Shown piece after piece: positions 1 through 64,000 of a DNA stretch of 64,000 nucleotides. Source of the stretch: Adhaeribacter radiodurans (lineage in GTDB: Bacteria > Bacteroidota > Bacteroidia > Cytophagales > Hymenobacteraceae); the NCBI RefSeq assembly GCF_014075995.1, contig NZ_CP055153.1, forward strand, positions 496,001-560,000. The letters are read 5' to 3'. The stretch's first letter is position 1; every line of letters begins with the position of its first letter. The translations under genes and the position numbers were made by a program. The notes beneath the pieces are model-generated. The model made no database searches. It was not told where the DNA came from and was given only the letters and a program-made list of their open reading frames with translations.

Positions 1-2483
1 GTTCTAAGAGAAAAGGTATTGGAGTTGAATACAACTCTAACTTTGTAATGGAAAGTATTAATAACTTAACTGATTTACAAAAAGACTTCGGCAGTGGTAA
101 TTACGTACGGTCTAATCCCAACGACCCGACTTCTCCGTTTGTGGCTTCTAAACCAACCAGCGCGCAGCAAGCGTATAACTGGGGCGATGTTTCCTGGGGA
201 CCACGTTTCGATGGCAGCCAGGTTATGCAGTTTGATGGTGTAACCCGCCCTTATTCTTATACTGGTGATAATTGGAAACGTTTTTATGAAACGGGTACTG
301 CCTGGACAAATACGCTTTCTTTAACCGGCGGCGGCGAAAATCAAACTTTTCGTTTTTCCGTTTCTGACTTGCGTAGTAAATCTACTATGCCTAACTCTGG
401 TTTCGATCGTTTAAATATGTCTTTAGCTACCGATGGTAAGTTTGGTAAAAACCTTACTTTCAATGCTAAAATATTGTATTCGCACGAAGATGCAGATAAC
501 CGCCCTTGGTTATCTGACTCACCAAATAATGCCTTCCAATCTATCTACCGGATGCCTGGTAACCATAATGTGTTAGATTATAAAGGCGATCCAAGTAAAT
601 TAGGTGCCATTCCGGCTAATACCGATCCTGCACTATTAAGTATTTGGGGCAAATCAGTAGGCGAAGAGTTTCAACAATCGAACAACCCATGGGGACAAAA
701 CCCATATTGGGTAGCCTACCAAGTATCCGTAGATGATGTGCGCGACCGGATTATTCCTTCGGCGCAGTTGCGGTATAACCTGACTGATTATTTATACATT
801 TCGGGTCGGGCCGGTATGGACTGGTTCACCAGAAGAGATCAGCAAATTGTACCCCAAGGAACGGGTCATACCCGTGGTGGTTCTATGAACGAAGGCGAAG
901 ACCGGGTAAGGGAAATTAACATGGAATCTATTTTAGGATTTGATAAAACCTTTGGCAAGATTGGAGTGAATGCTTTTGTTGGTGCTAACCGCATGCGTCG
1001 GAATAGTGAGCGGCTTAACTTAAATGGTAACGGCTTTAACGTTCCTTTCGAGCACTTTATTAATAACTCTGCTACCCGTACTTACGACTTTGGCTACTCT
1101 GAATCAGGCATTAACTCTTTATTTGCTTCCGCAGAAATTAGCTTTAATCAATTTCTGTATTTAACTGGAACTATGCGTAAAGATTGGTTCTCGGTTTTGA
1201 ATCCTAATATTAACGATATTACCTATCCATCTATTGGCGCCAGCTTTGTATTTACCGATGCGTTCTCTACTTTGCCACAGTGGTTAAGTTTTGGTAAAGT
1301 GCGGGCTTCCTGGGCTCAGGTAGGTAACGTAACCGTAGGACCATACCAAACTAATAATACCTACTCTTTATTAGGCGCTACCCACTTAGGCCGGCCAATG
1401 GCTTCTTTCTCCACTGCGGGTGGTAGCAACGGTTCAATTCCAAACCCAGACCTTTTACCTTTAACATCCACTGAGATTGAATTAGGTACTGATTTGCGCT
1501 TTTTACAAGATCGGTTAGGTTTAGAGTTTACCTATTATCATCAAAAAACTACCAACGATATCTTAAATGCTACTATTTCCCGGGCATCTGGCTTTGGTTC
1601 TACTTTAGTTAACGTAGGTGAATTGGAAAATAAAGGCATTGAGGTGTTATTAAATGCTACTCCAGTAAGAGGAGCCTTTACCTGGGATGCTTCTTTAAAC
1701 TTTGCCCGTAACCGCAATAAAGTAATTAAGTTAATTGAAGGTAACGACGAACTAATTGTAGAAGAGCCTCGCACCCGTACTGTTTTTGTTAAACATATTG
1801 TGGGTCAGCCTTTCGGTGAGTTAACTGGTTGGGTGCAAAAGAAATCACCTGATGGCCAGTTAGTATTTGAACCAAATGGTGCTCCGGTACAATCTGATGA
1901 GATGGAGATTATTGGTAACGGCTTAGCCGATTGGACCGGTGGTTTTAACAACACTTTCTCCTTCAAAAACTTCAACTTAGGTGTGCTGGTAGATTTTAAA
2001 TTAGGAGGTGATATTTATTCTGGTACTAACGTGCGTTTAACCCAATGGGGCTTACATAAACAATCATTGCAAGGACGAGAAGGAGAAGCTCCATTAACCG
2101 TTTCAGGTGTTACCCAGAATGGTACGGATACAGGTGGTAATCCTATCTACGAGCAATTCTCAAAAACACTTAGTCCACAAGAAGCTCAGAATTACTGGAG
2201 CCAATTAGGCGAAAGAGCCCAGGACCGCTTTGTGTACGATGCTTCTTTTGCGAAACTTCGTCAGTTAACTTTTGGCTACAACTTCCCGCAAGCTATCCTG
2301 AAAAAGACTCCTTTCCAGAGCTTGAGCTTATCTTTTGTAGGTCGTAACCTGGCCATTCTCTGGAAGAAAACCGATAATATCGATCCAGAGTCTAGCTATT
2401 CCAGCGGTAACGGCCAAGGTTTGGATTACTTCGGTATGCCACGGTCACGTAGTTACGGCTTCAATCTGCGGGTAGGATTTTGA
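1..2483 (+). CDS. SusC/RagA-like TonB-dependent outer-membrane receptor, 5' truncated
   Basis: The frame is open from base 3 at the left edge (it reads SKRKGIGVEYNSNF before the first internal Met at 48), so the gene starts outside the window; about 826 residues are visible. The visible part covers the end of the plug and the beta-barrel, rich in alternating aromatic strands, and ends in RSYGFNLRVGF with the terminal Phe typical of outer-membrane barrels. SusC proteins import oligomeric nutrients across the outer membrane, powered by TonB-ExbB-ExbD, and pair with a SusD lid lipoprotein; such a gene follows after 23 bp. The substrate cannot be read from the sequence. No glycoside hydrolase or sensor gene adjoins on the visible side. 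Confidence 0.93.
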   Translation, partial: SKRKGIGVEYNSNFVMESINNLTDLQKDFGSGNYVRSNPNDPTSPFVASKPTSAQQAYNWGDVSWGPRFDGSQVMQFDGVTRPYSYTGDNWKRFYETGTAWTNTLSLTGGGENQTFRFSVSDLRSKSTMPNSGFDRLNMSLATDGKFGKNLTFNAKILYSHEDADNRPWLSDSPNNAFQSIYRMPGNHNVLDYKGDPSKLGAIPANTDPALLSIWGKSVGEEFQQSNNPWGQNPYWVAYQVSVDDVRDRIIPSAQLRYNLTDYLYISGRAGMDWFTRRDQQIVPQGTGHTRGGSMNEGEDRVREINMESILGFDKTFGKIGVNAFVGANRMRRNSERLNLNGNGFNVPFEHFINNSATRTYDFGYSESGINSLFASAEISFNQFLYLTGTMRKDWFSVLNPNINDITYPSIGASFVFTDAFSTLPQWLSFGKVRASWAQVGNVTVGPYQTNNTYSLLGATHLGRPMASFSTAGGSNGSIPNPDLLPLTSTEIELGTDLRFLQDRLGLEFTYYHQKTTNDILNATISRASGFGSTLVNVGELENKGIEVLLNATPVRGAFTWDASLNFARNRNKVIKLIEGNDELIVEEPRTRTVFVKHIVGQPFGELTGWVQKKSPDGQLVFEPNGAPVQSDEMEIIGNGLADWTGGFNNTFSFKNFNLGVLVDFKLGGDIYSGTNVRLTQWGLHKQSLQGREGEAPLTVSGVTQNGTDTGGNPIYEQFSKTLSPQEAQNYWSQLGERAQDRFVYDASFAKLRQLTFGYNFPQAILKKTPFQSLSLSFVGRNLAILWKKTDNIDPESSYSSGNGQGLDYFGMPRSRSYGFNLRVGF

Positions 2484-2506
2484 TGAACTAAAAAGTAAAA
2501 ACAAAA

Positions 2507-4117
2507 ATGAAATACATACATAAAATTATTTTAGGTACGATGGGGCTGGTAGTTCCCTTAGCCGGTTGTGATACGGATGAGTTGCATAATTTAAATGTGA
2601 ACCCACAAGCCGTAAATCAAATTGATTTAAATTACCTTTTTACCGCTTCAGAGTTAGGTATTGCCTCTAACGGATCAGCCGGCGATAACCGGTTTATCGA
2701 TTGGCGAACTAATATTGGGATGACTGCTTACGCTATTCAGCATTTAGCGAATGCAGGCGGCGGTATTGCCCCTGGTGATAAATATCAGGATAATTTCGAG
2801 ACTGCTTCTGCGCCTTTTGAATTTACCTATAACGACCAGTTAAAAAATATTGCTGAAATTCTGAAGCAAACTGGCCCAGGCGGATTTGCCGAAGGTAAAT
2901 ATCAGAATATGCGTAACGCAGCTCGGATTGTCAGAGCATTTAGCTTTCACCGGTTAACTGACTTTTACGGTAATGTTCCGTACTTTGAAGCTAACCAGGG
3001 TATGGAAGGTATTTTCTTTCCCAAGTATGATAAGCAATCGGCTATTTACGCCGACTTATTGAAGGAGTTAGATGAAGCTTCTACCGCTCTAAGTGCTACT
3101 AATCCGGACGAAGGATTTGCTAAAGCTGATTTTATTTATGAAGGCGATGTTGCTAAATGGAAAAGATGGGGTAACTCTCTAATGCTCCGATTAGCCATGC
3201 GGATCTCAAACGTAGCACCTGAATTATCTAAGCAATACGTGACCAAAGCCGTAGCCGGTGGCGTGTTTACCAGTAACGCGGATAACGTTTGGGTAAAAAT
3301 GGGAACCGGACCAAGCCAGTGGATAAACCAAAACGGTATTTCTCGGGCTTTTTATCCGGGCGATGGTGGGCAGCCTTCTTACTTGAGTAAAACTCTGGTA
3401 GATTTTCTAAAAGGTACTAACCAAAATTCAGTTGCCGATGATGATCCGCGGTTAATGATTTTGAGCGGGGGTATTGCTGATTGGTCAGCTGCTGAGTGGA
3501 AACCTATTAACACCGACCCACTAGCTCAAAAAGGTATGCCAAATGGTTTAGATCAGAGTGGATTGGATGCTTTAGAAGGCGGTCCGGTAGATCAGGCTAA
3601 AACCTATTCGCGTATTAACTTCTTAATGCTGCAATTAGATGATCCGTATATGATTATGAACTACGGTGAAGTAGAATTGCTGTTGGCCGAAGCGCTGGAA
3701 AGAGGAATTGGCTCTGGCATTACTGGAACAGCTGCGGAGCATTACAATGCTGGCGTAAAAGCTTCTATGCAAATGTATACTCCTTATGATGCTTCTTTAA
3801 TCGTATCGGATGCTCAGGTTGCTACTTACCTCGCTGCCTATCCATATGGTTCAGCTAAAGGAGCTTTACCAATGATTTATGAGCAATTGTGGGTGAATAA
3901 ATTCTTTAACTGGTGGGAAGCCTGGTCTGACTGGAGAAGAACCGAGTATCCGCAGTTAACTCCGGTTAATTATCAAGGTAATGTTACTAATGGTACTATT
4001 CCGGTACGTTTAAAATATCCATCTACGGAAGCGGCCGGTAATCAAAATTACGCTACTGGTGCAACCAAACCAGATACCTACACTACTAAAGTGTGGTGGG
4101 ATGGCGGAACAGAATAA
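2507..4117 (+). CDS. SusD/RagB-family nutrient-binding outer-membrane lipoprotein
   Basis: 536 residues with a lipoprotein signal; the lipobox LAGC puts the acylated Cys at residue 21. The body is helix-rich with SusD-type features, such as NPQAVNQIDLNYLF near the N-terminus and NYGEVELLLAEALERG in the second half. It belongs to the SusD-like group that carries no obvious sugar-specific signature. It would sit at the cell surface as the lid of the SusC-like barrel encoded 23 bp upstream, in the same transcript, which ends at the hairpin at 4148-4180. SusCD pairs also import peptides and other ligands, so the substrate remains open. Confidence 0.93.
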   Translation: MKYIHKIILGTMGLVVPLAGCDTDELHNLNVNPQAVNQIDLNYLFTASELGIASNGSAGDNRFIDWRTNIGMTAYAIQHLANAGGGIAPGDKYQDNFETASAPFEFTYNDQLKNIAEILKQTGPGGFAEGKYQNMRNAARIVRAFSFHRLTDFYGNVPYFEANQGMEGIFFPKYDKQSAIYADLLKELDEASTALSATNPDEGFAKADFIYEGDVAKWKRWGNSLMLRLAMRISNVAPELSKQYVTKAVAGGVFTSNADNVWVKMGTGPSQWINQNGISRAFYPGDGGQPSYLSKTLVDFLKGTNQNSVADDDPRLMILSGGIADWSAAEWKPINTDPLAQKGMPNGLDQSGLDALEGGPVDQAKTYSRINFLMLQLDDPYMIMNYGEVELLLAEALERGIGSGITGTAAEHYNAGVKASMQMYTPYDASLIVSDAQVATYLAAYPYGSAKGALPMIYEQLWVNKFFNWWEAWSDWRRTEYPQLTPVNYQGNVTNGTIPVRLKYPSTEAAGNQNYATGATKPDTYTTKVWWDGGTE

Positions 4118-4147
4118 AGTGAAAAACTTACACTGTTTATAGTGCTA

Positions 4148-4180
4148 AAAAGCCCTTGAAGTAGTTCAAGGGCTTTTTTA
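4148..4180 (+). terminator. Rho-independent terminator of the susCD-like operon
   Basis: A perfect 13-bp stem (AAAAGCCCTTGAA with its complement), a GTAG loop and a T run follow the SusD stop by about 30 bp. Confidence 0.85.
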
Positions 4181-4234
4181 TTAAAGCTTATAATTGATAA
4201 AATATCTAATGAATCTGCCATATTCAAGTAATTA

Positions 4235-5166
4235 ACTTAAGTTGCGAGCTATGAAACTACTAGGTTGAGGGTATAAGCGAAAATAAAGAGCATTATTTTG
4301 AGTATAAATCCTTGAGCAGTGACGGCATGAATCTTCTTAGGGAAGAAATTAGTGATACCGCTAAAGGTAGTTTCGATGCGTTTGCGATAATAGTTTTTCA
4401 AAAAAGCCTGATAGGGCTCATCTTTTCTTTTGCTGTTGGACTTGCGGCAGACTTGCAGCTGGACTTGTTCGCATTCGCTGAAAAGATCTTCCAGTTCATA
4501 GCAGGTGTAAGCACTATCGGCGTACAGGTGACTATGATCGGGCAGATCTACCGCCATGGCCTGAAAGGCCGTGATATCAGCAAAGGAGCCGGCGTGGATG
4601 TAAAACTCAACTGGTAGGCCTGCTTCGGTGGTAATAACTTGCACCTTAAAGCCATAAAAATAACGCCTTTTGCTCACGTTCTTACCGCGGTAAGCTGCTC
4701 CTTGTAAAAGGTGCGAGCGGGGAATACGAATATTGTCACAAACGGCTACCGGAAAAGAATCGATCAGATAGCGACTGCCGGTATTGAGTTGCTTGAGGCT
4801 TTGACTTAAAGCGGTGAACAAGGCTAACAGTTGCTGCTGCAGACTATGTAAGCGGCGGATAAAGCCGGATTTATCGATCATCTGTACGCCTTGGTGTTCT
4901 TGCATATAGGTACAGGCCGAATGCAAGTTTCCATAGAAGTAGCGGGCAGCTAGTAAAGCAGTGGTGAGTATTTCGGCATCCGAAATTTTACAATGACTAT
5001 CTTCTTTTCGACCGATGGTACGAAAAAAATCGTCAATAAAGCAGTATATTGCTATGGTCTGTTCTTCCATGGCTTGTCCATTTTAAGTCTTTGCAAACTT
5101 TAAAACGTATTTAGCCTTGGTTAGAACAGACTTTTTTTACCCCCTTTTATATCTCGCAACTTGAGT
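4235..5166 (-). mobile_element. IS982-family insertion sequence, about 932 bp, complete
   Basis: The ends are inverted repeats: ACTTAAGTTGCGAG at 4235-4248 and CTCGCAACTTGAGT at 5153-5166, with one mismatch. TAATTA flanks both sides (4229-4234 and 5167-5172), consistent with a 6-bp target duplication; because TAATTA is itself palindromic it could instead extend the inverted repeats. The element holds one intact transposase gene on the minus strand. It landed just downstream of the susCD terminator without breaking any visible gene. Confidence 0.85.
4249..5070 (-). CDS. IS982-family DDE transposase
   Basis: 273 residues. The DDE triad can be assigned as D104 (in YLIDSFPVAVCD), D185 (in LYADSAYT) and E233 (in RKRIETTFS), each in the context expected for IS982 transposases, with the usual run of basic residues before the Glu and a hydrophobic C-terminus. 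It would catalyse cut-and-paste or copy-out transposition of the surrounding element. The frame is uninterrupted and runs to within about 15 bp of the left end, so the copy may be active. The start ATG at 5070 lies 83 bp inside the right end. Confidence 0.93.
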   Translation of the reverse strand: MEEQTIAIYCFIDDFFRTIGRKEDSHCKISDAEILTTALLAARYFYGNLHSACTYMQEHQGVQMIDKSGFIRRLHSLQQQLLALFTALSQSLKQLNTGSRYLIDSFPVAVCDNIRIPRSHLLQGAAYRGKNVSKRRYFYGFKVQVITTEAGLPVEFYIHAGSFADITAFQAMAVDLPDHSHLYADSAYTCYELEDLFSECEQVQLQVCRKSNSKRKDEPYQAFLKNYYRKRIETTFSGITNFFPKKIHAVTAQGFILKIMLFIFAYTLNLVVS

Positions 5167-5348
5167 TAATTAGTAAATTTGGAGAGGCAATAACAATTAT
5201 CAAACACTATTAAGCAGAATAATTGATGAGCGGAGGGTTGGCTGATTACTTTCAGAACGATAGACTACATTTATCAAGGTATATCAAGGTTATTACTGTT
5301 TGTAATTGAGTCAAAATTAGATAGTTGGATAAACCTATTAAAAATAAT

Positions 5349-5930
5349 TTACAGCCAGCAAATAATTTTGTTTTGGGTGCGAATTGAATTACTGGGTAAG
5401 AAACGGGTAAGTTGGTCTAATGAAAGTAGTAGGGAAGTAACTTTAATTTTATCGCCATTAATCATTTCAAAAGTTACGTATTCGTACTTGCTCCAAAAAT
5501 ATTGCTTCGACCGGCAACGGGTGTAAGTAGTATGAATAATCTTTTCCTTGGCGTAAAAATGCTTATGCGTCAGATTATAGATCTTAAAAGATTCGTTGCG
5601 TTTATCTACTTCAACCAGCAAATGCTGGCTTTGGCGCCAATACTGAATGTGCAGGAAAAAGCTCGGTAGCGAAAAGGATAATAGTAGCGTTGAGGCTATT
5701 ACAAGAAATATTAATTCTAAAGGTAATAGGGTAGAGGTAATAAGGGCACTTAGCAAAGGGATTATCACCAGTAAACATAAGATAGACCAAAAAAGTAGGG
5801 AAAACTGCCGGTGAAAATCTAAGGTAAAGGTACTCTGTCGCCGCGAAAACAAACCAATAAAAAACCGGAGTGCATACAAACCTCCAACCAGTATTGCCAG
5901 GGTTTTTATTAGTTTTAAGTATAAAGCCAT
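5349..5930 (-). CDS. Membrane protein of unknown function
   Basis: 193 residues; I do not recognise a family. The N-terminal 95 residues hold about four hydrophobic segments: residues 5-25, a pair around 45-70, and 72-95. The C-terminal 95 residues are soluble and polar with alternating beta-like strands (for example QHLLVEVDKRNESFKIYNL and YEYVTFEMINGDKIKVTSLL). This recalls a cytoplasmic PH-like domain after a membrane anchor, but that is only an impression. It lies 51 bp downstream of selD on the same strand and could be cotranscribed. No motif points to an enzymatic role. Confidence 0.6.
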   Translation of the reverse strand: MALYLKLIKTLAILVGGLYALRFFIGLFSRRQSTFTLDFHRQFSLLFWSILCLLVIIPLLSALITSTLLPLELIFLVIASTLLLSFSLPSFFLHIQYWRQSQHLLVEVDKRNESFKIYNLTHKHFYAKEKIIHTTYTRCRSKQYFWSKYEYVTFEMINGDKIKVTSLLLSLDQLTRFLPSNSIRTQNKIICWL

Positions 5931-5981
5931 GTGGTTTTTAATTGAACCTGATTTTCGGAATTTTAGGAGAACCAGGTTTAT

Positions 5982-7019
5982 TTATTCAACATTGATAACA
6001 GTGCCGGAGTCATCCGGAACGTGCAAGTAGCCGAATGATTTTAAATCTAAGCCGTAAGATTGGAAAACTGCTTGCACTTCCTCGCGGCTAGCCGGATCAA
6101 CAGCCACTAATAAACCACCGCTAGTTTGCGGGTCGCAGAGAATGGCGCGCTGGTAATCGGTAAGCGCACTAATTTTATGACCGTAGCTGTCCCAGTTTCG
6201 CGTAGTGCCTCCTGGCACAGATTTTTGCGCCAGGTAATCATCCAATTGCGGTAAGCGGGGAACTTCCGAAAATTGAATGGTGGCTTGTAAGCCGCTGCCT
6301 TCACAAACTTCCGAAAGGTGGCCTAATAAACCAAAACCAGTTACATCGGTTAACGCTTTTACGCCGGGTAATTTACCTAATTCAGTTCCAATTATATTTA
6401 GCTGCATCATTTGAAGTGGGGCAGTGCTGGCGTGTTCGGGTTTCAAAATACCTTTCTTCTGAGCGGTGGTTAGTATTCCTACCCCAAGTGGTTTGGTTAA
6501 ATACAATTCACAACCTGCAGTAGCGGTATTATTTTGTTTTAAATTTTCAATGTTTACTAATCCCGTTACTGCCAAACCAAAAATCGGTTCCGGACTATCA
6601 ATACTATGACCACCCGCTAACGGAATGCCCGCTTCGTGGCAAATGGCGCGACTTCCATCAATAACGCGTTGGGCAACCTCAGCGGGTAAGGTATTTACTG
6701 ACCAACCAAGCACGGCAATTGCCATTAAAGGCTTGCCACCCATCGCATAAACATCACTTATTGCATTGGCTGAAGCAATCTTTCCAAAATCAAAGGCATC
6801 GTCTACAATCGGCATAAAAAAATCGGTAGTACTAATAATGGCCGTACCATCCCCCAAAGCATACACCGCCGCATCGTCGCGGGAACTGTTTCCAACGAGC
6901 AGATTCTTATCCTCCGGAGCTTGAAAAGTAGTATGCAGGATTGTATCTAGTACCTTAGGTGCAATTTTGCAACCACACCCAGCACCATGACTGTATTGCG
7001 TTAATTTGATGTTTTGCAT
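5982..7019 (-). CDS. selD: Selenide, water dikinase (selenophosphate synthetase)
   Basis: 345 residues, full length. It makes selenophosphate from selenide and ATP. The N-terminal active-site loop HGAGCGCK is present, with Cys15 and Lys18 matching the catalytic Cys17/Lys20 of E. coli SelD; this copy uses Cys, not selenocysteine. Other family blocks are [28 protein letters not shown], and [10 protein letters not shown] in the C-terminal AIRS domain. The selenophosphate user MnmH is encoded upstream on the same strand, but no selA, selB or tRNA-Sec is visible. The selenium is therefore probably used for tRNA 2-selenouridine. A long leader of 425 bp separates it from mnmH. Confidence 0.95.
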
Positions 7020-7444
7020 GTTATAGTAGTATGTAGCAAAAGAATCTGTTAAATTTTAATTCCTCACGAAGATAGCTCTTAAATATCCTTCTTAAAATTT
7101 ATAAACAGAGTGTTTTTGTATACTTATACCTGATTGAATTATAAAAGCCGTACGATAATATTTTGTCTGTGGAGCCTTTTCAATTCTCCAAGCTACAGTG
7201 CGAATGTGGTTGGTTCAGCCAACTATGTTTGCTACGTGGCCGGCGGGCCTTGTTTGGCTCTCTCGCACTTGCTATCCTTCCTTTCTTAGACCTTGTCTGA
7301 GGAATGCTTGCAGCAGCAGGGGCTCCATAGCCAAACTGGTGTCAATAATTCTGGGCAGTAGGTTTTATCAAATAGATATATTAGAAATAGTAAATACGTC
7401 TTTTTTATTTCAGTTTGGCATTAAAATTCTGGACTAAATTAGAT
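7020..7444 (-). other. mnmH-selD intergenic region with several complementary arms; candidate structured RNA or relic
   Basis: No coding frame is convincing. The core 7170-7338 looks richer in G+C than its flanks and contains nested complementary arms: 7170-7176 with 7321-7327 (TGGAGCC), 7197-7203 with 7263-7269 (AGTGCGA), local hairpins at 7209-7223, 7238-7249 and 7285-7301. The segment 7329-7338 can pair either with 7252-7259 (GTTTGGCT) or with 7411-7419 (CAGTTTGGC). Both neighbours are on the minus strand, so a leader of selD is one reading. A worn repeat or mobile-element relic is another. Confidence 0.4.
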
Positions 7445-8488
7445 TTACTTTAGAATTTTAAGCTTTTGAACTACCTCCAAAATCTCTCTTGCATTGGCGG
7501 GAGGATCAAATTTTGGTAAGGCAACGGTTGTAATTTTGTCGGCTGGTTTAAGGTCAAGTTGGTAAGAATAGGCTTTGTCGTAATAGACCAATGCTATTTC
7601 CACCATTTTTTCCATGTCGCCGGTATCAATAGCCGTTAAAGCTTCTTTGTAGGCTAAACCTCCCAAACGTTTTTTAATACGTTCGATGGCTTGCTGCAAT
7701 AATTCTTTATCGGCAGAACGATAATCAGCAGCAAGTTTTTGAATGCGGGCCATTTTAGGTATTTCCAGCTTAATAAGAGGCGCTTGCTGCATTTGGTTAT
7801 AAAGCGATACCGGCAAATTAAGGCGTCCAACCACACTGTTTTCATCTTCCAGCCAGATACGATTAGCTGTTTGGAACCGAAGTAAATTTAGGCCCAATTC
7901 GTTTTCAAATTGTTCCACAGATGGCTGGCTTGGCTGGCCAATACCACCAAAAGCCGACCCACGATGGTGCGCTAATTTTTCCAGATCAATAATATTTTCC
8001 CCTAGTTTTTGAAGTTCTTGTAGGATCTCGGTTTTACCACTGCCTGTAAGGCCACCAATTACCATAAGAGGCATAGGTTGAGCAAAAGTGTGCTTTACTA
8101 ATCGGCGGAAAGCTTTATAACCGTCGCGTAATAAGTTAACTTTAAAACCAGCTAAATCTAAAAGCCAGGCTACTCCGGCACTACGCATACCTCCCCGCCA
8201 GCAATGCAGCATTACTTCTTTACCAGGAGCTAATTTTTCGGCTTGGCGCACCATCTCCGACATTTTCGGTCCGAATAAATCTAGCCCAAGTAAAACAGCC
8301 TGGTCTTTGTTAATCTGTTTGTAAGTAGTGCCTACTTGTTTTCTTTCCTCGTCGGTAAATAAAGGCAAACTCTGGGCGGCAGGTATGTGGCCTTCGTTAA
8401 ATTCTTTCGGAGCCCGTACATCGAGTACCGGTATGTTATGCTCAGTAGCGTAATTTAAAAAAGCATCTATGTCGAGGGATTGAATCAA
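7445..8488 (-). CDS. mnmH: tRNA 2-selenouridine synthase
   Basis: 347 residues (also called SelU/YbbB). It replaces sulfur by selenium at the wobble 2-thiouridine of certain tRNAs, using selenophosphate from SelD. The N-terminal rhodanese domain (about 5-125) carries the catalytic Cys96 in HCWRGGMRS. A P-loop domain follows, with GGLTGSGKT at 145-153, as is standard for the family. It lies 10 bp after pdxJ in the same direction, so the two are probably cotranscribed. SelD, its supplier, lies 425 bp further downstream. Confidence 0.95.
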   Translation of the reverse strand: MIQSLDIDAFLNYATEHNIPVLDVRAPKEFNEGHIPAAQSLPLFTDEERKQVGTTYKQINKDQAVLLGLDLFGPKMSEMVRQAEKLAPGKEVMLHCWRGGMRSAGVAWLLDLAGFKVNLLRDGYKAFRRLVKHTFAQPMPLMVIGGLTGSGKTEILQELQKLGENIIDLEKLAHHRGSAFGGIGQPSQPSVEQFENELGLNLLRFQTANRIWLEDENSVVGRLNLPVSLYNQMQQAPLIKLEIPKMARIQKLAADYRSADKELLQQAIERIKKRLGGLAYKEALTAIDTGDMEKMVEIALVYYDKAYSYQLDLKPADKITTVALPKFDPPANAREILEVVQKLKILK

Positions 8489-8498
8489 AGGGAATTAA

Positions 8499-9212
8499 TT
8501 AAGAAAGCTGACGTAAATAAAGTTGTATGGTATTCTCCAATCCAAAATACAAGGCATCGCAAATAAGCGCATGACCAATAGATACCTCTAGCAAACCCGG
8601 AAGATTTTGTTTCAGGTACTTTAAATTATCTAAATCTAAATCATGGCCTGCATTAATTCCCAATCCTAACGCAACAGCCCGTTCGGCTGCTTTTACATAA
8701 GGAGCAATAGCTTGTTCCCGGTTTTGGTGATAATGACTGGCGTAAGCTTCGGTGTATAGTTCAATGCGGTCAGTTCCTGTTTTAGCTGCACCTTCTACCA
8801 TTTCTACTATGGGATCTACAAAAATCGAAACCCGGGTACCTATACTTTTTAAATCGGATATAACTTCCTGTAAATAGCTTTGGTGCTGAATGGTATCCCA
8901 GCCAGCATTAGAGGTAATGGCATCGGGGGCATCGGGAACTAAGGTAACTTGTTCGGGTTTTACTTTTTTTACTAATTCCAGAAAACCAAGTGTAGGATTA
9001 CCTTCAATATTAAACTCTGTGGTTACTACTTCTTTTAAATCTAATACATCTTGGTAACGGATATGGCGCTCATCGGGGCGGGGGTGTACCGTAATGCCTT
9101 GCGCACCAAAACGTTCGCAGTCTAAAGCGCTTTGTACTAGGTTAGGCCTGTTCCCCCCACGAGCATTCCGAAGGGTGGCAATTTTATTTATATTTACGCT
9201 TAATTTAGTCAT
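8499..9212 (-). CDS. pdxJ: Pyridoxine 5'-phosphate synthase
   Basis: 237 residues, the usual length. PdxJ condenses 1-deoxyxylulose 5-phosphate with 3-amino-2-oxopropyl phosphate to give pyridoxine phosphate, the last step of the DXP-dependent vitamin B6 route. The TIM-barrel hallmarks are present: [38 protein letters not shown] and the C-terminal GINAGHDL / VSIGHALI blocks. It is the first gene of a minus-strand pair with mnmH. A run of 7-bp repeats begins 3 bp upstream of its ATG (9215-9263). Confidence 0.96.
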
Positions 9213-9214
9213 TT

Positions 9215-9263
9215 TTAGCTGTTAGATATTCAGTGTTAGACATTGGACTTAGCAATAGACCTG
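9215..9263. repeat. Heptad repeat array upstream of pdxJ
   Basis: Seven consecutive 7-bp units on the plus strand built on the words TTAGATA, TTAGACA and TTGGACT. Seen from pdxJ the array reads as TCTAACA-type words running up to the ATG. The same words occur at 49094, 50312 and 50719. Confidence 0.7.
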
Positions 9264-9461
9264 GTTGTTGCGATATTAATTTTAAATATACCTCTCCGCT
9301 TTTGGCGGTACACTAGCAGGTGTTACCGAATCACTTCGGCTAAATACAAATTTATTTCTTAATTTTAACCCTGCAGAATCATTAATTGACAAAAATGCAT
9401 TTCATTGTTTTGTCTTTATTCAAATATCTGTAATCATCCGAAAAACTAAAAATCTGACACT

Positions 9462-9923
9462 ATGAGTTTAAAAGAAAAGATTGAAGGCGATATCAAGAAA
9501 GCCATGTTGGCTAAAGATAAAGTGCGGTTAGAAGCCTTACGCAGCATAAAATCGCAGATATTGTTAGCAGAAACAGAAAAAGGCGCTTCCGAAAATTTAT
9601 CTACCGATGCTGAATTGAAGTTATTGACCAAAGCGGCAAAACAACGTCGCGAATCGGCTGAAATATTTGCAAAGCAAAACCGGTCGGATTTAGAGCAGGT
9701 AGAATTAGCACAGTTAGCTGTAATTGAACAGTATTTACCCGCTCAACTCGACGAAGGTGATTTGCGGGCGCGGTTAGTAGAGATTATTCAGCGCGTAGGG
9801 GCTACCGGACCTTCGGACTTGGGTAAAGTAATGGGAGTAGCAGCACGGGAACTTAGTGGTCAAGCCGATGGTAAAGCCATTTCAGCGGCGGTAAGTCAGT
9901 TATTAAATAATACCAACGCTTAA
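9462..9923 (+). CDS. yqeY: GatB/YqeY-domain protein
   Basis: 153 residues. It is a stand-alone YqeY-type protein, related to the C-terminal tail domain of GatB, the tRNA-dependent amidotransferase. It begins with the family pattern (SLKEKIEGDIKKAMLAKDKVRLEALRSI) and contains EQYLPAQLDEGDL and GKVMGVAARELSGQADGKAIS, all typical. Family members are small helical proteins of uncertain role, thought to touch tRNA metabolism. A CvpA-family gene starts 10 bp downstream. The start ATG is well placed, about 250 bp from the divergent pdxJ. Confidence 0.93.
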   Translation: MSLKEKIEGDIKKAMLAKDKVRLEALRSIKSQILLAETEKGASENLSTDAELKLLTKAAKQRRESAEIFAKQNRSDLEQVELAQLAVIEQYLPAQLDEGDLRARLVEIIQRVGATGPSDLGKVMGVAARELSGQADGKAISAAVSQLLNNTNA

Positions 9924-9933
9924 TTTTTTAAGG

Positions 9934-10452
9934 TTGTCTGCTTTTGATTTGTTTTTGCTGGCACCTATTGCCTATGGTGCTTTTAGTGGGTTCCGGAAAG
10001 GATTGCTGCTCGAAGTTATTTCGTTAGTAGCCTGGTTTATTGGGCTAATCTTCGGGCTGCAATTTTTAAATGCCACTATTCCGGTAATGCGAGAATTTAT
10101 TGGCGAAGCGTACGGCTTGTTACCATTTATTACTTTTTTAGTTGTTTTTATTCTGATTATTCTGGCAGTGCGACTAGCGGGGATAATAGCTAAAAAAATA
10201 GTTCATCTTACCCCACTGGGTATGTTCGATAACTTAGCGGGTGGCGTTTTAGGCGGACTAAAATGGTGCTTTGGGGTAAGTTTGTTTTTATACGTTTTAA
10301 ATCTGGCAGATATAAAAATTGCAGAGGAGGCTATAAAGAAGTCGGAGGTTTACCCATTTGTTGTAAAATCTACCCCATATGCCCTGGAGGTGCTGGGTTT
10401 TTTTCTGCCTTATGTTAAATATTTATTGAGCACTTTAAAAGGCTTATTTTAA
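9934..10452 (+). CDS. CvpA-family membrane protein
   Basis: 172 residues with a TTG start 10 bp after yqeY. Four hydrophobic helices are evident (about residues 3-18, 24-45, 60-85 and 105-125), separated by the family turn GAFSGFRKGLLLEV and by the block PLGMFDNLAGGVLGGLKWCFG. CvpA was named for a need in colicin V production, but the family is widespread in the inner membrane and linked to envelope homeostasis. No ATG lies near the conserved N-terminus, so TTG is the likely start. Confidence 0.9.
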   Translation: MSAFDLFLLAPIAYGAFSGFRKGLLLEVISLVAWFIGLIFGLQFLNATIPVMREFIGEAYGLLPFITFLVVFILIILAVRLAGIIAKKIVHLTPLGMFDNLAGGVLGGLKWCFGVSLFLYVLNLADIKIAEEAIKKSEVYPFVVKSTPYALEVLGFFLPYVKYLLSTLKGLF

Positions 10453-10502
10453 GTGAATAACGTTGTTACCGCATTAAGTAAAAGATAATTATTTTCTAAG
10501 GT

Positions 10503-11075
10503 TTGATTTTGTTGTTGGATTCTTTTGATTCGTTTACGTATAATTTGCTGGATTATTTTGGGCAATTAGGTGTATCGGCGCAGGTAATCCGGAACGATGT
10601 ACCTTTAGCCGATATTCAACAATTAAACTTTAATGCAATAGTTTTATCGCCGGGGCCGGGTAAGCCGCGTGAGGCGGGTGTTTTAATGCAGGTAATAGAA
10701 CATTATCATGCTAAATTACCTATGTTAGGAATATGTCTGGGACACCAAGCTTTAGGCGAATTTTTCGGGGCTACTTTGGTAAAAGGCAGTAAACCCATGC
10801 ACGGTAAAGTTTCGGAAATAACGTGTGTACCCGATTCAATTTTTGAAGGGTTGCCGCAAACTATGCCGGTAGTACGTTACCACTCGCTGGTATTACAAGA
10901 ACCCGGGCCGCACATGGTGCCACTGGCTTACACAAATAAGGGCGAGCTGATGGCATTCCGGCACAAAACATTACCTTTATATGCACTGCAGTTTCACCCG
11001 GAGGCAGCTTTAACCACCTACGGTTTGGATATCCTGCGTAATTGGGTTACTATTGCGGATATTGAAATTAAATAA
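10503..11075 (+). CDS. Glutamine amidotransferase, anthranilate/aminodeoxychorismate synthase component II
   Basis: 190 residues, TTG start placed by the conserved opening ILLLDSFDSFTYN. This class-I glutaminase hydrolyses glutamine and passes ammonia to a chorismate-binding partner, TrpE (tryptophan) or PabB (folate). The triad is Cys78 (GICLGHQ), His165 and Glu167 (FHPEA). The chorismate partner is not in the window, so TrpG and PabA cannot be separated; the isolated position favours PabA or a shared subunit, which is an inference. It follows the CvpA gene by 50 bp in the same direction. Confidence 0.9.
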   Translation: MILLLDSFDSFTYNLLDYFGQLGVSAQVIRNDVPLADIQQLNFNAIVLSPGPGKPREAGVLMQVIEHYHAKLPMLGICLGHQALGEFFGATLVKGSKPMHGKVSEITCVPDSIFEGLPQTMPVVRYHSLVLQEPGPHMVPLAYTNKGELMAFRHKTLPLYALQFHPEAALTTYGLDILRNWVTIADIEIK

Positions 11076-11114
11076 CAGGCTACCTGCGGCCTCAAATGAG
11101 AATTACCGGAAACA

Positions 11115-11873
11115 ATGGATTTGGAAATCAAAGAAGAAGGAGATTTTAAGTACATCGACGAAGGCAAGGGCGAAATTTTACTGCTGTTGCATGGCTTATT
11201 TGGCGCATTAAGTAACTGGAGTGGCGTTATAAATGCTTTTTCGCCGCATTACCGGATCATTATTCCTTTAATGCCAATTTACGAGATGCCATTGCGCGAA
11301 GCCGGTGTGCCAGGCCTGACTGCTTTTATTGAGAAATTTGTGAAATTAAAACAACTTGATAACTTTACCTTACTAGGAAATTCCCTGGGCGGGCATATTG
11401 CTTTGGTGTATACCCTAAACAATATTTCGCGCGTAAAACGGTTAGTACTAACGGGTAGTTCGGGGTTGTTTGAAGATTCGATGGGAAGTACTTTCCCGAA
11501 GCGAGGGAATTACGGGTATATAAAAGAACGTGTAGAATTTACTTTTTACGACCCTAATACCGCTACTCAAGAATTAGTAGATGAGGTGTTCTCGATTACA
11601 AATAGTAATTCTAAAGTTCTCCGGATTATTGCTATGGCTAAATCGGCCCAGCGCCATAATATGACCAAAGATATAACCCGGATAACGGTTCCTACGTGTT
11701 TAATATGGGGCTTAAACGATACTATTACACCGCCGCATGTAGCACACGAGTTTAATCGACTGATAAAGAACTCGGAATTACATTTTGTAGATAAATGCTC
11801 GCATGCTCCTATGATGGAGCAGCCAGAAGTTTTTAATAATTACCTGCATAATTTTTTGGAAAGAAATCCTTAA
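11115..11873 (+). CDS. Alpha/beta-hydrolase
   Basis: 252 residues of the alpha/beta-hydrolase fold. The oxyanion block LLLLHGLFGALSNW leads to the nucleophile elbow GNSLGGH with Ser90. The acid is probably the Asp in WGLNDTITP and the catalytic His the one in KCSHAPMMEQP. The substrate cannot be predicted; esterases, C-C hydrolases and thioesterases share this pattern. The gene starts 39 bp after the glutaminase gene and precedes a CBS protein, in a run of same-direction genes typical of Cytophagales housekeeping regions. Confidence 0.9.
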   Translation: MDLEIKEEGDFKYIDEGKGEILLLLHGLFGALSNWSGVINAFSPHYRIIIPLMPIYEMPLREAGVPGLTAFIEKFVKLKQLDNFTLLGNSLGGHIALVYTLNNISRVKRLVLTGSSGLFEDSMGSTFPKRGNYGYIKERVEFTFYDPNTATQELVDEVFSITNSNSKVLRIIAMAKSAQRHNMTKDITRITVPTCLIWGLNDTITPPHVAHEFNRLIKNSELHFVDKCSHAPMMEQPEVFNNYLHNFLERNP

Positions 11874-11954
11874 TAGGTGCACAATACGTATGTAAACTAA
11901 TTAGTAACTTTTTTCTGTTACAGGTATATAAACAGAAAACCAGGAATTACGCAC

Positions 11955-12620
11955 ATGATTGCAGAAGAGCTTATAAACCAAATGATTCCACCCTTGAAGC
12001 TGTCGGATACGCCGGCTAAGGCCGTACGCTGGATGGAAGAATTCCGGGTGAACCAACTCCCGGTGGTGAAGCTACGTCAATTTCTGGGCCTTATTACCGA
12101 AGAAGATATTCTGGAGTCTAAAGTAGCGCACGAATCGTTGCAAACAGTACCGTTTGGTTACGAAGACGTATTTGTGATGCACAACCAGCATTTCTATAAT
12201 GTAATGGAAACAGCTATTAAAAATAAAATTCAGGTAGTGCCGGTACTCGATGAGCAACATGAATTTTTAGGAGTTATTACCGTTAACGATACTATTTCGG
12301 CTTTTGGTCAAATGTCGGCTATGCAGGGACAAGGCGGAATACTGGTATTGAGTATGAACGAGCGCGATTATTCGCTTACTGAAATTAGTCGTTTAGTAGA
12401 AACGAATAATGCCAAAATTCTAAGTGCTTATGTATCGCCGGATGAGCTGGATCCGTTTAGAATCCGGTTAACGCTTAAAATAAATACCGGCGACTTAAAA
12501 CGTATTATTGCCACTTTCGAGCGCTTTAATTACCGCATTACCGCCCAATACCAGGATGTTGCCGAAGAAAAAAACGATCAGGATCGTTTAGACTTGCTCC
12601 TGAAGTATATTAATATCTAA
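11955..12620 (+). CDS. CBS-domain protein with C-terminal ACT-like domain
   Basis: 221 residues. Two CBS motifs fill residues 1-120 (VNQLPVVKLRQFLGLITEEDIL and IQVVPVLDEQHEFLGVITVND). The C-terminal 85 residues (GGILVLSMNERDYSLTEISRLVE onward) look like an ACT-type regulatory fold. CBS pairs usually bind adenine nucleotides, so this is probably a small cytoplasmic sensor; no effector domain is attached. The Omp85-like gene begins 9 bp downstream and NAD kinase follows, so it may be cotranscribed with them. Confidence 0.87.
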   Translation: MIAEELINQMIPPLKLSDTPAKAVRWMEEFRVNQLPVVKLRQFLGLITEEDILESKVAHESLQTVPFGYEDVFVMHNQHFYNVMETAIKNKIQVVPVLDEQHEFLGVITVNDTISAFGQMSAMQGQGGILVLSMNERDYSLTEISRLVETNNAKILSAYVSPDELDPFRIRLTLKINTGDLKRIIATFERFNYRITAQYQDVAEEKNDQDRLDLLLKYINI

Positions 12621-12629
12621 ATTTTCTTT

Positions 12630-14075
12630 GTGCGGCGGGTTCCGTTATTTCTTCTTTTACTTTTCTTTCTTCAGCTTTCTGTTGCCGCGCAAACTACCGT
12701 TAGCCCGGCAAATGGTTTTATTATCGATTCCGCGCAAAATATTCTGGGTTGCCCCACCGATTCTGGGCAAATACAGATTGGTAGCATTCAATTTGAAGGT
12801 AATAAAACTACTCAGGAAAAGATTCTGCAGGCCGAACTCGATTTAAAAGCAGGTGACCTAATCAATGCGACTGATTTACGAAAGCGCCTGGCAGCTAATC
12901 AACTTAGGCTTTATAACTTACAGCTCTTTCATTGGGTACGTTATATTGCTTTATGCGAAAACGGGAAGTTGAATCTTATTTTTACCTTACAGGAGCGCTG
13001 GTATATTTGGCCGGTTCCTATTTTCTCGCTTGCCGATCGTAATTTTAATGCCTGGCTTTACCACCATGATTGGCGCCGGATTGATTATGGGGTACACTTG
13101 CTGGTTAGAAATTTCAGGGGTTTAAACGAAACGCTCCGGATGAATGTGCAGCATGGGTATAATCGCAAATACGAGTTGTTTTACATTAAACCCAGGGTGA
13201 GTCACTCTAAAATAGGTGCTACTTTTGGTGTCTCGCTTTATCGCAGTCATGCCTTAGATTACACCACCCAGTTTAACCAACCAATTACCTTAAGGCAGGA
13301 CGATAAATTTCCCATTCAACGGGTTTATGTTTCATCGGGCTTACTTTACCGCCCCAATGTGCAGCAGCAAACTACGCTTTCATTGGCCTATAATTGGCAA
13401 CAAATCTCAGATGAAGCATTCAACCTAAATTCATCTTATTATTTAGGCTGGCAAAAACGGCAATTCGCGGAAATCAACCTGGTGCATACCCGTAATTATC
13501 GTAACACTTTTTCGTATCCCTTGATGGGGAGCTTTTTTCAGGTGGCTTTTGCGCAACGTTTATATGGTAATAAAAGTGGTAATGCCAGTACCTCCCTTAG
13601 AGTTAGGTACAGCCGGTATATACCCTTAACCCGAAATCTTTTTTACAGCATGGGTCTGGATGGTAAAAGTACCCTGAGCCGCCGGTTAGCTTTTGCCGAT
13701 AACCAGAGCTTAGGATTTGGTTCGGTGGTAGTGCGGGGTTACCAATTGTATGTGGTAGGAGGGCAACAGTATGGGCTGTTTAAACAAGGCTTATCGCGCA
13801 ACCTTTTGCCGCAACGCGAGGTGGTTCTTGATTTTATTAAAAGCCCAAAGTTTAATCGTATTCCGCTGGCAATCTATGTAAATGCGTTTACCGATGCCGG
13901 TTACGCCCGCGATGAATATTACGCGGCCGAAAATAGTTTTGCCAATCGCTTGCTAATGTCGGCAGGAATTGGGTTGCACCTTGTTACGTATTACGATAAA
14001 GTTGTTACTTTGGAGTATACTTTAACTAAAACCGGGCAAACGGGTTTTTTTGTTACTACCGGCATTCCATTTTAA
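12630..14075 (+). CDS. POTRA-containing Omp85-superfamily outer-membrane protein
   Basis: 481 residues, GTG start, with a signal peptide ending near SVAAQ. After a short linker there is one POTRA-like unit (IGSIQFEGNKTTQEKILQAELDLKAGDLINATDLRKRL, about residues 48-110), then a beta-barrel that closes with GQTGFFVTTGIPF. It is much shorter than BamA (828 residues, encoded at 17941) and resembles the small BamA/TamA-like proteins of Bacteroidota. These may move lipids or proteins, but the role is unproven. It lies between the CBS protein and NAD kinase. Confidence 0.82.
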   Translation: MRRVPLFLLLLFFLQLSVAAQTTVSPANGFIIDSAQNILGCPTDSGQIQIGSIQFEGNKTTQEKILQAELDLKAGDLINATDLRKRLAANQLRLYNLQLFHWVRYIALCENGKLNLIFTLQERWYIWPVPIFSLADRNFNAWLYHHDWRRIDYGVHLLVRNFRGLNETLRMNVQHGYNRKYELFYIKPRVSHSKIGATFGVSLYRSHALDYTTQFNQPITLRQDDKFPIQRVYVSSGLLYRPNVQQQTTLSLAYNWQQISDEAFNLNSSYYLGWQKRQFAEINLVHTRNYRNTFSYPLMGSFFQVAFAQRLYGNKSGNASTSLRVRYSRYIPLTRNLFYSMGLDGKSTLSRRLAFADNQSLGFGSVVVRGYQLYVVGGQQYGLFKQGLSRNLLPQREVVLDFIKSPKFNRIPLAIYVNAFTDAGYARDEYYAAENSFANRLLMSAGIGLHLVTYYDKVVTLEYTLTKTGQTGFFVTTGIPF

Positions 14076-14082
14076 ATTTTGC

Positions 14083-14964
14083 ATGAAAATAGCCATTCTC
14101 GGGAAGCCTTTTAAAGAAGCGCTGTTGCCCTATATTCAGGAACTTTTTAATGATTTAGCCGAGCGGCAAACCGAAATCATTATTGTAGAGTATTTTAAAA
14201 TATACTTGCAAAATCACATCCATTTACCGGTAAATGTGAATACTTTTCGGCGGGGCGATCCGTTAGAAGGTGTAGAGTTCGTGTTAAGTATTGGCGGCGA
14301 TGGCACTCTGCTAGATACTATTACGTATGTGGGGGCAAAGCAAATTCCCATTTTAGGCATAAATACCGGGCGGTTAGGTTTCCTGGCAAACGTACCATTT
14401 AACCAAACAGCTTCGGCCATTGAGGCTTTGTATAAAGGTGAGTATATTATAGAAGAACGATCTTTGATTCGGGCGGAAACCGATCAGGATATTTTTGACG
14501 GCGTTAATTTTGGCCTGAATGAGTTCTCTATTTTAAAAACCGATACTTCTACCATGATTGTAGTACATACTTACATTGATGGTGAATATCTGAATTCTTA
14601 TTGGGCCGATGGATTGATTGTGGCTACCCCAACCGGTTCAACTGGATATTCGTTAAGTTGCGGCGGACCGGTAGTTTTGCCTCAAACTAACAATTTTGTT
14701 ATTTCACCCGTATGTCCACATAATCTAAATGTGCGGCCCTTGATAGTATCCGATAAGAGTGTTTTATCGTTTGAAATTGAGGGACGTAGCAATAATTTTT
14801 TGGTTTCGCTCGATTCTCGTTCCAAGCCCGTAGATGCATCCATTAAAATTGCGGTAAAACGAGAAAACTTTAATGCCAGATTGGTTAAAATAGCAGATAC
14901 GAATTTCTTAACTACCTTACGAACTAAGTTGAACTGGGGCTTCGATAAGCGAAACGATTTGTAA
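14083..14964 (+). CDS. nadK: NAD kinase
   Basis: 293 residues from the ATG at 14083, chosen because MKIAILGKP is the usual family opening; the frame extends upstream to 14050 but that adds an implausible tail overlapping the previous gene. NAD kinase phosphorylates NAD+ to NADP+. The family motif GGDGTLLD is at 71-78, the second block reads NEFSILKTDTSTM, and the glycine-rich ATPTGSTGYSLSCGGPVV follows. It is conserved upstream of the DUF6089/uppS/bamA block in this group, although its enzymatic link to envelope assembly is not obvious. Confidence 0.96.
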   Translation: MKIAILGKPFKEALLPYIQELFNDLAERQTEIIIVEYFKIYLQNHIHLPVNVNTFRRGDPLEGVEFVLSIGGDGTLLDTITYVGAKQIPILGINTGRLGFLANVPFNQTASAIEALYKGEYIIEERSLIRAETDQDIFDGVNFGLNEFSILKTDTSTMIVVHTYIDGEYLNSYWADGLIVATPTGSTGYSLSCGGPVVLPQTNNFVISPVCPHNLNVRPLIVSDKSVLSFEIEGRSNNFLVSLDSRSKPVDASIKIAVKRENFNARLVKIADTNFLTTLRTKLNWGFDKRNDL

Positions 14965-15012
14965 AGAAGAAGGTGTTAGCTTAAAAATATTTTTAAATCT
15001 ATATTTAATTTC

Positions 15013-15020
15013 TAATTTTG
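15013..15020 (+). promoter_or_regulatory. Candidate -7 element upstream of the first DUF6089-like gene
   Basis: TAATTTTG fits the Bacteroidota -7 consensus TAnnTTTG and lies 63 bp before the ATG at 15083. No clear -33 TTTG is seen. Confidence 0.35.
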
Positions 15021-15082
15021 AGCAGCTTAGGTATTATTAGCAAACGCTCGCTGCAACTAATATACCTGCGAAGGAAGTGAAA

Positions 15083-16111
15083 ATGAAAAATATTTGCGCC
15101 ACGGTTGTAATTCTTATTGGTTTTTTATCGTTCACGATTGATACTGCTCATGGTCAGAGTTGGCTTAAAAAAAGGCGCTATAGAAAAATAGGTACGGATA
15201 TTCGTGTTTCCGACGCTTACGGAAAGCCTTGGCAAAAGTCAAGCCGCTATGGTATTATTGGTCTGAATTTAAATGCCATGAATTATCTGGGAGAAACCGC
15301 TCCGGATGCAAATGTTACCAGTCTGCGTTTACTTTCTACCCGTTTAAATATTGGTGCGACTTACACGTATAAGTTCACCCCTCGTATTTCGGCTCGGGGA
15401 AGCCTTTCGTGGGGCCGCATTTACGGCGACGATAAAAAAAGCGCTTCCGAAAATGAAGAAGACAACATTCCACGGTTCGAGCGTAATTTGAACTTCCGGA
15501 ATAATATTTTAGAGTTAAATGGCGTCGCTATTTTTGAATTATTTCAAAACAGCTTTCCTTATCGTCGTCGGCCTAATTTTATGCCCTACGGTTTTATCGG
15601 TATAGGCGTTTTCAAACATAATCCAAAAGCTTATTTTGATGGTGAAGGCATGAAAGCTGGTTTCTATGAATTACAACCTCTAGGTACCGAAGGGCAGTAC
15701 GCCGAAGACCGGGACAGTAAAGGGTACCCTAAGCCTTATAAATTAATTCAGTTAGCTATTCCAGTGGGTTTTGGCGTTAAGTATAAAATTGATGCTAACG
15801 TAGATATAGGTTTTGAAATTTGCTGGCGTAAAACTTTTACTGATTATATAGACGATATTAGTACCAATTACGCGGATAAAGGAGATTTAACGGCGGCAAA
15901 AGGCCAAACCGCTGCTTTATTATCTGATAGAAGCGCTGATTCGGGCTTTACTCCGGTTTTAACCGATAATTATGGCTATAAACACATTAGCGGCTTTGGT
16001 TTAAAAGGAGATCAACGTGGCGATGTAACCGATAAAGACTGGTATATTACTACTGGAATTGCCTTGTATTATATAATTCCTCATCCTATTAAATGTCCTA
16101 AACCTAGGTAG
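15083..16111 (+). CDS. DUF6089-like outer-membrane protein
   Basis: 342 residues from the ATG at 15083 (a GTG two codons upstream is possible). It has a signal peptide ending near TAHGQ, and then alternating aromatic strands of a probable small beta-barrel: GIIGLNLNAMNYLGETAP, RRPNFMPYGFIGIGVFKHNP and the closing DWYITTGIALYYIIP. A paralogue follows directly at 16152. In Bacteroidota such proteins commonly precede uppS and bamA, which suggests a part in envelope assembly; no activity is known to me. Confidence 0.83.
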   Translation: MKNICATVVILIGFLSFTIDTAHGQSWLKKRRYRKIGTDIRVSDAYGKPWQKSSRYGIIGLNLNAMNYLGETAPDANVTSLRLLSTRLNIGATYTYKFTPRISARGSLSWGRIYGDDKKSASENEEDNIPRFERNLNFRNNILELNGVAIFELFQNSFPYRRRPNFMPYGFIGIGVFKHNPKAYFDGEGMKAGFYELQPLGTEGQYAEDRDSKGYPKPYKLIQLAIPVGFGVKYKIDANVDIGFEICWRKTFTDYIDDISTNYADKGDLTAAKGQTAALLSDRSADSGFTPVLTDNYGYKHISGFGLKGDQRGDVTDKDWYITTGIALYYIIPHPIKCPKPR

Positions 16112-16151
16112 TATAATGAGGTAATTCTACATTACTTTTTTAATTTATTAC

Positions 16152-16925
16152 ATGTTCAATCTAAGTGTACGCACTACACTCCTTATAAGCCTATGGTTAG
16201 TAAGGAGTCTTTTTTTTGCCAATGAATTACATGCCCAAAATACCAGTGAAATTGGCGGAGGTATCGGTGGATTAGTTTATAAAGGCGAAGTTGCCCCTAA
16301 TTACCGTTTTCAAAATAATCGACCGGGAGTTGTTTTGTTTTATAAAAAAGATATTTCCAAGCCAGTTACTTTAAAGGCGCACCTAATGGCCGGTATGCTC
16401 CGCGCGCAGGATAAAGATGCAGAACTCCCCGTAAATACTTTTCGGCAAGCAAATTTTAAAACTAATTTAGTAGAGCTGTCGGCGGGATTGGAATATAATT
16501 TTCTGGATTATTATAATCAGAAGCGCCGTACACGTTGGACTCCATATTACTTTATCAGCTTTGCTGCTGCACGTTTTAGCAATAAAGTAGTTTTAGAAGA
16601 TAAATATACCAAGCCAACGGAAAGTGCTACGGTGCTTTCTATTCCTACGGGTATTGGTTTTAAATATGCGCTTTCGTATAACTGGAATTTAGGCTTAGAG
16701 GTGGGCGCCCGTAAAATCATAGCTAAAAACGGCGACCATTTAGATTACCTGCAAAAAAAAGATTACCCAGAACTGCCTTACCAAGAACTTCTGCTTACCG
16801 ACCCTTACGATAATGACTGGTACTTTTATAATGGTATTAGTATTTCCTATACTTTTTATAAGCTCCTTTGCCCACCGGCTACTAAGTCTAAAGCAGTAAA
16901 GCATAAAAAATTATTTTTTAATTAG
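16152..16925 (+). CDS. DUF6089-like outer-membrane protein, second copy
   Basis: 257 residues with a signal peptide ending near ELHAQ. It shares its plan with the gene before it: a GGLVYKGEVAPNY opening, WTPYYFISFAAARFSN in the middle, GIGFKYALSYNWNLGLEVGARK, and a DNDWYFYNGISISYTFYK ending. It is about 85 residues shorter, lacking the long loops. The pair probably arose by duplication. About 260 bp separate it from uppS. Confidence 0.83.
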   Translation: MFNLSVRTTLLISLWLVRSLFFANELHAQNTSEIGGGIGGLVYKGEVAPNYRFQNNRPGVVLFYKKDISKPVTLKAHLMAGMLRAQDKDAELPVNTFRQANFKTNLVELSAGLEYNFLDYYNQKRRTRWTPYYFISFAAARFSNKVVLEDKYTKPTESATVLSIPTGIGFKYALSYNWNLGLEVGARKIIAKNGDHLDYLQKKDYPELPYQELLLTDPYDNDWYFYNGISISYTFYKLLCPPATKSKAVKHKKLFFN

Positions 16926-17185
16926 GCAACCATTTCCACATCCTGTTCATCTAATAAAGGCAGGCCAGAAACCCTTAGGCTTTATAATAAATATATTGGG
17001 CCTTCTGGTAAGTATTTGTTTAACTTTTTGCTTAAATCAGAGCCTTGCCAGAACTATTATTCTGAAAATCAAATACTTTGAAGTGCGTAGCTCAGTGTCA
17101 AATTCAGAAGGAAATTATTGTTTATTGCAGATTCATAACGCATAATTGCCAGGGTTTTTGTAACTTGCGCGGAAATTTGGGTTGA

Positions 17186-17941
17186 ATGAGTCTTCAGGAA
17201 AAAATTGATTTAAACAATTTACCAAAACACGTTGCCGTTATTATGGATGGCAATGGGCGTTGGGCAAAACAAAAGGGGGGAGCTCGCATATTCGGGCACC
17301 AAAATGCTATTTCCGCGGTGCGGGATACGGTTGAAGGATCAGCGGAGTTGGGAATTCCTTATTTAACGCTCTATGCTTTTTCCACTGAAAACTGGTCTCG
17401 TCCGCAATACGAAGTAAACGCATTAATGGAATTACTGGTTTCGACTATCCGGAAAGAAACCGCTACTTTAAATAAAAATAATATTCGGTTACAAACCATA
17501 GGAGATACTGATAGCTTACCAAAAAATTGCCGTCGGGAACTGCTGGAAGCAATGGAGTTAACCGCAGAGAATACCCGTATGACTTTAAATGTAGCTTTAA
17601 GTTACAGTGGCCGTTGGGATTTAACGCAAGCCTTTCGGCAAATTAGTGCATTGGTAGCGGCTGGTGAACTTCAACCAGAAGAGATTAATGAACAAATTAT
17701 TGCTGACCATGTAGCGACGGCTGGCATTCCCGATCCGGAATTACTTATTAGAACCAGCGGCGAAATGCGGATTAGTAATTTTTTGCTTTGGCAATTGGCC
17801 TATACCGAAATTTACATAACTAACTTACTTTGGCCTGATTTCCGCAAACAGCACTTATACGAAGCCATATTGTCTTATCAAAGCCGGGAACGCCGCTTTG
17901 GTAAAACCAGTGAACAATTAACTAATAAAAGTATTACTTAA
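17186..17941 (+). CDS. uppS: Isoprenyl transferase (undecaprenyl diphosphate synthase)
   Basis: 251 residues. It condenses isopentenyl units in cis onto farnesyl diphosphate to give the C55 lipid carrier for peptidoglycan and O-antigen. The catalytic Asp21 lies in AVIMDGNGRWAKQ; LYAFSTENWSRP and the C-terminal PDPELLIRTSGEMRISNFLLWQ and YTEIY blocks are all present. Its stop overlaps the bamA start (TAATG), so the two are translationally coupled. This uppS-bamA-ompH order is common in Bacteroidota. Confidence 0.97.
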   Translation: MSLQEKIDLNNLPKHVAVIMDGNGRWAKQKGGARIFGHQNAISAVRDTVEGSAELGIPYLTLYAFSTENWSRPQYEVNALMELLVSTIRKETATLNKNNIRLQTIGDTDSLPKNCRRELLEAMELTAENTRMTLNVALSYSGRWDLTQAFRQISALVAAGELQPEEINEQIIADHVATAGIPDPELLIRTSGEMRISNFLLWQLAYTEIYITNLLWPDFRKQHLYEAILSYQSRERRFGKTSEQLTNKSIT

Positions 17942-20427
17942 TGATTAAATATTTCTGGTTGTTTTTGTTTGTTTTATTAACAACCGCTGCATCCGCTCAA
18001 GTAAATATAGGAACCCAGGGTACCAACGTAGAGTTGGACTATAATAATCCCAAAGAATATCGTATTGGTGCGGTAACGGTAAGTGGAGCCAAGTTTTTAG
18101 ATCCCAATACCCTTATTTCTATCACTGGTTTACGGGTAGGCGACCGAATAAAGCTCCCTGGCGAAGATTTGAGCAAAGCTATTCACAAATTATGGGATCA
18201 GGGAATTTTAGGTAACGTAGAAGTATCTATTACTAAAATAGAAGGGGATCAAGTGTTTTTAGACTTTTTCCTAACCGAACGTCCACGTTTATCCCGGTTC
18301 GATTTTTCAGGTATTAAAAAAGGGCAAGCCGATGCTTTACGCGATAAAATAAAATTGATCCGCGGCAAAGTAGTAACAGACGCTTTGCTAAGTACTACCA
18401 AAAATACGGTTCGCAATTATTTTGTCGAAAAAGGTTATATGAACGCTAAAGTAAATGTGTTCCAAAAGCCTGATTCCGTATTGCCGAACAGTGTTGTTTT
18501 AAATATTGCGGTGGATAAGGGCAATAAAGTAAGAATAGAAGAAATTGCTTTCGAGGGCAACGAAGCTATTTCGGATAAAAAATTACGCCGCAAAATGAAG
18601 AAAACCAAAGAAAAGCGGCCTTATAAACTATTCACATCTTCTAAATTTAACCGTGCTTTATACGAAACCGATAAAACCAGTGTGATTGACTATTACAATT
18701 CACAAGGTTTCCGGGATGCAACTATTGTATCCGATTCGGTTTACATGCGGCCTAATGGTAAGTTAGCTATTCAAATTAAAGTAGACGAAGGCAATAAGTA
18801 CTTTTACCGCAACATTTCCTGGACGGGTAATTATATTTATGATGCCAAGCAATTAGGTAGTGTACTCGGTATAAAAAAAGGCGATGTTTATAATAAAGAA
18901 GAATTAAACAAACGCTTACAATACAATCCGAATGGTAGCGACGTGTCATCGTTGTACATGGATGATGGTTATTTGTTTTTCCAGATTGATCCGGTAGAGG
19001 TATTAGTGGAAGGCGATTCCATTGATATTGAAATGCGCGTGAGAGAAGGCGCCCAAGCCCGAATTAAAGAAGTTACCGTATCTGGTAATACTAAAACCAG
19101 CGATCACGTAATTTTACGCGAATTGTACACTATTCCAGGCCAGAAATTTAGTCGTTCAGACTTGATTCGGTCTCAGCGCGAAATTGCTACTTTAGGTTAT
19201 TTTGACCCGGAACAAATTGGCATGAACCCCATTCCTAATCAAGAAGAAGGTACTGTAGATATTAAATACACGGTAACCGAGAAGCCTAGTGACCAAATTA
19301 CTTTATCTGGTGGTTGGGGCGGTCCTTATGGTATTGTGGGTACCGTTGGTTTAGTATTAAATAACTTTTCGCTTAAAAAAGCCGGCGATCCACGTAATTG
19401 GCGTCCTATACCGGGGGGCGATGGACAGCGTTTAGCCTTGAATATTCAGGCTAATGGCTTGCGCTATCAATCATACTCTTTATCTTTTACCGAGCCATGG
19501 TTAGGCGGTCGTAAACGGAACTCCTTTAGTGTGGGTATAAACCGGACCGTATCGCGCACCATTAGTAACGGCGAAGAGTTACAAGGTATCCGCATTAATG
19601 GCGGTTCGGTGAGTTTAGGCCGTCGGTTAAGCTGGCCGGATAATTACTTTAGTTTGTCTCACTCACTTTCATATAATCAGTACATAACAAAAAACTATCC
19701 TATTTTTGGTGCTAATTATCAATCGGGTACATTAAATAGTATCTCCTTTATTAATACTTTATCTCGGAGCAGCATAGATCAGCTAACTTTCCCAAGATCT
19801 GGGTCAACGTTGAGCTTAAGCTTAAATCTAACGCCTCCTTATTCGTTGTTTGATGAAAACCGGGATGCGATGAAGTGGATTGAATTTAACAAATGGATGT
19901 TGGATGCATCTTTCTTCACTTCATTAACGCGTAAAGGTAAATTAGTACTTAACACTCGCGCTCACTTTGGATTCTTAGGTAGCTACCGTAAGGACCAGGC
20001 AGTAGGCCCCGTTGAACGTTTCAAACTGGGTGGTTCTGGTTTAGGTGGCGGTAACATTTTGGTAGGAACCGAATATATTGGCTTGCGGGGCTACGAAGAT
20101 GAATCTGTTAGCCCATCTAGCCAAGGAGGGGTTGCATACAATAAATTTGTTACCGAATTACGTTATTTAGTATCTCCTAATCCGCAAGCAACGGTTTATG
20201 TGTTAGGATTTGCCGAGGCAGGTAATAATTTTGGTTCGATTCAACAATATAGTCCATTTAAATTGTACCGTTCGGCTGGTATAGGTGCCCGTATTTTTAT
20301 GGCTGCTTTCGGTTTATTGGGCTTTGATTATGGTTGGGGCTTTGATAAAGTACCGGCCGCGACTAATGTGCCTGCAACCAAACCGGGAGGTATGTTCCAC
20401 TTTATTATTGGTCAGCAAATTAGATAA
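17941..20427 (+). CDS. bamA: Outer-membrane protein assembly factor BamA
   Basis: 828 residues with a signal peptide ending in ASAQ. Five POTRA repeats occupy roughly residues 35-440 (for example YRIGAVTVSGAKFLDPNTL and IKEVTVSGNTKTSDHVIL). The Omp85 barrel follows, with the GLRYQSYSLSFTEPWLGG strand and the conserved loop block VERFKLGGSGLGGG. BamA folds and inserts beta-barrel proteins in the outer membrane. It overlaps uppS by one base and precedes two OmpH/Skp chaperones that feed clients to it. The extended basic run KMKKTKEKRPYK in POTRA 3 is seen in Bacteroidota homologues. Confidence 0.97.
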   Translation: MIKYFWLFLFVLLTTAASAQVNIGTQGTNVELDYNNPKEYRIGAVTVSGAKFLDPNTLISITGLRVGDRIKLPGEDLSKAIHKLWDQGILGNVEVSITKIEGDQVFLDFFLTERPRLSRFDFSGIKKGQADALRDKIKLIRGKVVTDALLSTTKNTVRNYFVEKGYMNAKVNVFQKPDSVLPNSVVLNIAVDKGNKVRIEEIAFEGNEAISDKKLRRKMKKTKEKRPYKLFTSSKFNRALYETDKTSVIDYYNSQGFRDATIVSDSVYMRPNGKLAIQIKVDEGNKYFYRNISWTGNYIYDAKQLGSVLGIKKGDVYNKEELNKRLQYNPNGSDVSSLYMDDGYLFFQIDPVEVLVEGDSIDIEMRVREGAQARIKEVTVSGNTKTSDHVILRELYTIPGQKFSRSDLIRSQREIATLGYFDPEQIGMNPIPNQEEGTVDIKYTVTEKPSDQITLSGGWGGPYGIVGTVGLVLNNFSLKKAGDPRNWRPIPGGDGQRLALNIQANGLRYQSYSLSFTEPWLGGRKRNSFSVGINRTVSRTISNGEELQGIRINGGSVSLGRRLSWPDNYFSLSHSLSYNQYITKNYPIFGANYQSGTLNSISFINTLSRSSIDQLTFPRSGSTLSLSLNLTPPYSLFDENRDAMKWIEFNKWMLDASFFTSLTRKGKLVLNTRAHFGFLGSYRKDQAVGPVERFKLGGSGLGGGNILVGTEYIGLRGYEDESVSPSSQGGVAYNKFVTELRYLVSPNPQATVYVLGFAEAGNNFGSIQQYSPFKLYRSAGIGARIFMAAFGLLGFDYGWGFDKVPAATNVPATKPGGMFHFIIGQQIR

Positions 20428-20558
20428 GCTATTCAGGACAAAATATTTGTGGCACGAAATTTTAATAGCTTTATGTGTGTTTACAAGATACAAACGGTAC
20501 TTAATTAAGTTTAATCTGACGAGAAAGTATAAGGGAAAAGAATCTAATTAATTATAGA

Positions 20559-21263
20559 ATGAAAAAATATTGGTTTTTTGTTATCTTACTCCTGCTTTTA
20601 ACTAATGCTTCTTTTGCTCAGAAGTTTGGTTATGTAGATTCGGAGTTTATCTTAAGTAAAATGCCTGCTTATAAGTCGGCACAGCAAGAGATTGATAAAC
20701 TATCTGCCAACTGGCAGAAAGATATTGAAGGAATGTATCAAAACATTGATAAGATGTACAAAGCTTATCAAGCCGAAGAAGTTTTGTTAACCGAGGAAAT
20801 GAAGAAGAAGCGGCAAAACGAAATTGTAGAAAAAGAAAAAGAAGTTAAGGAATACCAGAAAAAAATATTTGGCTTTGAAGGTACTGTATTTAAAAAGCGC
20901 CAGGAGTTAATTAAACCCGTGCAGGATGAGGTATACGATGCTATTGAAAAAGTAGCTAAAAAACGTCAATTGCAAATTATTTTTGATAAATCCGGCGAAT
21001 TAGTTATGTTGTACACTAATCCAGTTCATGATTATACCGAATATGTGCTCGAGGAACTAGGTTTAGCTTCTCCAGAAAAAAATACAGCTGGAGCTCGGCC
21101 CAATACTTCGAACGTAGACACTCCAGGTAGCCAAGTTCAATCGCAGGATGGCGATGACGTTGGTGCTTCTGATGAGAATGCTACGACCCAAAAACAAGCT
21201 CCGGCAGCTCGTAAAACTACCGGTACCAAAGCCCCAGCTAAAACCCAACCAAAGAAAAAGTAA
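20559..21263 (+). CDS. OmpH/Skp-family periplasmic chaperone, long form
   Basis: 234 residues with a signal peptide ending in SFAQ. The Skp-like region (about 21-170) opens with FGYVDSEFILSKMPAYKSAQQEI, is a long alpha-helical hairpin rich in Lys/Glu, and ends in YTEYVLEELGL. The C-terminal 60 residues are low-complexity (Asn/Thr/Ala/Lys) and probably disordered. It would hold unfolded outer-membrane proteins in the periplasm for BamA. It lies 131 bp after bamA and is followed by a shorter paralogue. Confidence 0.92.
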   Translation: MKKYWFFVILLLLLTNASFAQKFGYVDSEFILSKMPAYKSAQQEIDKLSANWQKDIEGMYQNIDKMYKAYQAEEVLLTEEMKKKRQNEIVEKEKEVKEYQKKIFGFEGTVFKKRQELIKPVQDEVYDAIEKVAKKRQLQIIFDKSGELVMLYTNPVHDYTEYVLEELGLASPEKNTAGARPNTSNVDTPGSQVQSQDGDDVGASDENATTQKQAPAARKTTGTKAPAKTQPKKK

Positions 21264-21288
21264 AAAGTAAACCAATTAATTGATTAAA

Positions 21289-21936
21289 ATGAACAAAGTA
21301 AAAATTATTGTTGCTACTGCTCTATTGTTTGTAACTGTGCAGTTAACATCTTTAGCTCAAACAACTGCTTCTACTCCTAAAATCGGCTATACAAACGTTG
21401 ATTATGTATTAAGCCTAATGCCAGAGAGCAAACAAATCGAGTCAGATTTAAAAACATATAGTACCCAATTAGAAACCCAATTGCAAAGTAAAGTAAAGGA
21501 ATTTGAATCTAAAGGAGAAACCTATCAAAAAGGCGCCGCTACTATGACGGACGTTATCCGGAAGGATAAAGAAAAGGAGCTTATGAATTTGCGTTCATCT
21601 ATTGAAGAATTTCAACGCAATGCCGAACTTTCTTTACAGAAAAAGCAACAAGCTTTATTAGAGCCTGCTTACAAGAAAATGCAGAAAGCTATTGATGATG
21701 TAGCAAAGAGTAATGGCTATACTTATGTATTTAATTCTGATGCAGGTGCAGGTACTGCGGCTATTTTATTGCACGCTCCCGAAGATGGTAATATTTCTGA
21801 TTTAGTTTTAAAGCAAATGGGTATTACTCCTCCTGCTAAAGGTGCCCCAGCTCCGGCCGTACAAGCTCCGGCAGCAAGTAATACTTCTCCCGCTGGAAAA
21901 ATAACTACTCCAGCTACTACCAAGAAGAACAAATAA
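21289..21936 (+). CDS. OmpH/Skp-family periplasmic chaperone, short form
   Basis: 215 residues from the ATG at 21289; an in-frame TTG three codons earlier is less likely. The signal peptide ends near SLAQ. The mature part opens with KIGYTNVDYVLSLMPESKQIES, forms the two long helices of the Skp fold, and ends with an Ala/Pro/Thr/Lys-rich tail similar to that of its neighbour. Together the pair presumably supplies substrates to BamA. A strong terminator follows 22 bp after the stop, closing the envelope block. Confidence 0.92.
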   Translation: MNKVKIIVATALLFVTVQLTSLAQTTASTPKIGYTNVDYVLSLMPESKQIESDLKTYSTQLETQLQSKVKEFESKGETYQKGAATMTDVIRKDKEKELMNLRSSIEEFQRNAELSLQKKQQALLEPAYKKMQKAIDDVAKSNGYTYVFNSDAGAGTAAILLHAPEDGNISDLVLKQMGITPPAKGAPAPAVQAPAASNTSPAGKITTPATTKKNK

Positions 21937-21958
21937 GATTAAAATTAACTTTTAGAAA

Positions 21959-21986
21959 GCCGGTGTAGCTATACACCGGCTTTTTT
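21959..21986 (+). terminator. Rho-independent terminator after the ompH pair
   Basis: A perfect 9-bp stem GCCGGTGTA / TACACCGGC with a GCTA loop is followed by TTTTTT. The rest of the 323-bp gap to the next gene (to 22259) holds no gene I can support. Confidence 0.88.
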
Positions 21987-22259
21987 ATTTTTAGCCTTTT
22001 GTAAATTAATCCAAGTACAAGATTACGAATAGCTATTTATTTTAAATGATAGTATAAACCCAGCTCTAAGTTTATAGAAGCACAACAATTAAGTAAGGAG
22101 GCAACTTAAATGATAGATGATAAGTTGGAGGAAAAGCTCCTCTCCTAAGTTTAGGATGGTAGGGTGGTTGTTTTACTATTGATACTGCGCGTGAAAATGA
22201 ATATTTATTTTGTCCAGGTACTTATTTTAGAATACAATTAGTAATTAATTACTGCCGCA

Positions 22260-23300
22260 ATGTTGCAAGAAAATCAGTTATACGAAGAGAACTTAGCCGA
22301 ATCAGATGATTTATATGAGCACGTCCGTATTGTAGTTGATAAAGGGCAGGCTTTACTACGATTAGATAAATTTCTGATGGATCGGTTGCCCAATGTAACG
22401 CGCAATAAGTTACAAAATGCCATTCGTTCTGAGTCTATTCGGGTGAATAACGAACCGGCTAAGGTAAGTTATAAAGTTAAACCAAATGACATTATTACGG
22501 TAACTTTACCAGACCCTCCCCGCGATACAGATATTGTTCCTGAAAATATTCCTTTAAACATTATTTATGAAGATGATGATCTTCTTTTAGTAAATAAGGA
22601 AGCAGGCATGGTAGTACATCCGGCTTATAGTAACTGGACGGGTACTTTAGTAAATGCGCTCACCTACCATTTGCAAAATCTGCCAACAGGCCGCAATGGT
22701 GAAGGTAGGCCAGGTTTAGTTCATCGCATTGATAAAGATACTTCAGGGTTACTCGTTATTGCTAAAACGGAGTATGCTATGAGTTATTTGGCTCGTCAGT
22801 TTTTTGACCACTCTATTGAGCGCACGTATTATGCTTTAATTTGGGGAGTGCCTAAAGAATCTAAAGGAACCATTAGGGGCCATATTGGACGCAGCTTAAA
22901 GGATCGAAAAATCATGGCTGTTTATCCCGATGGTGAGCAAGGTAAATCAGCCATTACCCATTATAAAGTATTACAATCTTTTGAATACGTAACCTTAGTT
23001 AAATGTAATTTAGAAACGGGCCGCACACATCAAATTCGAGCTCATTTTAGATTTATTGGGCATCCGTTATTTGGTGATCCTACTTACGGCGGGGATAAAC
23101 AAGTATACGGTCAAAAGACAGGCTCATTAAAAGCATTTATAGAAAATACGTTAGATTTAATGCCACGTCAGGCGCTACATGCCAAATCACTCGGATTTCG
23201 TCATCCTACCACTAAACAACAAATGCAGTTTGATTCAGATTTACCTGAAGATTTTAAAATTGTTTTAGACAGATGGCAAAAACTTATAGATTCCAAATAG
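22260..23300 (+). CDS. RluD-type 23S rRNA pseudouridine synthase
   Basis: 346 residues. An N-terminal S4 RNA-binding domain (about 22-85, LRLDKFLMDRLPNVTRNKLQNAI) precedes the catalytic domain. The signature HRIDKDTSGLLV is at 155-166 with catalytic Asp158, and the conserved RTHQIRAHF block follows near residue 260. RluD family enzymes isomerise uridines in 23S rRNA; RluD itself acts in helix 69. The exact target cannot be read off, so no symbol is given. The gene stands alone between two terminators. Confidence 0.93.
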   Translation: MLQENQLYEENLAESDDLYEHVRIVVDKGQALLRLDKFLMDRLPNVTRNKLQNAIRSESIRVNNEPAKVSYKVKPNDIITVTLPDPPRDTDIVPENIPLNIIYEDDDLLLVNKEAGMVVHPAYSNWTGTLVNALTYHLQNLPTGRNGEGRPGLVHRIDKDTSGLLVIAKTEYAMSYLARQFFDHSIERTYYALIWGVPKESKGTIRGHIGRSLKDRKIMAVYPDGEQGKSAITHYKVLQSFEYVTLVKCNLETGRTHQIRAHFRFIGHPLFGDPTYGGDKQVYGQKTGSLKAFIENTLDLMPRQALHAKSLGFRHPTTKQQMQFDSDLPEDFKIVLDRWQKLIDSK

Positions 23301-23334
23301 AAAAGCCTGCTCTAAGAATCAGAGCAGGCTTTTC
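23301..23334. terminator. Bidirectional terminator between converging genes
   Basis: A 13-bp stem AAAAGCCTGCTCT with its exact complement and a 7-nt loop lies between the RluD-like gene and the converging TPR gene; A and T runs on both sides suit both directions. Confidence 0.8.
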
Positions 23335-23360
23335 TGTAATTTAAGAGTTATTAAATGAAC

Positions 23361-24983
23361 TTACTTTCTTTTAGATGCAGTTGGCCTTTTTTGAGCTACT
23401 TCAATATTTTTTAAGGCAGTTTCTACATCCTTGTTAGTTGGATCTAAACGTTTGGCTTCGTTCCAGTAAGTTTTGGCAGTAGCGTAATCCTTTGCTTTAT
23501 AAGCCTGGAAGCCTAAATAATAATTAGCCACAAATAAGCCTTGTTTATTGGAAGCTGCCTTAGTCGGATCTTGGTTAGCAACTTTAATGTATTGCTCATA
23601 AGCATCTTTTGCAGCACCAGTTTGGGCTTTATCTTTGCTTTCAGCTACTTGAGCCCGACGTAAGTAAGCAGTTGCATACTCTGGTCTGGCCTGAATTATA
23701 CCAGCATAAAGTGAGTCAGCAGAGTCAAATTGGCCAGCCGCCAAGTATACGTCAGCTAATTTAAAATTATCTACTAAGCTTGGTTTCGCTTTAACTTTGT
23801 TTTTATACATCGCTATAGCTTTGTCATATTGCTTAGCTTTTACATAAGCCGCTGCTGCTTCGTTTTGCACATCTAAGTTTTCTGGATCCATGGCTAAAGC
23901 TTTTTCCAGGTTGGCAGTTGCTTCTTCTGTTTTACCAGTATCAGCTAACATACGACCATAATAAGCATAATCAGAAGCTATTATTTTGGTTGGGTCAGCT
24001 TGAGCTATTTGAAAGTATTTTTCCATAACCTGTAAGGCTTCCGGAGTTTTATCGGTCTTGTACAGCGAGTAAGCTAATAAACGGTTCATTACTAAATTAT
24101 TAGGGTCTTGCTGCAAAACTTGTTGCGCTTCAGCTAATGTACCCTGATAATCTTCTGTTAAGAACAAGAAAGAGGCATACTTGATTTGTGTATCAATCGA
24201 GTTTTCAGCCATTGAGCGATATTTTTTAAAATTCTCAACAGCTTTATCGTATTTACCTACAAAGTAGTTCATTTCACCTAAATCGCGGTAGGCAGGGGCA
24301 TAGTTTGGATTAAGAGCGATAACTTTCTCGAAAGCTGCCTGAGCTTCGTTATAGTTCTTAGAGCGAACATATAACTGACCTTTTTTCAGGTAAGCTTTAG
24401 CGTTATTTGGATCAATTTGAATAGCTCTGTCGTAAGCAGTCATTGCCTCGCCACCACCATTGGGGTTCTTCAAATGGATATCACCTAAAATGATATGAGC
24501 CTCTGCATCGTTATTTTTAGTAATTTTATTGGCTTCGTTCATATAACCAAGAGCCTTAGTTATATCTTTTACATCAGAATCAGCGTAGGCTTGACCAATT
24601 AGTTTAAAAATGTTTGCGTCTTTACCTTTTGTCCGCTTAATAGCTGCATCAAACTGACGTTCTGCCTCAGCAGTATTGCCTTTCATTAAAGCAACTTTGC
24701 CTAAACCCACCATACTTCTGGCAGATTTGTCGTCTTTTGCCAGTGCTTGGGTGAATATGGTATTGGCAGAGTCAACTTTTCCCTCTTTTAGGTATAAATC
24801 TCCTAAGTTATAACTTACTTCGTCATTCGGGTTTGATGTATTTAGGCGTAGCAGGGCTGCTTTTGCTTCTTTATAACGTTCTACTTCTACTAAACGCTGT
24901 ACATCTTGCACACTTTGCGCAAACCCAGCCGATGTAATAAAAGAAGCAGAAATCGCCAGAATATACTTCCAGTTTTTGATCAT
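23361..24983 (-). CDS. Exported tetratricopeptide-repeat protein
   Basis: 540 residues with a signal peptide ending in AGFAQ. The mature part is a nearly unbroken series of about 13 TPR units, recognisable by repeated A-x-x-Y/F and NPNN/DPNN/DPEN turns (for example AIQIDPNNAKAYLKKGQLY and LNPNYAPAYRDLGEMNY). TPRs mediate protein contacts; here it would act in the periplasm or at the outer membrane. It is the last gene of a cluster whose upstream members are a PstS-like lipoprotein and the TonB-ExbB-ExbD energiser, and is presumably tied to it. Confidence 0.9.
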   Translation of the reverse strand: MIKNWKYILAISASFITSAGFAQSVQDVQRLVEVERYKEAKAALLRLNTSNPNDEVSYNLGDLYLKEGKVDSANTIFTQALAKDDKSARSMVGLGKVALMKGNTAEAERQFDAAIKRTKGKDANIFKLIGQAYADSDVKDITKALGYMNEANKITKNNDAEAHIILGDIHLKNPNGGGEAMTAYDRAIQIDPNNAKAYLKKGQLYVRSKNYNEAQAAFEKVIALNPNYAPAYRDLGEMNYFVGKYDKAVENFKKYRSMAENSIDTQIKYASFLFLTEDYQGTLAEAQQVLQQDPNNLVMNRLLAYSLYKTDKTPEALQVMEKYFQIAQADPTKIIASDYAYYGRMLADTGKTEEATANLEKALAMDPENLDVQNEAAAAYVKAKQYDKAIAMYKNKVKAKPSLVDNFKLADVYLAAGQFDSADSLYAGIIQARPEYATAYLRRAQVAESKDKAQTGAAKDAYEQYIKVANQDPTKAASNKQGLFVANYYLGFQAYKAKDYATAKTYWNEAKRLDPTNKDVETALKNIEVAQKRPTASKRK

Positions 24984-25030
24984 GGTTTAAAAGGTTTAAT
25001 AATTAAAAGATTGGTAGTTGGTTTAATTTT

Positions 25031-25987
25031 TTATTCTTTAATAGATATTATACGTACCGGCACACTGGCAGGTACTAGACCCGATTTCAGTATTATACGC
25101 TGGCCTTTATCACCAGCTACGAATGATGCAAAACCTGTGCCAAGCCCTGCCCGTGCTTCTCGGCTCACAATATAAACATTTCGACGCAAAGGATAACTTT
25201 TTTGTGCCAAATATCCTTGAAACGGTTGAACGAAGGCTTCGGTTACTTCTTTGTCTGGATTATTACTTACCGCTGCTACTTTTATCTTACGTAAAAATCC
25301 GATGGAGGTGCTATCATCAAAATCGCTAATCCAATTAACACCTATTACGCCTAAGGCATTGGGGTTTTGAGCTACATAATCTACCAGAGCCTTATTCGTT
25401 TTTGCCGCAAATATTTTTTTAGGTAATGGTTGTTTGTTAATAACGGAATCCGTAATGTAACGTGCTGTACTTGAGCCAGCATTATCAAATACAATGGTAA
25501 TATCTGATAATTTGGAACTAGGATTAAGTTGTCGCCAAGAAGTTACTTTACCACTGAAAATAGTACGCACTTCTTCCATCGTAAAGGTAGTATCGGGGTT
25601 GCTGGGATGCGTAATAAGGGCAACTCCATCTACAGCAATTTTAGTTATGCGAGGTATTATTTTTTGTTGCTCAAAAACTTTCTTTTCATCGTCTGTTAAA
25701 GGCCGTGAAATTACAATCAGGCGAGCGCTATCCTGTAGTAAATCCTTTACTGTTTCCGCTTCTGATTTGTAAGAAGCATTTACCTTTGCATACTTATAAA
25801 ACTTCTGAAAAGCATAAACATGCGAATCGATAATAGGAGCAAAGGCCTCATCTACGCTAATTTTTATGGTTCCGGAAGTGGGCGTATCTTCTATTTTACC
25901 TTCGCGGTTACAGGCAAATATTCCGGCCACTAACATCGGCAATATTAGTAATCGCCAATAAAATTTAAAAGATAAGGAGCTTTTCAT
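25031..25987 (-). CDS. PstS-like substrate-binding lipoprotein
   Basis: 318 residues. A lipoprotein signal ends at AGIFAC, giving Cys26. The body matches the PstS/PBP-like fold: GTIKISVDEAFAPIIDSHVYAFQ, then DSARLIVISRPLTDDEKKVF, VDGVALITHPSNPD, FDNAGSSTARYI and a C-terminal RRNVYIVSREARAGLGTGFASFV block. PstS binds phosphate, but no pst permease genes are here. Its place inside a TonB cluster suggests another ligand or a structural role. It lies 47 bp upstream of the TPR gene in the same direction. Confidence 0.83.
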   Translation of the reverse strand: MKSSLSFKFYWRLLILPMLVAGIFACNREGKIEDTPTSGTIKISVDEAFAPIIDSHVYAFQKFYKYAKVNASYKSEAETVKDLLQDSARLIVISRPLTDDEKKVFEQQKIIPRITKIAVDGVALITHPSNPDTTFTMEEVRTIFSGKVTSWRQLNPSSKLSDITIVFDNAGSSTARYITDSVINKQPLPKKIFAAKTNKALVDYVAQNPNALGVIGVNWISDFDDSTSIGFLRKIKVAAVSNNPDKEVTEAFVQPFQGYLAQKSYPLRRNVYIVSREARAGLGTGFASFVAGDKGQRIILKSGLVPASVPVRIISIKE

Positions 25988-26042
25988 TTCTTTTATAAAA
26001 CAGATTGGTTAAAGCGTCATTATTGCAGAATTAAATACCTTA

Positions 26043-26050
26043 CAAACTTA
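26043..26050 (-). promoter_or_regulatory. Candidate -7 element upstream of the PstS-like gene
   Basis: On the minus strand TAAGTTTG fits TAnnTTTG and lies about 56 bp before the start. No -33 partner is evident. It would allow the PstS-TPR part to be expressed apart from the tonB operon. Confidence 0.3.
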
Positions 26051-26136
26051 TTATTTTAGCTATAATGTTTAGTTCTATTATTCTGCAGAGGCGTTTTATT
26101 ATATTTTCAATTAAGGTGTATTCCTATGTTTTACGT

Positions 26137-26382
26137 TTAATTATCTTCATCCGAGTAATCTTGCGGCTTATTCTTTTTATACGACCGATAGAAGCGCAAG
26201 GCTCCATACGCTATTAACATAACTCCTAAAATAATTTTATATTTATCGGGTAAAGTAAGCTGATTATCGTCAGAAAACATGATAAACAAACCTAGTGCTG
26301 GGTATAGCAAGCACATAAATAAAGTAAAATACCTCAATGCTTTATTTGGGCTACGGCTAGATCGATTTGAATTAGGGAGCAT
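26137..26382 (-). CDS. Small two-helix membrane protein of unknown function
   Basis: 81 residues. Two hydrophobic segments are clear, at about 17-36 (YFTLFMCLLYPALGLFIMF) and 47-62 (YKIILGVMLIAYGALRFY), with a polar C-terminus ending in DYSDEDN. It lies between the tonB terminator and the PstS-like gene on the same strand. Short proteins of this shape do occur in TonB clusters of Bacteroidota, but I cannot name a family. Good initiation context and position favour a real gene. Confidence 0.65.
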   Translation of the reverse strand: MLPNSNRSSRSPNKALRYFTLFMCLLYPALGLFIMFSDDNQLTLPDKYKIILGVMLIAYGALRFYRSYKKNKPQDYSDEDN

Positions 26383-26549
26383 AGTATTAATTAGTAAATT
26401 CTAGACGTTATATAAAAGCCTATTCTTTCATTAATGTTATAATTTGTATAACGTAAAATATTATAAAATTATATCATTGAAAATTGTTAATATACTTAAC
26501 GCAGATAATTTTAAATGGTAAAAAGATTGAACCTTTATTTAATAGAATA

Positions 26550-26588
26550 AAAAAACTCTGATTTCCATAAAGGAAACCAGAGTTTTTT
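26550..26588 (-). terminator. Terminator of the exbB-exbD-exbD-tonB operon
   Basis: A 16-bp stem with one mismatch, 26551-26566 against 26572-26587, and a 5-nt loop lies 18 bp beyond the tonB stop; on the minus strand it ends in a T run. Confidence 0.8.
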
Positions 26589-26605
26589 TTATAAACAATT
26601 TGTAA

Positions 26606-27418
26606 TTACTGTAATTTAAAGCGAACAGGTAATGTATAACGAACATTTACCGGCCGACCATTTTGCTTACCTGGAGACCAGTTTGGCATTGATTTAATTA
26701 CGCGAACCGCTTCTTCGTCGGTACCGCCACCTAAAGATTTTACTACCTGAATATCAGAAATAGCACCTTCTTTATTTACTACGAACTGTAGAATTACGTT
26801 ACCTTCTAAGCCGTTCCGAGAAGCTACAGCGGGGTATCTAATGTTTTTACCTAAGTATTTGTACATTGCTTCGATACCGCCGGGGAAGGTTGGGTTCTGT
26901 TCTACGAAGGTAAAGATTTGTTCTTCCACAACTTCACCTACTTCAGAAGGTGCCTCAACTTCGGTCAGTACTTCTTGGTTCGTATTACCTTCTACAGTTT
27001 TTGTAGAGATAACTACATCTTCCAATTCTTTCTGATCCGGAATTTCTTCCTCTTCCCGTACCTCCTCATCTTTCTTAATAACCGGAGGGGTAAATTTTAC
27101 CGTAGAAACCACGGGTGGTGGCGGTGGCGGCAAATCTGGTGGGGGTGGAGGTGGTTTATTTTCTAATGAAGGTGGTTCAGCGAGCTCTACTACTTTCTCT
27201 ATTTTCACTACTTTATTTGTCTCATCGTCGCCACCAATTAATTTAGCAATTAAAGGAGCACTTATAAACAAGATAAAAATAGCAATAGCAATAAAAGTAG
27301 CAATGGTAACGTGCTTATTATAAATCTTCCGAAGGAAAAAGGCTCCGTAGGACTTATTGCGGTACTCGAAAACAATGTCATCGAGCGACGCGGTTGAATA
27401 ATTTAGTTGTTGTTCCAT
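26606..27418 (-). CDS. tonB: TonB-family energy transducer
   Basis: 270 residues. A short cytoplasmic segment (FEYRNKSYGAFFLRKIYNKH) precedes one membrane helix at about 39-61. Then come the periplasmic proline-rich stretch (PPPPPPDLPPPPPP) and an acidic linker, and the C-terminal TonB domain (about 180-270) with FPGGIEAMYKYLGKNIRYP, EGNVILQFVVNKEG and a VRYTLPVRFKL end. TonB passes inner-membrane proton energy to TonB-dependent receptors such as the SusC-like protein at the left edge. It begins 6 bp after the second exbD. Confidence 0.95.
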   Translation of the reverse strand: MEQQLNYSTASLDDIVFEYRNKSYGAFFLRKIYNKHVTIATFIAIAIFILFISAPLIAKLIGGDDETNKVVKIEKVVELAEPPSLENKPPPPPPDLPPPPPPVVSTVKFTPPVIKKDEEVREEEEIPDQKELEDVVISTKTVEGNTNQEVLTEVEAPSEVGEVVEEQIFTFVEQNPTFPGGIEAMYKYLGKNIRYPAVASRNGLEGNVILQFVVNKEGAISDIQVVKSLGGGTDEEAVRVIKSMPNWSPGKQNGRPVNVRYTLPVRFKLQ

Positions 27419-27424
27419 TTTCTA

Positions 27425-27952
27425 CTATAATTTAGCTTTTGCGTCAGCAATTAATTTCGTATCCCGGGGATCCACATCTACAATTGCATACTTCCGGATG
27501 CCAGTAATGTTCATTTCATCCAGCATATCCACCATATTCTTATACCGCGACTTATCCGTTTGCTTAAGTAGTACGGTTAAGTTCGGATTAGACCGGCGAT
27601 CTAATAAGATTTTCCGGAGGCCATTAGCTGAATAATCGGTTAACTGCACACCAGGTTCGGTAGGATTATCCGGTAAACCAGCGTACCAGAAAAGCTGATC
27701 TTTTTCATCTGCAATTAAGGTAAGTGCATTTGAAGCTTTCAATGCTTGCTGTTCTTCTGGTTTTACGTCTTTAACCGGCATGTTAATTTCCATCGTCTGC
27801 GGTTTGGCGAAGGTAGTAGTCAAAATAAAGAACGTTAATAAAAGGAAGCCAAGGTCCACCATCGGGGTCATATCAATCCGGGTAGATTGTTTCTTGGATC
27901 TTTTCTTACCGCCTTTCCCGCCTCCGCCGCCTTTCTCTTGTATTTCTGCCAT
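27425..27952 (-). CDS. exbD: ExbD/TolR-family biopolymer transport protein (second copy)
   Basis: 175 residues. A basic Gly/Lys-rich cytoplasmic N-terminus leads into the ExbD signature STRIDMTPMVDLGFLLLTFFIL, whose Asp in PMVDLGF is the conserved proton-path residue in the single helix. The periplasmic domain then follows. It forms the proton channel with ExbB and energises TonB. It lies 12 bp after the first exbD and 6 bp before tonB, so one transcript is nearly certain. Confidence 0.95.
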   Translation of the reverse strand: MAEIQEKGGGGGKGGKKRSKKQSTRIDMTPMVDLGFLLLTFFILTTTFAKPQTMEINMPVKDVKPEEQQALKASNALTLIADEKDQLFWYAGLPDNPTEPGVQLTDYSANGLRKILLDRRSNPNLTVLLKQTDKSRYKNMVDMLDEMNITGIRKYAIVDVDPRDTKLIADAKAKL

Positions 27953-27964
27953 TTCTGTTTGTGC

Positions 27965-28570
27965 TTAGAGGTTTCTAGGTTTTACTTCCATATCGGTGAT
28001 CAGATTGAAACGGTTTACCTTTCTATCTTGTAGAGTTTTAATAACTCCTTTAATAGCAGGTACAGACGCATCATTATCACCTTTAATTGCAATCTTTACT
28101 TTCGGGTTGGAGTAACGGGTTTGCATTATCCAGTCGCCTAATTGATTATTCACAGAATCAAAAGGAACACCTGGCTGTCTGGCTCTTTTCCGTTCTTCCG
28201 GACTCAGGTTAAGTAAAGATTTAAGTTGTTCAATTGGCACGCCAAAACTCTCCATTGTTGCGAATTGCTGTTTCTCCGCAGGAGTGAAGTTTAGTTTGTA
28301 TTTAGCTGCCATTTTATCTAATAATTCCTGTCTGGTTTTTTGGCCGCCTACTGCGTAAAAAGCTCGTCCGGTTTTATCTACGGTAATCGTAATAATATCC
28401 GATTCCGGTAGTTTAATGTCCGAGGTAGATGACGGAGTATCTACGACCACTACTTCTTCAGGTGCAAATTTAGAAATCAGCATGAAGAAGGTAACCAGCA
28501 AGAAGGCCAAGTCTACCATGGGCGTCATGTCCAGGGTAGGTCGGGCTCTATGAGGTTTTACTTTAGGCAT
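27965..28570 (-). CDS. exbD: ExbD/TolR-family biopolymer transport protein (first copy)
   Basis: 201 residues. The signature PTLDMTPMVDLAFLLVTFFML again contains the conserved Asp of the membrane helix. Its periplasmic domain is longer than in the second copy, with an insert around residues 85-135 (AAKYKLNFTPAEKQQFATMESF and onward). Two different ExbD subunits per cluster are usual in Bacteroidota and may form a mixed dimer inside the ExbB pentamer (inference from known ExbB5-ExbD2 architecture). It is 22 bp downstream of exbB. Confidence 0.94.
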   Translation of the reverse strand: MPKVKPHRARPTLDMTPMVDLAFLLVTFFMLISKFAPEEVVVVDTPSSTSDIKLPESDIITITVDKTGRAFYAVGGQKTRQELLDKMAAKYKLNFTPAEKQQFATMESFGVPIEQLKSLLNLSPEERKRARQPGVPFDSVNNQLGDWIMQTRYSNPKVKIAIKGDNDASVPAIKGVIKTLQDRKVNRFNLITDMEVKPRNL

Positions 28571-28592
28571 ATTATTTTAAATACTAAAAAAA

Positions 28593-29507
28593 TTATACGT
28601 TAACAGATGAATGTGTAGCAGTAGCGCTAGTATGACCAGCATTATCGTGCTGCGCAGCAAAGGTTTGGATAATACTAAAACCAGCTTCGTCGATGCTATA
28701 AGTAAGAGCATCAATTTTACTTGTGAAGAAGTTATAAGCTATAATGGCAATAGTAGAACCAATAATACCCAGAGCGGTATTAATCAAAGCTTCAGAGATA
28801 CCGTTTGCAAGAGCAACAGCATCTGGGCTACCAGCAGTTGCAAGAGCCGAGAACGCTTTAATCATACCTAGTACTGTTCCAATCAGACCTACTAAGGTAG
28901 AGATGGAAGCAATAGTAGAAATAATTACCAGGTTTTTCTCTAGCATAGGTAGTTCTAAAGCGGTAGATTCTTCAATTTCCTTCTGGATAGCCAGAATTTT
29001 TTGATCTTTGGCCAAAGTACGGTCCGTTTCCATTTCTTTGTATTTGCCTAAACCAGATCTAACTACGTTAGCTACTGAACCTTTTTGAGCATCGCAGGCA
29101 GCTAAAGCACCGTTTACATCGTTAACATTTAATCTTTGGCGGATAGTTCTTACAAACTGCTCAATTCCTTTGCTACCTCTTGCTTTATTAATGGTTAAGA
29201 AACGCTCAATAGCAAAAACTAGAACCATTAAGTTTAAGGAAATCAACATTGGCACAATAACGCCACCTTTGTAAACTACGCCAAGGTAATTACCTGGTAG
29301 TGGGTGATTTTCTGGATTTCCACCTTCAAAGTTTGCCGGGTTGCCCAGGATAAACATGTATATCAGGATTGAAACCACAATTGCTACTGGGATAACGATG
29401 CTGGCAAATATAGAACCGGCTGCACCTTCTTTATTAGCGGTAGCAGCAGCTGGCTTTGAAGTTGCTGGTTTTGGCGCATTCGTAACTACGGCATTCTTTT
29501 TTTCCAT
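28593..29507 (-). CDS. exbB: ExbB/MotA/TolQ-family proton-channel protein
   Basis: 304 residues. A 35-residue Ala/Lys/Pro-rich cytoplasmic start is followed by membrane helices at about 33-52 and 78-100 and then by the ExbB pair near 190-215 and 235-262. These carry the family block IISTIASISTLVGLIGTVLGMIKAF and ALINTALGIIGSTIAIIAYNFF. ExbB forms the pentameric inner-membrane channel that drives TonB. It is the first gene of the four-gene operon; a good candidate promoter lies about 240 bp upstream at 29748-29779. Confidence 0.95.
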   Translation of the reverse strand: MEKKNAVVTNAPKPATSKPAAATANKEGAAGSIFASIVIPVAIVVSILIYMFILGNPANFEGGNPENHPLPGNYLGVVYKGGVIVPMLISLNLMVLVFAIERFLTINKARGSKGIEQFVRTIRQRLNVNDVNGALAACDAQKGSVANVVRSGLGKYKEMETDRTLAKDQKILAIQKEIEESTALELPMLEKNLVIISTIASISTLVGLIGTVLGMIKAFSALATAGSPDAVALANGISEALINTALGIIGSTIAIIAYNFFTSKIDALTYSIDEAGFSIIQTFAAQHDNAGHTSATATHSSVNV

Positions 29508-29747
29508 TGTTGTTAAGATTTAAAAGTTTAGTTTTTGGGTTGGGTTAAATAATTTTTTTGTTTTTGTTTTTTAAGGCTATCTACTAAAATAACCGGTATA
29601 CGCCTTTTTAAGAACCAGCTAAGTAAATTTTTAAATTAAAACTTGAGTGTTACCAGAATTTCCAGATTAACTCAGTTTTAAGATCAGCTACCTGTTTAAG
29701 GATGTAAGTAAAGAGAAATTTCCATAAAATTCTAGCAACATTTCTTA

Positions 29748-29779
29748 CAAACCTAACTAAAAATAGACCTTATAGCAAA
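29748..29779 (-). promoter_or_regulatory. Candidate promoter of the exbB operon
   Basis: On the minus strand TTTG (29779-29776) is followed after 20 bp by TAGGTTTG (29755-29748), a full match to the Bacteroidota -33/-7 consensus. The implied leader is about 235 nt. The remaining AT-rich part of the 571-bp gap (29508-30078) shows no gene. Confidence 0.5.
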
Positions 29780-30078
29780 ATGTAAATATTTTTGAAATTA
29801 AGATTTTTTTATTTAAGTATTTATATGGTTGACAAATTAATAATAAAAATCTTCTTAATCCTTAATGTAAATAATACATTTAGTAAATTTTTACATTATT
29901 TTAATTTTAAATTAAATTTATTAGGCTGCCTAGCAAGTACTTATATGTATTATACTCTTACTATATATTTTAAGTTGAACTAATGTAGCGATAAATGCAC
30001 GTTTAATTGCATTTCAACCAAAAAAATATTTTAAATTACTTTATTATCTTTCTCCTGGAAGCAATAATCCATAGATGT

Positions 30079-30882
30079 TTAAAGAACTTTTTTGGCTTGG
30101 TTCCAATATACATCCATCTCTGCTAGAGTCATTTGGGTTAGAGATTTACCGTTCTTTTGAGCTTCCTGCTCCAAGTACTGAAATCGCTTAATAAATTTTA
30201 AATTAGTTCGCTCTAACGCTTCTTCTGGGTTTACCTCAATAAAACGGGCGAAGTTGATAATAGAAAAGAGCAAATCACCTAATTCGTCGGTTGCTTTCTC
30301 TATATCAATTTCTTCTTCAGCTTTTAAATGATATTCAGTTTTAAATTCGCTTAATTCTTCTTCTACTTTTTCCCAAACCTGGGTTTTGTTGTCCCAATCA
30401 AATCCTGCTCCGCGGGCCTTTTCCTGAATGCGCATGGCTTTTACTAAAGCTGGCAGCGATACTGGAACGCCCCCTAGCACCGATTTATTGCCTTCTTTTA
30501 TCTTTAACTGTTCCCAATTCTTTTTAACTTCTTCTTCTGTGTTTGCTTCTGTATTGCCGTAAATATGCGGATGCCGGAAAATAAGCTTATCACATAAACT
30601 ATTTAAAACGTCGGCTAAATCAAAAATTTGAGTTTCAGAAGCAATTTTGGCGTAGAATACTAAATGTAATAATAAATCCCCTATTTCTTTTTTAACATCA
30701 GACATATCGTTGCGCAAAATGGCATCCGAAAGCTCGTAAGTTTCTTCAATGGTTAAATGCCGCAGACTCGTAATGGTTTGTTTCCGATCCCAGGGACATT
30801 TCTCTCGTAACTCGTCCATAATATCCAGCAGGCGGTTAAATGCTTGCAAGTGATTCTGACGAGTAGCTTCTTTATCAGGCAT
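30079..30882 (-). CDS. mazG: Nucleoside triphosphate pyrophosphohydrolase MazG
   Basis: 267 residues. It hydrolyses (d)NTPs to monophosphate and pyrophosphate, a house-cleaning and stress-related activity. The two tandem MazG domains each show the metal-binding pattern: EETYELSDAI and KKEIGDLLLHLVFYA in the first half, ATDELGDLLFSIINFARF in the second. DELREKCPWDRKQT is the diagnostic opening. It stands alone between the exbB leader and glmM, in divergent orientation to glmM. Confidence 0.95.
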   Translation of the reverse strand: MPDKEATRQNHLQAFNRLLDIMDELREKCPWDRKQTITSLRHLTIEETYELSDAILRNDMSDVKKEIGDLLLHLVFYAKIASETQIFDLADVLNSLCDKLIFRHPHIYGNTEANTEEEVKKNWEQLKIKEGNKSVLGGVPVSLPALVKAMRIQEKARGAGFDWDNKTQVWEKVEEELSEFKTEYHLKAEEEIDIEKATDELGDLLFSIINFARFIEVNPEEALERTNLKFIKRFQYLEQEAQKNGKSLTQMTLAEMDVYWNQAKKVL

Positions 30883-31131
30883 AAATAATATAAAAGATGA
30901 ATAATTAGTATATTTTACAGGTACGATAATAAACTTAAAGTGATTCGGTTATGCTTGGTTATTAAAGCAACTAAAAACAGTTTCTGGTACACCACTGTTA
31001 TATTTGCTTCTGGATTTACTATTTATAGTTAGGGTTGTTAATCCGACTAACTGTATTGTATATTGCACCTGAAAATAAAGTTAGGCTTAAAAATGCATTA
31101 TTTAGCCTTGTCTCAATAATTCGGCTGCTTT

Positions 31132-31166
31132 TTTGTAGAGGAAAAATCTCACAATAAGTAGCTTTG
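31132..31166 (+). promoter_or_regulatory. Candidate promoter of glmM
   Basis: TTTG at 31132-31135 and TAGCTTTG at 31159-31166 are separated by 23 bp, a complete Bacteroidota-type promoter ending 21 bp before the GTG start. A second possible -7, TATATTTG, is at 30999-31006. Confidence 0.55.
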
Positions 31167-31187
31167 TAAAAATTTAACGTAATACAC

Positions 31188-32579
31188 GTGGCTTTAATAA
31201 AATCTATCTCAGGAATCCGGGGAACAATTGGCGGCAAAACCGGGGAGGCTCTAACTCCCTTGGATGTAGTTAAGTTCACCGCCGCTTTTGGCGAATGGGT
31301 TCTGGAAACTACCCAAAATAATACGATTGTAGTAGGGCGTGATGCCCGCTTATCCGGCGACATGGTGAATAAGCTGGTTGCAGCTACTCTGCAAAGTATG
31401 GGCATTAATGTAATTGATGTAGGATTATCTACTACTCCTACCGTAGAAATGGCTGTTCCTGCTAAACAAGCTGGGGGAGGCATTATTTTAACGGCTAGTC
31501 ATAACCCAAAGCAGTGGAATGCTCTAAAATTGCTGAATGATAAAGGCGAGTTTATTTCGGATATTGAGGGTAAATTAATATTAGAAATAGCAGAAAAGGA
31601 AGCTTTTGATTTTGCTCCGGTTACTAAATTAGGTAAATACATACAAAGTGATAATGCTTTACGCAAGCACATAAAAGCTATTGTAGAGCTACCTTTAGTA
31701 GATGTAGAAGCTATTAAAGCGAAAAATTTCCGGGTAGTAGTAGATGCTGTTAATTCAAGCGGCGGTTTTGCTGTGCCTATGTTGCTGGAAGCGCTGGGCG
31801 TTACCCAAATCGAAAAATTATATTGCGAACCGGATGGTAACTTTGCGCATAATCCGGAACCCTTACCAGAAAATCTGCGTGAAATTTCTAAAATATTAGA
31901 AAAAGGTAAGTTTGACTTAGGTATAGTAGTAGATCCGGATGTAGACCGGCTGGCTTTGGTTTGCGAAGATGGCAGCATGTTCGGTGAAGAGTATACCTTG
32001 GTGGCCGTAGCCGATTACGTATTACAACATACAAAAGGCAATACAGTATCTAATTTATCTTCTACCCGAGCTTTACGCGACGTAACTGAAAAAGCAGGCG
32101 GTGAGTATTTTGCTGCCGCGGTTGGCGAGGTAAACGTGGTAAATTTAATGAAAGAGAAAAATGCTGTAATTGGGGGCGAAGGTAACGGTGGTGTTATTTA
32201 CCCGGAACTACATTACGGCCGCGATGCTCTCGTGGGTATTGCTTTATTTCTAACGCATTTAGCTAAAAGTGATCTGCGGATGACTCGTATGCGCGCATCG
32301 TACCCTAACTATTTCATTTCTAAAAATAAAATTGAGTTAACCCCGGAAGTAGATGTGGGAGATGTTCTGGTGCAAATGCAAAAACGTTACGCCAAACAAC
32401 CGGTAAATACCATTGATGGCGTTAAAATCGAATTTAATAAAGAATGGGTTCATTTACGTCGGTCTAACACCGAACCAATTATTCGGATTTATGCCGAATC
32501 AGAAACCAATGCTACCGCCGAACATTTAGCTAATAAAATTATTACAGACATAAAAGAAATTATTTCGGTAAAAGCATAA
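31188..32579 (+). CDS. glmM: Phosphoglucosamine mutase
   Basis: 463 residues, GTG start set by the opening ALIKSISGIRGTIGG and the promoter just upstream. It converts glucosamine-6-phosphate to the 1-phosphate for UDP-GlcNAc, feeding peptidoglycan and LPS. The phosphoserine is Ser104 in TASHNPKQWN, the Mg loop is DPDVDR, the sugar loop GGEGNGG, and the phosphate-binding RRSNTEPIIRIYAE closes the protein. The phosphomannomutase branch looks similar, but the sugar-binding loop and length suit GlmM. A terminator follows at 32646. Confidence 0.9.
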   Translation: MALIKSISGIRGTIGGKTGEALTPLDVVKFTAAFGEWVLETTQNNTIVVGRDARLSGDMVNKLVAATLQSMGINVIDVGLSTTPTVEMAVPAKQAGGGIILTASHNPKQWNALKLLNDKGEFISDIEGKLILEIAEKEAFDFAPVTKLGKYIQSDNALRKHIKAIVELPLVDVEAIKAKNFRVVVDAVNSSGGFAVPMLLEALGVTQIEKLYCEPDGNFAHNPEPLPENLREISKILEKGKFDLGIVVDPDVDRLALVCEDGSMFGEEYTLVAVADYVLQHTKGNTVSNLSSTRALRDVTEKAGGEYFAAAVGEVNVVNLMKEKNAVIGGEGNGGVIYPELHYGRDALVGIALFLTHLAKSDLRMTRMRASYPNYFISKNKIELTPEVDVGDVLVQMQKRYAKQPVNTIDGVKIEFNKEWVHLRRSNTEPIIRIYAESETNATAEHLANKIITDIKEIISVKA

Positions 32580-32584
32580 TTAAA

Positions 32585-32626
32585 TTAGAAATGGTTAGTT
32601 AAAAATAGTTAGTTAAAAATAGAAAC
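32585..32626. repeat. Heptad repeat array after glmM
   Basis: Six 7-bp units starting 6 bp after the glmM stop. It includes an exact 14-bp tandem pair, GTTAGTTAAAAATA at 32594-32607 and 32608-32621. Confidence 0.7.
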
Positions 32627-32645
32627 TGCTATTTAAAATCAGAAG

Positions 32646-32687
32646 TGGATGGAAAGTTTAGTCATTAAACTTTCCATCCATTTTTTT
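32646..32687 (+). terminator. Terminator of glmM
   Basis: A perfect 15-bp stem (TGGATGGAAAGTTTA with its complement), a 5-nt loop and seven T. Confidence 0.88.
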
Positions 32688-32693
32688 ATGTTC

Positions 32694-32701
32694 TATTTTT
32701 G
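32694..32701 (+). promoter_or_regulatory. Candidate -7 element of the cysteine desulfurase gene
   Basis: TATTTTTG fits TAnnTTTG and sits directly after the glmM terminator. It overlaps a possible TTG start at 32699, so translation more likely begins at the ATG at 32765. Confidence 0.45.
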
Positions 32702-32725
32702 TGTGAAGAAATAGAGATTAAGATA

Positions 32726-32760
32726 AATCATAATTTCTATTTCATAATTTTAATTTCTAA
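32726..32760. repeat. Heptad repeat array before the cysteine desulfurase gene
   Basis: Five 7-bp units of TTTCTAA type (ATTTCTA, TTTCATA and similar) end 4 bp before the ATG at 32765. The same words recur at 55614-55655. Confidence 0.65.
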
Positions 32761-32764
32761 TAAA

Positions 32765-33907
32765 ATGGTTGTTTACCTGGATAACGCTGCTACCACCCCA
32801 CTGGATAAAGAAGTTTTTGATACGATGGCGCCGTACATGTTAGAATATTTTGGTAATCCATCGTCGATTCATGCGCATGGACGGCAGGTACGGTCGGCTA
32901 TTGAAAAAGCACGAAAAACAATTGCTGGCTTGCTTAATGCGGCACCCGCCGAAATTTTCTTTACTTCTGGTGGTACGGAGGCCGATAATATAGCTGTATT
33001 TTCTACTATTCGGGCACTTGGCATTAAACAAGCTATAACCACGCGTTTAGAACACCATGCGGTACTACATTCCTTAGAAGCATTGGAGAAACTAGGTGAA
33101 ATTAATCTGCAATACCTGAACTACGACGAAAAAGGTAATCTTGATTTAGATCATTTAGAATCTCTCTTAACTACTAATAATCAAACGTTTGTATCCATTA
33201 TGCATGCCAATAACGAAATTGGTAACTTAAACGATGTTCAAGCTATTAGCGAGATTTGTTTAAAATATAATGCCGTTTTTCATTCGGATACAGTACAAAC
33301 CATGGGCCATTACCAGCATGATCTGCAGCAATTAAAAACGCATTTTATTGTAGGATCCGCTCATAAATTTCATGGTCCTAAAGGAGTTGGTTTTATTTAT
33401 ACGAATGGTGCTGTAAAAATTCCGCCGCTTATTCATGGTGGTTCGCAGGAACGGAATATGCGGGGTGGAACCGAAAATGTTTACGGCATTATTGGTTTGG
33501 CCAAAGCTCTGGAAATTGCCTACCGCGATATGGATAAGCATCAGCAGTATATTCAAAGCTTAAAAAACCGCATGATTGAACGATTAACGGCCCAAATTCC
33601 GGATGTGCAATTTAACGGCAACTCAGCTATAGCCGAAAAAAGCTTGTATACTGTGTTAAATGTAAGTTTACCTCCTTCTGATATTACGGAAATGTTGCTT
33701 TTTAATTTAGATATAAATAAAATTTCAGCTTCTGGGGGTAGTGCCTGTACCAGCGGCGCCAATGCCGGTTCGCATGTTTTAAGTGCCTTAAACTGTGATC
33801 CGGACCGGGGAGCTATTCGTTTTTCATTTAGCAAATACAATACGCCTGCCGAAATTGACTATGCGGCAGAAAAATTAGCTGGTTTATACGTTAAAGTGCC
33901 AGCATAA
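32765..33907 (+). CDS. Cysteine desulfurase (IscS/NifS class)
   Basis: 380 residues from the ATG at 32765; a frame extension to a TTG at 32699 would overlap the promoter and consist of heptad repeats, and VVYLDNAATTP is the family opening. It is a PLP enzyme that takes sulfur from cysteine for iron-sulfur clusters and tRNA thiolation. The PLP Lys201 lies in GSAHKFHGPKG, the persulfide Cys328 in GGSACTSG, and GGSQERNMRGGTENV between them. The short active-site loop suggests class I. No iscU or iscA adjoins. Confidence 0.93.
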   Translation: MVVYLDNAATTPLDKEVFDTMAPYMLEYFGNPSSIHAHGRQVRSAIEKARKTIAGLLNAAPAEIFFTSGGTEADNIAVFSTIRALGIKQAITTRLEHHAVLHSLEALEKLGEINLQYLNYDEKGNLDLDHLESLLTTNNQTFVSIMHANNEIGNLNDVQAISEICLKYNAVFHSDTVQTMGHYQHDLQQLKTHFIVGSAHKFHGPKGVGFIYTNGAVKIPPLIHGGSQERNMRGGTENVYGIIGLAKALEIAYRDMDKHQQYIQSLKNRMIERLTAQIPDVQFNGNSAIAEKSLYTVLNVSLPPSDITEMLLFNLDINKISASGGSACTSGANAGSHVLSALNCDPDRGAIRFSFSKYNTPAEIDYAAEKLAGLYVKVPA

Positions 33908-33930
33908 ATCATTAAACAATTTATTATTTT

Positions 33931-33977
33931 AATACAGAAGGGCTGCTATAAAACAAAAATAGCAGCCCTTCTGTATT
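33931..33977 (+). terminator. Terminator of the cysteine desulfurase gene
   Basis: An 18-bp perfect stem (33931-33948 with 33960-33977) around an A-rich 11-nt loop, 24 bp after the stop. The T run is weak, but the stem is long. Confidence 0.75.
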
Positions 33978-34030
33978 ATGCCTGTTCCTGAAGGATTTTA
34001 GAAGTTAAATCAGGAGTAATTTAATTTATT

Positions 34031-34038
34031 TACTTTTG
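34031..34038 (+). promoter_or_regulatory. Candidate -7 element of the Sua5 gene
   Basis: TACTTTTG fits TAnnTTTG and lies 19 bp before the ATG at 34058; the -33 is not clear. Confidence 0.42.
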
Positions 34039-34057
34039 CGGCAATTTACCAACTATT

Positions 34058-35014
34058 ATGGCAATAACAGGAACGGATATAAACCACGCTGCTAATTTAC
34101 TGCGGACTGGACAGCTTGTATCCATCCCCACTGAAACCGTTTATGGCTTAGCAGCCAATGCTTACCTGGAAGAAGCAGTTGTTTCTATTTTTGAGGCCAA
34201 GCAGCGGCCGGCTTTTGACCCTTTAATTGTGCATACGCATAGCATTCAGGAGTTTGAGAAGATAGCAGTAAATATCCCAAATCGAGCTTACCAGTTAGCC
34301 GAAGCGTTTATGCCCGGCCCGGTTACTTTTATTTTACCCCGTAATCCAATAATTCCGCTGCTGGTTACGTCCGGGAACGAATCGGTAGGCATACGTATTC
34401 CTAATCATCCGCTTACTTTAAGTTTATTGCGGCAATTAGATTTTCCCCTGGCTGCTCCCAGCGCTAACCCGTTTGGTTATGTGAGTCCTACTACAGCACA
34501 GCACGTGGCGCAACAGCTCGGCGATCGTATTCCGTATATTCTGGATGGCGGCCCGTGCCAGATAGGAATTGAATCCACTATTATTAATTTAGTAAATAAT
34601 GAAGTAGAAATACTACGCTTAGGTGGTCTGGCCATAGAAGAAATTGAAACAATCATAGGGCAGCGCGTTAAATTTGTAAAAACGAGTAGTTCTAATCCCA
34701 AAGCGCCGGGTATGCTCAGTAGCCATTATGCTCCCCGCAAAAAAGTAGTATTAGGTGATATTAGTAAAAACATAAAGCAGTTTGACCCGCACCGAACAGG
34801 TATTTTATCTTTTCAGAAAGTATGGCAGCAAGTTCCTCGGGAACAACAATATATTTTAGCACCTAGTGGAGATACCAGTGAAGCGGCCCGTAATTTATTT
34901 GCCGCTCTCCGCCAATTAGATTCTTTACCAATTGATATTATTTTAGCAGAACAAGTGCCGGAAACTGGATTAGGCAAAGCCATTAACGACCGATTAATCC
35001 GTGCTTCGTTCTGA
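34058..35014 (+). CDS. Threonylcarbamoyl-AMP synthase, Sua5 type
   Basis: 318 residues: the long Sua5 form with the YrdC/TsaC catalytic domain (about 1-205) plus a C-terminal Sua5 domain. It makes threonylcarbamoyl-AMP from threonine, bicarbonate and ATP, for t6A37 in ANN-decoding tRNAs. Seen motifs are SIPTETVYGLAANAY, KQRPAFDPLIVH, PGPVTFILPRN, VGIRIPNHPL, PLAAPSANPFG and PGMLSSHYAPRK at the domain linker. Closed by no obvious terminator; the LOG gene follows after 120 bp. Confidence 0.94.
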   Translation: MAITGTDINHAANLLRTGQLVSIPTETVYGLAANAYLEEAVVSIFEAKQRPAFDPLIVHTHSIQEFEKIAVNIPNRAYQLAEAFMPGPVTFILPRNPIIPLLVTSGNESVGIRIPNHPLTLSLLRQLDFPLAAPSANPFGYVSPTTAQHVAQQLGDRIPYILDGGPCQIGIESTIINLVNNEVEILRLGGLAIEEIETIIGQRVKFVKTSSSNPKAPGMLSSHYAPRKKVVLGDISKNIKQFDPHRTGILSFQKVWQQVPREQQYILAPSGDTSEAARNLFAALRQLDSLPIDIILAEQVPETGLGKAINDRLIRASF

Positions 35015-35134
35015 GTTTACACATTAATAGAGTTCGTAAGTTTAAACTATTGTTAGTTCTTTTGATTGATTACTTTAGTTAAAAGCACAGAAATAAAAGA
35101 TTTAAGATTATTTATTAAAAAGATAGAATAGTAA

Positions 35135-35716
35135 ATGAAGTGTATTGCTGTGTTTTGTGGCGCCAACTTTGGGAACAAAGAAATTTATACAACTAAAGCG
35201 CGGGAGTTGGGTAAAATGTTTGCTCAACAAGGAATTGCCTTAGTATATGGCGGTGGAAATGTAGGCTTAATGGGAGTTATTGCGGATAATGTTTTGGCTC
35301 ATGGCGGTAAGGCAATAGGCGTGATACCACAAAGTTTAGTAGAACGTGAAGTAGCGCATGCAACGCTTACTGAATTACACGTGGTACAAACCATGCACCA
35401 GCGAAAAGCCTTAATGGCAGATTTAGCCGATGCCTTTATAGCTATGCCGGGTGGTTTTGGTACCCTGGATGAAGTTTGTGAAATTATTACTTGGAATCAG
35501 TTGGGCATAATTATTAAACCGGTAGGGTTTTATAATATAAATGGCTATTTCGACAAGTTTATTCAACTAATTGAGGGAGCAGTGACCGAAGGTTTTATCC
35601 GGGAAGAGCACCGTACTAACCTGATTGTAGCAGATGAGCCGGAAAAGCTACTGCAAAATATGCAAGGGTATAATCCGGTAAGTGCCAGTAAATGGATAGA
35701 CTTTAATAAGGCTTAA
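35135..35716 (+). CDS. LOG-family (TIGR00730) protein
   Basis: 193 residues with the LOG signatures GGGNVGLMGVIAD and PGGFGTLDEVCEIITWNQLG. Characterised LOG proteins are cytokinin riboside 5'-monophosphate phosphoribohydrolases that free the base from nucleotides; in most bacteria the physiological substrate is unknown. The catalytic Glu of PGGxGTxxE and the MHQRK arginine region are intact. It shares a terminator with the converging hemH. Confidence 0.93.
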   Translation: MKCIAVFCGANFGNKEIYTTKARELGKMFAQQGIALVYGGGNVGLMGVIADNVLAHGGKAIGVIPQSLVEREVAHATLTELHVVQTMHQRKALMADLADAFIAMPGGFGTLDEVCEIITWNQLGIIIKPVGFYNINGYFDKFIQLIEGAVTEGFIREEHRTNLIVADEPEKLLQNMQGYNPVSASKWIDFNKA

Positions 35717-35750
35717 AAAGAAGACAGTTGCGCAACTATCTTCTTTTTAA
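35715..35750. terminator. Bidirectional terminator between the LOG gene and hemH
   Basis: An approximately 14-bp stem with one mismatch (35716-35747), flanked by A and T runs, lies between converging genes. Confidence 0.78.
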
Positions 35751-35759
35751 TTAAAACAT

Positions 35760-36788
35760 TTAATTACGTAAAATCATCTGCTTTACGGCTTCTACCCACA
35801 ACGGGCTCGTGTTTAAACTTTCCACTAATTGCCAGTGTTTGCCACCCGCTTGTTCAAACAATTCTTTAAACTCACTGCCTACTTCAACAGTAGTTTCGAG
35901 GCAGTCGGCCACAAAGGCAGGGCTAAATGCTAATACCCGTTTTTTTCCTTGGGCAGGCAATTCTTTTAGTAACTCATCGGTATATGGTTTAAGCCAAGGG
36001 TCTTTGCCTAACCGTGATTGAAATGTAACGCTGTATTGGTCTTCCGTTAGATTAAGCTCTTTTGCCAGCAACCGCGACGTTAGAAAACACTGTGCCCGGT
36101 AGCAATACCTATTCATTTTATGGTAGGTATTACAACACGAACCTAGCTGGCAATAATTGTTTACACTACCTTTTAAAATGTGACGCTCTGGTATACCATG
36201 GTAGCTAAATACCACGTGATCGTACGGTTCTTTCTCTAAATACTTACGGCCAAGTGCAGCAAAAGCTTTAATAAACAAAGGATCATCGCAGAACGAACTA
36301 ATAAAAGTAATGTCCGGCACAATCCACCAATCTTTTACAATTTCCATTACTTTATCCTGCACCGAACCTGTAGAAGCCGAGGCATATTGCGGAAACAAGG
36401 GCAATACAATAATCCGGTCCACAAATTTTGCGCGTAGTTCCTCCAGCGCACTCTGAATACTGGGACTTTGGTAACGCATGCCCAATGCCACGTGGTACTT
36501 AGAACCTAATTGCTCTTGTACTAAATTTTTTAAATCTACGCCGTAGTACAACAAAGGCGAGCCCCGTTCATCCCATAGCTGTTTGTAAACTTTGGCCGAT
36601 TTAGGCGCGCGAAACGGAGCAATAATACCATTAATCAAAAAGAAACGTTGGGTAACTGGTATGTCAATTACCCGCTTATCCATTAAAAATTCCCGGAGGT
36701 ATTTGCGTACATCGCCGGTTTCGGGAGTATCGGGGGTACCTAAGTTAACTAATAAAACCCCGGTTTTCCGGGTGTTGGTATCATTCAT
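35760..36788 (-). CDS. hemH: Ferrochelatase
   Basis: 342 residues. It inserts Fe2+ into protoporphyrin IX, the last step of the classical haem route. Family blocks are VLLVNLGTPDTPETGDVRKYL, LPLFPQYASASTGSV, VVFSYHGIPERHI (with the catalytic His) and SPAFVADCLETTVE. The Cys-rich stretch NYCQLGSCCNTYHKMNRYCYRAQC resembles variants described as iron-sulfur or Cys-rich ferrochelatases; whether a cluster binds is not settled by sequence. Eight 7-bp repeats lie just upstream of the start. Confidence 0.96.
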   Translation of the reverse strand: MNDTNTRKTGVLLVNLGTPDTPETGDVRKYLREFLMDKRVIDIPVTQRFFLINGIIAPFRAPKSAKVYKQLWDERGSPLLYYGVDLKNLVQEQLGSKYHVALGMRYQSPSIQSALEELRAKFVDRIIVLPLFPQYASASTGSVQDKVMEIVKDWWIVPDITFISSFCDDPLFIKAFAALGRKYLEKEPYDHVVFSYHGIPERHILKGSVNNYCQLGSCCNTYHKMNRYCYRAQCFLTSRLLAKELNLTEDQYSVTFQSRLGKDPWLKPYTDELLKELPAQGKKRVLAFSPAFVADCLETTVEVGSEFKELFEQAGGKHWQLVESLNTSPLWVEAVKQMILRN

Positions 36789-36793
36789 GTTTA

Positions 36794-36849
36794 GAATTGC
36801 AGGTTTGAGGTTGCAAGTTACAAGTTTTACGTTGCAGATTACAGGTTAG
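36794..36849. repeat. Heptad repeat array upstream of hemH
   Basis: Eight consecutive in-phase 7-bp units with T-T at positions 4-5 in every unit, for example AGGTTGC and AAGTTAC (consensus A-R-G-T-T-N-C). The array starts 6 bp from the hemH ATG; a ninth unit follows shifted by one base. Confidence 0.75.
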
Positions 36850-36950
36850 CAAGTTGAGAAGTTAACATAAGTAGGCTGAGCTTTGTTCTAAAATTTATGC
36901 AGCAACAGGCTTATATTAAGAGATGTATCAAAATAATCAATTAAAAACCG

Positions 36951-36958
36951 TACTTTTG
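36951..36958 (+). promoter_or_regulatory. Candidate -7 element of era
   Basis: TACTTTTG followed by GCGCCC fits TAnnTTTG; the ATG of era is 143 bp downstream. No clear -33 TTTG. Confidence 0.38.
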
Positions 36959-37075
36959 CGCCCTCGTTGCTAGAGTTAGAGGAAATTAGCTAAAAATTTA
37001 ATGCTGGCTACTTACCTGGAGTAAAATAGATTAATACAGAAGGCTATTAATTTTCTAACCTTTCAACTATATAAT

Positions 37076-37096
37076 CAGCAACGTGTAACCTGAAAC
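37076..37096. repeat. Short heptad array before era
   Basis: Three 7-bp units ending in AAC (including GTGTAAC and CTGAAAC) end 4 bp before the ATG of era. They are the complement of the words upstream of hemH. Confidence 0.5.
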
Positions 37097-37100
37097 TAAA

Positions 37101-37991
37101 ATGAGCGAAAAACCACATAAAGCAGGGTTTGTTAGTATTATTGGCAAGCCCAACGTAGGTAAATCCACGCTCATGAACGTAATGGTAGGCGAACGTTTGT
37201 CTATTATTACTTCTAAAGCACAGACTACCCGCCACCGAATTATGGGTATTCTCAACGGCGACGATTTTCAGATTGTTTATTCCGATACGCCCGGTATTAT
37301 TCAACCCAAGTACGAGTTACACCAATCCATGATGCGCTTTGTAAGCGCTTCTTTAGAAGATGCCGATGTTATTTTATTTGTAACGGATATTTATGAGAAG
37401 CACGACGAAGAAGAAATTATTAAACGCCTGCAAAACGTAGAAGCTAAAATACTGCTGTTAATTAATAAAATTGACCAGGCCACAGAAGAAGAGGTAAAGG
37501 AAAAAATAACGTATTGGGGTGAGCGCATAAAAGCCGATCAAATTATTCCGATATCGGCATTAGAGAAGTTTAATACCGATAAGGTATTCCAGGCAATTCT
37601 GGATTATTTACCAGAACATCCGGCTTATTACGACAAAGATGAACTAACCGACAAGCCCGAGCGTTTCTTTGCCGCTGAGATTATCCGCGAAAAGATTTTT
37701 TTAAATTATAAAAAAGAAATTCCGTACAGTTGCGAAGTAGTAATAGAAGAATTTAAGGAAGAAGAGACTATTATCCGGATGCGCGCCGAAATTATGGTGG
37801 AACGTAAGAGCCAAAAAGGCATCGTAATAGGTCACGAAGGCAAAATGCTGAAGAAAGTGGGCACGCAGGCCCGCCAGGAAATGGAGCAGTTTTTTGCTAA
37901 GCAAGTACATTTAGAATTGTACGTACGCGTACAGGAAGATTGGCGCTCTAACCCGAAAGCGCTTAATAAATTTGGGTATAACGATATGTAG
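37101..37991 (+). CDS. era: GTPase Era
   Basis: 296 residues. Era binds the 3' end of 16S rRNA and assists 30S assembly. The P-loop GKPNVGKST spans 15-23; DTPG (G3) and NKID (G4) follow, then the C-terminal KH domain with the GxxG loop in VIGHEGKMLKKVGTQARQEME. The ATG at 37101 suits the family start. The second GTPase gene der lies 197 bp downstream, across two heptad arrays. Confidence 0.97.
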   Translation: MSEKPHKAGFVSIIGKPNVGKSTLMNVMVGERLSIITSKAQTTRHRIMGILNGDDFQIVYSDTPGIIQPKYELHQSMMRFVSASLEDADVILFVTDIYEKHDEEEIIKRLQNVEAKILLLINKIDQATEEEVKEKITYWGERIKADQIIPISALEKFNTDKVFQAILDYLPEHPAYYDKDELTDKPERFFAAEIIREKIFLNYKKEIPYSCEVVIEEFKEEETIIRMRAEIMVERKSQKGIVIGHEGKMLKKVGTQARQEMEQFFAKQVHLELYVRVQEDWRSNPKALNKFGYNDM

Positions 37992-38118
37992 TTGATAGAC
38001 TAGAGTCTAAGGTCCATTGGCCAAAGTCTATGGAAAATTTTAAAATTCTGAGGCTGTATACAGGCAACTATTAACTAATTAATAAATCTGGGGACTATCG
38101 ACTATGGTCTACAGACTA
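37991..38118. repeat. Two heptad arrays between era and der
   Basis: Array one, 37991-38032, has six units starting with G (GACTAGA, GTCTAAG and similar). Array two, 38091-38118, has four in-phase units ending in CTA (TCGACTA, CAGACTA and similar). The intervening 58 bp are not heptadic. Confidence 0.7.
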
Positions 38119-38188
38119 ATATTTTTTCTAAATCGGTTTCGGTAACCCGTCCGCTCCGGCACGGGCTGAAACCACAAAACAAAGACGA

Positions 38189-39499
38189 ATGTCAAATATT
38201 GTTGCAATTGTGGGTCGCCCTAACGTGGGCAAATCCACGCTTTTTAACCGCCTGGTAGGCGAGCGTAAAGCCATTATGGATAACCAAAGCGGCGTTACCC
38301 GCGACCGCCATTATGGCTACGGCGAATGGATCGGTAAGAATTTTACCGTGGTTGATACGGGCGGTTACGTACATGGCTCCGATGATATTTTCGAAGGCGA
38401 AATCCGGAAACAAGTAGAACTGGCCATTAAAGAGGCTACCGTAATTTTATTTATGGTGGATGTAGAAGAAGGTTTGCACAGCCTCGACGAAGAATTTGCC
38501 GCAGTACTGCGCCGCTCCGACAAGCCCATTTACATTGTGGCCAATAAAGCCGATACCAACTTAAAAGCGCAGTTTACCGGCGATTTTTACGCTTTAGGTT
38601 TGGGCGAGGAAATTTTTCCGGTATCATCGGCGAGTGGCTCCGGCACCGGCGATTTACTCGACGAAGTAGTAAAACACTTTCAAACGGAAGATGTTGAAAA
38701 CCCCGACGAAGGTATTCCCAAATTGGCGGTAGTTGGTCGCCCTAACGTTGGTAAGTCATCATTCGTTAATTTGCTGCTCGGCGAAGAACGCAATATTGTT
38801 ACTGATGTGGCGGGCACTACCCGTGATTCCATTAACTCGCGGTATAATGCCTTTGGGATGGAGTTTATAATTACTGATACAGCCGGCTTACGACGCAAAA
38901 CCAAAGTTCACGAAGATATTGAATTTTATTCGGTACTTCGGTCTATAAAAGCTATCGAAGAATCAGATGTATGTATTGTAATACTGGATGCAACCCGCGG
39001 TCTGGAGGCCCAGGATATGAACATAATTGGCCTTGCCGATAAAAACCGGAAAGGCATTGTAATTTTAGTAAATAAATGGGATTTGGTTGAGAAAGAAACC
39101 AATACCATGAAAGAATACGAAGATCAGCTCCGGGAAAAATTGGCTCCTCTAACTTACATGCCTATAATTTTTACTTCAGTATTAACGAAACAACGGGTGC
39201 ATAAAGCCATTGAAACGGCTTATCAGGTTTATAAAAACAAAACGCAGAAAATATCTACTTCTAAACTGAACGACATAATCTTAAAAGAAATAGAAGCGTA
39301 TCCGCCACCAGCCATCAAAGGTAAGTTTGTGAAGATTAAGTATATTACGCAGTTGCCAACGCATAATCCTACATTTGCCTTTTTCTGTAATTTGCCGCAG
39401 TACATCAAAGAAAGCTATACTCGTTTTCTGGAAAATAAAATCCGGAAACACTTCGGCTTTGAAGGGGTGCCTATAAATGTTGTTTTCCGAAAAAAGTAA
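38189..39499 (+). CDS. der: Ribosome biogenesis GTPase Der (EngA)
   Basis: 436 residues. It has two tandem GTPase domains, with P-loops GRPNVGKST (9-17) and GRPNVGKSS (near 183), and a C-terminal KH-like domain (about 350-436). Der is needed for 50S maturation. DTGG in the first domain and DTAG in the second, NKAD and NKWD, complete the G motifs. It follows era in the same direction and ends at a strong terminator. Confidence 0.97.
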   Translation: MSNIVAIVGRPNVGKSTLFNRLVGERKAIMDNQSGVTRDRHYGYGEWIGKNFTVVDTGGYVHGSDDIFEGEIRKQVELAIKEATVILFMVDVEEGLHSLDEEFAAVLRRSDKPIYIVANKADTNLKAQFTGDFYALGLGEEIFPVSSASGSGTGDLLDEVVKHFQTEDVENPDEGIPKLAVVGRPNVGKSSFVNLLLGEERNIVTDVAGTTRDSINSRYNAFGMEFIITDTAGLRRKTKVHEDIEFYSVLRSIKAIEESDVCIVILDATRGLEAQDMNIIGLADKNRKGIVILVNKWDLVEKETNTMKEYEDQLREKLAPLTYMPIIFTSVLTKQRVHKAIETAYQVYKNKTQKISTSKLNDIILKEIEAYPPPAIKGKFVKIKYITQLPTHNPTFAFFCNLPQYIKESYTRFLENKIRKHFGFEGVPINVVFRKK

Positions 39500-39545
39500 G
39501 CGAATGAAGTTAAAATCTTTAATACCGGATATTTAATTGTAAAAG

Positions 39546-39574
39546 AAAAATCCTCAGCTAGCTGAGGATTTTTT
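39546..39574 (+). terminator. Terminator of der
   Basis: A 13-bp stem AAAAATCCTCAGC / GCTGAGGATTTTT with a minimal loop ends in a T run, 46 bp after the stop. Confidence 0.82.
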
Positions 39575-39699
39575 ATGCGTATTAATTCGGAAACTTTTAT
39601 TTTAGGAATCAGTATAAGTATCAAATTGCATTAATCTGCTTCTATAATATAGAAGGCAATTTTGATGTATCTTCCACAAAACCCGAACCTAATAAAACT

Positions 39700-39888
39700 A
39701 TGAAAAAGCTATTGTTTATGTTTATCGCGGCTAGTGCCTTTTCTTTTGCTTCTTGCGAATCTAAACAGGAAAAAGCGGCCGATGATGCTGCAGAGCATAG
39801 AGAAGATGCAGCGGAACACCAGGAAGAGGCTGCTCAAGATAATGCTGAAGCCTCAAAGGATAGTATCGATGCAGTTACTCCCCAGTAA
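39700..39888 (+). CDS. Small Ala/Glu-rich lipoprotein
   Basis: 62 residues. The lipobox FASC gives Cys19; the mature 44 residues are highly charged, with a repeated AAEHREDAAEHQEEAAQDNAE pattern of about 7 residues that should form one amphipathic helix. Similar tiny lipoproteins are common in Bacteroidota and may coat the periplasmic side of a membrane; the function is unknown. It has its own terminator at 39916. Confidence 0.75.
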   Translation: MKKLLFMFIAASAFSFASCESKQEKAADDAAEHREDAAEHQEEAAQDNAEASKDSIDAVTPQ

Positions 39889-39915
39889 CTAGTACATGTA
39901 ATTTGATTTTTTGCT

Positions 39916-39947
39916 AAAAGGCCAGGCTATGTAGTCTGGCCTTTTTT
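39916..39947 (+). terminator. Terminator of the small lipoprotein gene
   Basis: A 13-bp stem with one G-U pair, AAAAGGCCAGGCT against 39933-39945, ATGT loop and T run. Confidence 0.82.
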
Positions 39948-39987
39948 ACATTTACTCCAGAAAAAATTGGTATAATTATTTGAGTTG

Positions 39988-40554
39988 TTATCCTAGTCTT
40001 TTTTGAATAAGATTACTTACCAGACTAAATAATTTACGAGGTTCAAAAGTGCGCCAGTTTATTTCTTCCAGGTTGCCGCCAAAATTAATGTAATAATCCA
40101 GGTTGTATCTTTTCATTTCCTCCAATACAAAATCCTGAAAATTAATGGCTACAATCCAGCCGTCTTCTACGTCTTCAAACCATTCTTCGTAGTAGCAATC
40201 GTCTGACCCGTGAAAGTTAAACACGTTTTCGCCGATCAAAATAAATTTTTGAATGCCTTCCTGCACCATAGGGTCAATAATGTTGCGCTTGAGCTGCATA
40301 ATGTCGTTGTGCAGGGTATCATTCCACTCGCCGATAAACTCGATAATGCAAAAGCCCAGATCGTAATCCACGAAAAGTATTTTTAAAAACAGTGTTTCCG
40401 ATTCAATATCGTCCCACTGCGGATGAATGTAATAGCCATAAATGGTATTTGTAAATTCTAAAAGGTTGTTTTCCGCGCCGTACAACGGCGAGCGCGGGTC
40501 TTCGGAAGCACTGTAGGCCTCGATCCAGTTATAAAAAGGCTCGATGGTATGCAT
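39988..40554 (-). CDS. Conserved protein of unknown function
   Basis: 188 residues from the ATG at 40554. An upstream in-frame ATG at 40593 would add 13 residues, but MHTIEPFYNW looks like the natural start. It is soluble, acidic and rich in Trp, Tyr and Phe (YGYYIHPQWDDIES, ILFVDYDLGFCIIEFIGEWND, FHGSDDCYYEEWFEDVEDGW). I believe close homologues exist in other Cytophagales, from memory only. No catalytic motif stands out. It is the last of a minus-strand run after murQ and a VOC protein. Confidence 0.72.
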   Translation of the reverse strand: MHTIEPFYNWIEAYSASEDPRSPLYGAENNLLEFTNTIYGYYIHPQWDDIESETLFLKILFVDYDLGFCIIEFIGEWNDTLHNDIMQLKRNIIDPMVQEGIQKFILIGENVFNFHGSDDCYYEEWFEDVEDGWIVAINFQDFVLEEMKRYNLDYYINFGGNLEEINWRTFEPRKLFSLVSNLIQKRLG

Positions 40555-40914
40555 AAAATAAGAGTAACAATTAAGATAATTCAATTTACTCAATGTTACT
40601 CAAAACCAAAAGCCAGGTTGCTAATTCGGTTCGCAGATTTGCATGGATTTTTCGGTTTTCGCAGATCCTGGAGTTAAGAATTTGTTAGCGAGGCAAATAG
40701 GCAAGCCTACGTGGAAAAGCGATTTTCAAAAATTTCTTTTTTACAAACTGCCAGGATAGTAGGAATAGTAATTACCGCGGACAAATGCCCCAAAGTTTGT
40801 CTGCTATGCTTCGGTGTATATAATATTTTGGCTAGTGCGAGCAGGTAGCGTATAACTGCTTACAATTATTACAAATGGTTAACAACTGCGCTGACGCAAT
40901 TTAAGTGCTGTGTT
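40555..40914. other. 360-bp gap without a recognisable gene
   Basis: No coding frame or RNA gene is supportable. It contains a direct repeat of TTCGCAGAT (around 40634 and 40662) and otherwise unremarkable sequence. Confidence 0.5.
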
Positions 40915-41283
40915 TTACTCATCTTCTAATTTAAATTCCGGATTATAGATTAACCCGATAACATTGCCCCAAGGGTCTTTCATGGTGGCGGTTACAATAT
41001 CGCCGCCTACATTGTAAGGCTTTTCGTTCTCGGTAGCTCCTAAGGTAATCAGGCGGTCATATTCTTCCGTTATTTGATTTACTCCCCAATAAGCTATTAC
41101 ACTTTCGGTCTTGTTGGTGGTGGGTGTGTCTTCCGGTTGAAGGCCGAGTTCGTAGCCTTTAATATTAAAGCCCACGTAAAATGGCTCGTCAAAATAAGGG
41201 GCGGTTTCAAAAACCTGCGCGTACCAAGCTTTAGCTTTGGTAATATCGCCTACTTTGTAAATGGTTGTTCGGAGCCCCAGCAT
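40915..41283 (-). CDS. VOC-superfamily (glyoxalase-like) protein
   Basis: 122 residues. Two beta-alpha-beta-beta-beta modules of the vicinal-oxygen-chelate fold are visible: LRTTIYKVGDITKAKAWYAQVFETAPYF, and VTATMKDPWGNVIGLIYNPEF at the end. The DPWGN turn is typical, the possible metal Glu is less certain. Family members include glyoxalases, fosfomycin-resistance enzymes and dioxygenases; no substrate can be inferred. It lies about 100 bp downstream of murQ in the same direction. Confidence 0.85.
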   Translation of the reverse strand: MLGLRTTIYKVGDITKAKAWYAQVFETAPYFDEPFYVGFNIKGYELGLQPEDTPTTNKTESVIAYWGVNQITEEYDRLITLGATENEKPYNVGGDIVTATMKDPWGNVIGLIYNPEFKLEDE

Positions 41284-41343
41284 AGTTTTTTGTTTATTTT
41301 AAAATAATTCAATCTCTATTTGATCCTTTTAAAATCAATATGG

Positions 41344-41383
41344 CATCCGCGTCATCAGCTTAATCCGCGGAAATCCGTGATTT
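41344..41383. repeat. Imperfect ATCCGCG/ATCCGTG repeat
   Basis: ATCC-like words recur every 9-10 bp next to the murQ stop. This spacing differs from the 7-bp arrays. Confidence 0.4.
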
Positions 41384-42185
41384 ACTTCTGATAGTTTTCA
41401 ATGGCAGCGCGCACGTTGCCGTGTTGTTGAATTAAAGCAGTGGCTGTAGTTTCGTCTATCTGTAATTCATCCATTACCATCCTAATAGCGCGGTTTACCA
41501 GTTTGTGGTTCGAGAGCTGCATGTCAACCATTTTGTTGCCTTTCACGTGGCCCAATTGAATCATGGTAGCGGTGGTAAGCATGTTTAAAGCTAGTTTCTG
41601 GGCAGTGCCGGCTTTCATGCGGGTGCTGCCGGTTACAAACTCCGGACCCGTTATAATTTCTACGGGGTACTCGGCTACGGCCGCTACTTTGGAACCCGCA
41701 TTACACACAATACAACCGGTAACTAAGCCGTTCTGCCGGGCAGTTTCCAGGCCGCCAATTACATACGGCGTACGGCCAGAAGCGGCAATACCCACTACTA
41801 CGTCTTTATCGGTAATCGCATGGGCTTGTAAATCTTGCCAGGCCTGGTTAAAATCATCTTCAGCAAATTCTACGGCTTTCCGGATAGCCGTGTCACCGCC
41901 GGCAATAATACCTACTACCAAACCGTGGGGCACTCCATAAGTAGGTGGGCATTCCGAGGCGTCCACAATGCCCAACCGGCCGCTGGTACCGGCGCCAATG
42001 TAAAACAAACGGCCCCCGATTCTCATTTTCTCCACTACAGCTTTTACCAAAGCTTCTATTTGCGGAATAGCTTTTTCAACGGCCAGTGGTACGGTTTTAT
42101 CTTCCTGGTTAATGTTGGTCAGCAATTCGTTTACCGACATTTTTTCCAGGTGATTAAAGTTAGAAGCGGTTTCGGTGGTACTCAT
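41382..42185 (-). CDS. murQ: N-acetylmuramic acid 6-phosphate etherase
   Basis: 267 residues, slightly shorter than E. coli MurQ. It cleaves the lactyl ether of MurNAc-6-phosphate to give GlcNAc-6-phosphate and D-lactate in cell-wall recycling. The SIS domain signature YIGAGTSGRLGIVDASECPPTYG contains the catalytic Glu78; VVGIAASGRTPYV and TGSTRMKAGTAQKLALNM follow. The C-terminal tail (ETTATALIQQHGNVRAAI) is the usual helical extension. It lies in a minus-strand run with a b5-like and an arginase-like gene. Confidence 0.95.
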   Translation of the reverse strand: MSTTETASNFNHLEKMSVNELLTNINQEDKTVPLAVEKAIPQIEALVKAVVEKMRIGGRLFYIGAGTSGRLGIVDASECPPTYGVPHGLVVGIIAGGDTAIRKAVEFAEDDFNQAWQDLQAHAITDKDVVVGIAASGRTPYVIGGLETARQNGLVTGCIVCNAGSKVAAVAEYPVEIITGPEFVTGSTRMKAGTAQKLALNMLTTATMIQLGHVKGNKMVDMQLSNHKLVNRAIRMVMDELQIDETTATALIQQHGNVRAAIENYQK

Positions 42186-42191
42186 TCGTAA

Positions 42192-42212
42192 GTTAGAGGT
42201 TGTAAGTTTACA
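42192..42212. repeat. Short heptad array upstream of murQ
   Basis: Three 7-bp units GTTNNNN (GTTAGAG, GTTGTAA, GTTTACA) start 7 bp from the murQ ATG. A related pair, AACCTGT and AACTTGT, is at 42601-42614. Confidence 0.5.
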
Positions 42213-42298
42213 AAAGTTGAAAAACTAATTTTGTTCTCAGCTTAATTTTATCTTTTAATGGCTAATAAAAAGTTGGTACGGGTAAATTTTTAAAAATT

Positions 42299-42544
42299 TT
42301 ACTTTTTCAGACGACCAATTATTTGAAATTTGTCGAACACGTATTCGGTATGCGGGGCATCTTTTAGTTCTTCAGTTAAGTCCTGACCGGCCCAATGCTC
42401 ATAGTGATTGCCCCGGCTCCACAGCCGCGATTTTTTTACGTCATAGATGTTGCCTTCGTACGCAATCCAGATTTCTTCGCGATCCTGCCCATTACGCAAA
42501 GCCAATTGATTTTTAGTGTATTCCGGGAGTACTTGTTCTGTCAT
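42299..42544 (-). CDS. Cytochrome b5-like haem-binding domain protein
   Basis: 81 residues. The fold signature of cytochrome b5 is seen: YTKNQLALRNGQDREEIWIAYEGNIYDVKKSRLW, then HYEHWAGQDLTEELKDAPH, where the two His residues are the likely haem ligands. No signal peptide, so cytoplasmic. Short b5-like domains of this kind could carry electrons or bind haem or steroid-like ligands. It sits between the arginase-like gene and murQ on the same strand; no functional link is apparent. Confidence 0.87.
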   Translation of the reverse strand: MTEQVLPEYTKNQLALRNGQDREEIWIAYEGNIYDVKKSRLWSRGNHYEHWAGQDLTEELKDAPHTEYVFDKFQIIGRLKK

Positions 42545-42619
42545 TTAAATATAATAATGTAATAAGTAGCAGTATAAGGCTTGAGTACTACATTTTACTA
42601 AACCTGTAACTTGTAACCA

Positions 42620-43771
42620 TTATGCCAGGCGCGACTGGGTTAAAATCCAGCGATTCGGTATTTCTCCTTTGGCGGCGAGCAGGTAATCTTCGTAGGAGCA
42701 AGGTATTATTTTGGCTTGCTTTTCGGAGCGTAAGGGTTCTACTTCCATCCACCATTTATCGCTCACTTTGCTTTTGTAAAACACCATTTTATTCGGGTTA
42801 TCATGAAAGCCAATGGCATATTTTAAAAATTTGTTGCTGGTAAAATCCGTTTCGTTCTTGCGGTGGTAAAAGCCTTCTACAAAATACCAGAGCATTACCG
42901 CAATAGTAGTAGCGGTTACCTGGCGTTCGTCCAGAGCCGGGTTGTATTCGTAAATGCCGAAAGAACTCAGCGAATCGTTTAGGCCAGCGTACCAGCACAA
43001 TTGGCAAGCTTCTTCGCCGGTTAAGCCAAATGGGTTGGCGGGTTCGTAGCCGGGCGCATCGTGGTGTTTAATGGCCCGAATATCAAAACTAATTAAATCG
43101 GCGTGCCGCACTACCGGCTCTACTTCCTGGATATTAGTGTGCACCAAACCCAAACGTACTGTTTCGAAGTGTAATTTTTCTAAAACTACGGCTACTTCCT
43201 GTTCTACAAAATAAGATTGGTAGGCAATCTGGCTCAGGCTGAACAAGTAATTAGGCTCGTGCAGCAGAATGCGTTGTAAGTGCTGTTTATGTGGCGGTAC
43301 TCCAACTTCTTCGCTCATGTCAATGTGCGAATCAATGGTAACCAGGTTAATAGCTTTACCCAGGTTTTCGTAGGCCAGAAATTGCCCGTAATCCAGGTCG
43401 TGGCTGCCCCCGATAATAATTGGTAAAGTGTTCTGGCTGATTAAATTTTCTACAATTTCTTTAATCCGCAGGTAAGTGTCTTCTAAGGTTATGCCGGGCA
43501 ATAAGTCGCCTAAATCCGCAATCTTATACCGGCCGGTGCCTTTCTTAAGGGCGTATAGCTGACGCCTTACTTCGGTAGCGGGTCGTAGCTCCGGGTTCGT
43601 ATCCTGACCAGTACCCCGGATTTCATTTACTCCCAGTATGGCCATATCGGCCTGGCGCCACTCCGGAAACTTATGAATAAACGGATCAATGCTGGCCCCA
43701 AAAGTTTTCGGGTTGCTTTGATGCAGGTAAAGCTCTTCGGGAAGCGGCTCAAAGAAAATGGCTAAATTCAT
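42620..43771 (-). CDS. Arginase/formimidoylglutamase-fold protein
   Basis: 383 residues of the ureohydrolase fold. Mn ligands are recognisable as His124 (GGSHD), Asp147, His149 and Asp151 (TIDSHIDMS) and Asp230 (SFDIRAIKHHDAPG). The second Asp of the usual S-x-D-x-D motif is Arg232, so one metal site is altered. A 270-residue core is preceded by an N-terminal extension with DPFIHKFPEWRQADMAILGV. I recall Bacteroidota proteins of this type being annotated as formimidoylglutamases (histidine degradation); no hut gene is nearby, so that stays unproven. Confidence 0.85.
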   Translation of the reverse strand: MNLAIFFEPLPEELYLHQSNPKTFGASIDPFIHKFPEWRQADMAILGVNEIRGTGQDTNPELRPATEVRRQLYALKKGTGRYKIADLGDLLPGITLEDTYLRIKEIVENLISQNTLPIIIGGSHDLDYGQFLAYENLGKAINLVTIDSHIDMSEEVGVPPHKQHLQRILLHEPNYLFSLSQIAYQSYFVEQEVAVVLEKLHFETVRLGLVHTNIQEVEPVVRHADLISFDIRAIKHHDAPGYEPANPFGLTGEEACQLCWYAGLNDSLSSFGIYEYNPALDERQVTATTIAVMLWYFVEGFYHRKNETDFTSNKFLKYAIGFHDNPNKMVFYKSKVSDKWWMEVEPLRSEKQAKIIPCSYEDYLLAAKGEIPNRWILTQSRLA

Positions 43772-43791
43772 GCGGGATCGTTAAAGAATAC

Positions 43792-43799
43792 CAAAAATA
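43792..43799 (-). promoter_or_regulatory. Candidate -7 element of the arginase-like gene
   Basis: On the minus strand TATTTTTG fits TAnnTTTG, 21 bp before the ATG at 43771. Confidence 0.35.
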
Positions 43800-43980
43800 C
43801 TAAAAATGTGCAGACTGCTCCGGACCAATGCAGTTTAGCTCTGTAATTTTTTAAAAAAATGGGGGTATTCCCCCGGAAAGTATTATATTTCGGAGATGCC
43901 GTTTTTTCTGAACCAGCGTATAACTGGTATATTGTTACAGGTTTTAGTTCTAAAAAGTACCACGTCTGCGTTTTAACACC

Positions 43981-45741
43981 ATGCTGCAAATAACCCGAGC
44001 CTTCGATGTTTTAGCCTATCAATTACAAAAGTATCCGCAACCCGATTGTTTGTCGGCTAAAATTAACGATACCTGGCATAAACAAAGTACCCAGGAAGTA
44101 GTGGATGCCGTGTACCAGTTTAGTTTGGGTTTACTGGCCATGGGTTTTAAAAAAGAAGATAAAATTGCGCTGGTTTCTTTTAATCGCCCCGAGTGGATTA
44201 TTGCGGATTTAGGGATTCAACAAATAGGTGCCATTAGTGTGCCCCTGTACCCCACCATTACCGAAGATGATTACCGCTATATTCTTAAAGAAGCAGAAGT
44301 AAAACTGATTTTGGTTTCGGATGAAAAGCTGTATAGTAAAGTAAGCGCGGCTACTGCCCAAATAGAAGGCATACAGGGAATTTATTCGTTCGATCGTTTG
44401 CCGGGAGTGAAGCATTGGTCCGATATTTTGAACCAGGCCCGGGAAGCAGATTTAGATCGGTTAAAAGCCATAAAAGCCGCGGTAACTCCCGAAGATTTAT
44501 TTACTATTATTTATACTTCTGGTACCACCGGTAACCCCAAAGGAGTTATGCTCACGCACAACAATATTGTAAGTAATTACAAGTCGTGCCAGCCGTACGT
44601 ACCGGTAAATAATCAACATCGCGCTTTAAGTTTTTTGCCACTTTGCCATATTTACGAACGCATGTTATCGGTGCTGTACATGGCCGAGGGCGTAAGTATT
44701 TACTACGCCGAAAGCATTGAAAAAGTAGCCGAAAATTTACGTGAAGTAAAACCCCACGTGTTTGCTACCGTGCCGCGTTTGCTGGAAAAAGTGTACGATA
44801 AAATTGTAGCGAAAGGCAAAGATTTAACCGGGGTGAAGAAAAATTTATTTTTCTGGGCTTTAGAGTTGGGGTTAAAATACGATGTGCGCGGCATGAGTGC
44901 CTGGTACACTGCGCAACTAGCCTTGGCCAATAAGTTAATTTTTAATAAATGGCGCGAAGCTTTGGGCGGAAACGTTATTGCCATAGTATCGGGTGGGGCA
45001 GCATTGCAGCCGCGTTTAGCCCGGGTATTTGGCGCCGCTAATATCCGGGTAATGGAAGGTTACGGTCTTACCGAAACTTCGCCGGTAATTGCAGTCAACC
45101 GCCACAACCCCGAAGACCACATGATTGGCACCGTAGGGCCGCCCGTGGATGACATGGAAGTAAAAATAGCCGAAACCGACGGCGAAATTTTAACCCGCAG
45201 CGCCAGCGTCATGAAAGGTTACTACAAACACCCGGAGCTCACCGCCGAAGTAATAGATGCGGATGGTTGGTTTCATACCGGCGATATTGGGGAAATGGTG
45301 GAAGGCAAATATTTAAAAATCACCGATCGCAAAAAAGAAATGTTTAAAACCTCTGGCGGTAAATACATTGCCCCGCAGCTCATTGAAAATAAATTAAAAG
45401 AATCTAACCTGATTGAGCAGGTAATGGTAATTGGCGACGGGCGCAAATTTGCCTCGGCGTTAATTGTGCCTTCGTTCCCGGATTTGCGGGAGTATTGTCG
45501 CTTGCATGATATTCCTTATACCACTGATGCCGAAATGATTAATCACCCTGCGGTGCTAGAGAAATTTAACCGGGAAGTAAAAAGTTACAACGAGCATTTT
45601 GCCCAGTGGGAACAAATTAAACGCCACGAACTCATGCCTAAACCCTGGACCATTGAGAGCGGCGAGTTAACGGCCAAACTAAGCCTGAAACGCAAAGTTA
45701 TCTTGCAGAACAATCAGGCGCTCATCGAAAAGATTTATTAA
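43981..45741 (+). CDS. Long-chain fatty-acid-CoA ligase (AMP-forming)
   Basis: 586 residues of the ANL superfamily. It activates fatty acids with ATP and CoA. The P-loop-like IIYTSGTTGNPKGVMLTH lies at about 178, followed by GYGLTETSPVIAVN, DGWFHTGDIGEM and the hinge ITDRKKEMFKTSGGKYIAPQLIE with the catalytic Lys region at the end. The architecture matches the long-chain FadD15/FAA-like group. It precedes a MarR regulator and beta-oxidation genes, so it supplies acyl-CoA to that module. It is divergent to the arginase-like gene. Confidence 0.94.
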   Translation: MLQITRAFDVLAYQLQKYPQPDCLSAKINDTWHKQSTQEVVDAVYQFSLGLLAMGFKKEDKIALVSFNRPEWIIADLGIQQIGAISVPLYPTITEDDYRYILKEAEVKLILVSDEKLYSKVSAATAQIEGIQGIYSFDRLPGVKHWSDILNQAREADLDRLKAIKAAVTPEDLFTIIYTSGTTGNPKGVMLTHNNIVSNYKSCQPYVPVNNQHRALSFLPLCHIYERMLSVLYMAEGVSIYYAESIEKVAENLREVKPHVFATVPRLLEKVYDKIVAKGKDLTGVKKNLFFWALELGLKYDVRGMSAWYTAQLALANKLIFNKWREALGGNVIAIVSGGAALQPRLARVFGAANIRVMEGYGLTETSPVIAVNRHNPEDHMIGTVGPPVDDMEVKIAETDGEILTRSASVMKGYYKHPELTAEVIDADGWFHTGDIGEMVEGKYLKITDRKKEMFKTSGGKYIAPQLIENKLKESNLIEQVMVIGDGRKFASALIVPSFPDLREYCRLHDIPYTTDAEMINHPAVLEKFNREVKSYNEHFAQWEQIKRHELMPKPWTIESGELTAKLSLKRKVILQNNQALIEKIY

Positions 45742-46023
45742 GTACATTTTTGCTTATTTCTGTTTTCTCTTGAACCCTGCAACACCTAAGCAGGCTAGCT
45801 TTGCTTGTGGCTAATTGTTAAGTAATATAATAATTTAAAAAATTTACGTTTCTCAAGTATTTCTGGACTTTCTTCTGGTTGCTTTCTTCCGGCATTAAAT
45901 CACTTTTACCGGTTCATTCCTGTTGTATTTTTCTCGTAGAAACTACTAAAACAAGTTAGCACGTGAGGTGAAAATTATTTTAGTAGAATAGTATGCAAGC
46001 ATAATAAATTTTTAAAATTTTCG

Positions 46024-46031
46024 TATATTTG
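46024..46031 (+). promoter_or_regulatory. Candidate -7 element of the MarR/fad operon
   Basis: TATATTTG fits TAnnTTTG and lies 19 bp before the ATG at 46050. It overlaps a TTG at 46029, which argues against initiation there. The rest of the gap from 45742 holds nothing I can identify. Confidence 0.48.
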
Positions 46032-46049
46032 GTAATACAGCTTAAATGT

Positions 46050-46487
46050 ATGAAGCCCGAAGAAACCGTTGATTATAATGTAAAAGTGTGCTGGCACGCC
46101 ATTGCGCGCATGTACAATCTGCAAGCTGCTAAGTATGATGTTACCACTTCTATTGGTTTCGTGCTTTTAAATATTCATCCGCAGGAAGGTACTCCCGCTA
46201 CTAAAATAGCACCTAAAATGGGCTTGGAAGCTCGCAGCTTAACCCGCATTTTAAAAAGCATGGAAGAAGACGGCCTGATTTACAAAGTAGGGGATGCCGT
46301 TGATAAACGGTCGGTGCGTATATTTTTAACCGGAAAAGGATTAGAGAAAAAAGAACTGGCCCGGCAAACCGTAAGAACCTTTAACCAGAAAGTGCGAGAA
46401 CAAATACCCGAAACCGATCTGGCGGTTTTTTTTAAAGTGATCAACCAAATTAACGGCTTAATTGAAAGTAAAGAAATCTATAAATAG
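46050..46487 (+). CDS. MarR-family transcriptional regulator
   Basis: 145 residues from the ATG at 46050. The winged helix-turn-helix is visible: TSIGFVLLNIHPQEGTPATKIAPKMGLEARSLTRILKSMEEDGLIYKVGDAVDKRSVRIFLTGKG, with the recognition helix near LEARSLTRILKSME and the wing D-K-R-S. It is encoded just before the beta-oxidation genes, so it probably represses them and is relieved by acyl-CoA or fatty acid (inference from position). No palindromic operator was identified with certainty. Confidence 0.9.
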   Translation: MKPEETVDYNVKVCWHAIARMYNLQAAKYDVTTSIGFVLLNIHPQEGTPATKIAPKMGLEARSLTRILKSMEEDGLIYKVGDAVDKRSVRIFLTGKGLEKKELARQTVRTFNQKVREQIPETDLAVFFKVINQINGLIESKEIYK

Positions 46488-46583
46488 TATGCTGATGTCG
46501 TTTTAACCAGATTTTGAATACTGCTGGAAGATTAATCTGGCTTTTGAATGATGGAAATTTGTTAATTTTTAAAATTCCTTCGT

Positions 46584-46611
46584 CGAATAACGAACAACGA
46601 ATAACGAACAA
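46584..46611. repeat. Heptad repeat CGAAYAA x4 before the dehydrogenase/hydratase gene
   Basis: CGAATAA and CGAACAA alternate, making an exact 14-bp tandem duplication (46584-46597 and 46598-46611), ending 18 bp before the ATG. Confidence 0.75.
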
Positions 46612-46629
46612 CTACTTCGTGTCTGTCAA

Positions 46630-49032
46630 ATGAAAAGAATAATTAAAAAAGTTGCGGTTTTAGGTTCGGGCATCATGGGTTCGCGCATTGCCTGTCACTT
46701 TGCTAATATTGGCGTACCGGTTTTGCTGCTTGATATTGCTCCCAAAGAACTTTCCCCGGAAGAAGCGCAACGGGGTCTTACCCTGGATCATCCAACTGTA
46801 AAAAATCGGATTGTAAACAGTGCCTTGCAAATTGCCATTGGTTCCAACCCGGCTCCGCTGTACCGGAAAGCCGACGCGAAATACATTTCCACCGGAAACT
46901 TTGACGATAATTTAAAAAATATTGCTTCCTGCGACTGGGTGATAGAGGTAGTGGTCGAAAATTTAAAAATTAAGCAAAGTCTTTACGAAAAAGTAGAACA
47001 ATATCGTAAACCGGGTACGCTTATTACCTCTAACACGTCGGGTATTCCTATTCATTTGATGACTGCCGGCCGTTCCGATGATTTCCGGAAGCACTTTTGC
47101 GGAACGCACTTTTTTAATCCGCCGCGCTACTTAAAACTGCTCGAAATAATTCCGACCCCTGAAACTGATAAAAGTGTGGTTGATTTTCTGCTACACTACG
47201 GCGATTTATACCTGGGTAAAACTACCGTATTAGCCAAAGATACCCCAGCCTTTATCGCAAACCGCATTGGTATTTTCGGGATTATGGATACGTTCAGCCA
47301 AATGCAAAAGCTGGGCTTAAACATCGATGAAGTCGATCGTATTACCGGACCAATTACCGGCCGTCCTAAATCCGCTACTTTCCGGACGTTAGATGTGGTA
47401 GGTTTAGATACTTTAGCCAAAGTTGCCCAAGGTTTGTACCAAACCGGCGAGAAAGACGAAGCCCGGGAGTTGTTTCAATTACCAGATTACGTGCAGCAAA
47501 TGCTGGATAAAAACTGGTTAGGCGATAAAACTGGTCAGGGGTTTTACAAAAAAACTAAAAATGCACAGGGCGAAACCGAGATCTTAACCTTGGATTTAAA
47601 TACCCTGGAGTACGCTCCGAAGCAAAAAGTGAAATTTGCCAGCCTGGAGCCGCTTAAAACTATTGATAACTTAAAACCCCGCTTGAAAGCTTTGTATAGC
47701 GGTAGCGACAAAGCCGCTGAGTTTTTTAAAGCTACTTCGCACGGTTTATTCAGTTATATCTCGCATCGCATTCCGGAAATATCCGATGAATTATACCGGA
47801 TTGATGATGCCATGCGGGCCGGCTTTGGTTGGGAAATTGGTCCGTTTGAGCTATGGGATGCCTTAGGCGTAGCTGAAACCGTGAAAGCCATGGAAGCCGA
47901 AGATCGAAAGCCAGCCGCCTGGGTGTACGATTTTCTAGCCGCTGGTAACACTTCATTTTATAAAACAAACCAAGGTTCGCGCCTTTACTACGACATCCCC
48001 AGTAAATCTTACCAAAATATTCCGGGTACCGAAAGCTTTATTATTCTAGATAATTTTCGAGAGAGCAATGTGGTCTGGAAAAACGCTGGCGCTACTTTGT
48101 TTGATATCGGCGATGGTATTTTAAACCTGGAGTTTCATACCAAAATGAATACGCTGGGCTCCGAGATCATTCAGGGTTTAAACAAAGCTGTAGAAATAGG
48201 GGAGAAGGATTTTCGGGGCTTAGTAGTTGGCAACGATGCGCCAAACTTTTCAGCGGGAGCAAACCTGGCTTTAGTATACATGTACGCCCTTGATCAGGAT
48301 TATGATGAATTAAATATTATGATCCGGCAATTCCAGAACACTATGATGCGCATGCGTTACAGCGCTATTCCGGTAGTGGCTGCCCCGCATGGTTTAGCTT
48401 TGGGCGGTGGCTGCGAATTGAGTCTGCACGCCGATAAAATACAGGCTGCCGCTGAAACGTACATGGGGCTGGTAGAATTTGGTGTAGGTCTAATTCCGGG
48501 GGGCGGCGGCACCAAAGAAATGACTTTGCGCACCGCGGATTCATTCGAAGAAGGTGATCCGGAATTTAATAGTTTACGCAATACCTTTACCACCATTGCT
48601 ATGGCTAAAGTATCTACTTCCGCCCAAGAAGCCTTTGATTTAGGTTTTATGCGCCGGGGCGATGCGATTACTATTAACAACAACCGCTTACTCGCCGAAG
48701 CTAAACTAGCCGCCATTGAACTCGCCGAAGCTGGTTATACGCAACCTGTACCGCGCAAGGATATTAAAGTACTGGGCCGCGGCGCTTTAGGCATGTTTAT
48801 TTCAGGCGTGTACGCCATGTACGAAGGAAGTTATATTTCAGAGCACGATCAGAAAATTGCCCGTAAGCTGGCCTATGTGATGTCGGGCGGCGATTTGTCG
48901 ACACCTACGCTGGTATCGGAGCAATACTTATTGAATCTGGAACGCGAAGCATTTTTGTCCCTTACCGGTGAGCGCAAAACCCTGGAACGCATCAAAAGCA
49001 TTTTAACCTCGGGTAAACCGCTCCGAAATTAA
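46630..49032 (+). CDS. 3-hydroxyacyl-CoA dehydrogenase / enoyl-CoA hydratase fusion
   Basis: 800 residues. The NAD-binding dehydrogenase comes first (VLGSGIMGSRIACHFANIGV at about 10-30, then HFFNPPRYLKLLEIIP, and DTPAFIANRIG). The enoyl-CoA hydratase domain comes last (about 500-720, with APNFSAGANLALV and GLALGGGCELSLHAD). This order is the reverse of E. coli FadB and matches Bacillus FadN-type proteins. It performs the second and third steps of beta-oxidation. A thiolase and an acyl-CoA dehydrogenase follow, as in fadNAE operons. Confidence 0.94.
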   Translation: MKRIIKKVAVLGSGIMGSRIACHFANIGVPVLLLDIAPKELSPEEAQRGLTLDHPTVKNRIVNSALQIAIGSNPAPLYRKADAKYISTGNFDDNLKNIASCDWVIEVVVENLKIKQSLYEKVEQYRKPGTLITSNTSGIPIHLMTAGRSDDFRKHFCGTHFFNPPRYLKLLEIIPTPETDKSVVDFLLHYGDLYLGKTTVLAKDTPAFIANRIGIFGIMDTFSQMQKLGLNIDEVDRITGPITGRPKSATFRTLDVVGLDTLAKVAQGLYQTGEKDEARELFQLPDYVQQMLDKNWLGDKTGQGFYKKTKNAQGETEILTLDLNTLEYAPKQKVKFASLEPLKTIDNLKPRLKALYSGSDKAAEFFKATSHGLFSYISHRIPEISDELYRIDDAMRAGFGWEIGPFELWDALGVAETVKAMEAEDRKPAAWVYDFLAAGNTSFYKTNQGSRLYYDIPSKSYQNIPGTESFIILDNFRESNVVWKNAGATLFDIGDGILNLEFHTKMNTLGSEIIQGLNKAVEIGEKDFRGLVVGNDAPNFSAGANLALVYMYALDQDYDELNIMIRQFQNTMMRMRYSAIPVVAAPHGLALGGGCELSLHADKIQAAAETYMGLVEFGVGLIPGGGGTKEMTLRTADSFEEGDPEFNSLRNTFTTIAMAKVSTSAQEAFDLGFMRRGDAITINNNRLLAEAKLAAIELAEAGYTQPVPRKDIKVLGRGALGMFISGVYAMYEGSYISEHDQKIARKLAYVMSGGDLSTPTLVSEQYLLNLEREAFLSLTGERKTLERIKSILTSGKPLRN

Positions 49033-49093
49033 AAAATTTAAAAATTGAATGAGAAGCTTGGAGTTGTAGAAGTTTGAATTGCTTATAACGGAT

Positions 49094-49128
49094 AATCTAA
49101 TCTCCAATATCAAATATCTAACATCTAA
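49094..49128. repeat. Heptad array before the thiolase gene
   Basis: Five 7-bp units of type TATCTAA / CATCTAA end 4 bp before the ATG at 49133; same word family as at pdxJ and the acyl-CoA dehydrogenase gene. Confidence 0.7.
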
Positions 49129-49132
49129 AAAT

Positions 49133-50311
49133 ATGCAAAATGCCTATATCGTAGCCGGTTATCGTTCGGCTATTACCAAAGCAAACCGGGGCGGCTTCCG
49201 GTTTACCCGCCCCGACGACTTAGCTGCCGATGTCATTAAGCATTTACTGGCTTCGGTGCCTCAGTTAGACTCCGAGCGAGTTGATGATTTAATTGTAGGA
49301 AATGCGGTCCCGGAAGCAGAACAAGGTTTACAAATGGGCCGAATGATCGCCTTATTAGCGTTACCTACCAGCGTGTCTGGGATGACGGTAAACCGCTACT
49401 GTGGCTCCGGTATTGAAACCATTGCGATTGCCTGTAGTAAAATTGCCGCCGGTATTTCGGATTGCATTATTGCCGGCGGTACCGAATCTATGTCGCTGGT
49501 ACCAACAGTAGGTTTTAAAACGGCTCCTAATTACAACTTAGCCGTAAAGCACCCGGAGTATTTCTTAAGCATGGGTTTAACCGCCGAAGCAGTAGCAAAG
49601 GATTACAACGTTTCGCGCGAAGACCAGGACGAATTCTCTTATAACTCGCACCAAAAAGCGATAAAAGCCATTGAAGCCGGTTTGTTCCAGGAGCAAATTG
49701 TGCCCATCACCATCGAAGAAACCTATGTGGATGAGAATGGTAAGAAGAAAACCCGCTCCTTTGTGGTAGATACCGACGAAGGTCCCCGGGCCGATACTTC
49801 CTTAGAAAAACTAGCCAAGCTAAAACCGGTATTTGCGCAAAATGGTACCGTAACGGCTGGCAACGCTTCGCAAACTTCGGATGGCGCTGCTTTTGTAATC
49901 GTCATGAGCGAGCGCCTGGTAAAAGAATTAAATCTGGAGCCTATTGCCCGCATGGTTACTTACGCAACAGGCGGAGTAGACCCGCGCATTATGGGTATGG
50001 GGCCTATTGTGGCGGTACCTAAAGCCATTAAACAAGCCGGTTTGCACTTGAATGATATTGACCTTTTTGAAATTAACGAAGCCTTTGCCGCTCAAACCTT
50101 AGCTGTAGTCCGCCATCTGGATATTCCGGAAGAAAAGTTAAATGTGAGTGGTGGCGCTATTGCAACCGGCCACCCATTAGGTTGCTCCGGGGCTAAATTG
50201 AGCATCCAGCAATGGCACGAACTCCGCCGCCGGAAGCAAAAGTACGGCCTGGTTACTGCCTGCGTAGGCGGTGGTCAGGGAGTGGCGGGGATTTATGAAC
50301 TTTTGAGTTGA
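49133..50311 (+). CDS. Acetyl-CoA acyltransferase (thiolase, FadA-like)
   Basis: 392 residues from the ATG at 49133. An extension to 49079 would be made of heptad repeats and is rejected. Catalytic Cys90 is in NRYCGSGIETIA; GHPLGCSGAK supplies the His and CVGGGQG the second Cys. It cleaves 3-ketoacyl-CoA to acetyl-CoA and a shortened acyl-CoA. It lies 100 bp after the dehydrogenase/hydratase gene. Downstream, a broken IVSP-family gene and its repeat arrays separate it from the acyl-CoA dehydrogenase gene. Confidence 0.95.
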   Translation: MQNAYIVAGYRSAITKANRGGFRFTRPDDLAADVIKHLLASVPQLDSERVDDLIVGNAVPEAEQGLQMGRMIALLALPTSVSGMTVNRYCGSGIETIAIACSKIAAGISDCIIAGGTESMSLVPTVGFKTAPNYNLAVKHPEYFLSMGLTAEAVAKDYNVSREDQDEFSYNSHQKAIKAIEAGLFQEQIVPITIEETYVDENGKKKTRSFVVDTDEGPRADTSLEKLAKLKPVFAQNGTVTAGNASQTSDGAAFVIVMSERLVKELNLEPIARMVTYATGGVDPRIMGMGPIVAVPKAIKQAGLHLNDIDLFEINEAFAAQTLAVVRHLDIPEEKLNVSGGAIATGHPLGCSGAKLSIQQWHELRRRKQKYGLVTACVGGGQGVAGIYELLS

Positions 50312-50346
50312 TTAGATATAGGACAAAGGATGTTGGACAAAAGACT
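50312..50346 (+). repeat. Left heptad array flanking the IVSP-family gene
   Basis: Five 7-bp units begin directly after the thiolase stop and end 5 bp before the IVSP ATG; the units end in or near GGA/GAC (TAGGACA, AAGGATG). 50320-50338 matches the reverse complement of 50718-50736 at 16 of 19 positions. Confidence 0.75.
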
Positions 50347-50351
50347 ATTAT

Positions 50352-50723
50352 ATGCACAATTTTCGGGAACTAAGGATATGGCAAGAATCTATACAAATAG
50401 CAAAAGCAGTATACTTGGAAACGGCGAATTTTCCAGCTAATGAGAAGTTTAGTCTAACATCGCAAATAAATAGATCCGTTGTTTCTATTGCCTCTAACAT
50501 AGCTGAAGGTGCGATTCCTAAAAACTGAAGAAACTCTAATAAAGAATTTCTTCAGTTTTTAGGAATCGCACTTGGTTCTGCTTTTGAACTAGAAACACAA
50601 TTAATCTTAGCTCATTCTTTCGGGTTTATACAAAAGAAAAATTTTGATGAAATTATAAATCAGATTCAACGAATTCAGAAAATGATAAATGCTTTTAAAG
50701 CATCGTTAAATAAAACAGTCTAA
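50352..50723 (+). pseudogene. Four-helix-bundle protein (23S-IVSP/S23 family), disrupted by an in-frame TGA
   Basis: Reading 50352-50723 in one frame gives a full-length 123-residue S23-type protein apart from one TGA at 50526-50528. The start MHNFRELRIWQESIQIAK, the core SVVSIASNIAEGA and then RNSNKEFLQFLGIALGSAFELE are diagnostic for the family whose members are encoded in 23S rRNA intervening sequences and which is related to DGR Avd proteins. Where homologues have a single Gly (EGAGRNS), this copy has five codons, IPKN-stop. The extra bases form the left arm of a 25-bp inverted repeat. A restart downstream of the stop is possible but would lack the N-terminal half. Confidence 0.85.
50509..50571. 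repeat. Perfect 25-bp inverted repeat inside the IVSP gene
   Basis: 50509-50533 and 50547-50571 are exact reverse complements around a 13-nt loop. The right arm is coding sequence of the family (FLQFLGIA); the left arm replaces family sequence. It contains the TGA stop. Confidence 0.9.
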
Positions 50724-50753
50724 CATCCTTATTCCTATGTCTAACATCTAATA
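50719..50753 (+). repeat. Right heptad array flanking the IVSP-family gene
   Basis: Five 7-bp units including two exact copies of TCTAACA (50719-50725, 50740-50746). It begins within the IVSP stop codon and ends 3 bp before the next ATG; it is the inverted counterpart of the array at 50312. Confidence 0.75.
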
Positions 50754-50755
50754 AC

Positions 50756-52540
50756 ATGGAAGTAGCTAATAAAACCCTAAATGGCGGCGAGTTCTTGATA
50801 AAAGAAACTCCGGCGGCCGATGTATTTATTCCGGAGGAATTTAACGAAGAGCAACGCATGATGGCCGAAACGGCCAAAGAATTTGTACAAACGCAAGTGG
50901 AGCCACTGCTAGACCGGCTGGATAACCACGAAGAAGGGTTGATGGAAGGGTTGATGCAACAGGCCGGTGAACTAGGTTTGTTTGCTTTATCCTTACCCGA
51001 AGAATACGGTGGCTTTGATAAAGACTTTAACACGTCGTTGCTGGTAACAGAATCGGTAGGAGGCGGACATTCGTTCCCGGTTGCTTTTGCCGCCCACACT
51101 GGTATTGGCATGCTGCCTATTCTGTATTTTGGTACCGAAGAACAAAAGCAAAAGTACTTACCAAAATTATCCAGTGGGGAGTGGGTTGCGGCTTATTGCC
51201 TCACCGAACCAGGCTCCGGTTCCGATGCATTAGCCGCTAAAACCAAAGCGGTATTGGATGCCGGCGGGGAAAATTACGTTCTGAACGGACAGAAAATGTG
51301 GATTACCAATGCCGGTTTTGCGCAAGTTTTTATTGTTTTTGCTCAGGTAGATGGTGATAAGTTTACCGGCTTTATCGTGGAAAAAGATTTTCCCGGTTTT
51401 AGTTTGGGTAACGAAGAACATAAGATGGGTATTAAAGGCTCTTCTACCCGCCAGGTTTTTCTAACCGATTGCTTAGTGCCTAAAGAAAACGTGCTCGGGC
51501 AAATTAGTAAAGGCCATTTAATTGCGTTTAATATTCTAAACCTAGGCCGGATTAAATTAGCTGCCGCTACCTTGGGAGCTTCTAAAAAAGTAATTAATCT
51601 GGCGGTGAAATATGCCAATGAACGCTCTCAATTTAAAATTCCGATTTCAAAATTTGGGGCTATCCGCCATAAATTAGGCCAAATGGCTACCCGGATATTT
51701 GCCAGCGAATCCGCTTTATACCGCACGGGTAATGACATTTACCTGAAAGAACAAGAATTACTAGCCGCGGGCAAACCATTCGCCGAAGCTTTGTTAGGAG
51801 CCGCAAAAGAATTTGCCGTAGAAGCGGCCATGTTAAAAGTAGACGGTTCCGAAACGTTAGATTATGTGGTAGATGAAGGCGTACAGATTTATGGTGGTTA
51901 CGGGTATTCGGCTGATTATCCTATGGATCGTGCTTACCGCGATGCCCGTATTAACCGCATCTTTGAAGGTACCAACGAAATTAATCGTATGCTTACCGTG
52001 GATATGCTCCTGAAAAAAGCGTTAAAAGGGGAGTTGGATCTGATGAGCCCGGCCAAAGCCATTCAGGACGAACTTATGAGTATTCCGGATTTTGGCGAAG
52101 AGGAAGAAGGCCTGTTTGTAGCCGAAAAGAAAATTATCCGGAACATGAAAAAAGCTATTTTGCTGGTAGCGGGCACGGCGGTACAAAAGTTTATGATGAC
52201 CCTGGAAAAAGAACAGGAAGTACTCATGAACATTGCCGATATGGCCATACAAACTTACATCGCTGAATCAACCTTATTGCGGGTAGAAAAACTCATTAAT
52301 CTGAAGGGGGAAGAAGCAGCTGCTCGCCAAAAGGATATGGCTCTGGTGTATTTATACGATGCGTTGGATGGTATTTACTTAGCAGGTAAAGAAGCTATAG
52401 CCGCCATGGCCGAAGGCGATGAATATAAATTGTTATTCATCGGCATTAAACGGTTTACCAAAGCCGAACCATTTAACATCAAAGAAGCCCGGCGCCGCAT
52501 TGCTTCGGAGATGATTCAACAGAACCAATTTATTTACTAA
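50756..52540 (+). CDS. Acyl-CoA dehydrogenase (VLCAD/ACAD9-like)
   Basis: 594 residues, with the standard N-terminal, middle and C-terminal ACAD domains (about 1-410) and an extra C-terminal region of about 180 residues as in very-long-chain ACADs. AYCLTEPGSGSDALAAKT and MWITNAGFAQVF are the FAD-binding blocks; QIYGGYGYSADYPMDRAYRDARINRIFEGTNEINRM has the catalytic-loop Glu and the family ending. It catalyses the first beta-oxidation step and needs an electron-transfer flavoprotein not found here. A terminator follows. Confidence 0.95.
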   Translation: MEVANKTLNGGEFLIKETPAADVFIPEEFNEEQRMMAETAKEFVQTQVEPLLDRLDNHEEGLMEGLMQQAGELGLFALSLPEEYGGFDKDFNTSLLVTESVGGGHSFPVAFAAHTGIGMLPILYFGTEEQKQKYLPKLSSGEWVAAYCLTEPGSGSDALAAKTKAVLDAGGENYVLNGQKMWITNAGFAQVFIVFAQVDGDKFTGFIVEKDFPGFSLGNEEHKMGIKGSSTRQVFLTDCLVPKENVLGQISKGHLIAFNILNLGRIKLAAATLGASKKVINLAVKYANERSQFKIPISKFGAIRHKLGQMATRIFASESALYRTGNDIYLKEQELLAAGKPFAEALLGAAKEFAVEAAMLKVDGSETLDYVVDEGVQIYGGYGYSADYPMDRAYRDARINRIFEGTNEINRMLTVDMLLKKALKGELDLMSPAKAIQDELMSIPDFGEEEEGLFVAEKKIIRNMKKAILLVAGTAVQKFMMTLEKEQEVLMNIADMAIQTYIAESTLLRVEKLINLKGEEAAARQKDMALVYLYDALDGIYLAGKEAIAAMAEGDEYKLLFIGIKRFTKAEPFNIKEARRRIASEMIQQNQFIY

Positions 52541-52559
52541 ACGTACTAAAAAATGCTTT

Positions 52560-52594
52560 AAAAGCCGGCTCCTAAATTAGGAGTTGGCTTTTTT
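52560..52594 (+). terminator. Terminator of the fad module
   Basis: A 15-bp stem with two G-U pairs (52560-52574 with 52578-52592) and a T run, 20 bp after the stop. Confidence 0.8.
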
Positions 52595-53207
52595 GCTAAT
52601 GCGGAAATTTTGATATTTTAACTTGTTAGACAAACTTCTAAATTATAGTATTTAATAAGGCCGAACATGCACGTTGTTAATACTTTAAAAATTATGTTTG
52701 AGCTAAATTTAAGCTAAAGATAATGAAGTAATATTCTATTTTAAGATTGTAAAAAGCAAGCAGCTATTAAATTCTCTGTTATTGAATATTTTAAAATTAT
52801 AATGCTTTTTGTTGAAGATAAAATAGAGTAGTATTAATAAATTATTACCTGAAGATAGGATAAGAAGGAATGTTATAAAAAAATAATTTGATTAATTACT
52901 AAATTAAGAGGAAAATACTAAGAAAGTTATAGGAATATTCTTATGTGATGGGAATTGTATGAATGGAGCTTATTACCTTTATAGCTCAAAGTAAATAATA
53001 GTATTACTTACTTTTTTTGTGTGATTTTGAGTCCGGAAGGTTATTGATTAAATTATATTGCCAAAGCTTTTAAAAGTGAATAGGTAACAACTTTTTACCT
53101 TCAAGATGAAATCAACAAACAGATATTTACAGTTAACTAGCTAATATTTTTAAATTTATTCTTAAAAATATTAGTAAAGCTCTAGTTGTAAACAGACCAA
53201 ACCTTAT
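52595..53207. other. 613-bp AT-rich gap
   Basis: Very AT-rich with many short runs; no coding frame, RNA gene or repeat can be supported. It may hold the promoter of the small peptide gene at 53208. Confidence 0.5.
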
Positions 53208-53396
53208 ATGAAATCTATACTTAAGTTGTTGTTATTAGTAAGTTTAATGGTTGTAAGTCGCTTAGATAAGCAAAACTGGCACCTTACCGCTAAAGCAAAC
53301 AAAGAAAGCATTCCTGCTACTTACCCTGTAAGTGATAATAATTTTACTAAAGTAGTAAATTCACCTATTCAGCAATTTTATATCAGCCAGAAATAA
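53208..53396 (+). CDS. Possible small exported peptide
   Basis: 62 residues; family not recognised. MKSILKLLLLVSLMVVS resembles a signal peptide, followed by a polar mature segment (KQNWHLTAKANKESIPATYPV and SPIQQFYISQK). There is no clear signal-peptidase site, and the surrounding DNA is AT-rich, so it could be a chance frame. The good N-terminus and isolated position support a real small gene at moderate confidence. Confidence 0.45.
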   Translation: MKSILKLLLLVSLMVVSRLDKQNWHLTAKANKESIPATYPVSDNNFTKVVNSPIQQFYISQK

Positions 53397-53406
53397 TACT
53401 TTCCTT

Positions 53407-55500
53407 TTAACTTATTCTGCTCCAGTTTACGGTATTTGCTTGTAGCGATTGAATGTGCTGCTTTATATTCTCGTGTTCAGGCAAAGCTAATTCCGGATCC
53501 ATTTCTAAAATTTCCAGAGCTGCTGCCCTTGATTCCTGCAAAATTTTAGCATCTTTTGCTAAATCAGCAATTAATAAATCTAATACTCCACTTTGTTGCG
53601 TGCCCATTAAATCTCCCGGTCCACGGAGTTTTAAATCTATATCCGCAATTTCAAAACCGTTGTTCGTGCGAACCATTGTTTCTAAGCGAATTTTACTTTC
53701 CTTGCTTAGTTTGTAACTGGTCATTAATATGCAGTAGCTTTGCTCGGCTCCCCGTCCTACGCGCCCGCGTAATTGATGTAGTTGCGATAAACCAAACCGT
53801 TCGGCACTTTCAATTATCATAACCGAAGCATTAGGCACATTTACCCCCACTTCAATTACAGTAGTAGCTACCATAATATGAGTTTCGTTTTTTACGAAGC
53901 GCTGCATTTCAAAATCTTTGTCCTGCGGCTTCATTTTGCCGTGCACCATGCTAATCTGGTATTCCGGAAATGCCCGCGTCACGCTTTCGTAACCATCCAT
54001 TAAATCTTTGTAATCCATTGTTTCGGATTCTTCGATAAGTGGATACACAATGTAGACCTGGCGACCCAGTTTTATTTGTTCACGCAAGAAGCCGAATACC
54101 CGCAACCGGTGCGCATCGTAGCGGTGCACCGTAATTATTTCTTTTCGGCCGGCGGGCAACTCATCAATTACCGATACATCCAAATCGCCATACAAGGTCA
54201 TGGCTAAAGTGCGCGGAATAGGAGTAGCCGTCATAACGAGCACGTGGGGTATAATCCATGGATTTTTCTGCCAAAGTTTGGAGCGTTGGGCTACCCCAAA
54301 CCGGTGTTGCTCGTCAATTATGCAAAGGCCCAGGTTCTGGAACTTTACTACATCTTCGAGCAGCGCATGAGTACCTACAATCATTTTCATTTCGCCCGAT
54401 TGCAGTTGTTCGTGCAAAATTCTGCGTTCGCTCTGCTTGGTAGAGCCGGTAAGTTTGCCTATTAAAATACCTAATTTATCAGCGTATTGCTTTAAACCTA
54501 CATAATGCTGATCGGCCAGAATCTCGGTGGGAGCCATTAAACAAGATTGAGCGCCGTTGTCGTAGGCAATGAGCATAGCAATAAAAGCCACAATGGTTTT
54601 ACCACTACCTACATCGCCTTGCAAGAGCCGGTTCATTTGTTTGCCAGCGCCTAAATCTTTGTAAATTTCTTTAACTACTCTTTTTTGAGCATTGGTTAAA
54701 TCAAAAGCTAAATGGTTATTATAAAACTCCGTAAGAGTAGGCACTTGTTTAAAAACCTGACCTTTAAGTTCGGCTTTACGCACTGTTTTCTGCCGAAGTA
54801 ACTTTAGTTGTACATAAAACAACTCTTCAAATTTAAGTCGGAAGCGGGCTGCAGTAAGCTTTTCGGTTGATGCCGGAAAATGAATGTTCTGTAAGGCATC
54901 TAGCTTCGAAATCATGCGATACCGGTCCAACAAACTAAAAGGCAAAGTTTCTTTTACCTGCGGTTGAGCCAGCTTTAGCAATTCGGCCATCATGCGGCTA
55001 ATGGCCTTACTATCAATACGGTGATTTTTAAGTTTTTCGGTGGTATTGTAAACCGGTTGCAGAAAACTTTGATCAGCTTTTATTTCGCTTACAGCTTCTA
55101 TCTCCGGATGGGCCATATTCAGGCGGCTGTTAAAAAATGTAGGCTTACCAAAAATAACATACTCCAAGCTTTTTTGGAGTTGCGTTTGCATCCATTTAAC
55201 GCCTTTAAACCAAACCAATTCTAATTCACCGGTACTATCTTGTACTATAACCGATAAGCGCTGTTTGCGGCCTTCCCCTAGTAACTCTTTTGATTTTACA
55301 AACCCTTTAATCTGCACAAAAGGCAAACCTTCGTCGAGGTCAGAGATTTTATAAACCTGGGTCCTATCAAGATAGCGGAAAGGATAATGCTGAATTAAAT
55401 CGCCGTACGTAAAAATAGTAAGTTCTGTTTGCAACAAAATTGCTCTTTGCGGACCTATGCCTTTCAGAAACTCAATTTTAGTACGGAAAAAGTTAGACAC
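53407..55500 (-). CDS. recG: ATP-dependent DNA helicase RecG
   Basis: 697 residues. RecG remodels stalled forks and Holliday junctions. The N-terminal wedge (OB) domain with FEELFYVQLKLLRQK is followed by the helicase core: Walker A LLQGDVGSGKT at about 290, Walker B IIDEQHRFG, motif III TATPIPRTLAM and motif VI QLRGRVGRGAEQSYCIL. The C-terminal GPGDLMGTQQSG hook is also present. It lies downstream of gldD on the same strand, with heptad arrays between them. Confidence 0.97.
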   Translation of the reverse strand: MSNFFRTKIEFLKGIGPQRAILLQTELTIFTYGDLIQHYPFRYLDRTQVYKISDLDEGLPFVQIKGFVKSKELLGEGRKQRLSVIVQDSTGELELVWFKGVKWMQTQLQKSLEYVIFGKPTFFNSRLNMAHPEIEAVSEIKADQSFLQPVYNTTEKLKNHRIDSKAISRMMAELLKLAQPQVKETLPFSLLDRYRMISKLDALQNIHFPASTEKLTAARFRLKFEELFYVQLKLLRQKTVRKAELKGQVFKQVPTLTEFYNNHLAFDLTNAQKRVVKEIYKDLGAGKQMNRLLQGDVGSGKTIVAFIAMLIAYDNGAQSCLMAPTEILADQHYVGLKQYADKLGILIGKLTGSTKQSERRILHEQLQSGEMKMIVGTHALLEDVVKFQNLGLCIIDEQHRFGVAQRSKLWQKNPWIIPHVLVMTATPIPRTLAMTLYGDLDVSVIDELPAGRKEIITVHRYDAHRLRVFGFLREQIKLGRQVYIVYPLIEESETMDYKDLMDGYESVTRAFPEYQISMVHGKMKPQDKDFEMQRFVKNETHIMVATTVIEVGVNVPNASVMIIESAERFGLSQLHQLRGRVGRGAEQSYCILMTSYKLSKESKIRLETMVRTNNGFEIADIDLKLRGPGDLMGTQQSGVLDLLIADLAKDAKILQESRAAALEILEMDPELALPEHENIKQHIQSLQANTVNWSRIS

Positions 55501-55516
55501 TCTTTTAAATTATGTA

Positions 55517-55537
55517 TTAGAAATTAAAAATTGGAAA
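55517..55537. repeat. Heptad array upstream of recG
   Basis: Three units: TTAGAAA, TTAAAAA and TTGGAAA, in phase. Confidence 0.5.
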
Positions 55538-55613
55538 TGAATCTAAACAAGAAGATTTCATTCCTTGATATTATAGCATTTGCTTTTTTAATTTTCAATC
55601 AATATCAAATAGT

Positions 55614-55655
55614 TTTTAAATTTCTAATTCATAATTTTTAATTTCAAATTCTTAA
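55614..55655. repeat. Heptad array after gldD
   Basis: Six in-phase units of TTTCTAA type (TTTCTAA, TTCATAA, TTTTTAA and others), 5 bp from the gldD stop; same words as before the cysteine desulfurase gene (32726). Confidence 0.7.
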
Positions 55656-55660
55656 ATTGT

Positions 55661-56272
55661 TTACCTCCACTCCAAAGTGTTGAGCATATGAACAATGTCC
55701 TTTTTAATGTATTCAATTACTGGAGCCAGCGAGTCGTTGGCGGTAGCGGTACGAAAATACAAGGCACCCCGGAAAAATCGCTCCGTAGAATCGGTTACAT
55801 AGAACTGAAATTGGCTGGGAACTTCGCCGCTTAGTTCAAATAAATTAGCGGTTTTGCCTGTAGGAGTTTTTATTACTGCTTCCGTAATTCCTTCGGCCTT
55901 TATCTGGTGCTTGGAGGTTAAGCGGCGAGCATCTTCGATAAGCGCATTAAAGGTCTTTTGATTATGGTTAATAGTTCGATAGGTAAGCTGCACATTGGCG
56001 TTAAAACGAGGGTAAAACACGTTAATCCAATGTGGTTCTGCCAGCCGAGAGGAGTCTGGCCGGATTTTACTGTATACCGAATATTCGAAATAATATGGAT
56101 GTTTTTCGGTAAGCGGCCGGTACTTTGGCACCGGTAAATCAATGCGGTTGTAGCCTTTAGGTTTAGGAGTAAACTCTTCGGAGCACGAATAGAAAACAAA
56201 AGAACCTAAGCACAACAGCAAAACTGGTTGCTTAAGCCACCGATGAAATATTTTCCTTGCTTTCGCCCACAT
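55661..56272 (-). CDS. gldD: Gliding motility lipoprotein GldD
   Basis: 203 residues. A signal ends near FYSC, giving Cys30 as the acylation site, followed by the GldD opening [21 protein letters not shown]. The rest ([52 protein letters not shown]) fits the family. GldD is one of the lipoproteins needed for gliding and type IX secretion in Flavobacterium; its molecular role is unclear. It overlaps the gldE 3' end by 41 bp, so the pair is translated together. Confidence 0.92.
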
Positions 56273-57608
56273 ATACTTTTACACGTTTAACGTGTTTGTT
56301 ATCCGCTGATTCTATTACAAACTTAAATTTATCAAATTCAGTATCTTCGCCATCCTGCGGAATTTTAGAAAATAACTCAATCATTAAACCTCCTATTGAT
56401 TCGTTTTTACCTCTTACCGGCTCAAAAATATCGGTAGTACTACCAATAATCCGGCAGAAATCGGCCAGCGAGGTTTTCCCTTCAAAGATATAGGTGTTTT
56501 CGTTGATTTGCGAATAAACAATTTCGTCTTCTTCGTCAAATTCATCTTTAATATCGCCCACAATTTCTTCAATTACATCTTCAAAGGTTAACAAACCCGA
56601 CGTGCCGCCGTATTCATCTACAACAATAGCCATATGAACGTGGCGCTCCTGAAAATCTTTTAGTAAATCATCTACTTTTTTAATTTCCGGTACAAAATAC
56701 GGCGGCCGGATTAAGGTTTGCCAAATAAAGTCAGGGCTGGCATCTAAATGCGGAAGCAAATCTTTTACGTATAAAATGCCTTCTATCTGGTCAATGCTGC
56801 CGTTGTAAACCGGAATCCGGGAGTACTCATACTGGTTAATTAACGGAATAATTTCGGCGAGTTTTTGGGTAATATCAAAAGCAGCAATATCCATGCGGGA
56901 GCGCATTACTTGTTTTACCGTAAGCGAACCAAAATTAACAATCCCTTTCAGGATTTCTTTTTCTTCGTGGGTAGTTTCAGGGGTGCTAGCTTCTTCAATG
57001 GCTTGCTGTAGTTCTTCAATAATTTGGGTAGTGGGCCGATGACGATATCGGTTCTCGATGGCTTGAGTAATGTATAAAAGCAATGAAACAAGCGGAGAAA
57101 GTAAATTTTGTGCCGTATTTACTACGCCCGTCATTCGTTGCGCCGTAATCAGGTTCTTCTGATTGGCATATACTTTTGGTAATACTTCGCCAAAAAAAGC
57201 AATTGCCAAGGTAAATAGTAAGGTAAAGCCTAATAACATGCCCATGTTAATAGTGGGCAAAGCAACTACCTCCCAAAAAAGATGCAAACTAATAATAACA
57301 ATACTCAAATTAATAATAGTATCGAGTACCAATAGAGTAGTAAGCAACCGGCGCGGGTTTTCCAGTAAAACTGGTATCAGATGTATCGAGCGCTTCGGGC
57401 TTTGCCGGCAAAGTATCAGGTCGTTTTCGGATAAGGAGAAAAATGCAACCTCAGCTCCCGAAACCAGGGCTGAGGCTGTTAGTAAAAAAATAATGCAAAT
57501 GAAAGTAAGATACGGCAACAAGCCCGAAAAATCGGGAAGGATTAAAAGTAAGGAGAGTACTATAAAACTTTTACTCTCAGGGTCGCCGCCCGAATCAATA
57601 TTTTCCAA
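56232..57608 (-). CDS. gldE: Gliding motility-associated protein GldE (CNNM/CorC-type)
   Basis: 458 residues with a TTG start. The N-terminal 200 residues hold the DUF21 membrane domain (about four helices, with [17 protein letters not shown]). Two CBS motifs follow ([14 protein letters not shown] to LPHL, then [36 protein letters not shown]) and the CorC/HlyC C-terminal domain. CNNM-like proteins handle Mg2+ or Co2+; GldE is associated with GldD in gliding bacteria. It is encoded between ssb and gldD. Confidence 0.93.
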
Positions 57609-57635
57609 AGTAAAGCTGTTTAGTGGAACATCGGG

Positions 57636-58073
57636 TTAAAAGGGCAAATCATCTGGTTCACCCTCAAAGGCCGGCGCTTCAGCCCGCCCGCCTGAACTCG
57701 AACCAGCCGTTTCCGGGTTGCTGTTATTTGCTCCGGCATCGGTCCGGCCACCTAACATAGTCATGTTATCGGCTACTATTTCGGTGGAGTAACGCTGAAT
57801 ACCTTCTTTATCCTGATAATTGTTCGTTCTGATTTTACCTTCAATGTAAACTGATTGCCCTTTTTTTAAGTATTTCTCGGCTACTTCAGCTAAACCACGC
57901 CATACCACAATGTTGTGCCACTCGGTGCGTTCCTGCTTTTCGCCATTTTTATCTTTAAAAGTCTCAGAAGTAGCAATCGGAAAACGAGCTACAGCTACGC
58001 CGCCTTCCAGATGCCGTACTTCCGGATCTTTGCCCAAATTACCTACTAAAATTACTTTGTTTACACTTGCCAT
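57636..58073 (-). CDS. ssb: Single-stranded DNA-binding protein
   Basis: 145 residues. The OB fold fills residues 1-108, opening with [18 protein letters not shown] and including [22 protein letters not shown] low-complexity Gly/Ser/Asn linker and the acidic tip EGEPDDLPF follow; this tip is the docking site for partner proteins in SSBs. It sits between mutY and gldE in the gldDE-ssb-mutY arrangement usual in Bacteroidota. A -7 element candidate is upstream at 58094. Confidence 0.96.
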
Positions 58074-58093
58074 AGAAAACGCGTTTAGGTTTA

Positions 58094-58101
58094 CAAAACT
58101 A
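58094..58101 (-). promoter_or_regulatory. Candidate -7 element of ssb
   Basis: On the minus strand TAGTTTTG fits TAnnTTTG, 21 bp before the ssb ATG; it would let ssb-gldE-gldD be expressed apart from mutY. Confidence 0.38.
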
Positions 58102-58120
58102 AAGTTAAGTTTAAATATAA

Positions 58121-59200
58121 TTAAAATCCGGTATCCTGCAAATATTGGCTGATAAGGACAGATTTAGGTAATTGCTCAATTTCATCTTTCGAATAAGCCA
58201 CTAAGTCAGTTGATTCCAGGCTTTTCTCCCTTAAACGGAAATTTAGTTCTATCAGATAAAATTTGGCTACTATTTTCTGGTGACTTAAAGTACGTTTATA
58301 CGTTTTAATGGGTTCCTGAATATATTTATAATCTATAGAAGGTTCCAGACTGGATACTTGTTGCCGGATACTTTCCGGGGAAAAAGCAGCTTCCTCTTCG
58401 GGTAATAAATAAAAATCGTAGAGCCCCTGCCAAATATCACTTTCCGTTCGCTTTTTTAAATAATACGTTTGCTCGTGTCGAAACACCAGATAATGGAAAT
58501 ATCGCAAGCGGCTGCCTTTATTTTTAACTTTATGCGGTAAGGCTTCTACCAGGCCGTGCTGAAACGCGTAGCACACCTGCTGGAAAGGACAAAACAAGCA
58601 ATCGGGCATTAATGGGGTGCATTGGATAGCCCCAAATTCCATAATGGCTTGGTTATAAGTATCCGGGTGATCAGCGGGAATTAACGAATCGGCGAGTACC
58701 TGAAAGGCTTTTTTACCGGCCGGACTAGCAATGTTTTCGGCCAACCCAAATACTCTGGCCAGTACCCTAAACACGTTACCATCTACTACGGCTACCTTTT
58801 CTCTATAAGCAAAAGAAGCAATTGCGGCGGCTGTATACGGACCAATTCCTTTTAATTGCAATAAACCATTGTAAGTAGCAGGAAATATTCCATTACATTC
58901 TTTCGTTATATAGATGGCCGTTTGGTGCATATTGCGGGCCCGGGAATAATACCCCAGACCTTGCCAGTGGCGGAGTACTTCGTCAGGCGGAGCGGCTGCT
59001 AAATCCTGAACAGTAGGGTAAGCAGAGATAAAATCCAGGTAATAAGGTAATCCTTGTTTCACCCGGGTTTGTTGTAAAATTACTTCGGATAGCCAAATAG
59101 CGTACGGATCTTTGGTTTCGCGCCAAGGTAAAGAACGTTGATGACGTTGGTACCAATTTATTAAGGTAGTGGCAAAATAATCAGGAGTAGGAAGCGCCAT
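58121..59200 (-). CDS. mutY: A/G-specific adenine glycosylase
   Basis: 359 residues. It removes adenine mispaired with 8-oxoguanine. The HhH-GPD core has [34 protein letters not shown] with the catalytic Asp, the FeS loop C-x6-C-x2-C-x5-C is seen in [17 protein letters not shown], and a C-terminal NUDIX-like domain recognises 8-oxoG. It is divergent to the HU gene. Its end lies 48 bp upstream of the ssb start on the same strand. Confidence 0.96.
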
Positions 59201-59299
59201 TATGGTATTATTTGACTTAAAAATAGTATGCTTAACAACAATCTGACAGCATAAAATGATTTTTTGAGTAAATAGTTTTTACTTATCGAAAAGTGGGAG

Positions 59300-59307
59300 T
59301 ACCTTTG
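59300..59307 (+). promoter_or_regulatory. Candidate -7 element of the HU gene
   Basis: TACCTTTG fits TAnnTTTG and lies 97 bp before the GTG start; a T-rich -33 region (59275-59280) is 20 bp upstream. Confidence 0.42.
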
Positions 59308-59403
59308 TGCCCCGATTTAAAGCTAAGTAAAAGACAGAGTTAGCCTTATAACGCAACAATTTTATTTAATTATTTTTTTAACTAACAAACAAACTTTACC
59401 ACA

Positions 59404-59712
59404 GTGACTAAAGCAGAAGTAATATCAGAGATTGCAGAGAAGACAGGTATTGAGAAAACGGATGTAGCTGCTACCGTTGAAGCATTCTTCAAAGTAGTGA
59501 AAGATTCCATGTCTAATGGTAACAATATCTATGTGAGAGGATTCGGTAGCTTTGTCAATAAGAAAAGAGCGAAGAAAGTAGCCCGTAACATCTCCAAAAA
59601 TACGGCTATTATTATTGATGAGCACTTTATTCCTTCCTTTAAGCCTTCAAAAACATTTATTCAGAAAATAAAAAATAGCAAAAAGCTGAACGTAGCAGCT
59701 GTTTCTCAATAA
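59404..59712 (+). CDS. HU/IHF-family DNA-binding protein
   Basis: 102 residues with a GTG start (TKAEVISEIAEKTGIEKTDV). The DNA-binding arm region contains IYVRGFGSFVNKKRAKKVARNI, matching the IHF/HU signature, and IPSFKPSKTF follows. It is an architectural nucleoid protein that bends DNA. It is divergent from mutY and is followed by a TPR gene; the HU-next-to-mutY order is common in Bacteroidota. It is about 10 residues longer than E. coli HU. Confidence 0.94.
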   Translation: MTKAEVISEIAEKTGIEKTDVAATVEAFFKVVKDSMSNGNNIYVRGFGSFVNKKRAKKVARNISKNTAIIIDEHFIPSFKPSKTFIQKIKNSKKLNVAAVSQ

Positions 59713-59763
59713 ATGGGAATAGTTAACTTATCTTATTTGTATCATAATAATTTATAATAGCTT

Positions 59764-60657
59764 CTGAAAACGATCTTCCGACCTCAAATTTTAGTGGTAA
59801 TAGCGGCAATTGCGCTTATTATTGGAATGTTTTTTTTGCCCAGAGTTATTATAAACAAAGATAAGCAAGGAGCTCTTTCCAAATCAGGTGCGGCTCGCGA
59901 TAAAGGAACCGCACCTGCCTCCGGAGAAGAAAGCCACGAAGGTCATGCGCACGCCCCCGGCGAAGGCCATGATGCCGAAGAGGTAGCTCACGTAGAAGCA
60001 ACCCCTCAGCAACTTGCCGAATTAAATCTTTTGCGGCGGCAATATAACCTGGAAAAAAATGATTTGGCGCGCCTGAAACTAGCTAACCAGTTAGGGCAGA
60101 AGTACGCGGCAATTAGTAAATATGATAGTGCTGGTTACTTTTATGAGCAGGTAGCAGCGGTTCGTCCCGGTGAAACAGCATATCAGAAAGCGGCAGATCA
60201 ATACTTTGAGGCATTTAGCTTTGCGGCCACCGAAGACCGCTCGAAGGTACTAGGAGAAAAAGCCCGGAGCCTGTACGAAAAAGTGTTGCAAAATAACCCA
60301 GCTAACCTGGATGCTAAAACCAACATAGCCATGACTTACATTGCCAGTGAGTCGCCTATGCAAGGAATTACCCTGCTACGGGAAGTAATTACTACCGATC
60401 CAAATAACGAAAAAGCTTTGTTTAACCTGGGTATTTTGTCTATTCAATCTACGCAGTACGATAAAGCTATTGAGCGATTTGAGAAATTAGTAAGCCTTAA
60501 TCCGAAGCACGTACAAGGTAATTTTTACCTGGGAGTTTCATTGGCAGAAGCAGGCAAAAAACAAGAGGCCGAAACAGCCTTAAAAAGAGCTAAATCGCTC
60601 AGCGATGATCCTGGTTTTCAGGCATCGGTAGATAATGAATTAAGTAAATTAAAATAG
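59764..60657 (+). CDS. Membrane-anchored tetratricopeptide-repeat protein
   Basis: 297 residues if translation starts at CTG 59764. The first standard start, GTG 59794, would remove KTIFRPQIL, which looks like the conserved cytoplasmic anchor before the helix at VVIAAIALIIGMFFLPRVII. A His/Glu/Gly-rich stretch (ESHEGHAHAPGEGHDAEE, possible metal affinity) leads into about five TPR units (for example NPANLDAKTNIAMTYI and DPNNEKALFNLGILSI). It may scaffold cell-envelope proteins. The start codon choice is uncertain. Confidence 0.75.
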   Translation: MKTIFRPQILVVIAAIALIIGMFFLPRVIINKDKQGALSKSGAARDKGTAPASGEESHEGHAHAPGEGHDAEEVAHVEATPQQLAELNLLRRQYNLEKNDLARLKLANQLGQKYAAISKYDSAGYFYEQVAAVRPGETAYQKAADQYFEAFSFAATEDRSKVLGEKARSLYEKVLQNNPANLDAKTNIAMTYIASESPMQGITLLREVITTDPNNEKALFNLGILSIQSTQYDKAIERFEKLVSLNPKHVQGNFYLGVSLAEAGKKQEAETALKRAKSLSDDPGFQASVDNELSKLK

Positions 60658-60741
60658 TACTAATTTAGCTGTAGCAAAAATTCTGTTGTAGTTAGATTAC
60701 CCAAAAAATCAAAAAAGTTTAATCCATTAAATCAAAAAATT

Positions 60742-60831
60742 ATGCCTTGCGGTAAAAAAAGAAAAAGACACAAAATCTCTACTCACAAAAGAAAAAAACG
60801 TCTACGGAAAAACAGACATAAGAAAAAATAG
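60742..60831 (+). CDS. 29-residue basic protein resembling AURKAIP1/COX24 (mS38/bS22-like)
   Basis: 29 residues, 18 of them Lys or Arg; MPCGKKRKRHKISTHKRKK contains the KRKRHK and KRKKRLRKNRHKKK patterns of the AURKAIP1/COX24 domain. Mycobacterial bS22 and mitochondrial mS38, small ribosomal-subunit proteins, have this kind of sequence; that the Bacteroidota version is ribosomal is an inference. It lies between the TPR gene and rng and ends in a possible terminator. Confidence 0.72.
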   Translation: MPCGKKRKRHKISTHKRKKRLRKNRHKKK

Positions 60832-60853
60832 CACTTTGTTATTTTTTTGCAGG

Positions 60854-60883
60854 CCCACGTTGCAGCGCGCAATCGTGGGTTTT
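60854..60883 (+). terminator. Possible terminator after the small basic protein gene
   Basis: Stem of 10 bp (CCCACG and TTGC paired with GCAA and CGTGGG) with one bulged T, then TTTT. Weak T tract. Confidence 0.5.
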
Positions 60884-60915
60884 GGTATTTTAGTTAACAC
60901 CTAATCCTTAAAATA

Positions 60916-62529
60916 GTGAGTAATGAATTAATTATCAATTCTACTCAGGATGGGGAACGAATCGCGCTCTTACAGGATAAAAGATTAGTTGAATATCACT
61001 TTGAACGTAATGATACCAACTATACTGTAGGAGATATTTTTCTGGGCACTGTTAAAAAAGTAATGCCCGGCCTGAATGCTGCTTTTATTGATATTGGATA
61101 CGAGAAAGACGCTTTTCTCCACTACCACGACTTGGGCGTCAATTTTCGATCGCTCAGTAAATTCGTAAAAGTAGCTCAGACGCAAAAAAACGCTACGGCT
61201 CGTTTAAGTCAGTATAAATTTGAACCCGAAATTGATAAGCTCGGTAAAATCAGCGATGTGCTGAAAAAAGGGCAGCAATTACTGGTACAAATTGTTAAAG
61301 AACCTATTTCTACCAAGGGGCCGCGACTCTCGTGCGAGTTGTCGTTGGCTGGTCGGTATCTGGTGCTGGTTCCGTTTTCGAATACGGTGAGCGTATCTAA
61401 GAAAATTGTGAGCAAAGAAGAGCGCCAGCGACTGAAGCGGTTAATTATGTCCATTAAGCCCGAAAATTTCGGGGTAATTATCCGGACAGTAGCAGAAGGC
61501 CGCGATGTGGCAGAACTGGATAAAGATCTGCGGAGCATGGTGGCTAATTGGGAAGAAGGCTTTAATGTATTACGTACAGCCAAAGAGCGCGATAAAGTTC
61601 TCGGCGAACTAGGAAGATCGTCGTCCATCCTGCGGGATATTTTAAACGAAAGCTTCGACAGTATAGTGGTAGATAGTGCCAAACTGTACGAAGAGACCAA
61701 AAATTATATTGAGAAAATTGCACCGGATAAAGCCCGGATTTTAAAGCACTACTCAGGTAAAGTAAAAACCTTTGAGCAGTTTGGAATTGAAAAGCAGCTA
61801 AAATCGCTGTTTGGTAAAACGGTAAGTATACCCGGTGGAGGTTACCTGGTAATTGAACACACCGAAGCGCTACACGTAATCGACGTGAACAGCGGAAATA
61901 AATCGAACACCGAGACGGATCAGGAAGCAACCGCCCTCAATGTAAACCTAACGGCTGCCCGCGAAGTTGTACGCCAAATGCGACTTCGCGATTTAGGTGG
62001 TATAATTGTTACGGATTTTATTGATATGAAATCGGCGGAAAACCGCCAGAAAGTGTTTGATGTAGTAAAAGAAGAGATGAAAAGGGACCGTTCTAAATCA
62101 ACGGTTTTGCCTATTTCTAAATTTGGGTTAATGCAGATTACCCGCCAGCGCGTACGACCGGAACAAAACATTGTTACTGGCGAAGTTTGCCCGACTTGTA
62201 ACGGCACTGGTAAAATATCGGCCAGCATTTTGGTTACCGACGAAATCGAAAATACTATTGACGATTTACTAACGAACCAGAATCAGAAGAACATTACGCT
62301 TTACGTGCATCCGTTTTTACACGCGTATTACACCAAGGGCCTGATTTCGAAGCAACTGAAGTGGTTCTTCCATTATTATAAATGGATTGGAGTTATGAAA
62401 GATACTTCGTTGGGCTTAACGGAATATAAGATAATGGATGAACGTAACGAAGAAATTGAAGTACACTCCAGCGCTATAGAAGTAAACAGTGTACAAGATA
62501 AGTTTGAAGCAGTAGACGAAGTAGTTTAA
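60916..62529 (+). CDS. rng: Ribonuclease G/E family protein
   Basis: 537 residues with a GTG start (SNELIINSTQDGERIALLQD). The S1 RNA-binding domain is near residues 35-135 (GDIFLGTVKKVMPGLNAAFIDIGYEKDAFLHYHDLG). The catalytic DNase-I-like core has LHVIDVNSGN and GGIIVTDFIDM, with the Asp metal ligands; CPTCNGTG is the Zn-link. It processes rRNA and degrades mRNA. The absence of a long degradosome tail suits RNase G. It is near the HU gene, as usual in Bacteroidota. Confidence 0.94.
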   Translation: MSNELIINSTQDGERIALLQDKRLVEYHFERNDTNYTVGDIFLGTVKKVMPGLNAAFIDIGYEKDAFLHYHDLGVNFRSLSKFVKVAQTQKNATARLSQYKFEPEIDKLGKISDVLKKGQQLLVQIVKEPISTKGPRLSCELSLAGRYLVLVPFSNTVSVSKKIVSKEERQRLKRLIMSIKPENFGVIIRTVAEGRDVAELDKDLRSMVANWEEGFNVLRTAKERDKVLGELGRSSSILRDILNESFDSIVVDSAKLYEETKNYIEKIAPDKARILKHYSGKVKTFEQFGIEKQLKSLFGKTVSIPGGGYLVIEHTEALHVIDVNSGNKSNTETDQEATALNVNLTAAREVVRQMRLRDLGGIIVTDFIDMKSAENRQKVFDVVKEEMKRDRSKSTVLPISKFGLMQITRQRVRPEQNIVTGEVCPTCNGTGKISASILVTDEIENTIDDLLTNQNQKNITLYVHPFLHAYYTKGLISKQLKWFFHYYKWIGVMKDTSLGLTEYKIMDERNEEIEVHSSAIEVNSVQDKFEAVDEVV

Positions 62530-62553
62530 TTAGCACCCATTATTAATAAAAAT

Positions 62554-62587
62554 AAAACCCGCCGTTAATTAAACGGCGGGTTTTTTA
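62554..62587. terminator. Terminator between rng and the converging beta-barrel gene
   Basis: A 13-bp perfect stem AAAACCCGCCGTT / AACGGCGGGTTTT and T run, 25 bp after rng; A/T flanks suit both strands. Confidence 0.87.
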
Positions 62588-62636
62588 ATGCTTCAAAGTT
62601 AGAATTGTAAGAGAAATTTAAACCAGAAAGTTATTT

Positions 62637-63302
62637 CTAAAACTTAACTCCTAAATCAAGAGAAAAAATATTGTTTCTTACTTCAATTTTATCGCTAATT
62701 CTTTCTTCATAATAATCATCAATGCTGGCTAAGCCACGATGATATGATAAACCACCGAATAATTTAGTAGTTTCCCCAACCTGGTATTCCAAGCCGGTTC
62801 CTAAAATAACATCCGCATCAAATACGTTGAAGTGTTTAGAATATTTTTTATTATCTGGGTCTAATTTTTCACCGTTAACCTTTGCTCCCATGCGGGGGTT
62901 AAGCGAAAAACCAGTCTGGAAATAAACTCTCATATCGGGAGCCACCTCGTTCGTAAATAATTTAACCGTAAGTGGAATTTCTAAGTATTGTAAGGAAATG
63001 TCGTCGGTAGTACGACCACTAACGCCAGGTTGAATAAATGAAGTAGGGTAAGAAACGCTTCCACCTTTTCCGGTAAAAGATAAACCTGTGGAGAAAGCGG
63101 CATTTTCGGTAAAGTATAAATCAGCAATTACCCCAAACCCAAACCGGAAATTAGCACCTTCTTTTTCAAAGTCTACATTAGAAGGTACAATAAGACGCTG
63201 GCCGGCAATGGAAGGTGTAATTTTAATGCCTAATTCTAGCTCCTGGGCGAAAGCAGTAGACGTAAAAGCCAATAAGAGACAGATAAAAGTAATTTTTTTC
63301 AT
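62637..63302 (-). CDS. Outer-membrane beta-barrel protein (PorT-like fold)
   Basis: 221 residues with a signal peptide ending in TAFAQ. The mature part is a small barrel: LELGIKITPSIAGQRLIVP, FRFGFGVIADLYFTENAAFSTGLSFTGKGG, ITEVR-type strands, and a closing NNIFSLDLGVKF with the terminal Phe. It resembles the porT/outer-membrane beta-barrel family of Bacteroidota, several members of which serve type IX secretion; a role here is not shown. It is divergent from gldB. Confidence 0.85.
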   Translation of the reverse strand: MKKITFICLLLAFTSTAFAQELELGIKITPSIAGQRLIVPSNVDFEKEGANFRFGFGVIADLYFTENAAFSTGLSFTGKGGSVSYPTSFIQPGVSGRTTDDISLQYLEIPLTVKLFTNEVAPDMRVYFQTGFSLNPRMGAKVNGEKLDPDNKKYSKHFNVFDADVILGTGLEYQVGETTKLFGGLSYHRGLASIDDYYEERISDKIEVRNNIFSLDLGVKF

Positions 63303-63349
63303 AGTTGTAAATTAAATAAACAGATTAAAAGCCTATCAGTATAATAGTT

Positions 63350-63357
63350 TAGTTTTG
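63350..63357 (+). promoter_or_regulatory. Candidate -7 element of gldB
   Basis: TAGTTTTG fits TAnnTTTG but lies only 6 bp before the gldB ATG, implying an almost leaderless transcript if real. Confidence 0.3.
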
Positions 63358-63360
63358 TAG

Positions 63361-63388
63361 CAAATGTATTTAATAAAACATAGCCAAA
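63361..63388 (-). promoter_or_regulatory. Candidate promoter of the beta-barrel gene
   Basis: On the minus strand TTTG (63388-63385) and TACATTTG (63368-63361) are separated by 16 bp; this site overlaps the gldB start codon. Confidence 0.38.
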
Positions 63389-64000
63389 TATTTGTTTTTC
63401 TTTCTTTGTTGTTGGTATTCAGTTGCCAGAAAAAATCCTGCGAAATTGATTCCAGAATTGCTGCCATTAACATTAATCTGCCAATACAACGGCTGGAAAA
63501 AGCTTTATACGCCAGTAAATCAAAAGAAGATGTGCAACGCTTCTTACAGGCAAATTCTTTATTCGCTCGGAAGTACCTGCAAGTTGATGCTAACCATTTA
63601 GATAACAACTTAATAAACTCCCTTTATGGTCTGGTTACCAATCCGCAATTAAGTAAATTTGTAACCGAAACCGAGAAGACTTTTGGTAATCTGGAGCCTC
63701 AGCAACGCGATTTAGTAACGGCATTTAAGCACATTAAATATTATTATCCGAAAACAAACTTACCGCAGGTCCAAACTTTTGTATCGGGCTTACTGGGGCC
63801 GGATTTAGTGGTGAGCGATAGCATAATTGTACTGGGTCTGGATTATTTTGTGGGTGATAAAGCTAGTTATCGACCTAAACAACCCAATTACATTTTGGAC
63901 CGCTACAAACCACAAAATTTAATTCCGGCGGTAATGCTGCAGCAATCGGCCAAATTTAACTCCACGGATTTAGACGATAAACGCATGATGGCTCAGATGA
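63364..64000 (+). CDS. gldB: Gliding motility lipoprotein GldB, 3' end outside the window
   Basis: 212 residues are visible before the edge; family length is about 320. The signal ends in LVFSC with Cys21. The mature start SCEIDSRIAAININLPIQRLEKALYAS and the later IIVLGLDYFVGDKASYRPKQPNYILDRYKPQNLIPAVMLQQ match GldB as I know it (the LGLDxFxG block and N-L-I-P segment). GldB is needed for gliding and T9SS function. It is divergent from a beta-barrel gene and about 7 kb from gldD/gldE. Confidence 0.78.
   Translation, partial: MYLIKHSQIFVFLSLLLVFSCQKKSCEIDSRIAAININLPIQRLEKALYASKSKEDVQRFLQANSLFARKYLQVDANHLDNNLINSLYGLVTNPQLSKFVTETEKTFGNLEPQQRDLVTAFKHIKYYYPKTNLPQVQTFVSGLLGPDLVVSDSIIVLGLDYFVGDKASYRPKQPNYILDRYKPQNLIPAVMLQQSAKFNSTDLDDKRMMAQM

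Follow-up and report, generated by a model that had tools for sequence, protein, structure and literature searches.

An S23 gene between inverted heptad arrays in Adhaeribacter radiodurans, probably a small mobile unit in decay

In Adhaeribacter radiodurans, a small S23/four-helix-bundle gene lies between a thiolase gene and an acyl-CoA dehydrogenase gene and is flanked on both sides by 7-bp repeats. The question raised by this locus is whether gene and repeats form a discrete unit that is or was mobile, as was proposed in a first-pass annotation of the window (the whole 64,000-nucleotide stretch of contig NZ_CP055153.1 that was analysed). The feature probably derives from a small mobile unit composed of an array, an S23 gene and an inverted array, of which it would be a decayed copy; recognition of the arrays by an S23 pentamer is inferred.

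The S23 locus in the window and in its relatives

The locus consists of the following features, in window positions:

49079..50311, + strand: thiolase gene, upstream host neighbour, outside the unit
50312..50346, + strand: left arm, five degenerate heptads (TTAGATA TAGGACA AAGGATG TTGGACA AAAGACT)
50352..50723, + strand: S23/four-helix-bundle gene (PF05635), 123.5 bits against a cut-off of 33.8, in-frame TGA at codon 59
50509..50571, + strand: near-perfect palindrome with 29-nt arms and a 5-nt loop, containing the TGA
50717..50751, + strand: right arm (AGTCTAA CATCCTT ATTCCTA TGTCTAA CATCTAA), inverted relative to the left arm
50756..52540, + strand: acyl-CoA dehydrogenase (ACAD) gene, downstream host neighbour, used as the anchor for the empty-site search

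The neighbours (49079..50311 and 50756..52540) are genes that we take to be those of a thiolase and an acyl-CoA dehydrogenase; the ATG at 49133 is the more likely start of the former. The two mutually inverted 35-bp arrays described by the first-pass annotation were recovered on both sides of the S23 gene (50312-50346 and 50717-50751), the left one beginning, as described, immediately 3' of the thiolase stop. The reported inverted match of 50320-50338 with 50718-50736 at 16 of 19 bases is exact, and the best arm pair found (50312-50338 with 50718-50744) comprises 27 nt with 85% complementarity; in its alignment the right array has the one extra outer heptad that had been claimed. The right arm does overlap the S23 stop codon (TAA, 50721-50723), but its end is separated from the ACAD ATG (50756) by 4 bp and not by 3 bp. 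The arms match each other with a score of 19, which was reached by none of 5000 mononucleotide shuffles (maximum 14). The lag-7 score is only 5 per side, and the arms are not among the repeats listed by Tandem Repeats Finder. The arms are thus degenerate, and the heptad claim would be weak from the window locus alone; it is firm because of the same-site relatives and the family-wide test.

The profile score of the gene exceeds the curated PF05635 cut-off, and its orthologue L018 reaches 127 bits against a curated cut-off of 24 (S23 / TIGR02436 / PF05635). An S23/four-helix-bundle gene is therefore present as annotated, but its reading frame is broken by the single in-frame TGA. As RNA, the palindrome is predicted to form a hairpin of -43.9 kcal/mol (z -13.2), and its left arm, when reverse-complemented, reads as the native codons that follow. 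Judging from the sequence, the palindrome and the TGA look like a template-switch (quasi-palindrome) mutation in which these codons were copied. Among same-site orthologues, stops are found in L012 (TAA) and L016 (TGA), while the frame is intact in L009, L010 and L018.

The window genome (G000, 6.9 Mb) contains five PF05635 genes, and inverted 7-bp arrays bracket all five, four by score (inverted scores 17-27) and L002 by eye (score 9, equal to the control median). The five units carry five different heptads: TAGGACA-like, GTGGACT/ATCGACT, GGTAAAT, ATTAGAA and GTTGCAG. Further arrays in the window are not attached to an S23 gene:

49096..49128, + strand: single array TCTAATCTCCAATATCAAATATCTAACATCTAA, directly 5' of the thiolase ATG, with the heptad type of the right arm
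46584..46612, + strand: single array (CGAATAACGAACAA)2, 5' of a 3-hydroxyacyl-CoA dehydrogenase gene
55516..55650, no strand assigned: gene-less inverted heptad pair, ATTAGAA... / ...TTCTAAT, with the heptad of S23 unit L004 of the window genome
36801..37097, no strand assigned: gene-less inverted heptad pair of the GTTGCAG type, as in S23 unit L005

An array at the position of 49096-49128 is present in five congeners (L009, L010, L012, L016 and L018), with the heptads partly changed. The array at 46584-46612 consists of two 14-bp copies, and its heptad is that of S23 unit L013 from another species of the genus. In the pair at 36801..37097, the right arm is degenerate and the right limit approximate.

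In seven S23-bearing genomes of the genus, the identical few gaps are repeatedly occupied. The heptad at a given gap varies among species, the ACAD site included, and within a unit the two arms mostly match in heptad (L009 is an exception). Among 27 genomes with the ACAD gene, the thiolase-ACAD gap contains S23 in 11 (G133 being counted from a C-terminal fragment only) and measures 9-23 bp without S23 in four relatives (G125, G128, G140 and G143). The ACAD gene has a different context in another 11, and G006, which was not read, was left out. Hence the empty sites for which the first-pass annotation suggested searching do exist at this gap, the comparison there being at the gene level only. 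In the tree, the S23 proteins of this gap are gathered in a single group of 20 rows that has only weak support and in which two unlabelled rows are named duplicates; it is no strict clade (5 changes needed), and other unlabelled rows may represent the same gap in other genera. From this grouping and the filled and empty relatives, the unit at the thiolase-ACAD gap is probably an old one that has been passed on by descent and has disappeared in places.

Inverted heptad arrays around S23 genes

S23 genes were found in at least 90 of the 118 Bacteroidota genomes sampled. The family-wide test was based on 150 S23 loci, nearly all from Bacteroidota and two from Balneolota: 30 from the genus search, 40 from across the phylum (hand-picked, one good match per genome, among the best-scoring matches listed) and 80 named loci, which were the best 80 of at least 582. 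Two loci (L074 and L091) with a flank shorter than 100 nt were dropped, leaving 148. The controls were 178 genes of the same loci, reduced to 163 by removing 15 S23 genes, 11 of which themselves pass the inverted test.

An inverted upstream/downstream match of at least 14 was observed for 106 of the 148 S23 genes and for 3 of the 163 non-S23 controls, which bears out the enrichment expected by the first-pass annotation. A lag-7 score of at least 8 on both sides was reached by 91/148 and 5/163, respectively. The lag profile of self-matches, calculated before the control clean-up, has peaks at 7, 14 and 21 only. Matches of 14 or more link an arm to its own partner in 71.6% of cases and to the partner from another locus in 5.9%. 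Chance or base composition as the cause was rejected on the strength of this difference and of 106/148 versus 3/163. The p-values of the Fisher test are rough, since related loci were used. Both two-sided tests are failed by 30 of the 148 S23 genes, and seven pass none of the three tests.

The median distance from the upstream stop to the left array is 3 nt (113 units), and that from the right array to the following start is 5 nt (80 units). Most arms contain 4-5 heptads (102 of 171 units measured). The arms hardly mirror each other in the order of their heptad variants (16.75 versus 16.17 after order shuffling, 102 units), so a model in which the arms are kept only for pairing, as a strictly conserved stem, was set aside. 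The period is 8 in 15/154 units. By eye, the sister rows L018 (period 7) and L071 (period 8) share a TTCGAT core, which means that the array period can change. Period-8 arrays were noted in L027, L028, L033, L035, L071, L142, L231 and L235.

The relation of heptad sequence to S23 sequence was followed in 154 units, kept by array score from the 197 remaining after four duplicates had been removed. Heptad similarity is 0.61 at an S23 identity of at least 70% versus 0.39-0.41 below 40%, and the rank correlation of 0.147 exceeds the maximum of 200 label shuffles (0.111). This is a Mantel-type test on related loci, so its p-value is rough. Same-site pairs have a heptad similarity of 0.62; for pairs without homologous flanks the value is 0.54 in the 9 pairs with 70-80% identity and 0.49 in the 3 pairs with 80% or more. 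The tie between heptad and S23 is thus clear for the same site and moderate for different sites. A group of GAGATNT heptads spans several genera and sites by eye.

Outside Bacteroidota chromosomes, 12 of 30 S23-matching plasmid records (ten cyanobacterial, one from Riemerella and one from Azospirillum) and nine IMG/VR contigs were examined. Among the ten cyanobacterial units, the inverted score is at least 14 in six and 13 and 11 in two more, L161 has direct arrays and L160 has none. The Riemerella plasmid unit scores 16. Seven of the nine IMG/VR loci reach 14, two of these being near-copies, and L155 and L159 score 13 and 9. Phage carriage was not detected, one S23 query giving no match in 50,697 phage records. 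Three of the cyanobacterial plasmid units are located in CRISPR-Cas operons (L161 1198-1557, L169 1192-1560 and L164 1192-1548), two between cas6 and cas4 and one between cas10 and cmr3.

In the Azospirillum record (L171, 1140-1604), from plasmid AZO_p2 of Azospirillum lipoferum 4B, a 23S rRNA gene is interrupted by an S23 insert that is not annotated. Heptad arms are seen by eye on both sides; the automatic window missed the left one and returned a score of 10. Two fully read sister 23S copies of this strain are empty, with aligned flanks 100% identical, and have a plain stem-loop at this position. The unit replaces the loop end of a 23S helix, presumably helix 45 by analogy with the Coxiella intervening sequence (IVS).

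Unit boundaries, empty sites and gene-less copies

L237 and L241, at unrelated places of genome G040, are 80% alike from ORF-60 to ORF+44 only. For the cyanobacterial pair L166 and L167, whose places differ, the similarity is confined to -41 to +12. Elsewhere in the genus of G040, the L237 block is found in G150 (at the L241 gap) and once in G152 with both limits kept, at a second place in G152 and in G149 with the left limit kept and the right end shorter, and it also recurs in G145. At about 3013-3300 of the L237 locus, the segments 3013-3104 and 3156-3300 recur in its genome or genus separately from the S23 unit. In three Flavobacteriaceae contigs, the gene for a 96-97% identical S23 protein stands 5' of a 3-hydroxyacyl-CoA dehydrogenase gene in L102 and between that gene and a thiolase gene in L105 and L110, these gene names again being our own assumption. 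Read from sequence comparison, this is a putative hop within an operon type like that of the window.

At the base level, filled and empty sites were compared on plasmids. The filled L166 and L264 and the empty L254 and L255 have flanks 97-98% identical. The unit, from array edge to array edge, measures 420 bp in L166 and 406 bp in L264, these copies of one insertion differing by two heptads. GTAAT flanks it on both sides and is single in the empty site. In the same way, TTCTA is a direct repeat when L167 is compared with L262 (flank pieces 89-98% identical), so that exact 5-bp direct repeats are found at two sites; the base-level empty counterparts of L167 are L261 and L262. No direct repeat was found between L167 and L263, 11 bp are replaced without duplication at L163, and the counterpart of L169 has 273 bp of other sequence. 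No array is present in the empty sites of L166 and L167. At the L166 site, plasmid pC052_E of Nostoc sp. C052 has a truncated S23 relic (L256, 1158-1290). Filled and empty sites with defined ends, as expected of a transposable unit, are therefore available in relatives (L166/L264 versus L254/L255; L167 versus L261/L262). In these relatives the unit is discrete, the arrays are its ends, it occurs or is missing as one block, and related copies stand at unrelated places. Together with the enrichment, the plasmid pairs support the discrete, possibly mobile unit with inverted heptad-array ends suggested by the first-pass annotation.

The home gaps of L237 and L241 are less simple. Without S23, the L237 gap in G152, G149, G158 and G150 (L278-L281) and the L241 gap in G152 and G158 (the latter L299) contain gene-less heptad pairs instead. 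These pairs are inverted or partly inverted, with related or different heptads. Loss or gain of the gene inside existing pairs is thus possible there, and gene loss or an exchange of full and miniature units fits equally well as fresh insertion. Arrays unchanged in relatives that lack the gene would have counted against the first-pass reading; pairs are present in the relatives of G040, which comes near this condition, but they are not unchanged.

In G040, the arms of L237 and L241 recur as a family of gene-less elements of about 90 bp. The 43 matches include the query itself and three arms belonging to S23 units; a length of 70 bp or more is reached by 24 of them, the query among these. The consensus of 21 aligned copies has GTGAGAC GTGAGAC GTGAAAC GTGAGAC on the left, a core of about 35 bp and GTTTCAC GTTTGAC GTCTCAC GTTTCAC on the right, i.e., four GTGARAC-like heptads per side, as in the S23 units of G040. 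The RNA fold calculated for one element has -32.7 kcal/mol (z -3.8). An exact 5-bp direct repeat at the ends was found in one of 16 copies, and crossed pairs give an expectation of 3.75%; this is chance level, so no target duplication is seen at the miniature copies. G040 thus shows the mark of MITEs, short copies that lack the gene but have the same ends as a full unit.

The intergenic regions of 464 kb of the window genome were surveyed for arrays with a score of at least 13, after filtering out those explained by periods 1-3. There are 15 arrays of period 7 and 0-3 of any other period from 5 to 13. The 15 arrays occupy 14 places; six have an inverted partner (score at least 15) within 223 bp, which leaves no room for an S23 gene, and a seventh (L221) is inverted within itself by eye. 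A translated search for S23 remnants at these seven places gave a best match of only E 0.4. The match of solo arrays to the S23 heptads of their own genome was below 0.05 in 5 of 14 cases. The gene-less pairs of the window genome are candidates for miniature copies.

Possible explanations and known systems

Most likely, the heptads are recognised by the pentamer of their own S23, which helps full and miniature copies to spread, by analogy with RAYT proteins and REPINs; recognition and a cutting enzyme are inferred. The solved S23 relatives 2gsc and 2rld have five chains each, and a toroidal S23 pentamer is described in PMC4990558 (citing Lin et al. 2006), as far as the available part of that paper goes. 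Such a homopentamer of four-helix bundles could bind the 4-5 heptads of an arm, possibly with one subunit per heptad, and could pair both arms, thereby bringing the ends together. An unidentified host enzyme would then copy or move the unit, and miniature elements would be mobilised in trans by a matching S23. An operon would tolerate the unit where it falls after one stop codon and ahead of the following start, and 23S rRNA would do so where a stem-loop is replaced. Heptads may drift within arms through slippage in steps of seven, to which the L166/L264 difference would correspond, and through copying between arms. The window unit would have been inherited at the thiolase/ACAD gap, after which its heptads drifted and its gene died. 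Binding, arm pairing, the enzyme and the direction of causation have been inferred and not demonstrated.

It counts against this reading that the unit carries no transposase and that S23 has no known catalytic motif. The latter would also agree with the units being passengers whose arms are read in trans by a separate transposase, such as a Y1/IS200-like or RAYT enzyme, with S23 doing something else. Y1_Tnp genes are present in all seven genomes tested, the S23-free G002 included, and an inverted match of at least 14, without heptads, is seen around 8 of 19 Y1 loci. However, lag-7 arrays (at least 8) occur on both sides in none of these 19 loci, and heptad sequence tracks the S23 lineage, so that passenger status is considered unlikely. 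Since none of eight reverse-transcriptase genes has such arrays on both sides either, a link of the heptad arrays to Y1 or reverse-transcriptase genes was rejected (0/19 and 0/8). Movement through RNA by a reverse transcriptase, with S23 as a cofactor like Avd in diversity-generating retroelements, would agree with the weak match of S23 to the Avd model (26 bits, E 8e-6), with the 23S IVS lying in a transcribed stem and with the orientation of units between co-directional genes, 113/120 of which point with transcription (other neighbouring gene pairs are on the same strand in 193/247); short target duplications do not contradict it. Yet no RVT_1 match was found in G045 and G003, which have 16 and 6 S23 matches, so a reverse transcriptase is not needed for carriage, and three of the ten cyanobacterial units (L160, L162 and L165) are antisense to both neighbours. 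We regard this route as rather improbable.

Domesticated regulation, in which the arrays are RNA or protein sites controlling the operon neighbours and S23 is an autoregulated RNA-binding protein, has an analogue in what was proposed for the TAACTGA repeats of Beggiatoaceae. Single arrays just 5' of start codons (49096-49128, likewise in the five congeners) and the short distance from right arrays to the next start also speak for it. It is hard to reconcile with whole units being present or absent at otherwise near-identical places, or with copies that have unrelated neighbours, miniature copies, antisense units and an rRNA insertion; we see little prospect for it. The arrays could finally be the target and not the ends, S23 genes having been inserted into pre-existing heptad pairs. 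Solo arrays are common, as the 15 in 464 kb indicate, and the L237 and L241 home gaps of relatives are occupied by just such pairs. This model is contradicted at the base level by the array-free empty sites of L166 and L167, and it is at odds with arms that track the S23 lineage and with L237 and L241, where the arms are common and the flanks are not. Insertion of S23 into older arrays was accordingly rejected at the two plasmid sites, though not at the L237/L241 gaps, and in general it deserves very little credence. The reading preferred here remains a mobile unit with S23 recognising its ends. We extend it only tentatively, with somewhat more doubt than belief, to the proposal that S23 is the trans-acting factor of a large, unnamed class of mobile DNA without its own transposase. 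In this class a pentameric ring would read heptad-array ends with about one heptad per subunit, the specificity of the ring and the heptads would coevolve, the 23S IVS would occupy one niche, and the scattered heptanucleotide repeats of Cyanobacteria, Bacteroidota and Xanthomonas would be explained as gene-less relatives.

IVS of 23S rRNA with an S23 ORF are known elements of Coxiella, Leptospira and Brucella and have been guessed to be mobile. Like them, the window unit has an S23 ORF with complementary ends, and L171 has heptad arms on both sides; unlike them, the window unit (50312-50755) and all neighbour-scored Bacteroidota units lie between protein genes. The accessible part of PMC4990558, printed in 2016, describes tandem heptamers of strain-variable number upstream of the S23 ORF in the Coxiella IVS, a 28-bp terminal stem, excision of the IVS from RNA by RNase III, and S23 genes as having no known function. 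The first-pass statement that heptad-ended S23 units are undescribed consequently needs correction for the upstream side, as far as that part of the paper shows; arrays on both sides and mobility were not found in the open-access PMC literature. Nor were unit-specific heptads, miniature copies or base-level empty sites for S23/IVS found there. No paper joining S23 genes, both-side heptad arrays and mobility was found among open-access PMC papers alone, so priority is unproven.

Avd is a four-helix bundle with weak homology to S23. The Avd model NF033474 matches two of six S23 proteins with 26.2 and 24 bits against a cut-off of 80, and no match is listed for the other four; the relationship asserted by the first-pass annotation is thus supported by a weak match but remains below the cut-off.

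The heptanucleotide repeats of cyanobacteria are called STRR, and such repeats are, like the present ones, intergenic 7-bp arrays. TAACTGA repeats are reported from Beggiatoaceae, Cyanobacteria and Bacteroidetes (PMC4679880), and 70-75 inverted pairs of GGGAATC repeats from two Xanthomonas genomes (PMC4692102), in the portions of these papers available. Those portions contain no mention of S23 or four helix (PMC4679880) and none of four helix (PMC4692102). The S23 structure PDB 2gsc, that of XCC0516 from Xanthomonas campestris, belongs to the genus of the GGGAATC repeats.

As with insertion sequences and their MITEs, a full unit and short gene-less copies share common ends (other MITE papers, available in part, are PMC4596501 and PMC9769881). 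In contrast to them, the S23 unit has no transposase, its array ends vary between lineages, and its miniature copies lack a target duplication. By analogy, REPINs and RAYTs may serve as the nearest working model: in the available part of PMC3116915, a trans gene per family is accompanied by many gene-less extragenic inverted doublets that fold into hairpins. Unlike in that system, the partner gene is S23 and not a Y1 tyrosine transposase, and the ends are tandem heptads and not single REP palindromes. The carriage of S23 as mobile units with repeat-array ends suggests a function for it, the spreading of itself and of matching miniature elements. Three puzzles are thereby joined: the nature of rRNA IVS, the heptanucleotide repeats that litter some genomes and the role of S23 pentamers. 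Set against these systems, the S23 units can be placed with IVS-like selfish units as a variant of them, and there is a fair chance that a separate class is warranted.
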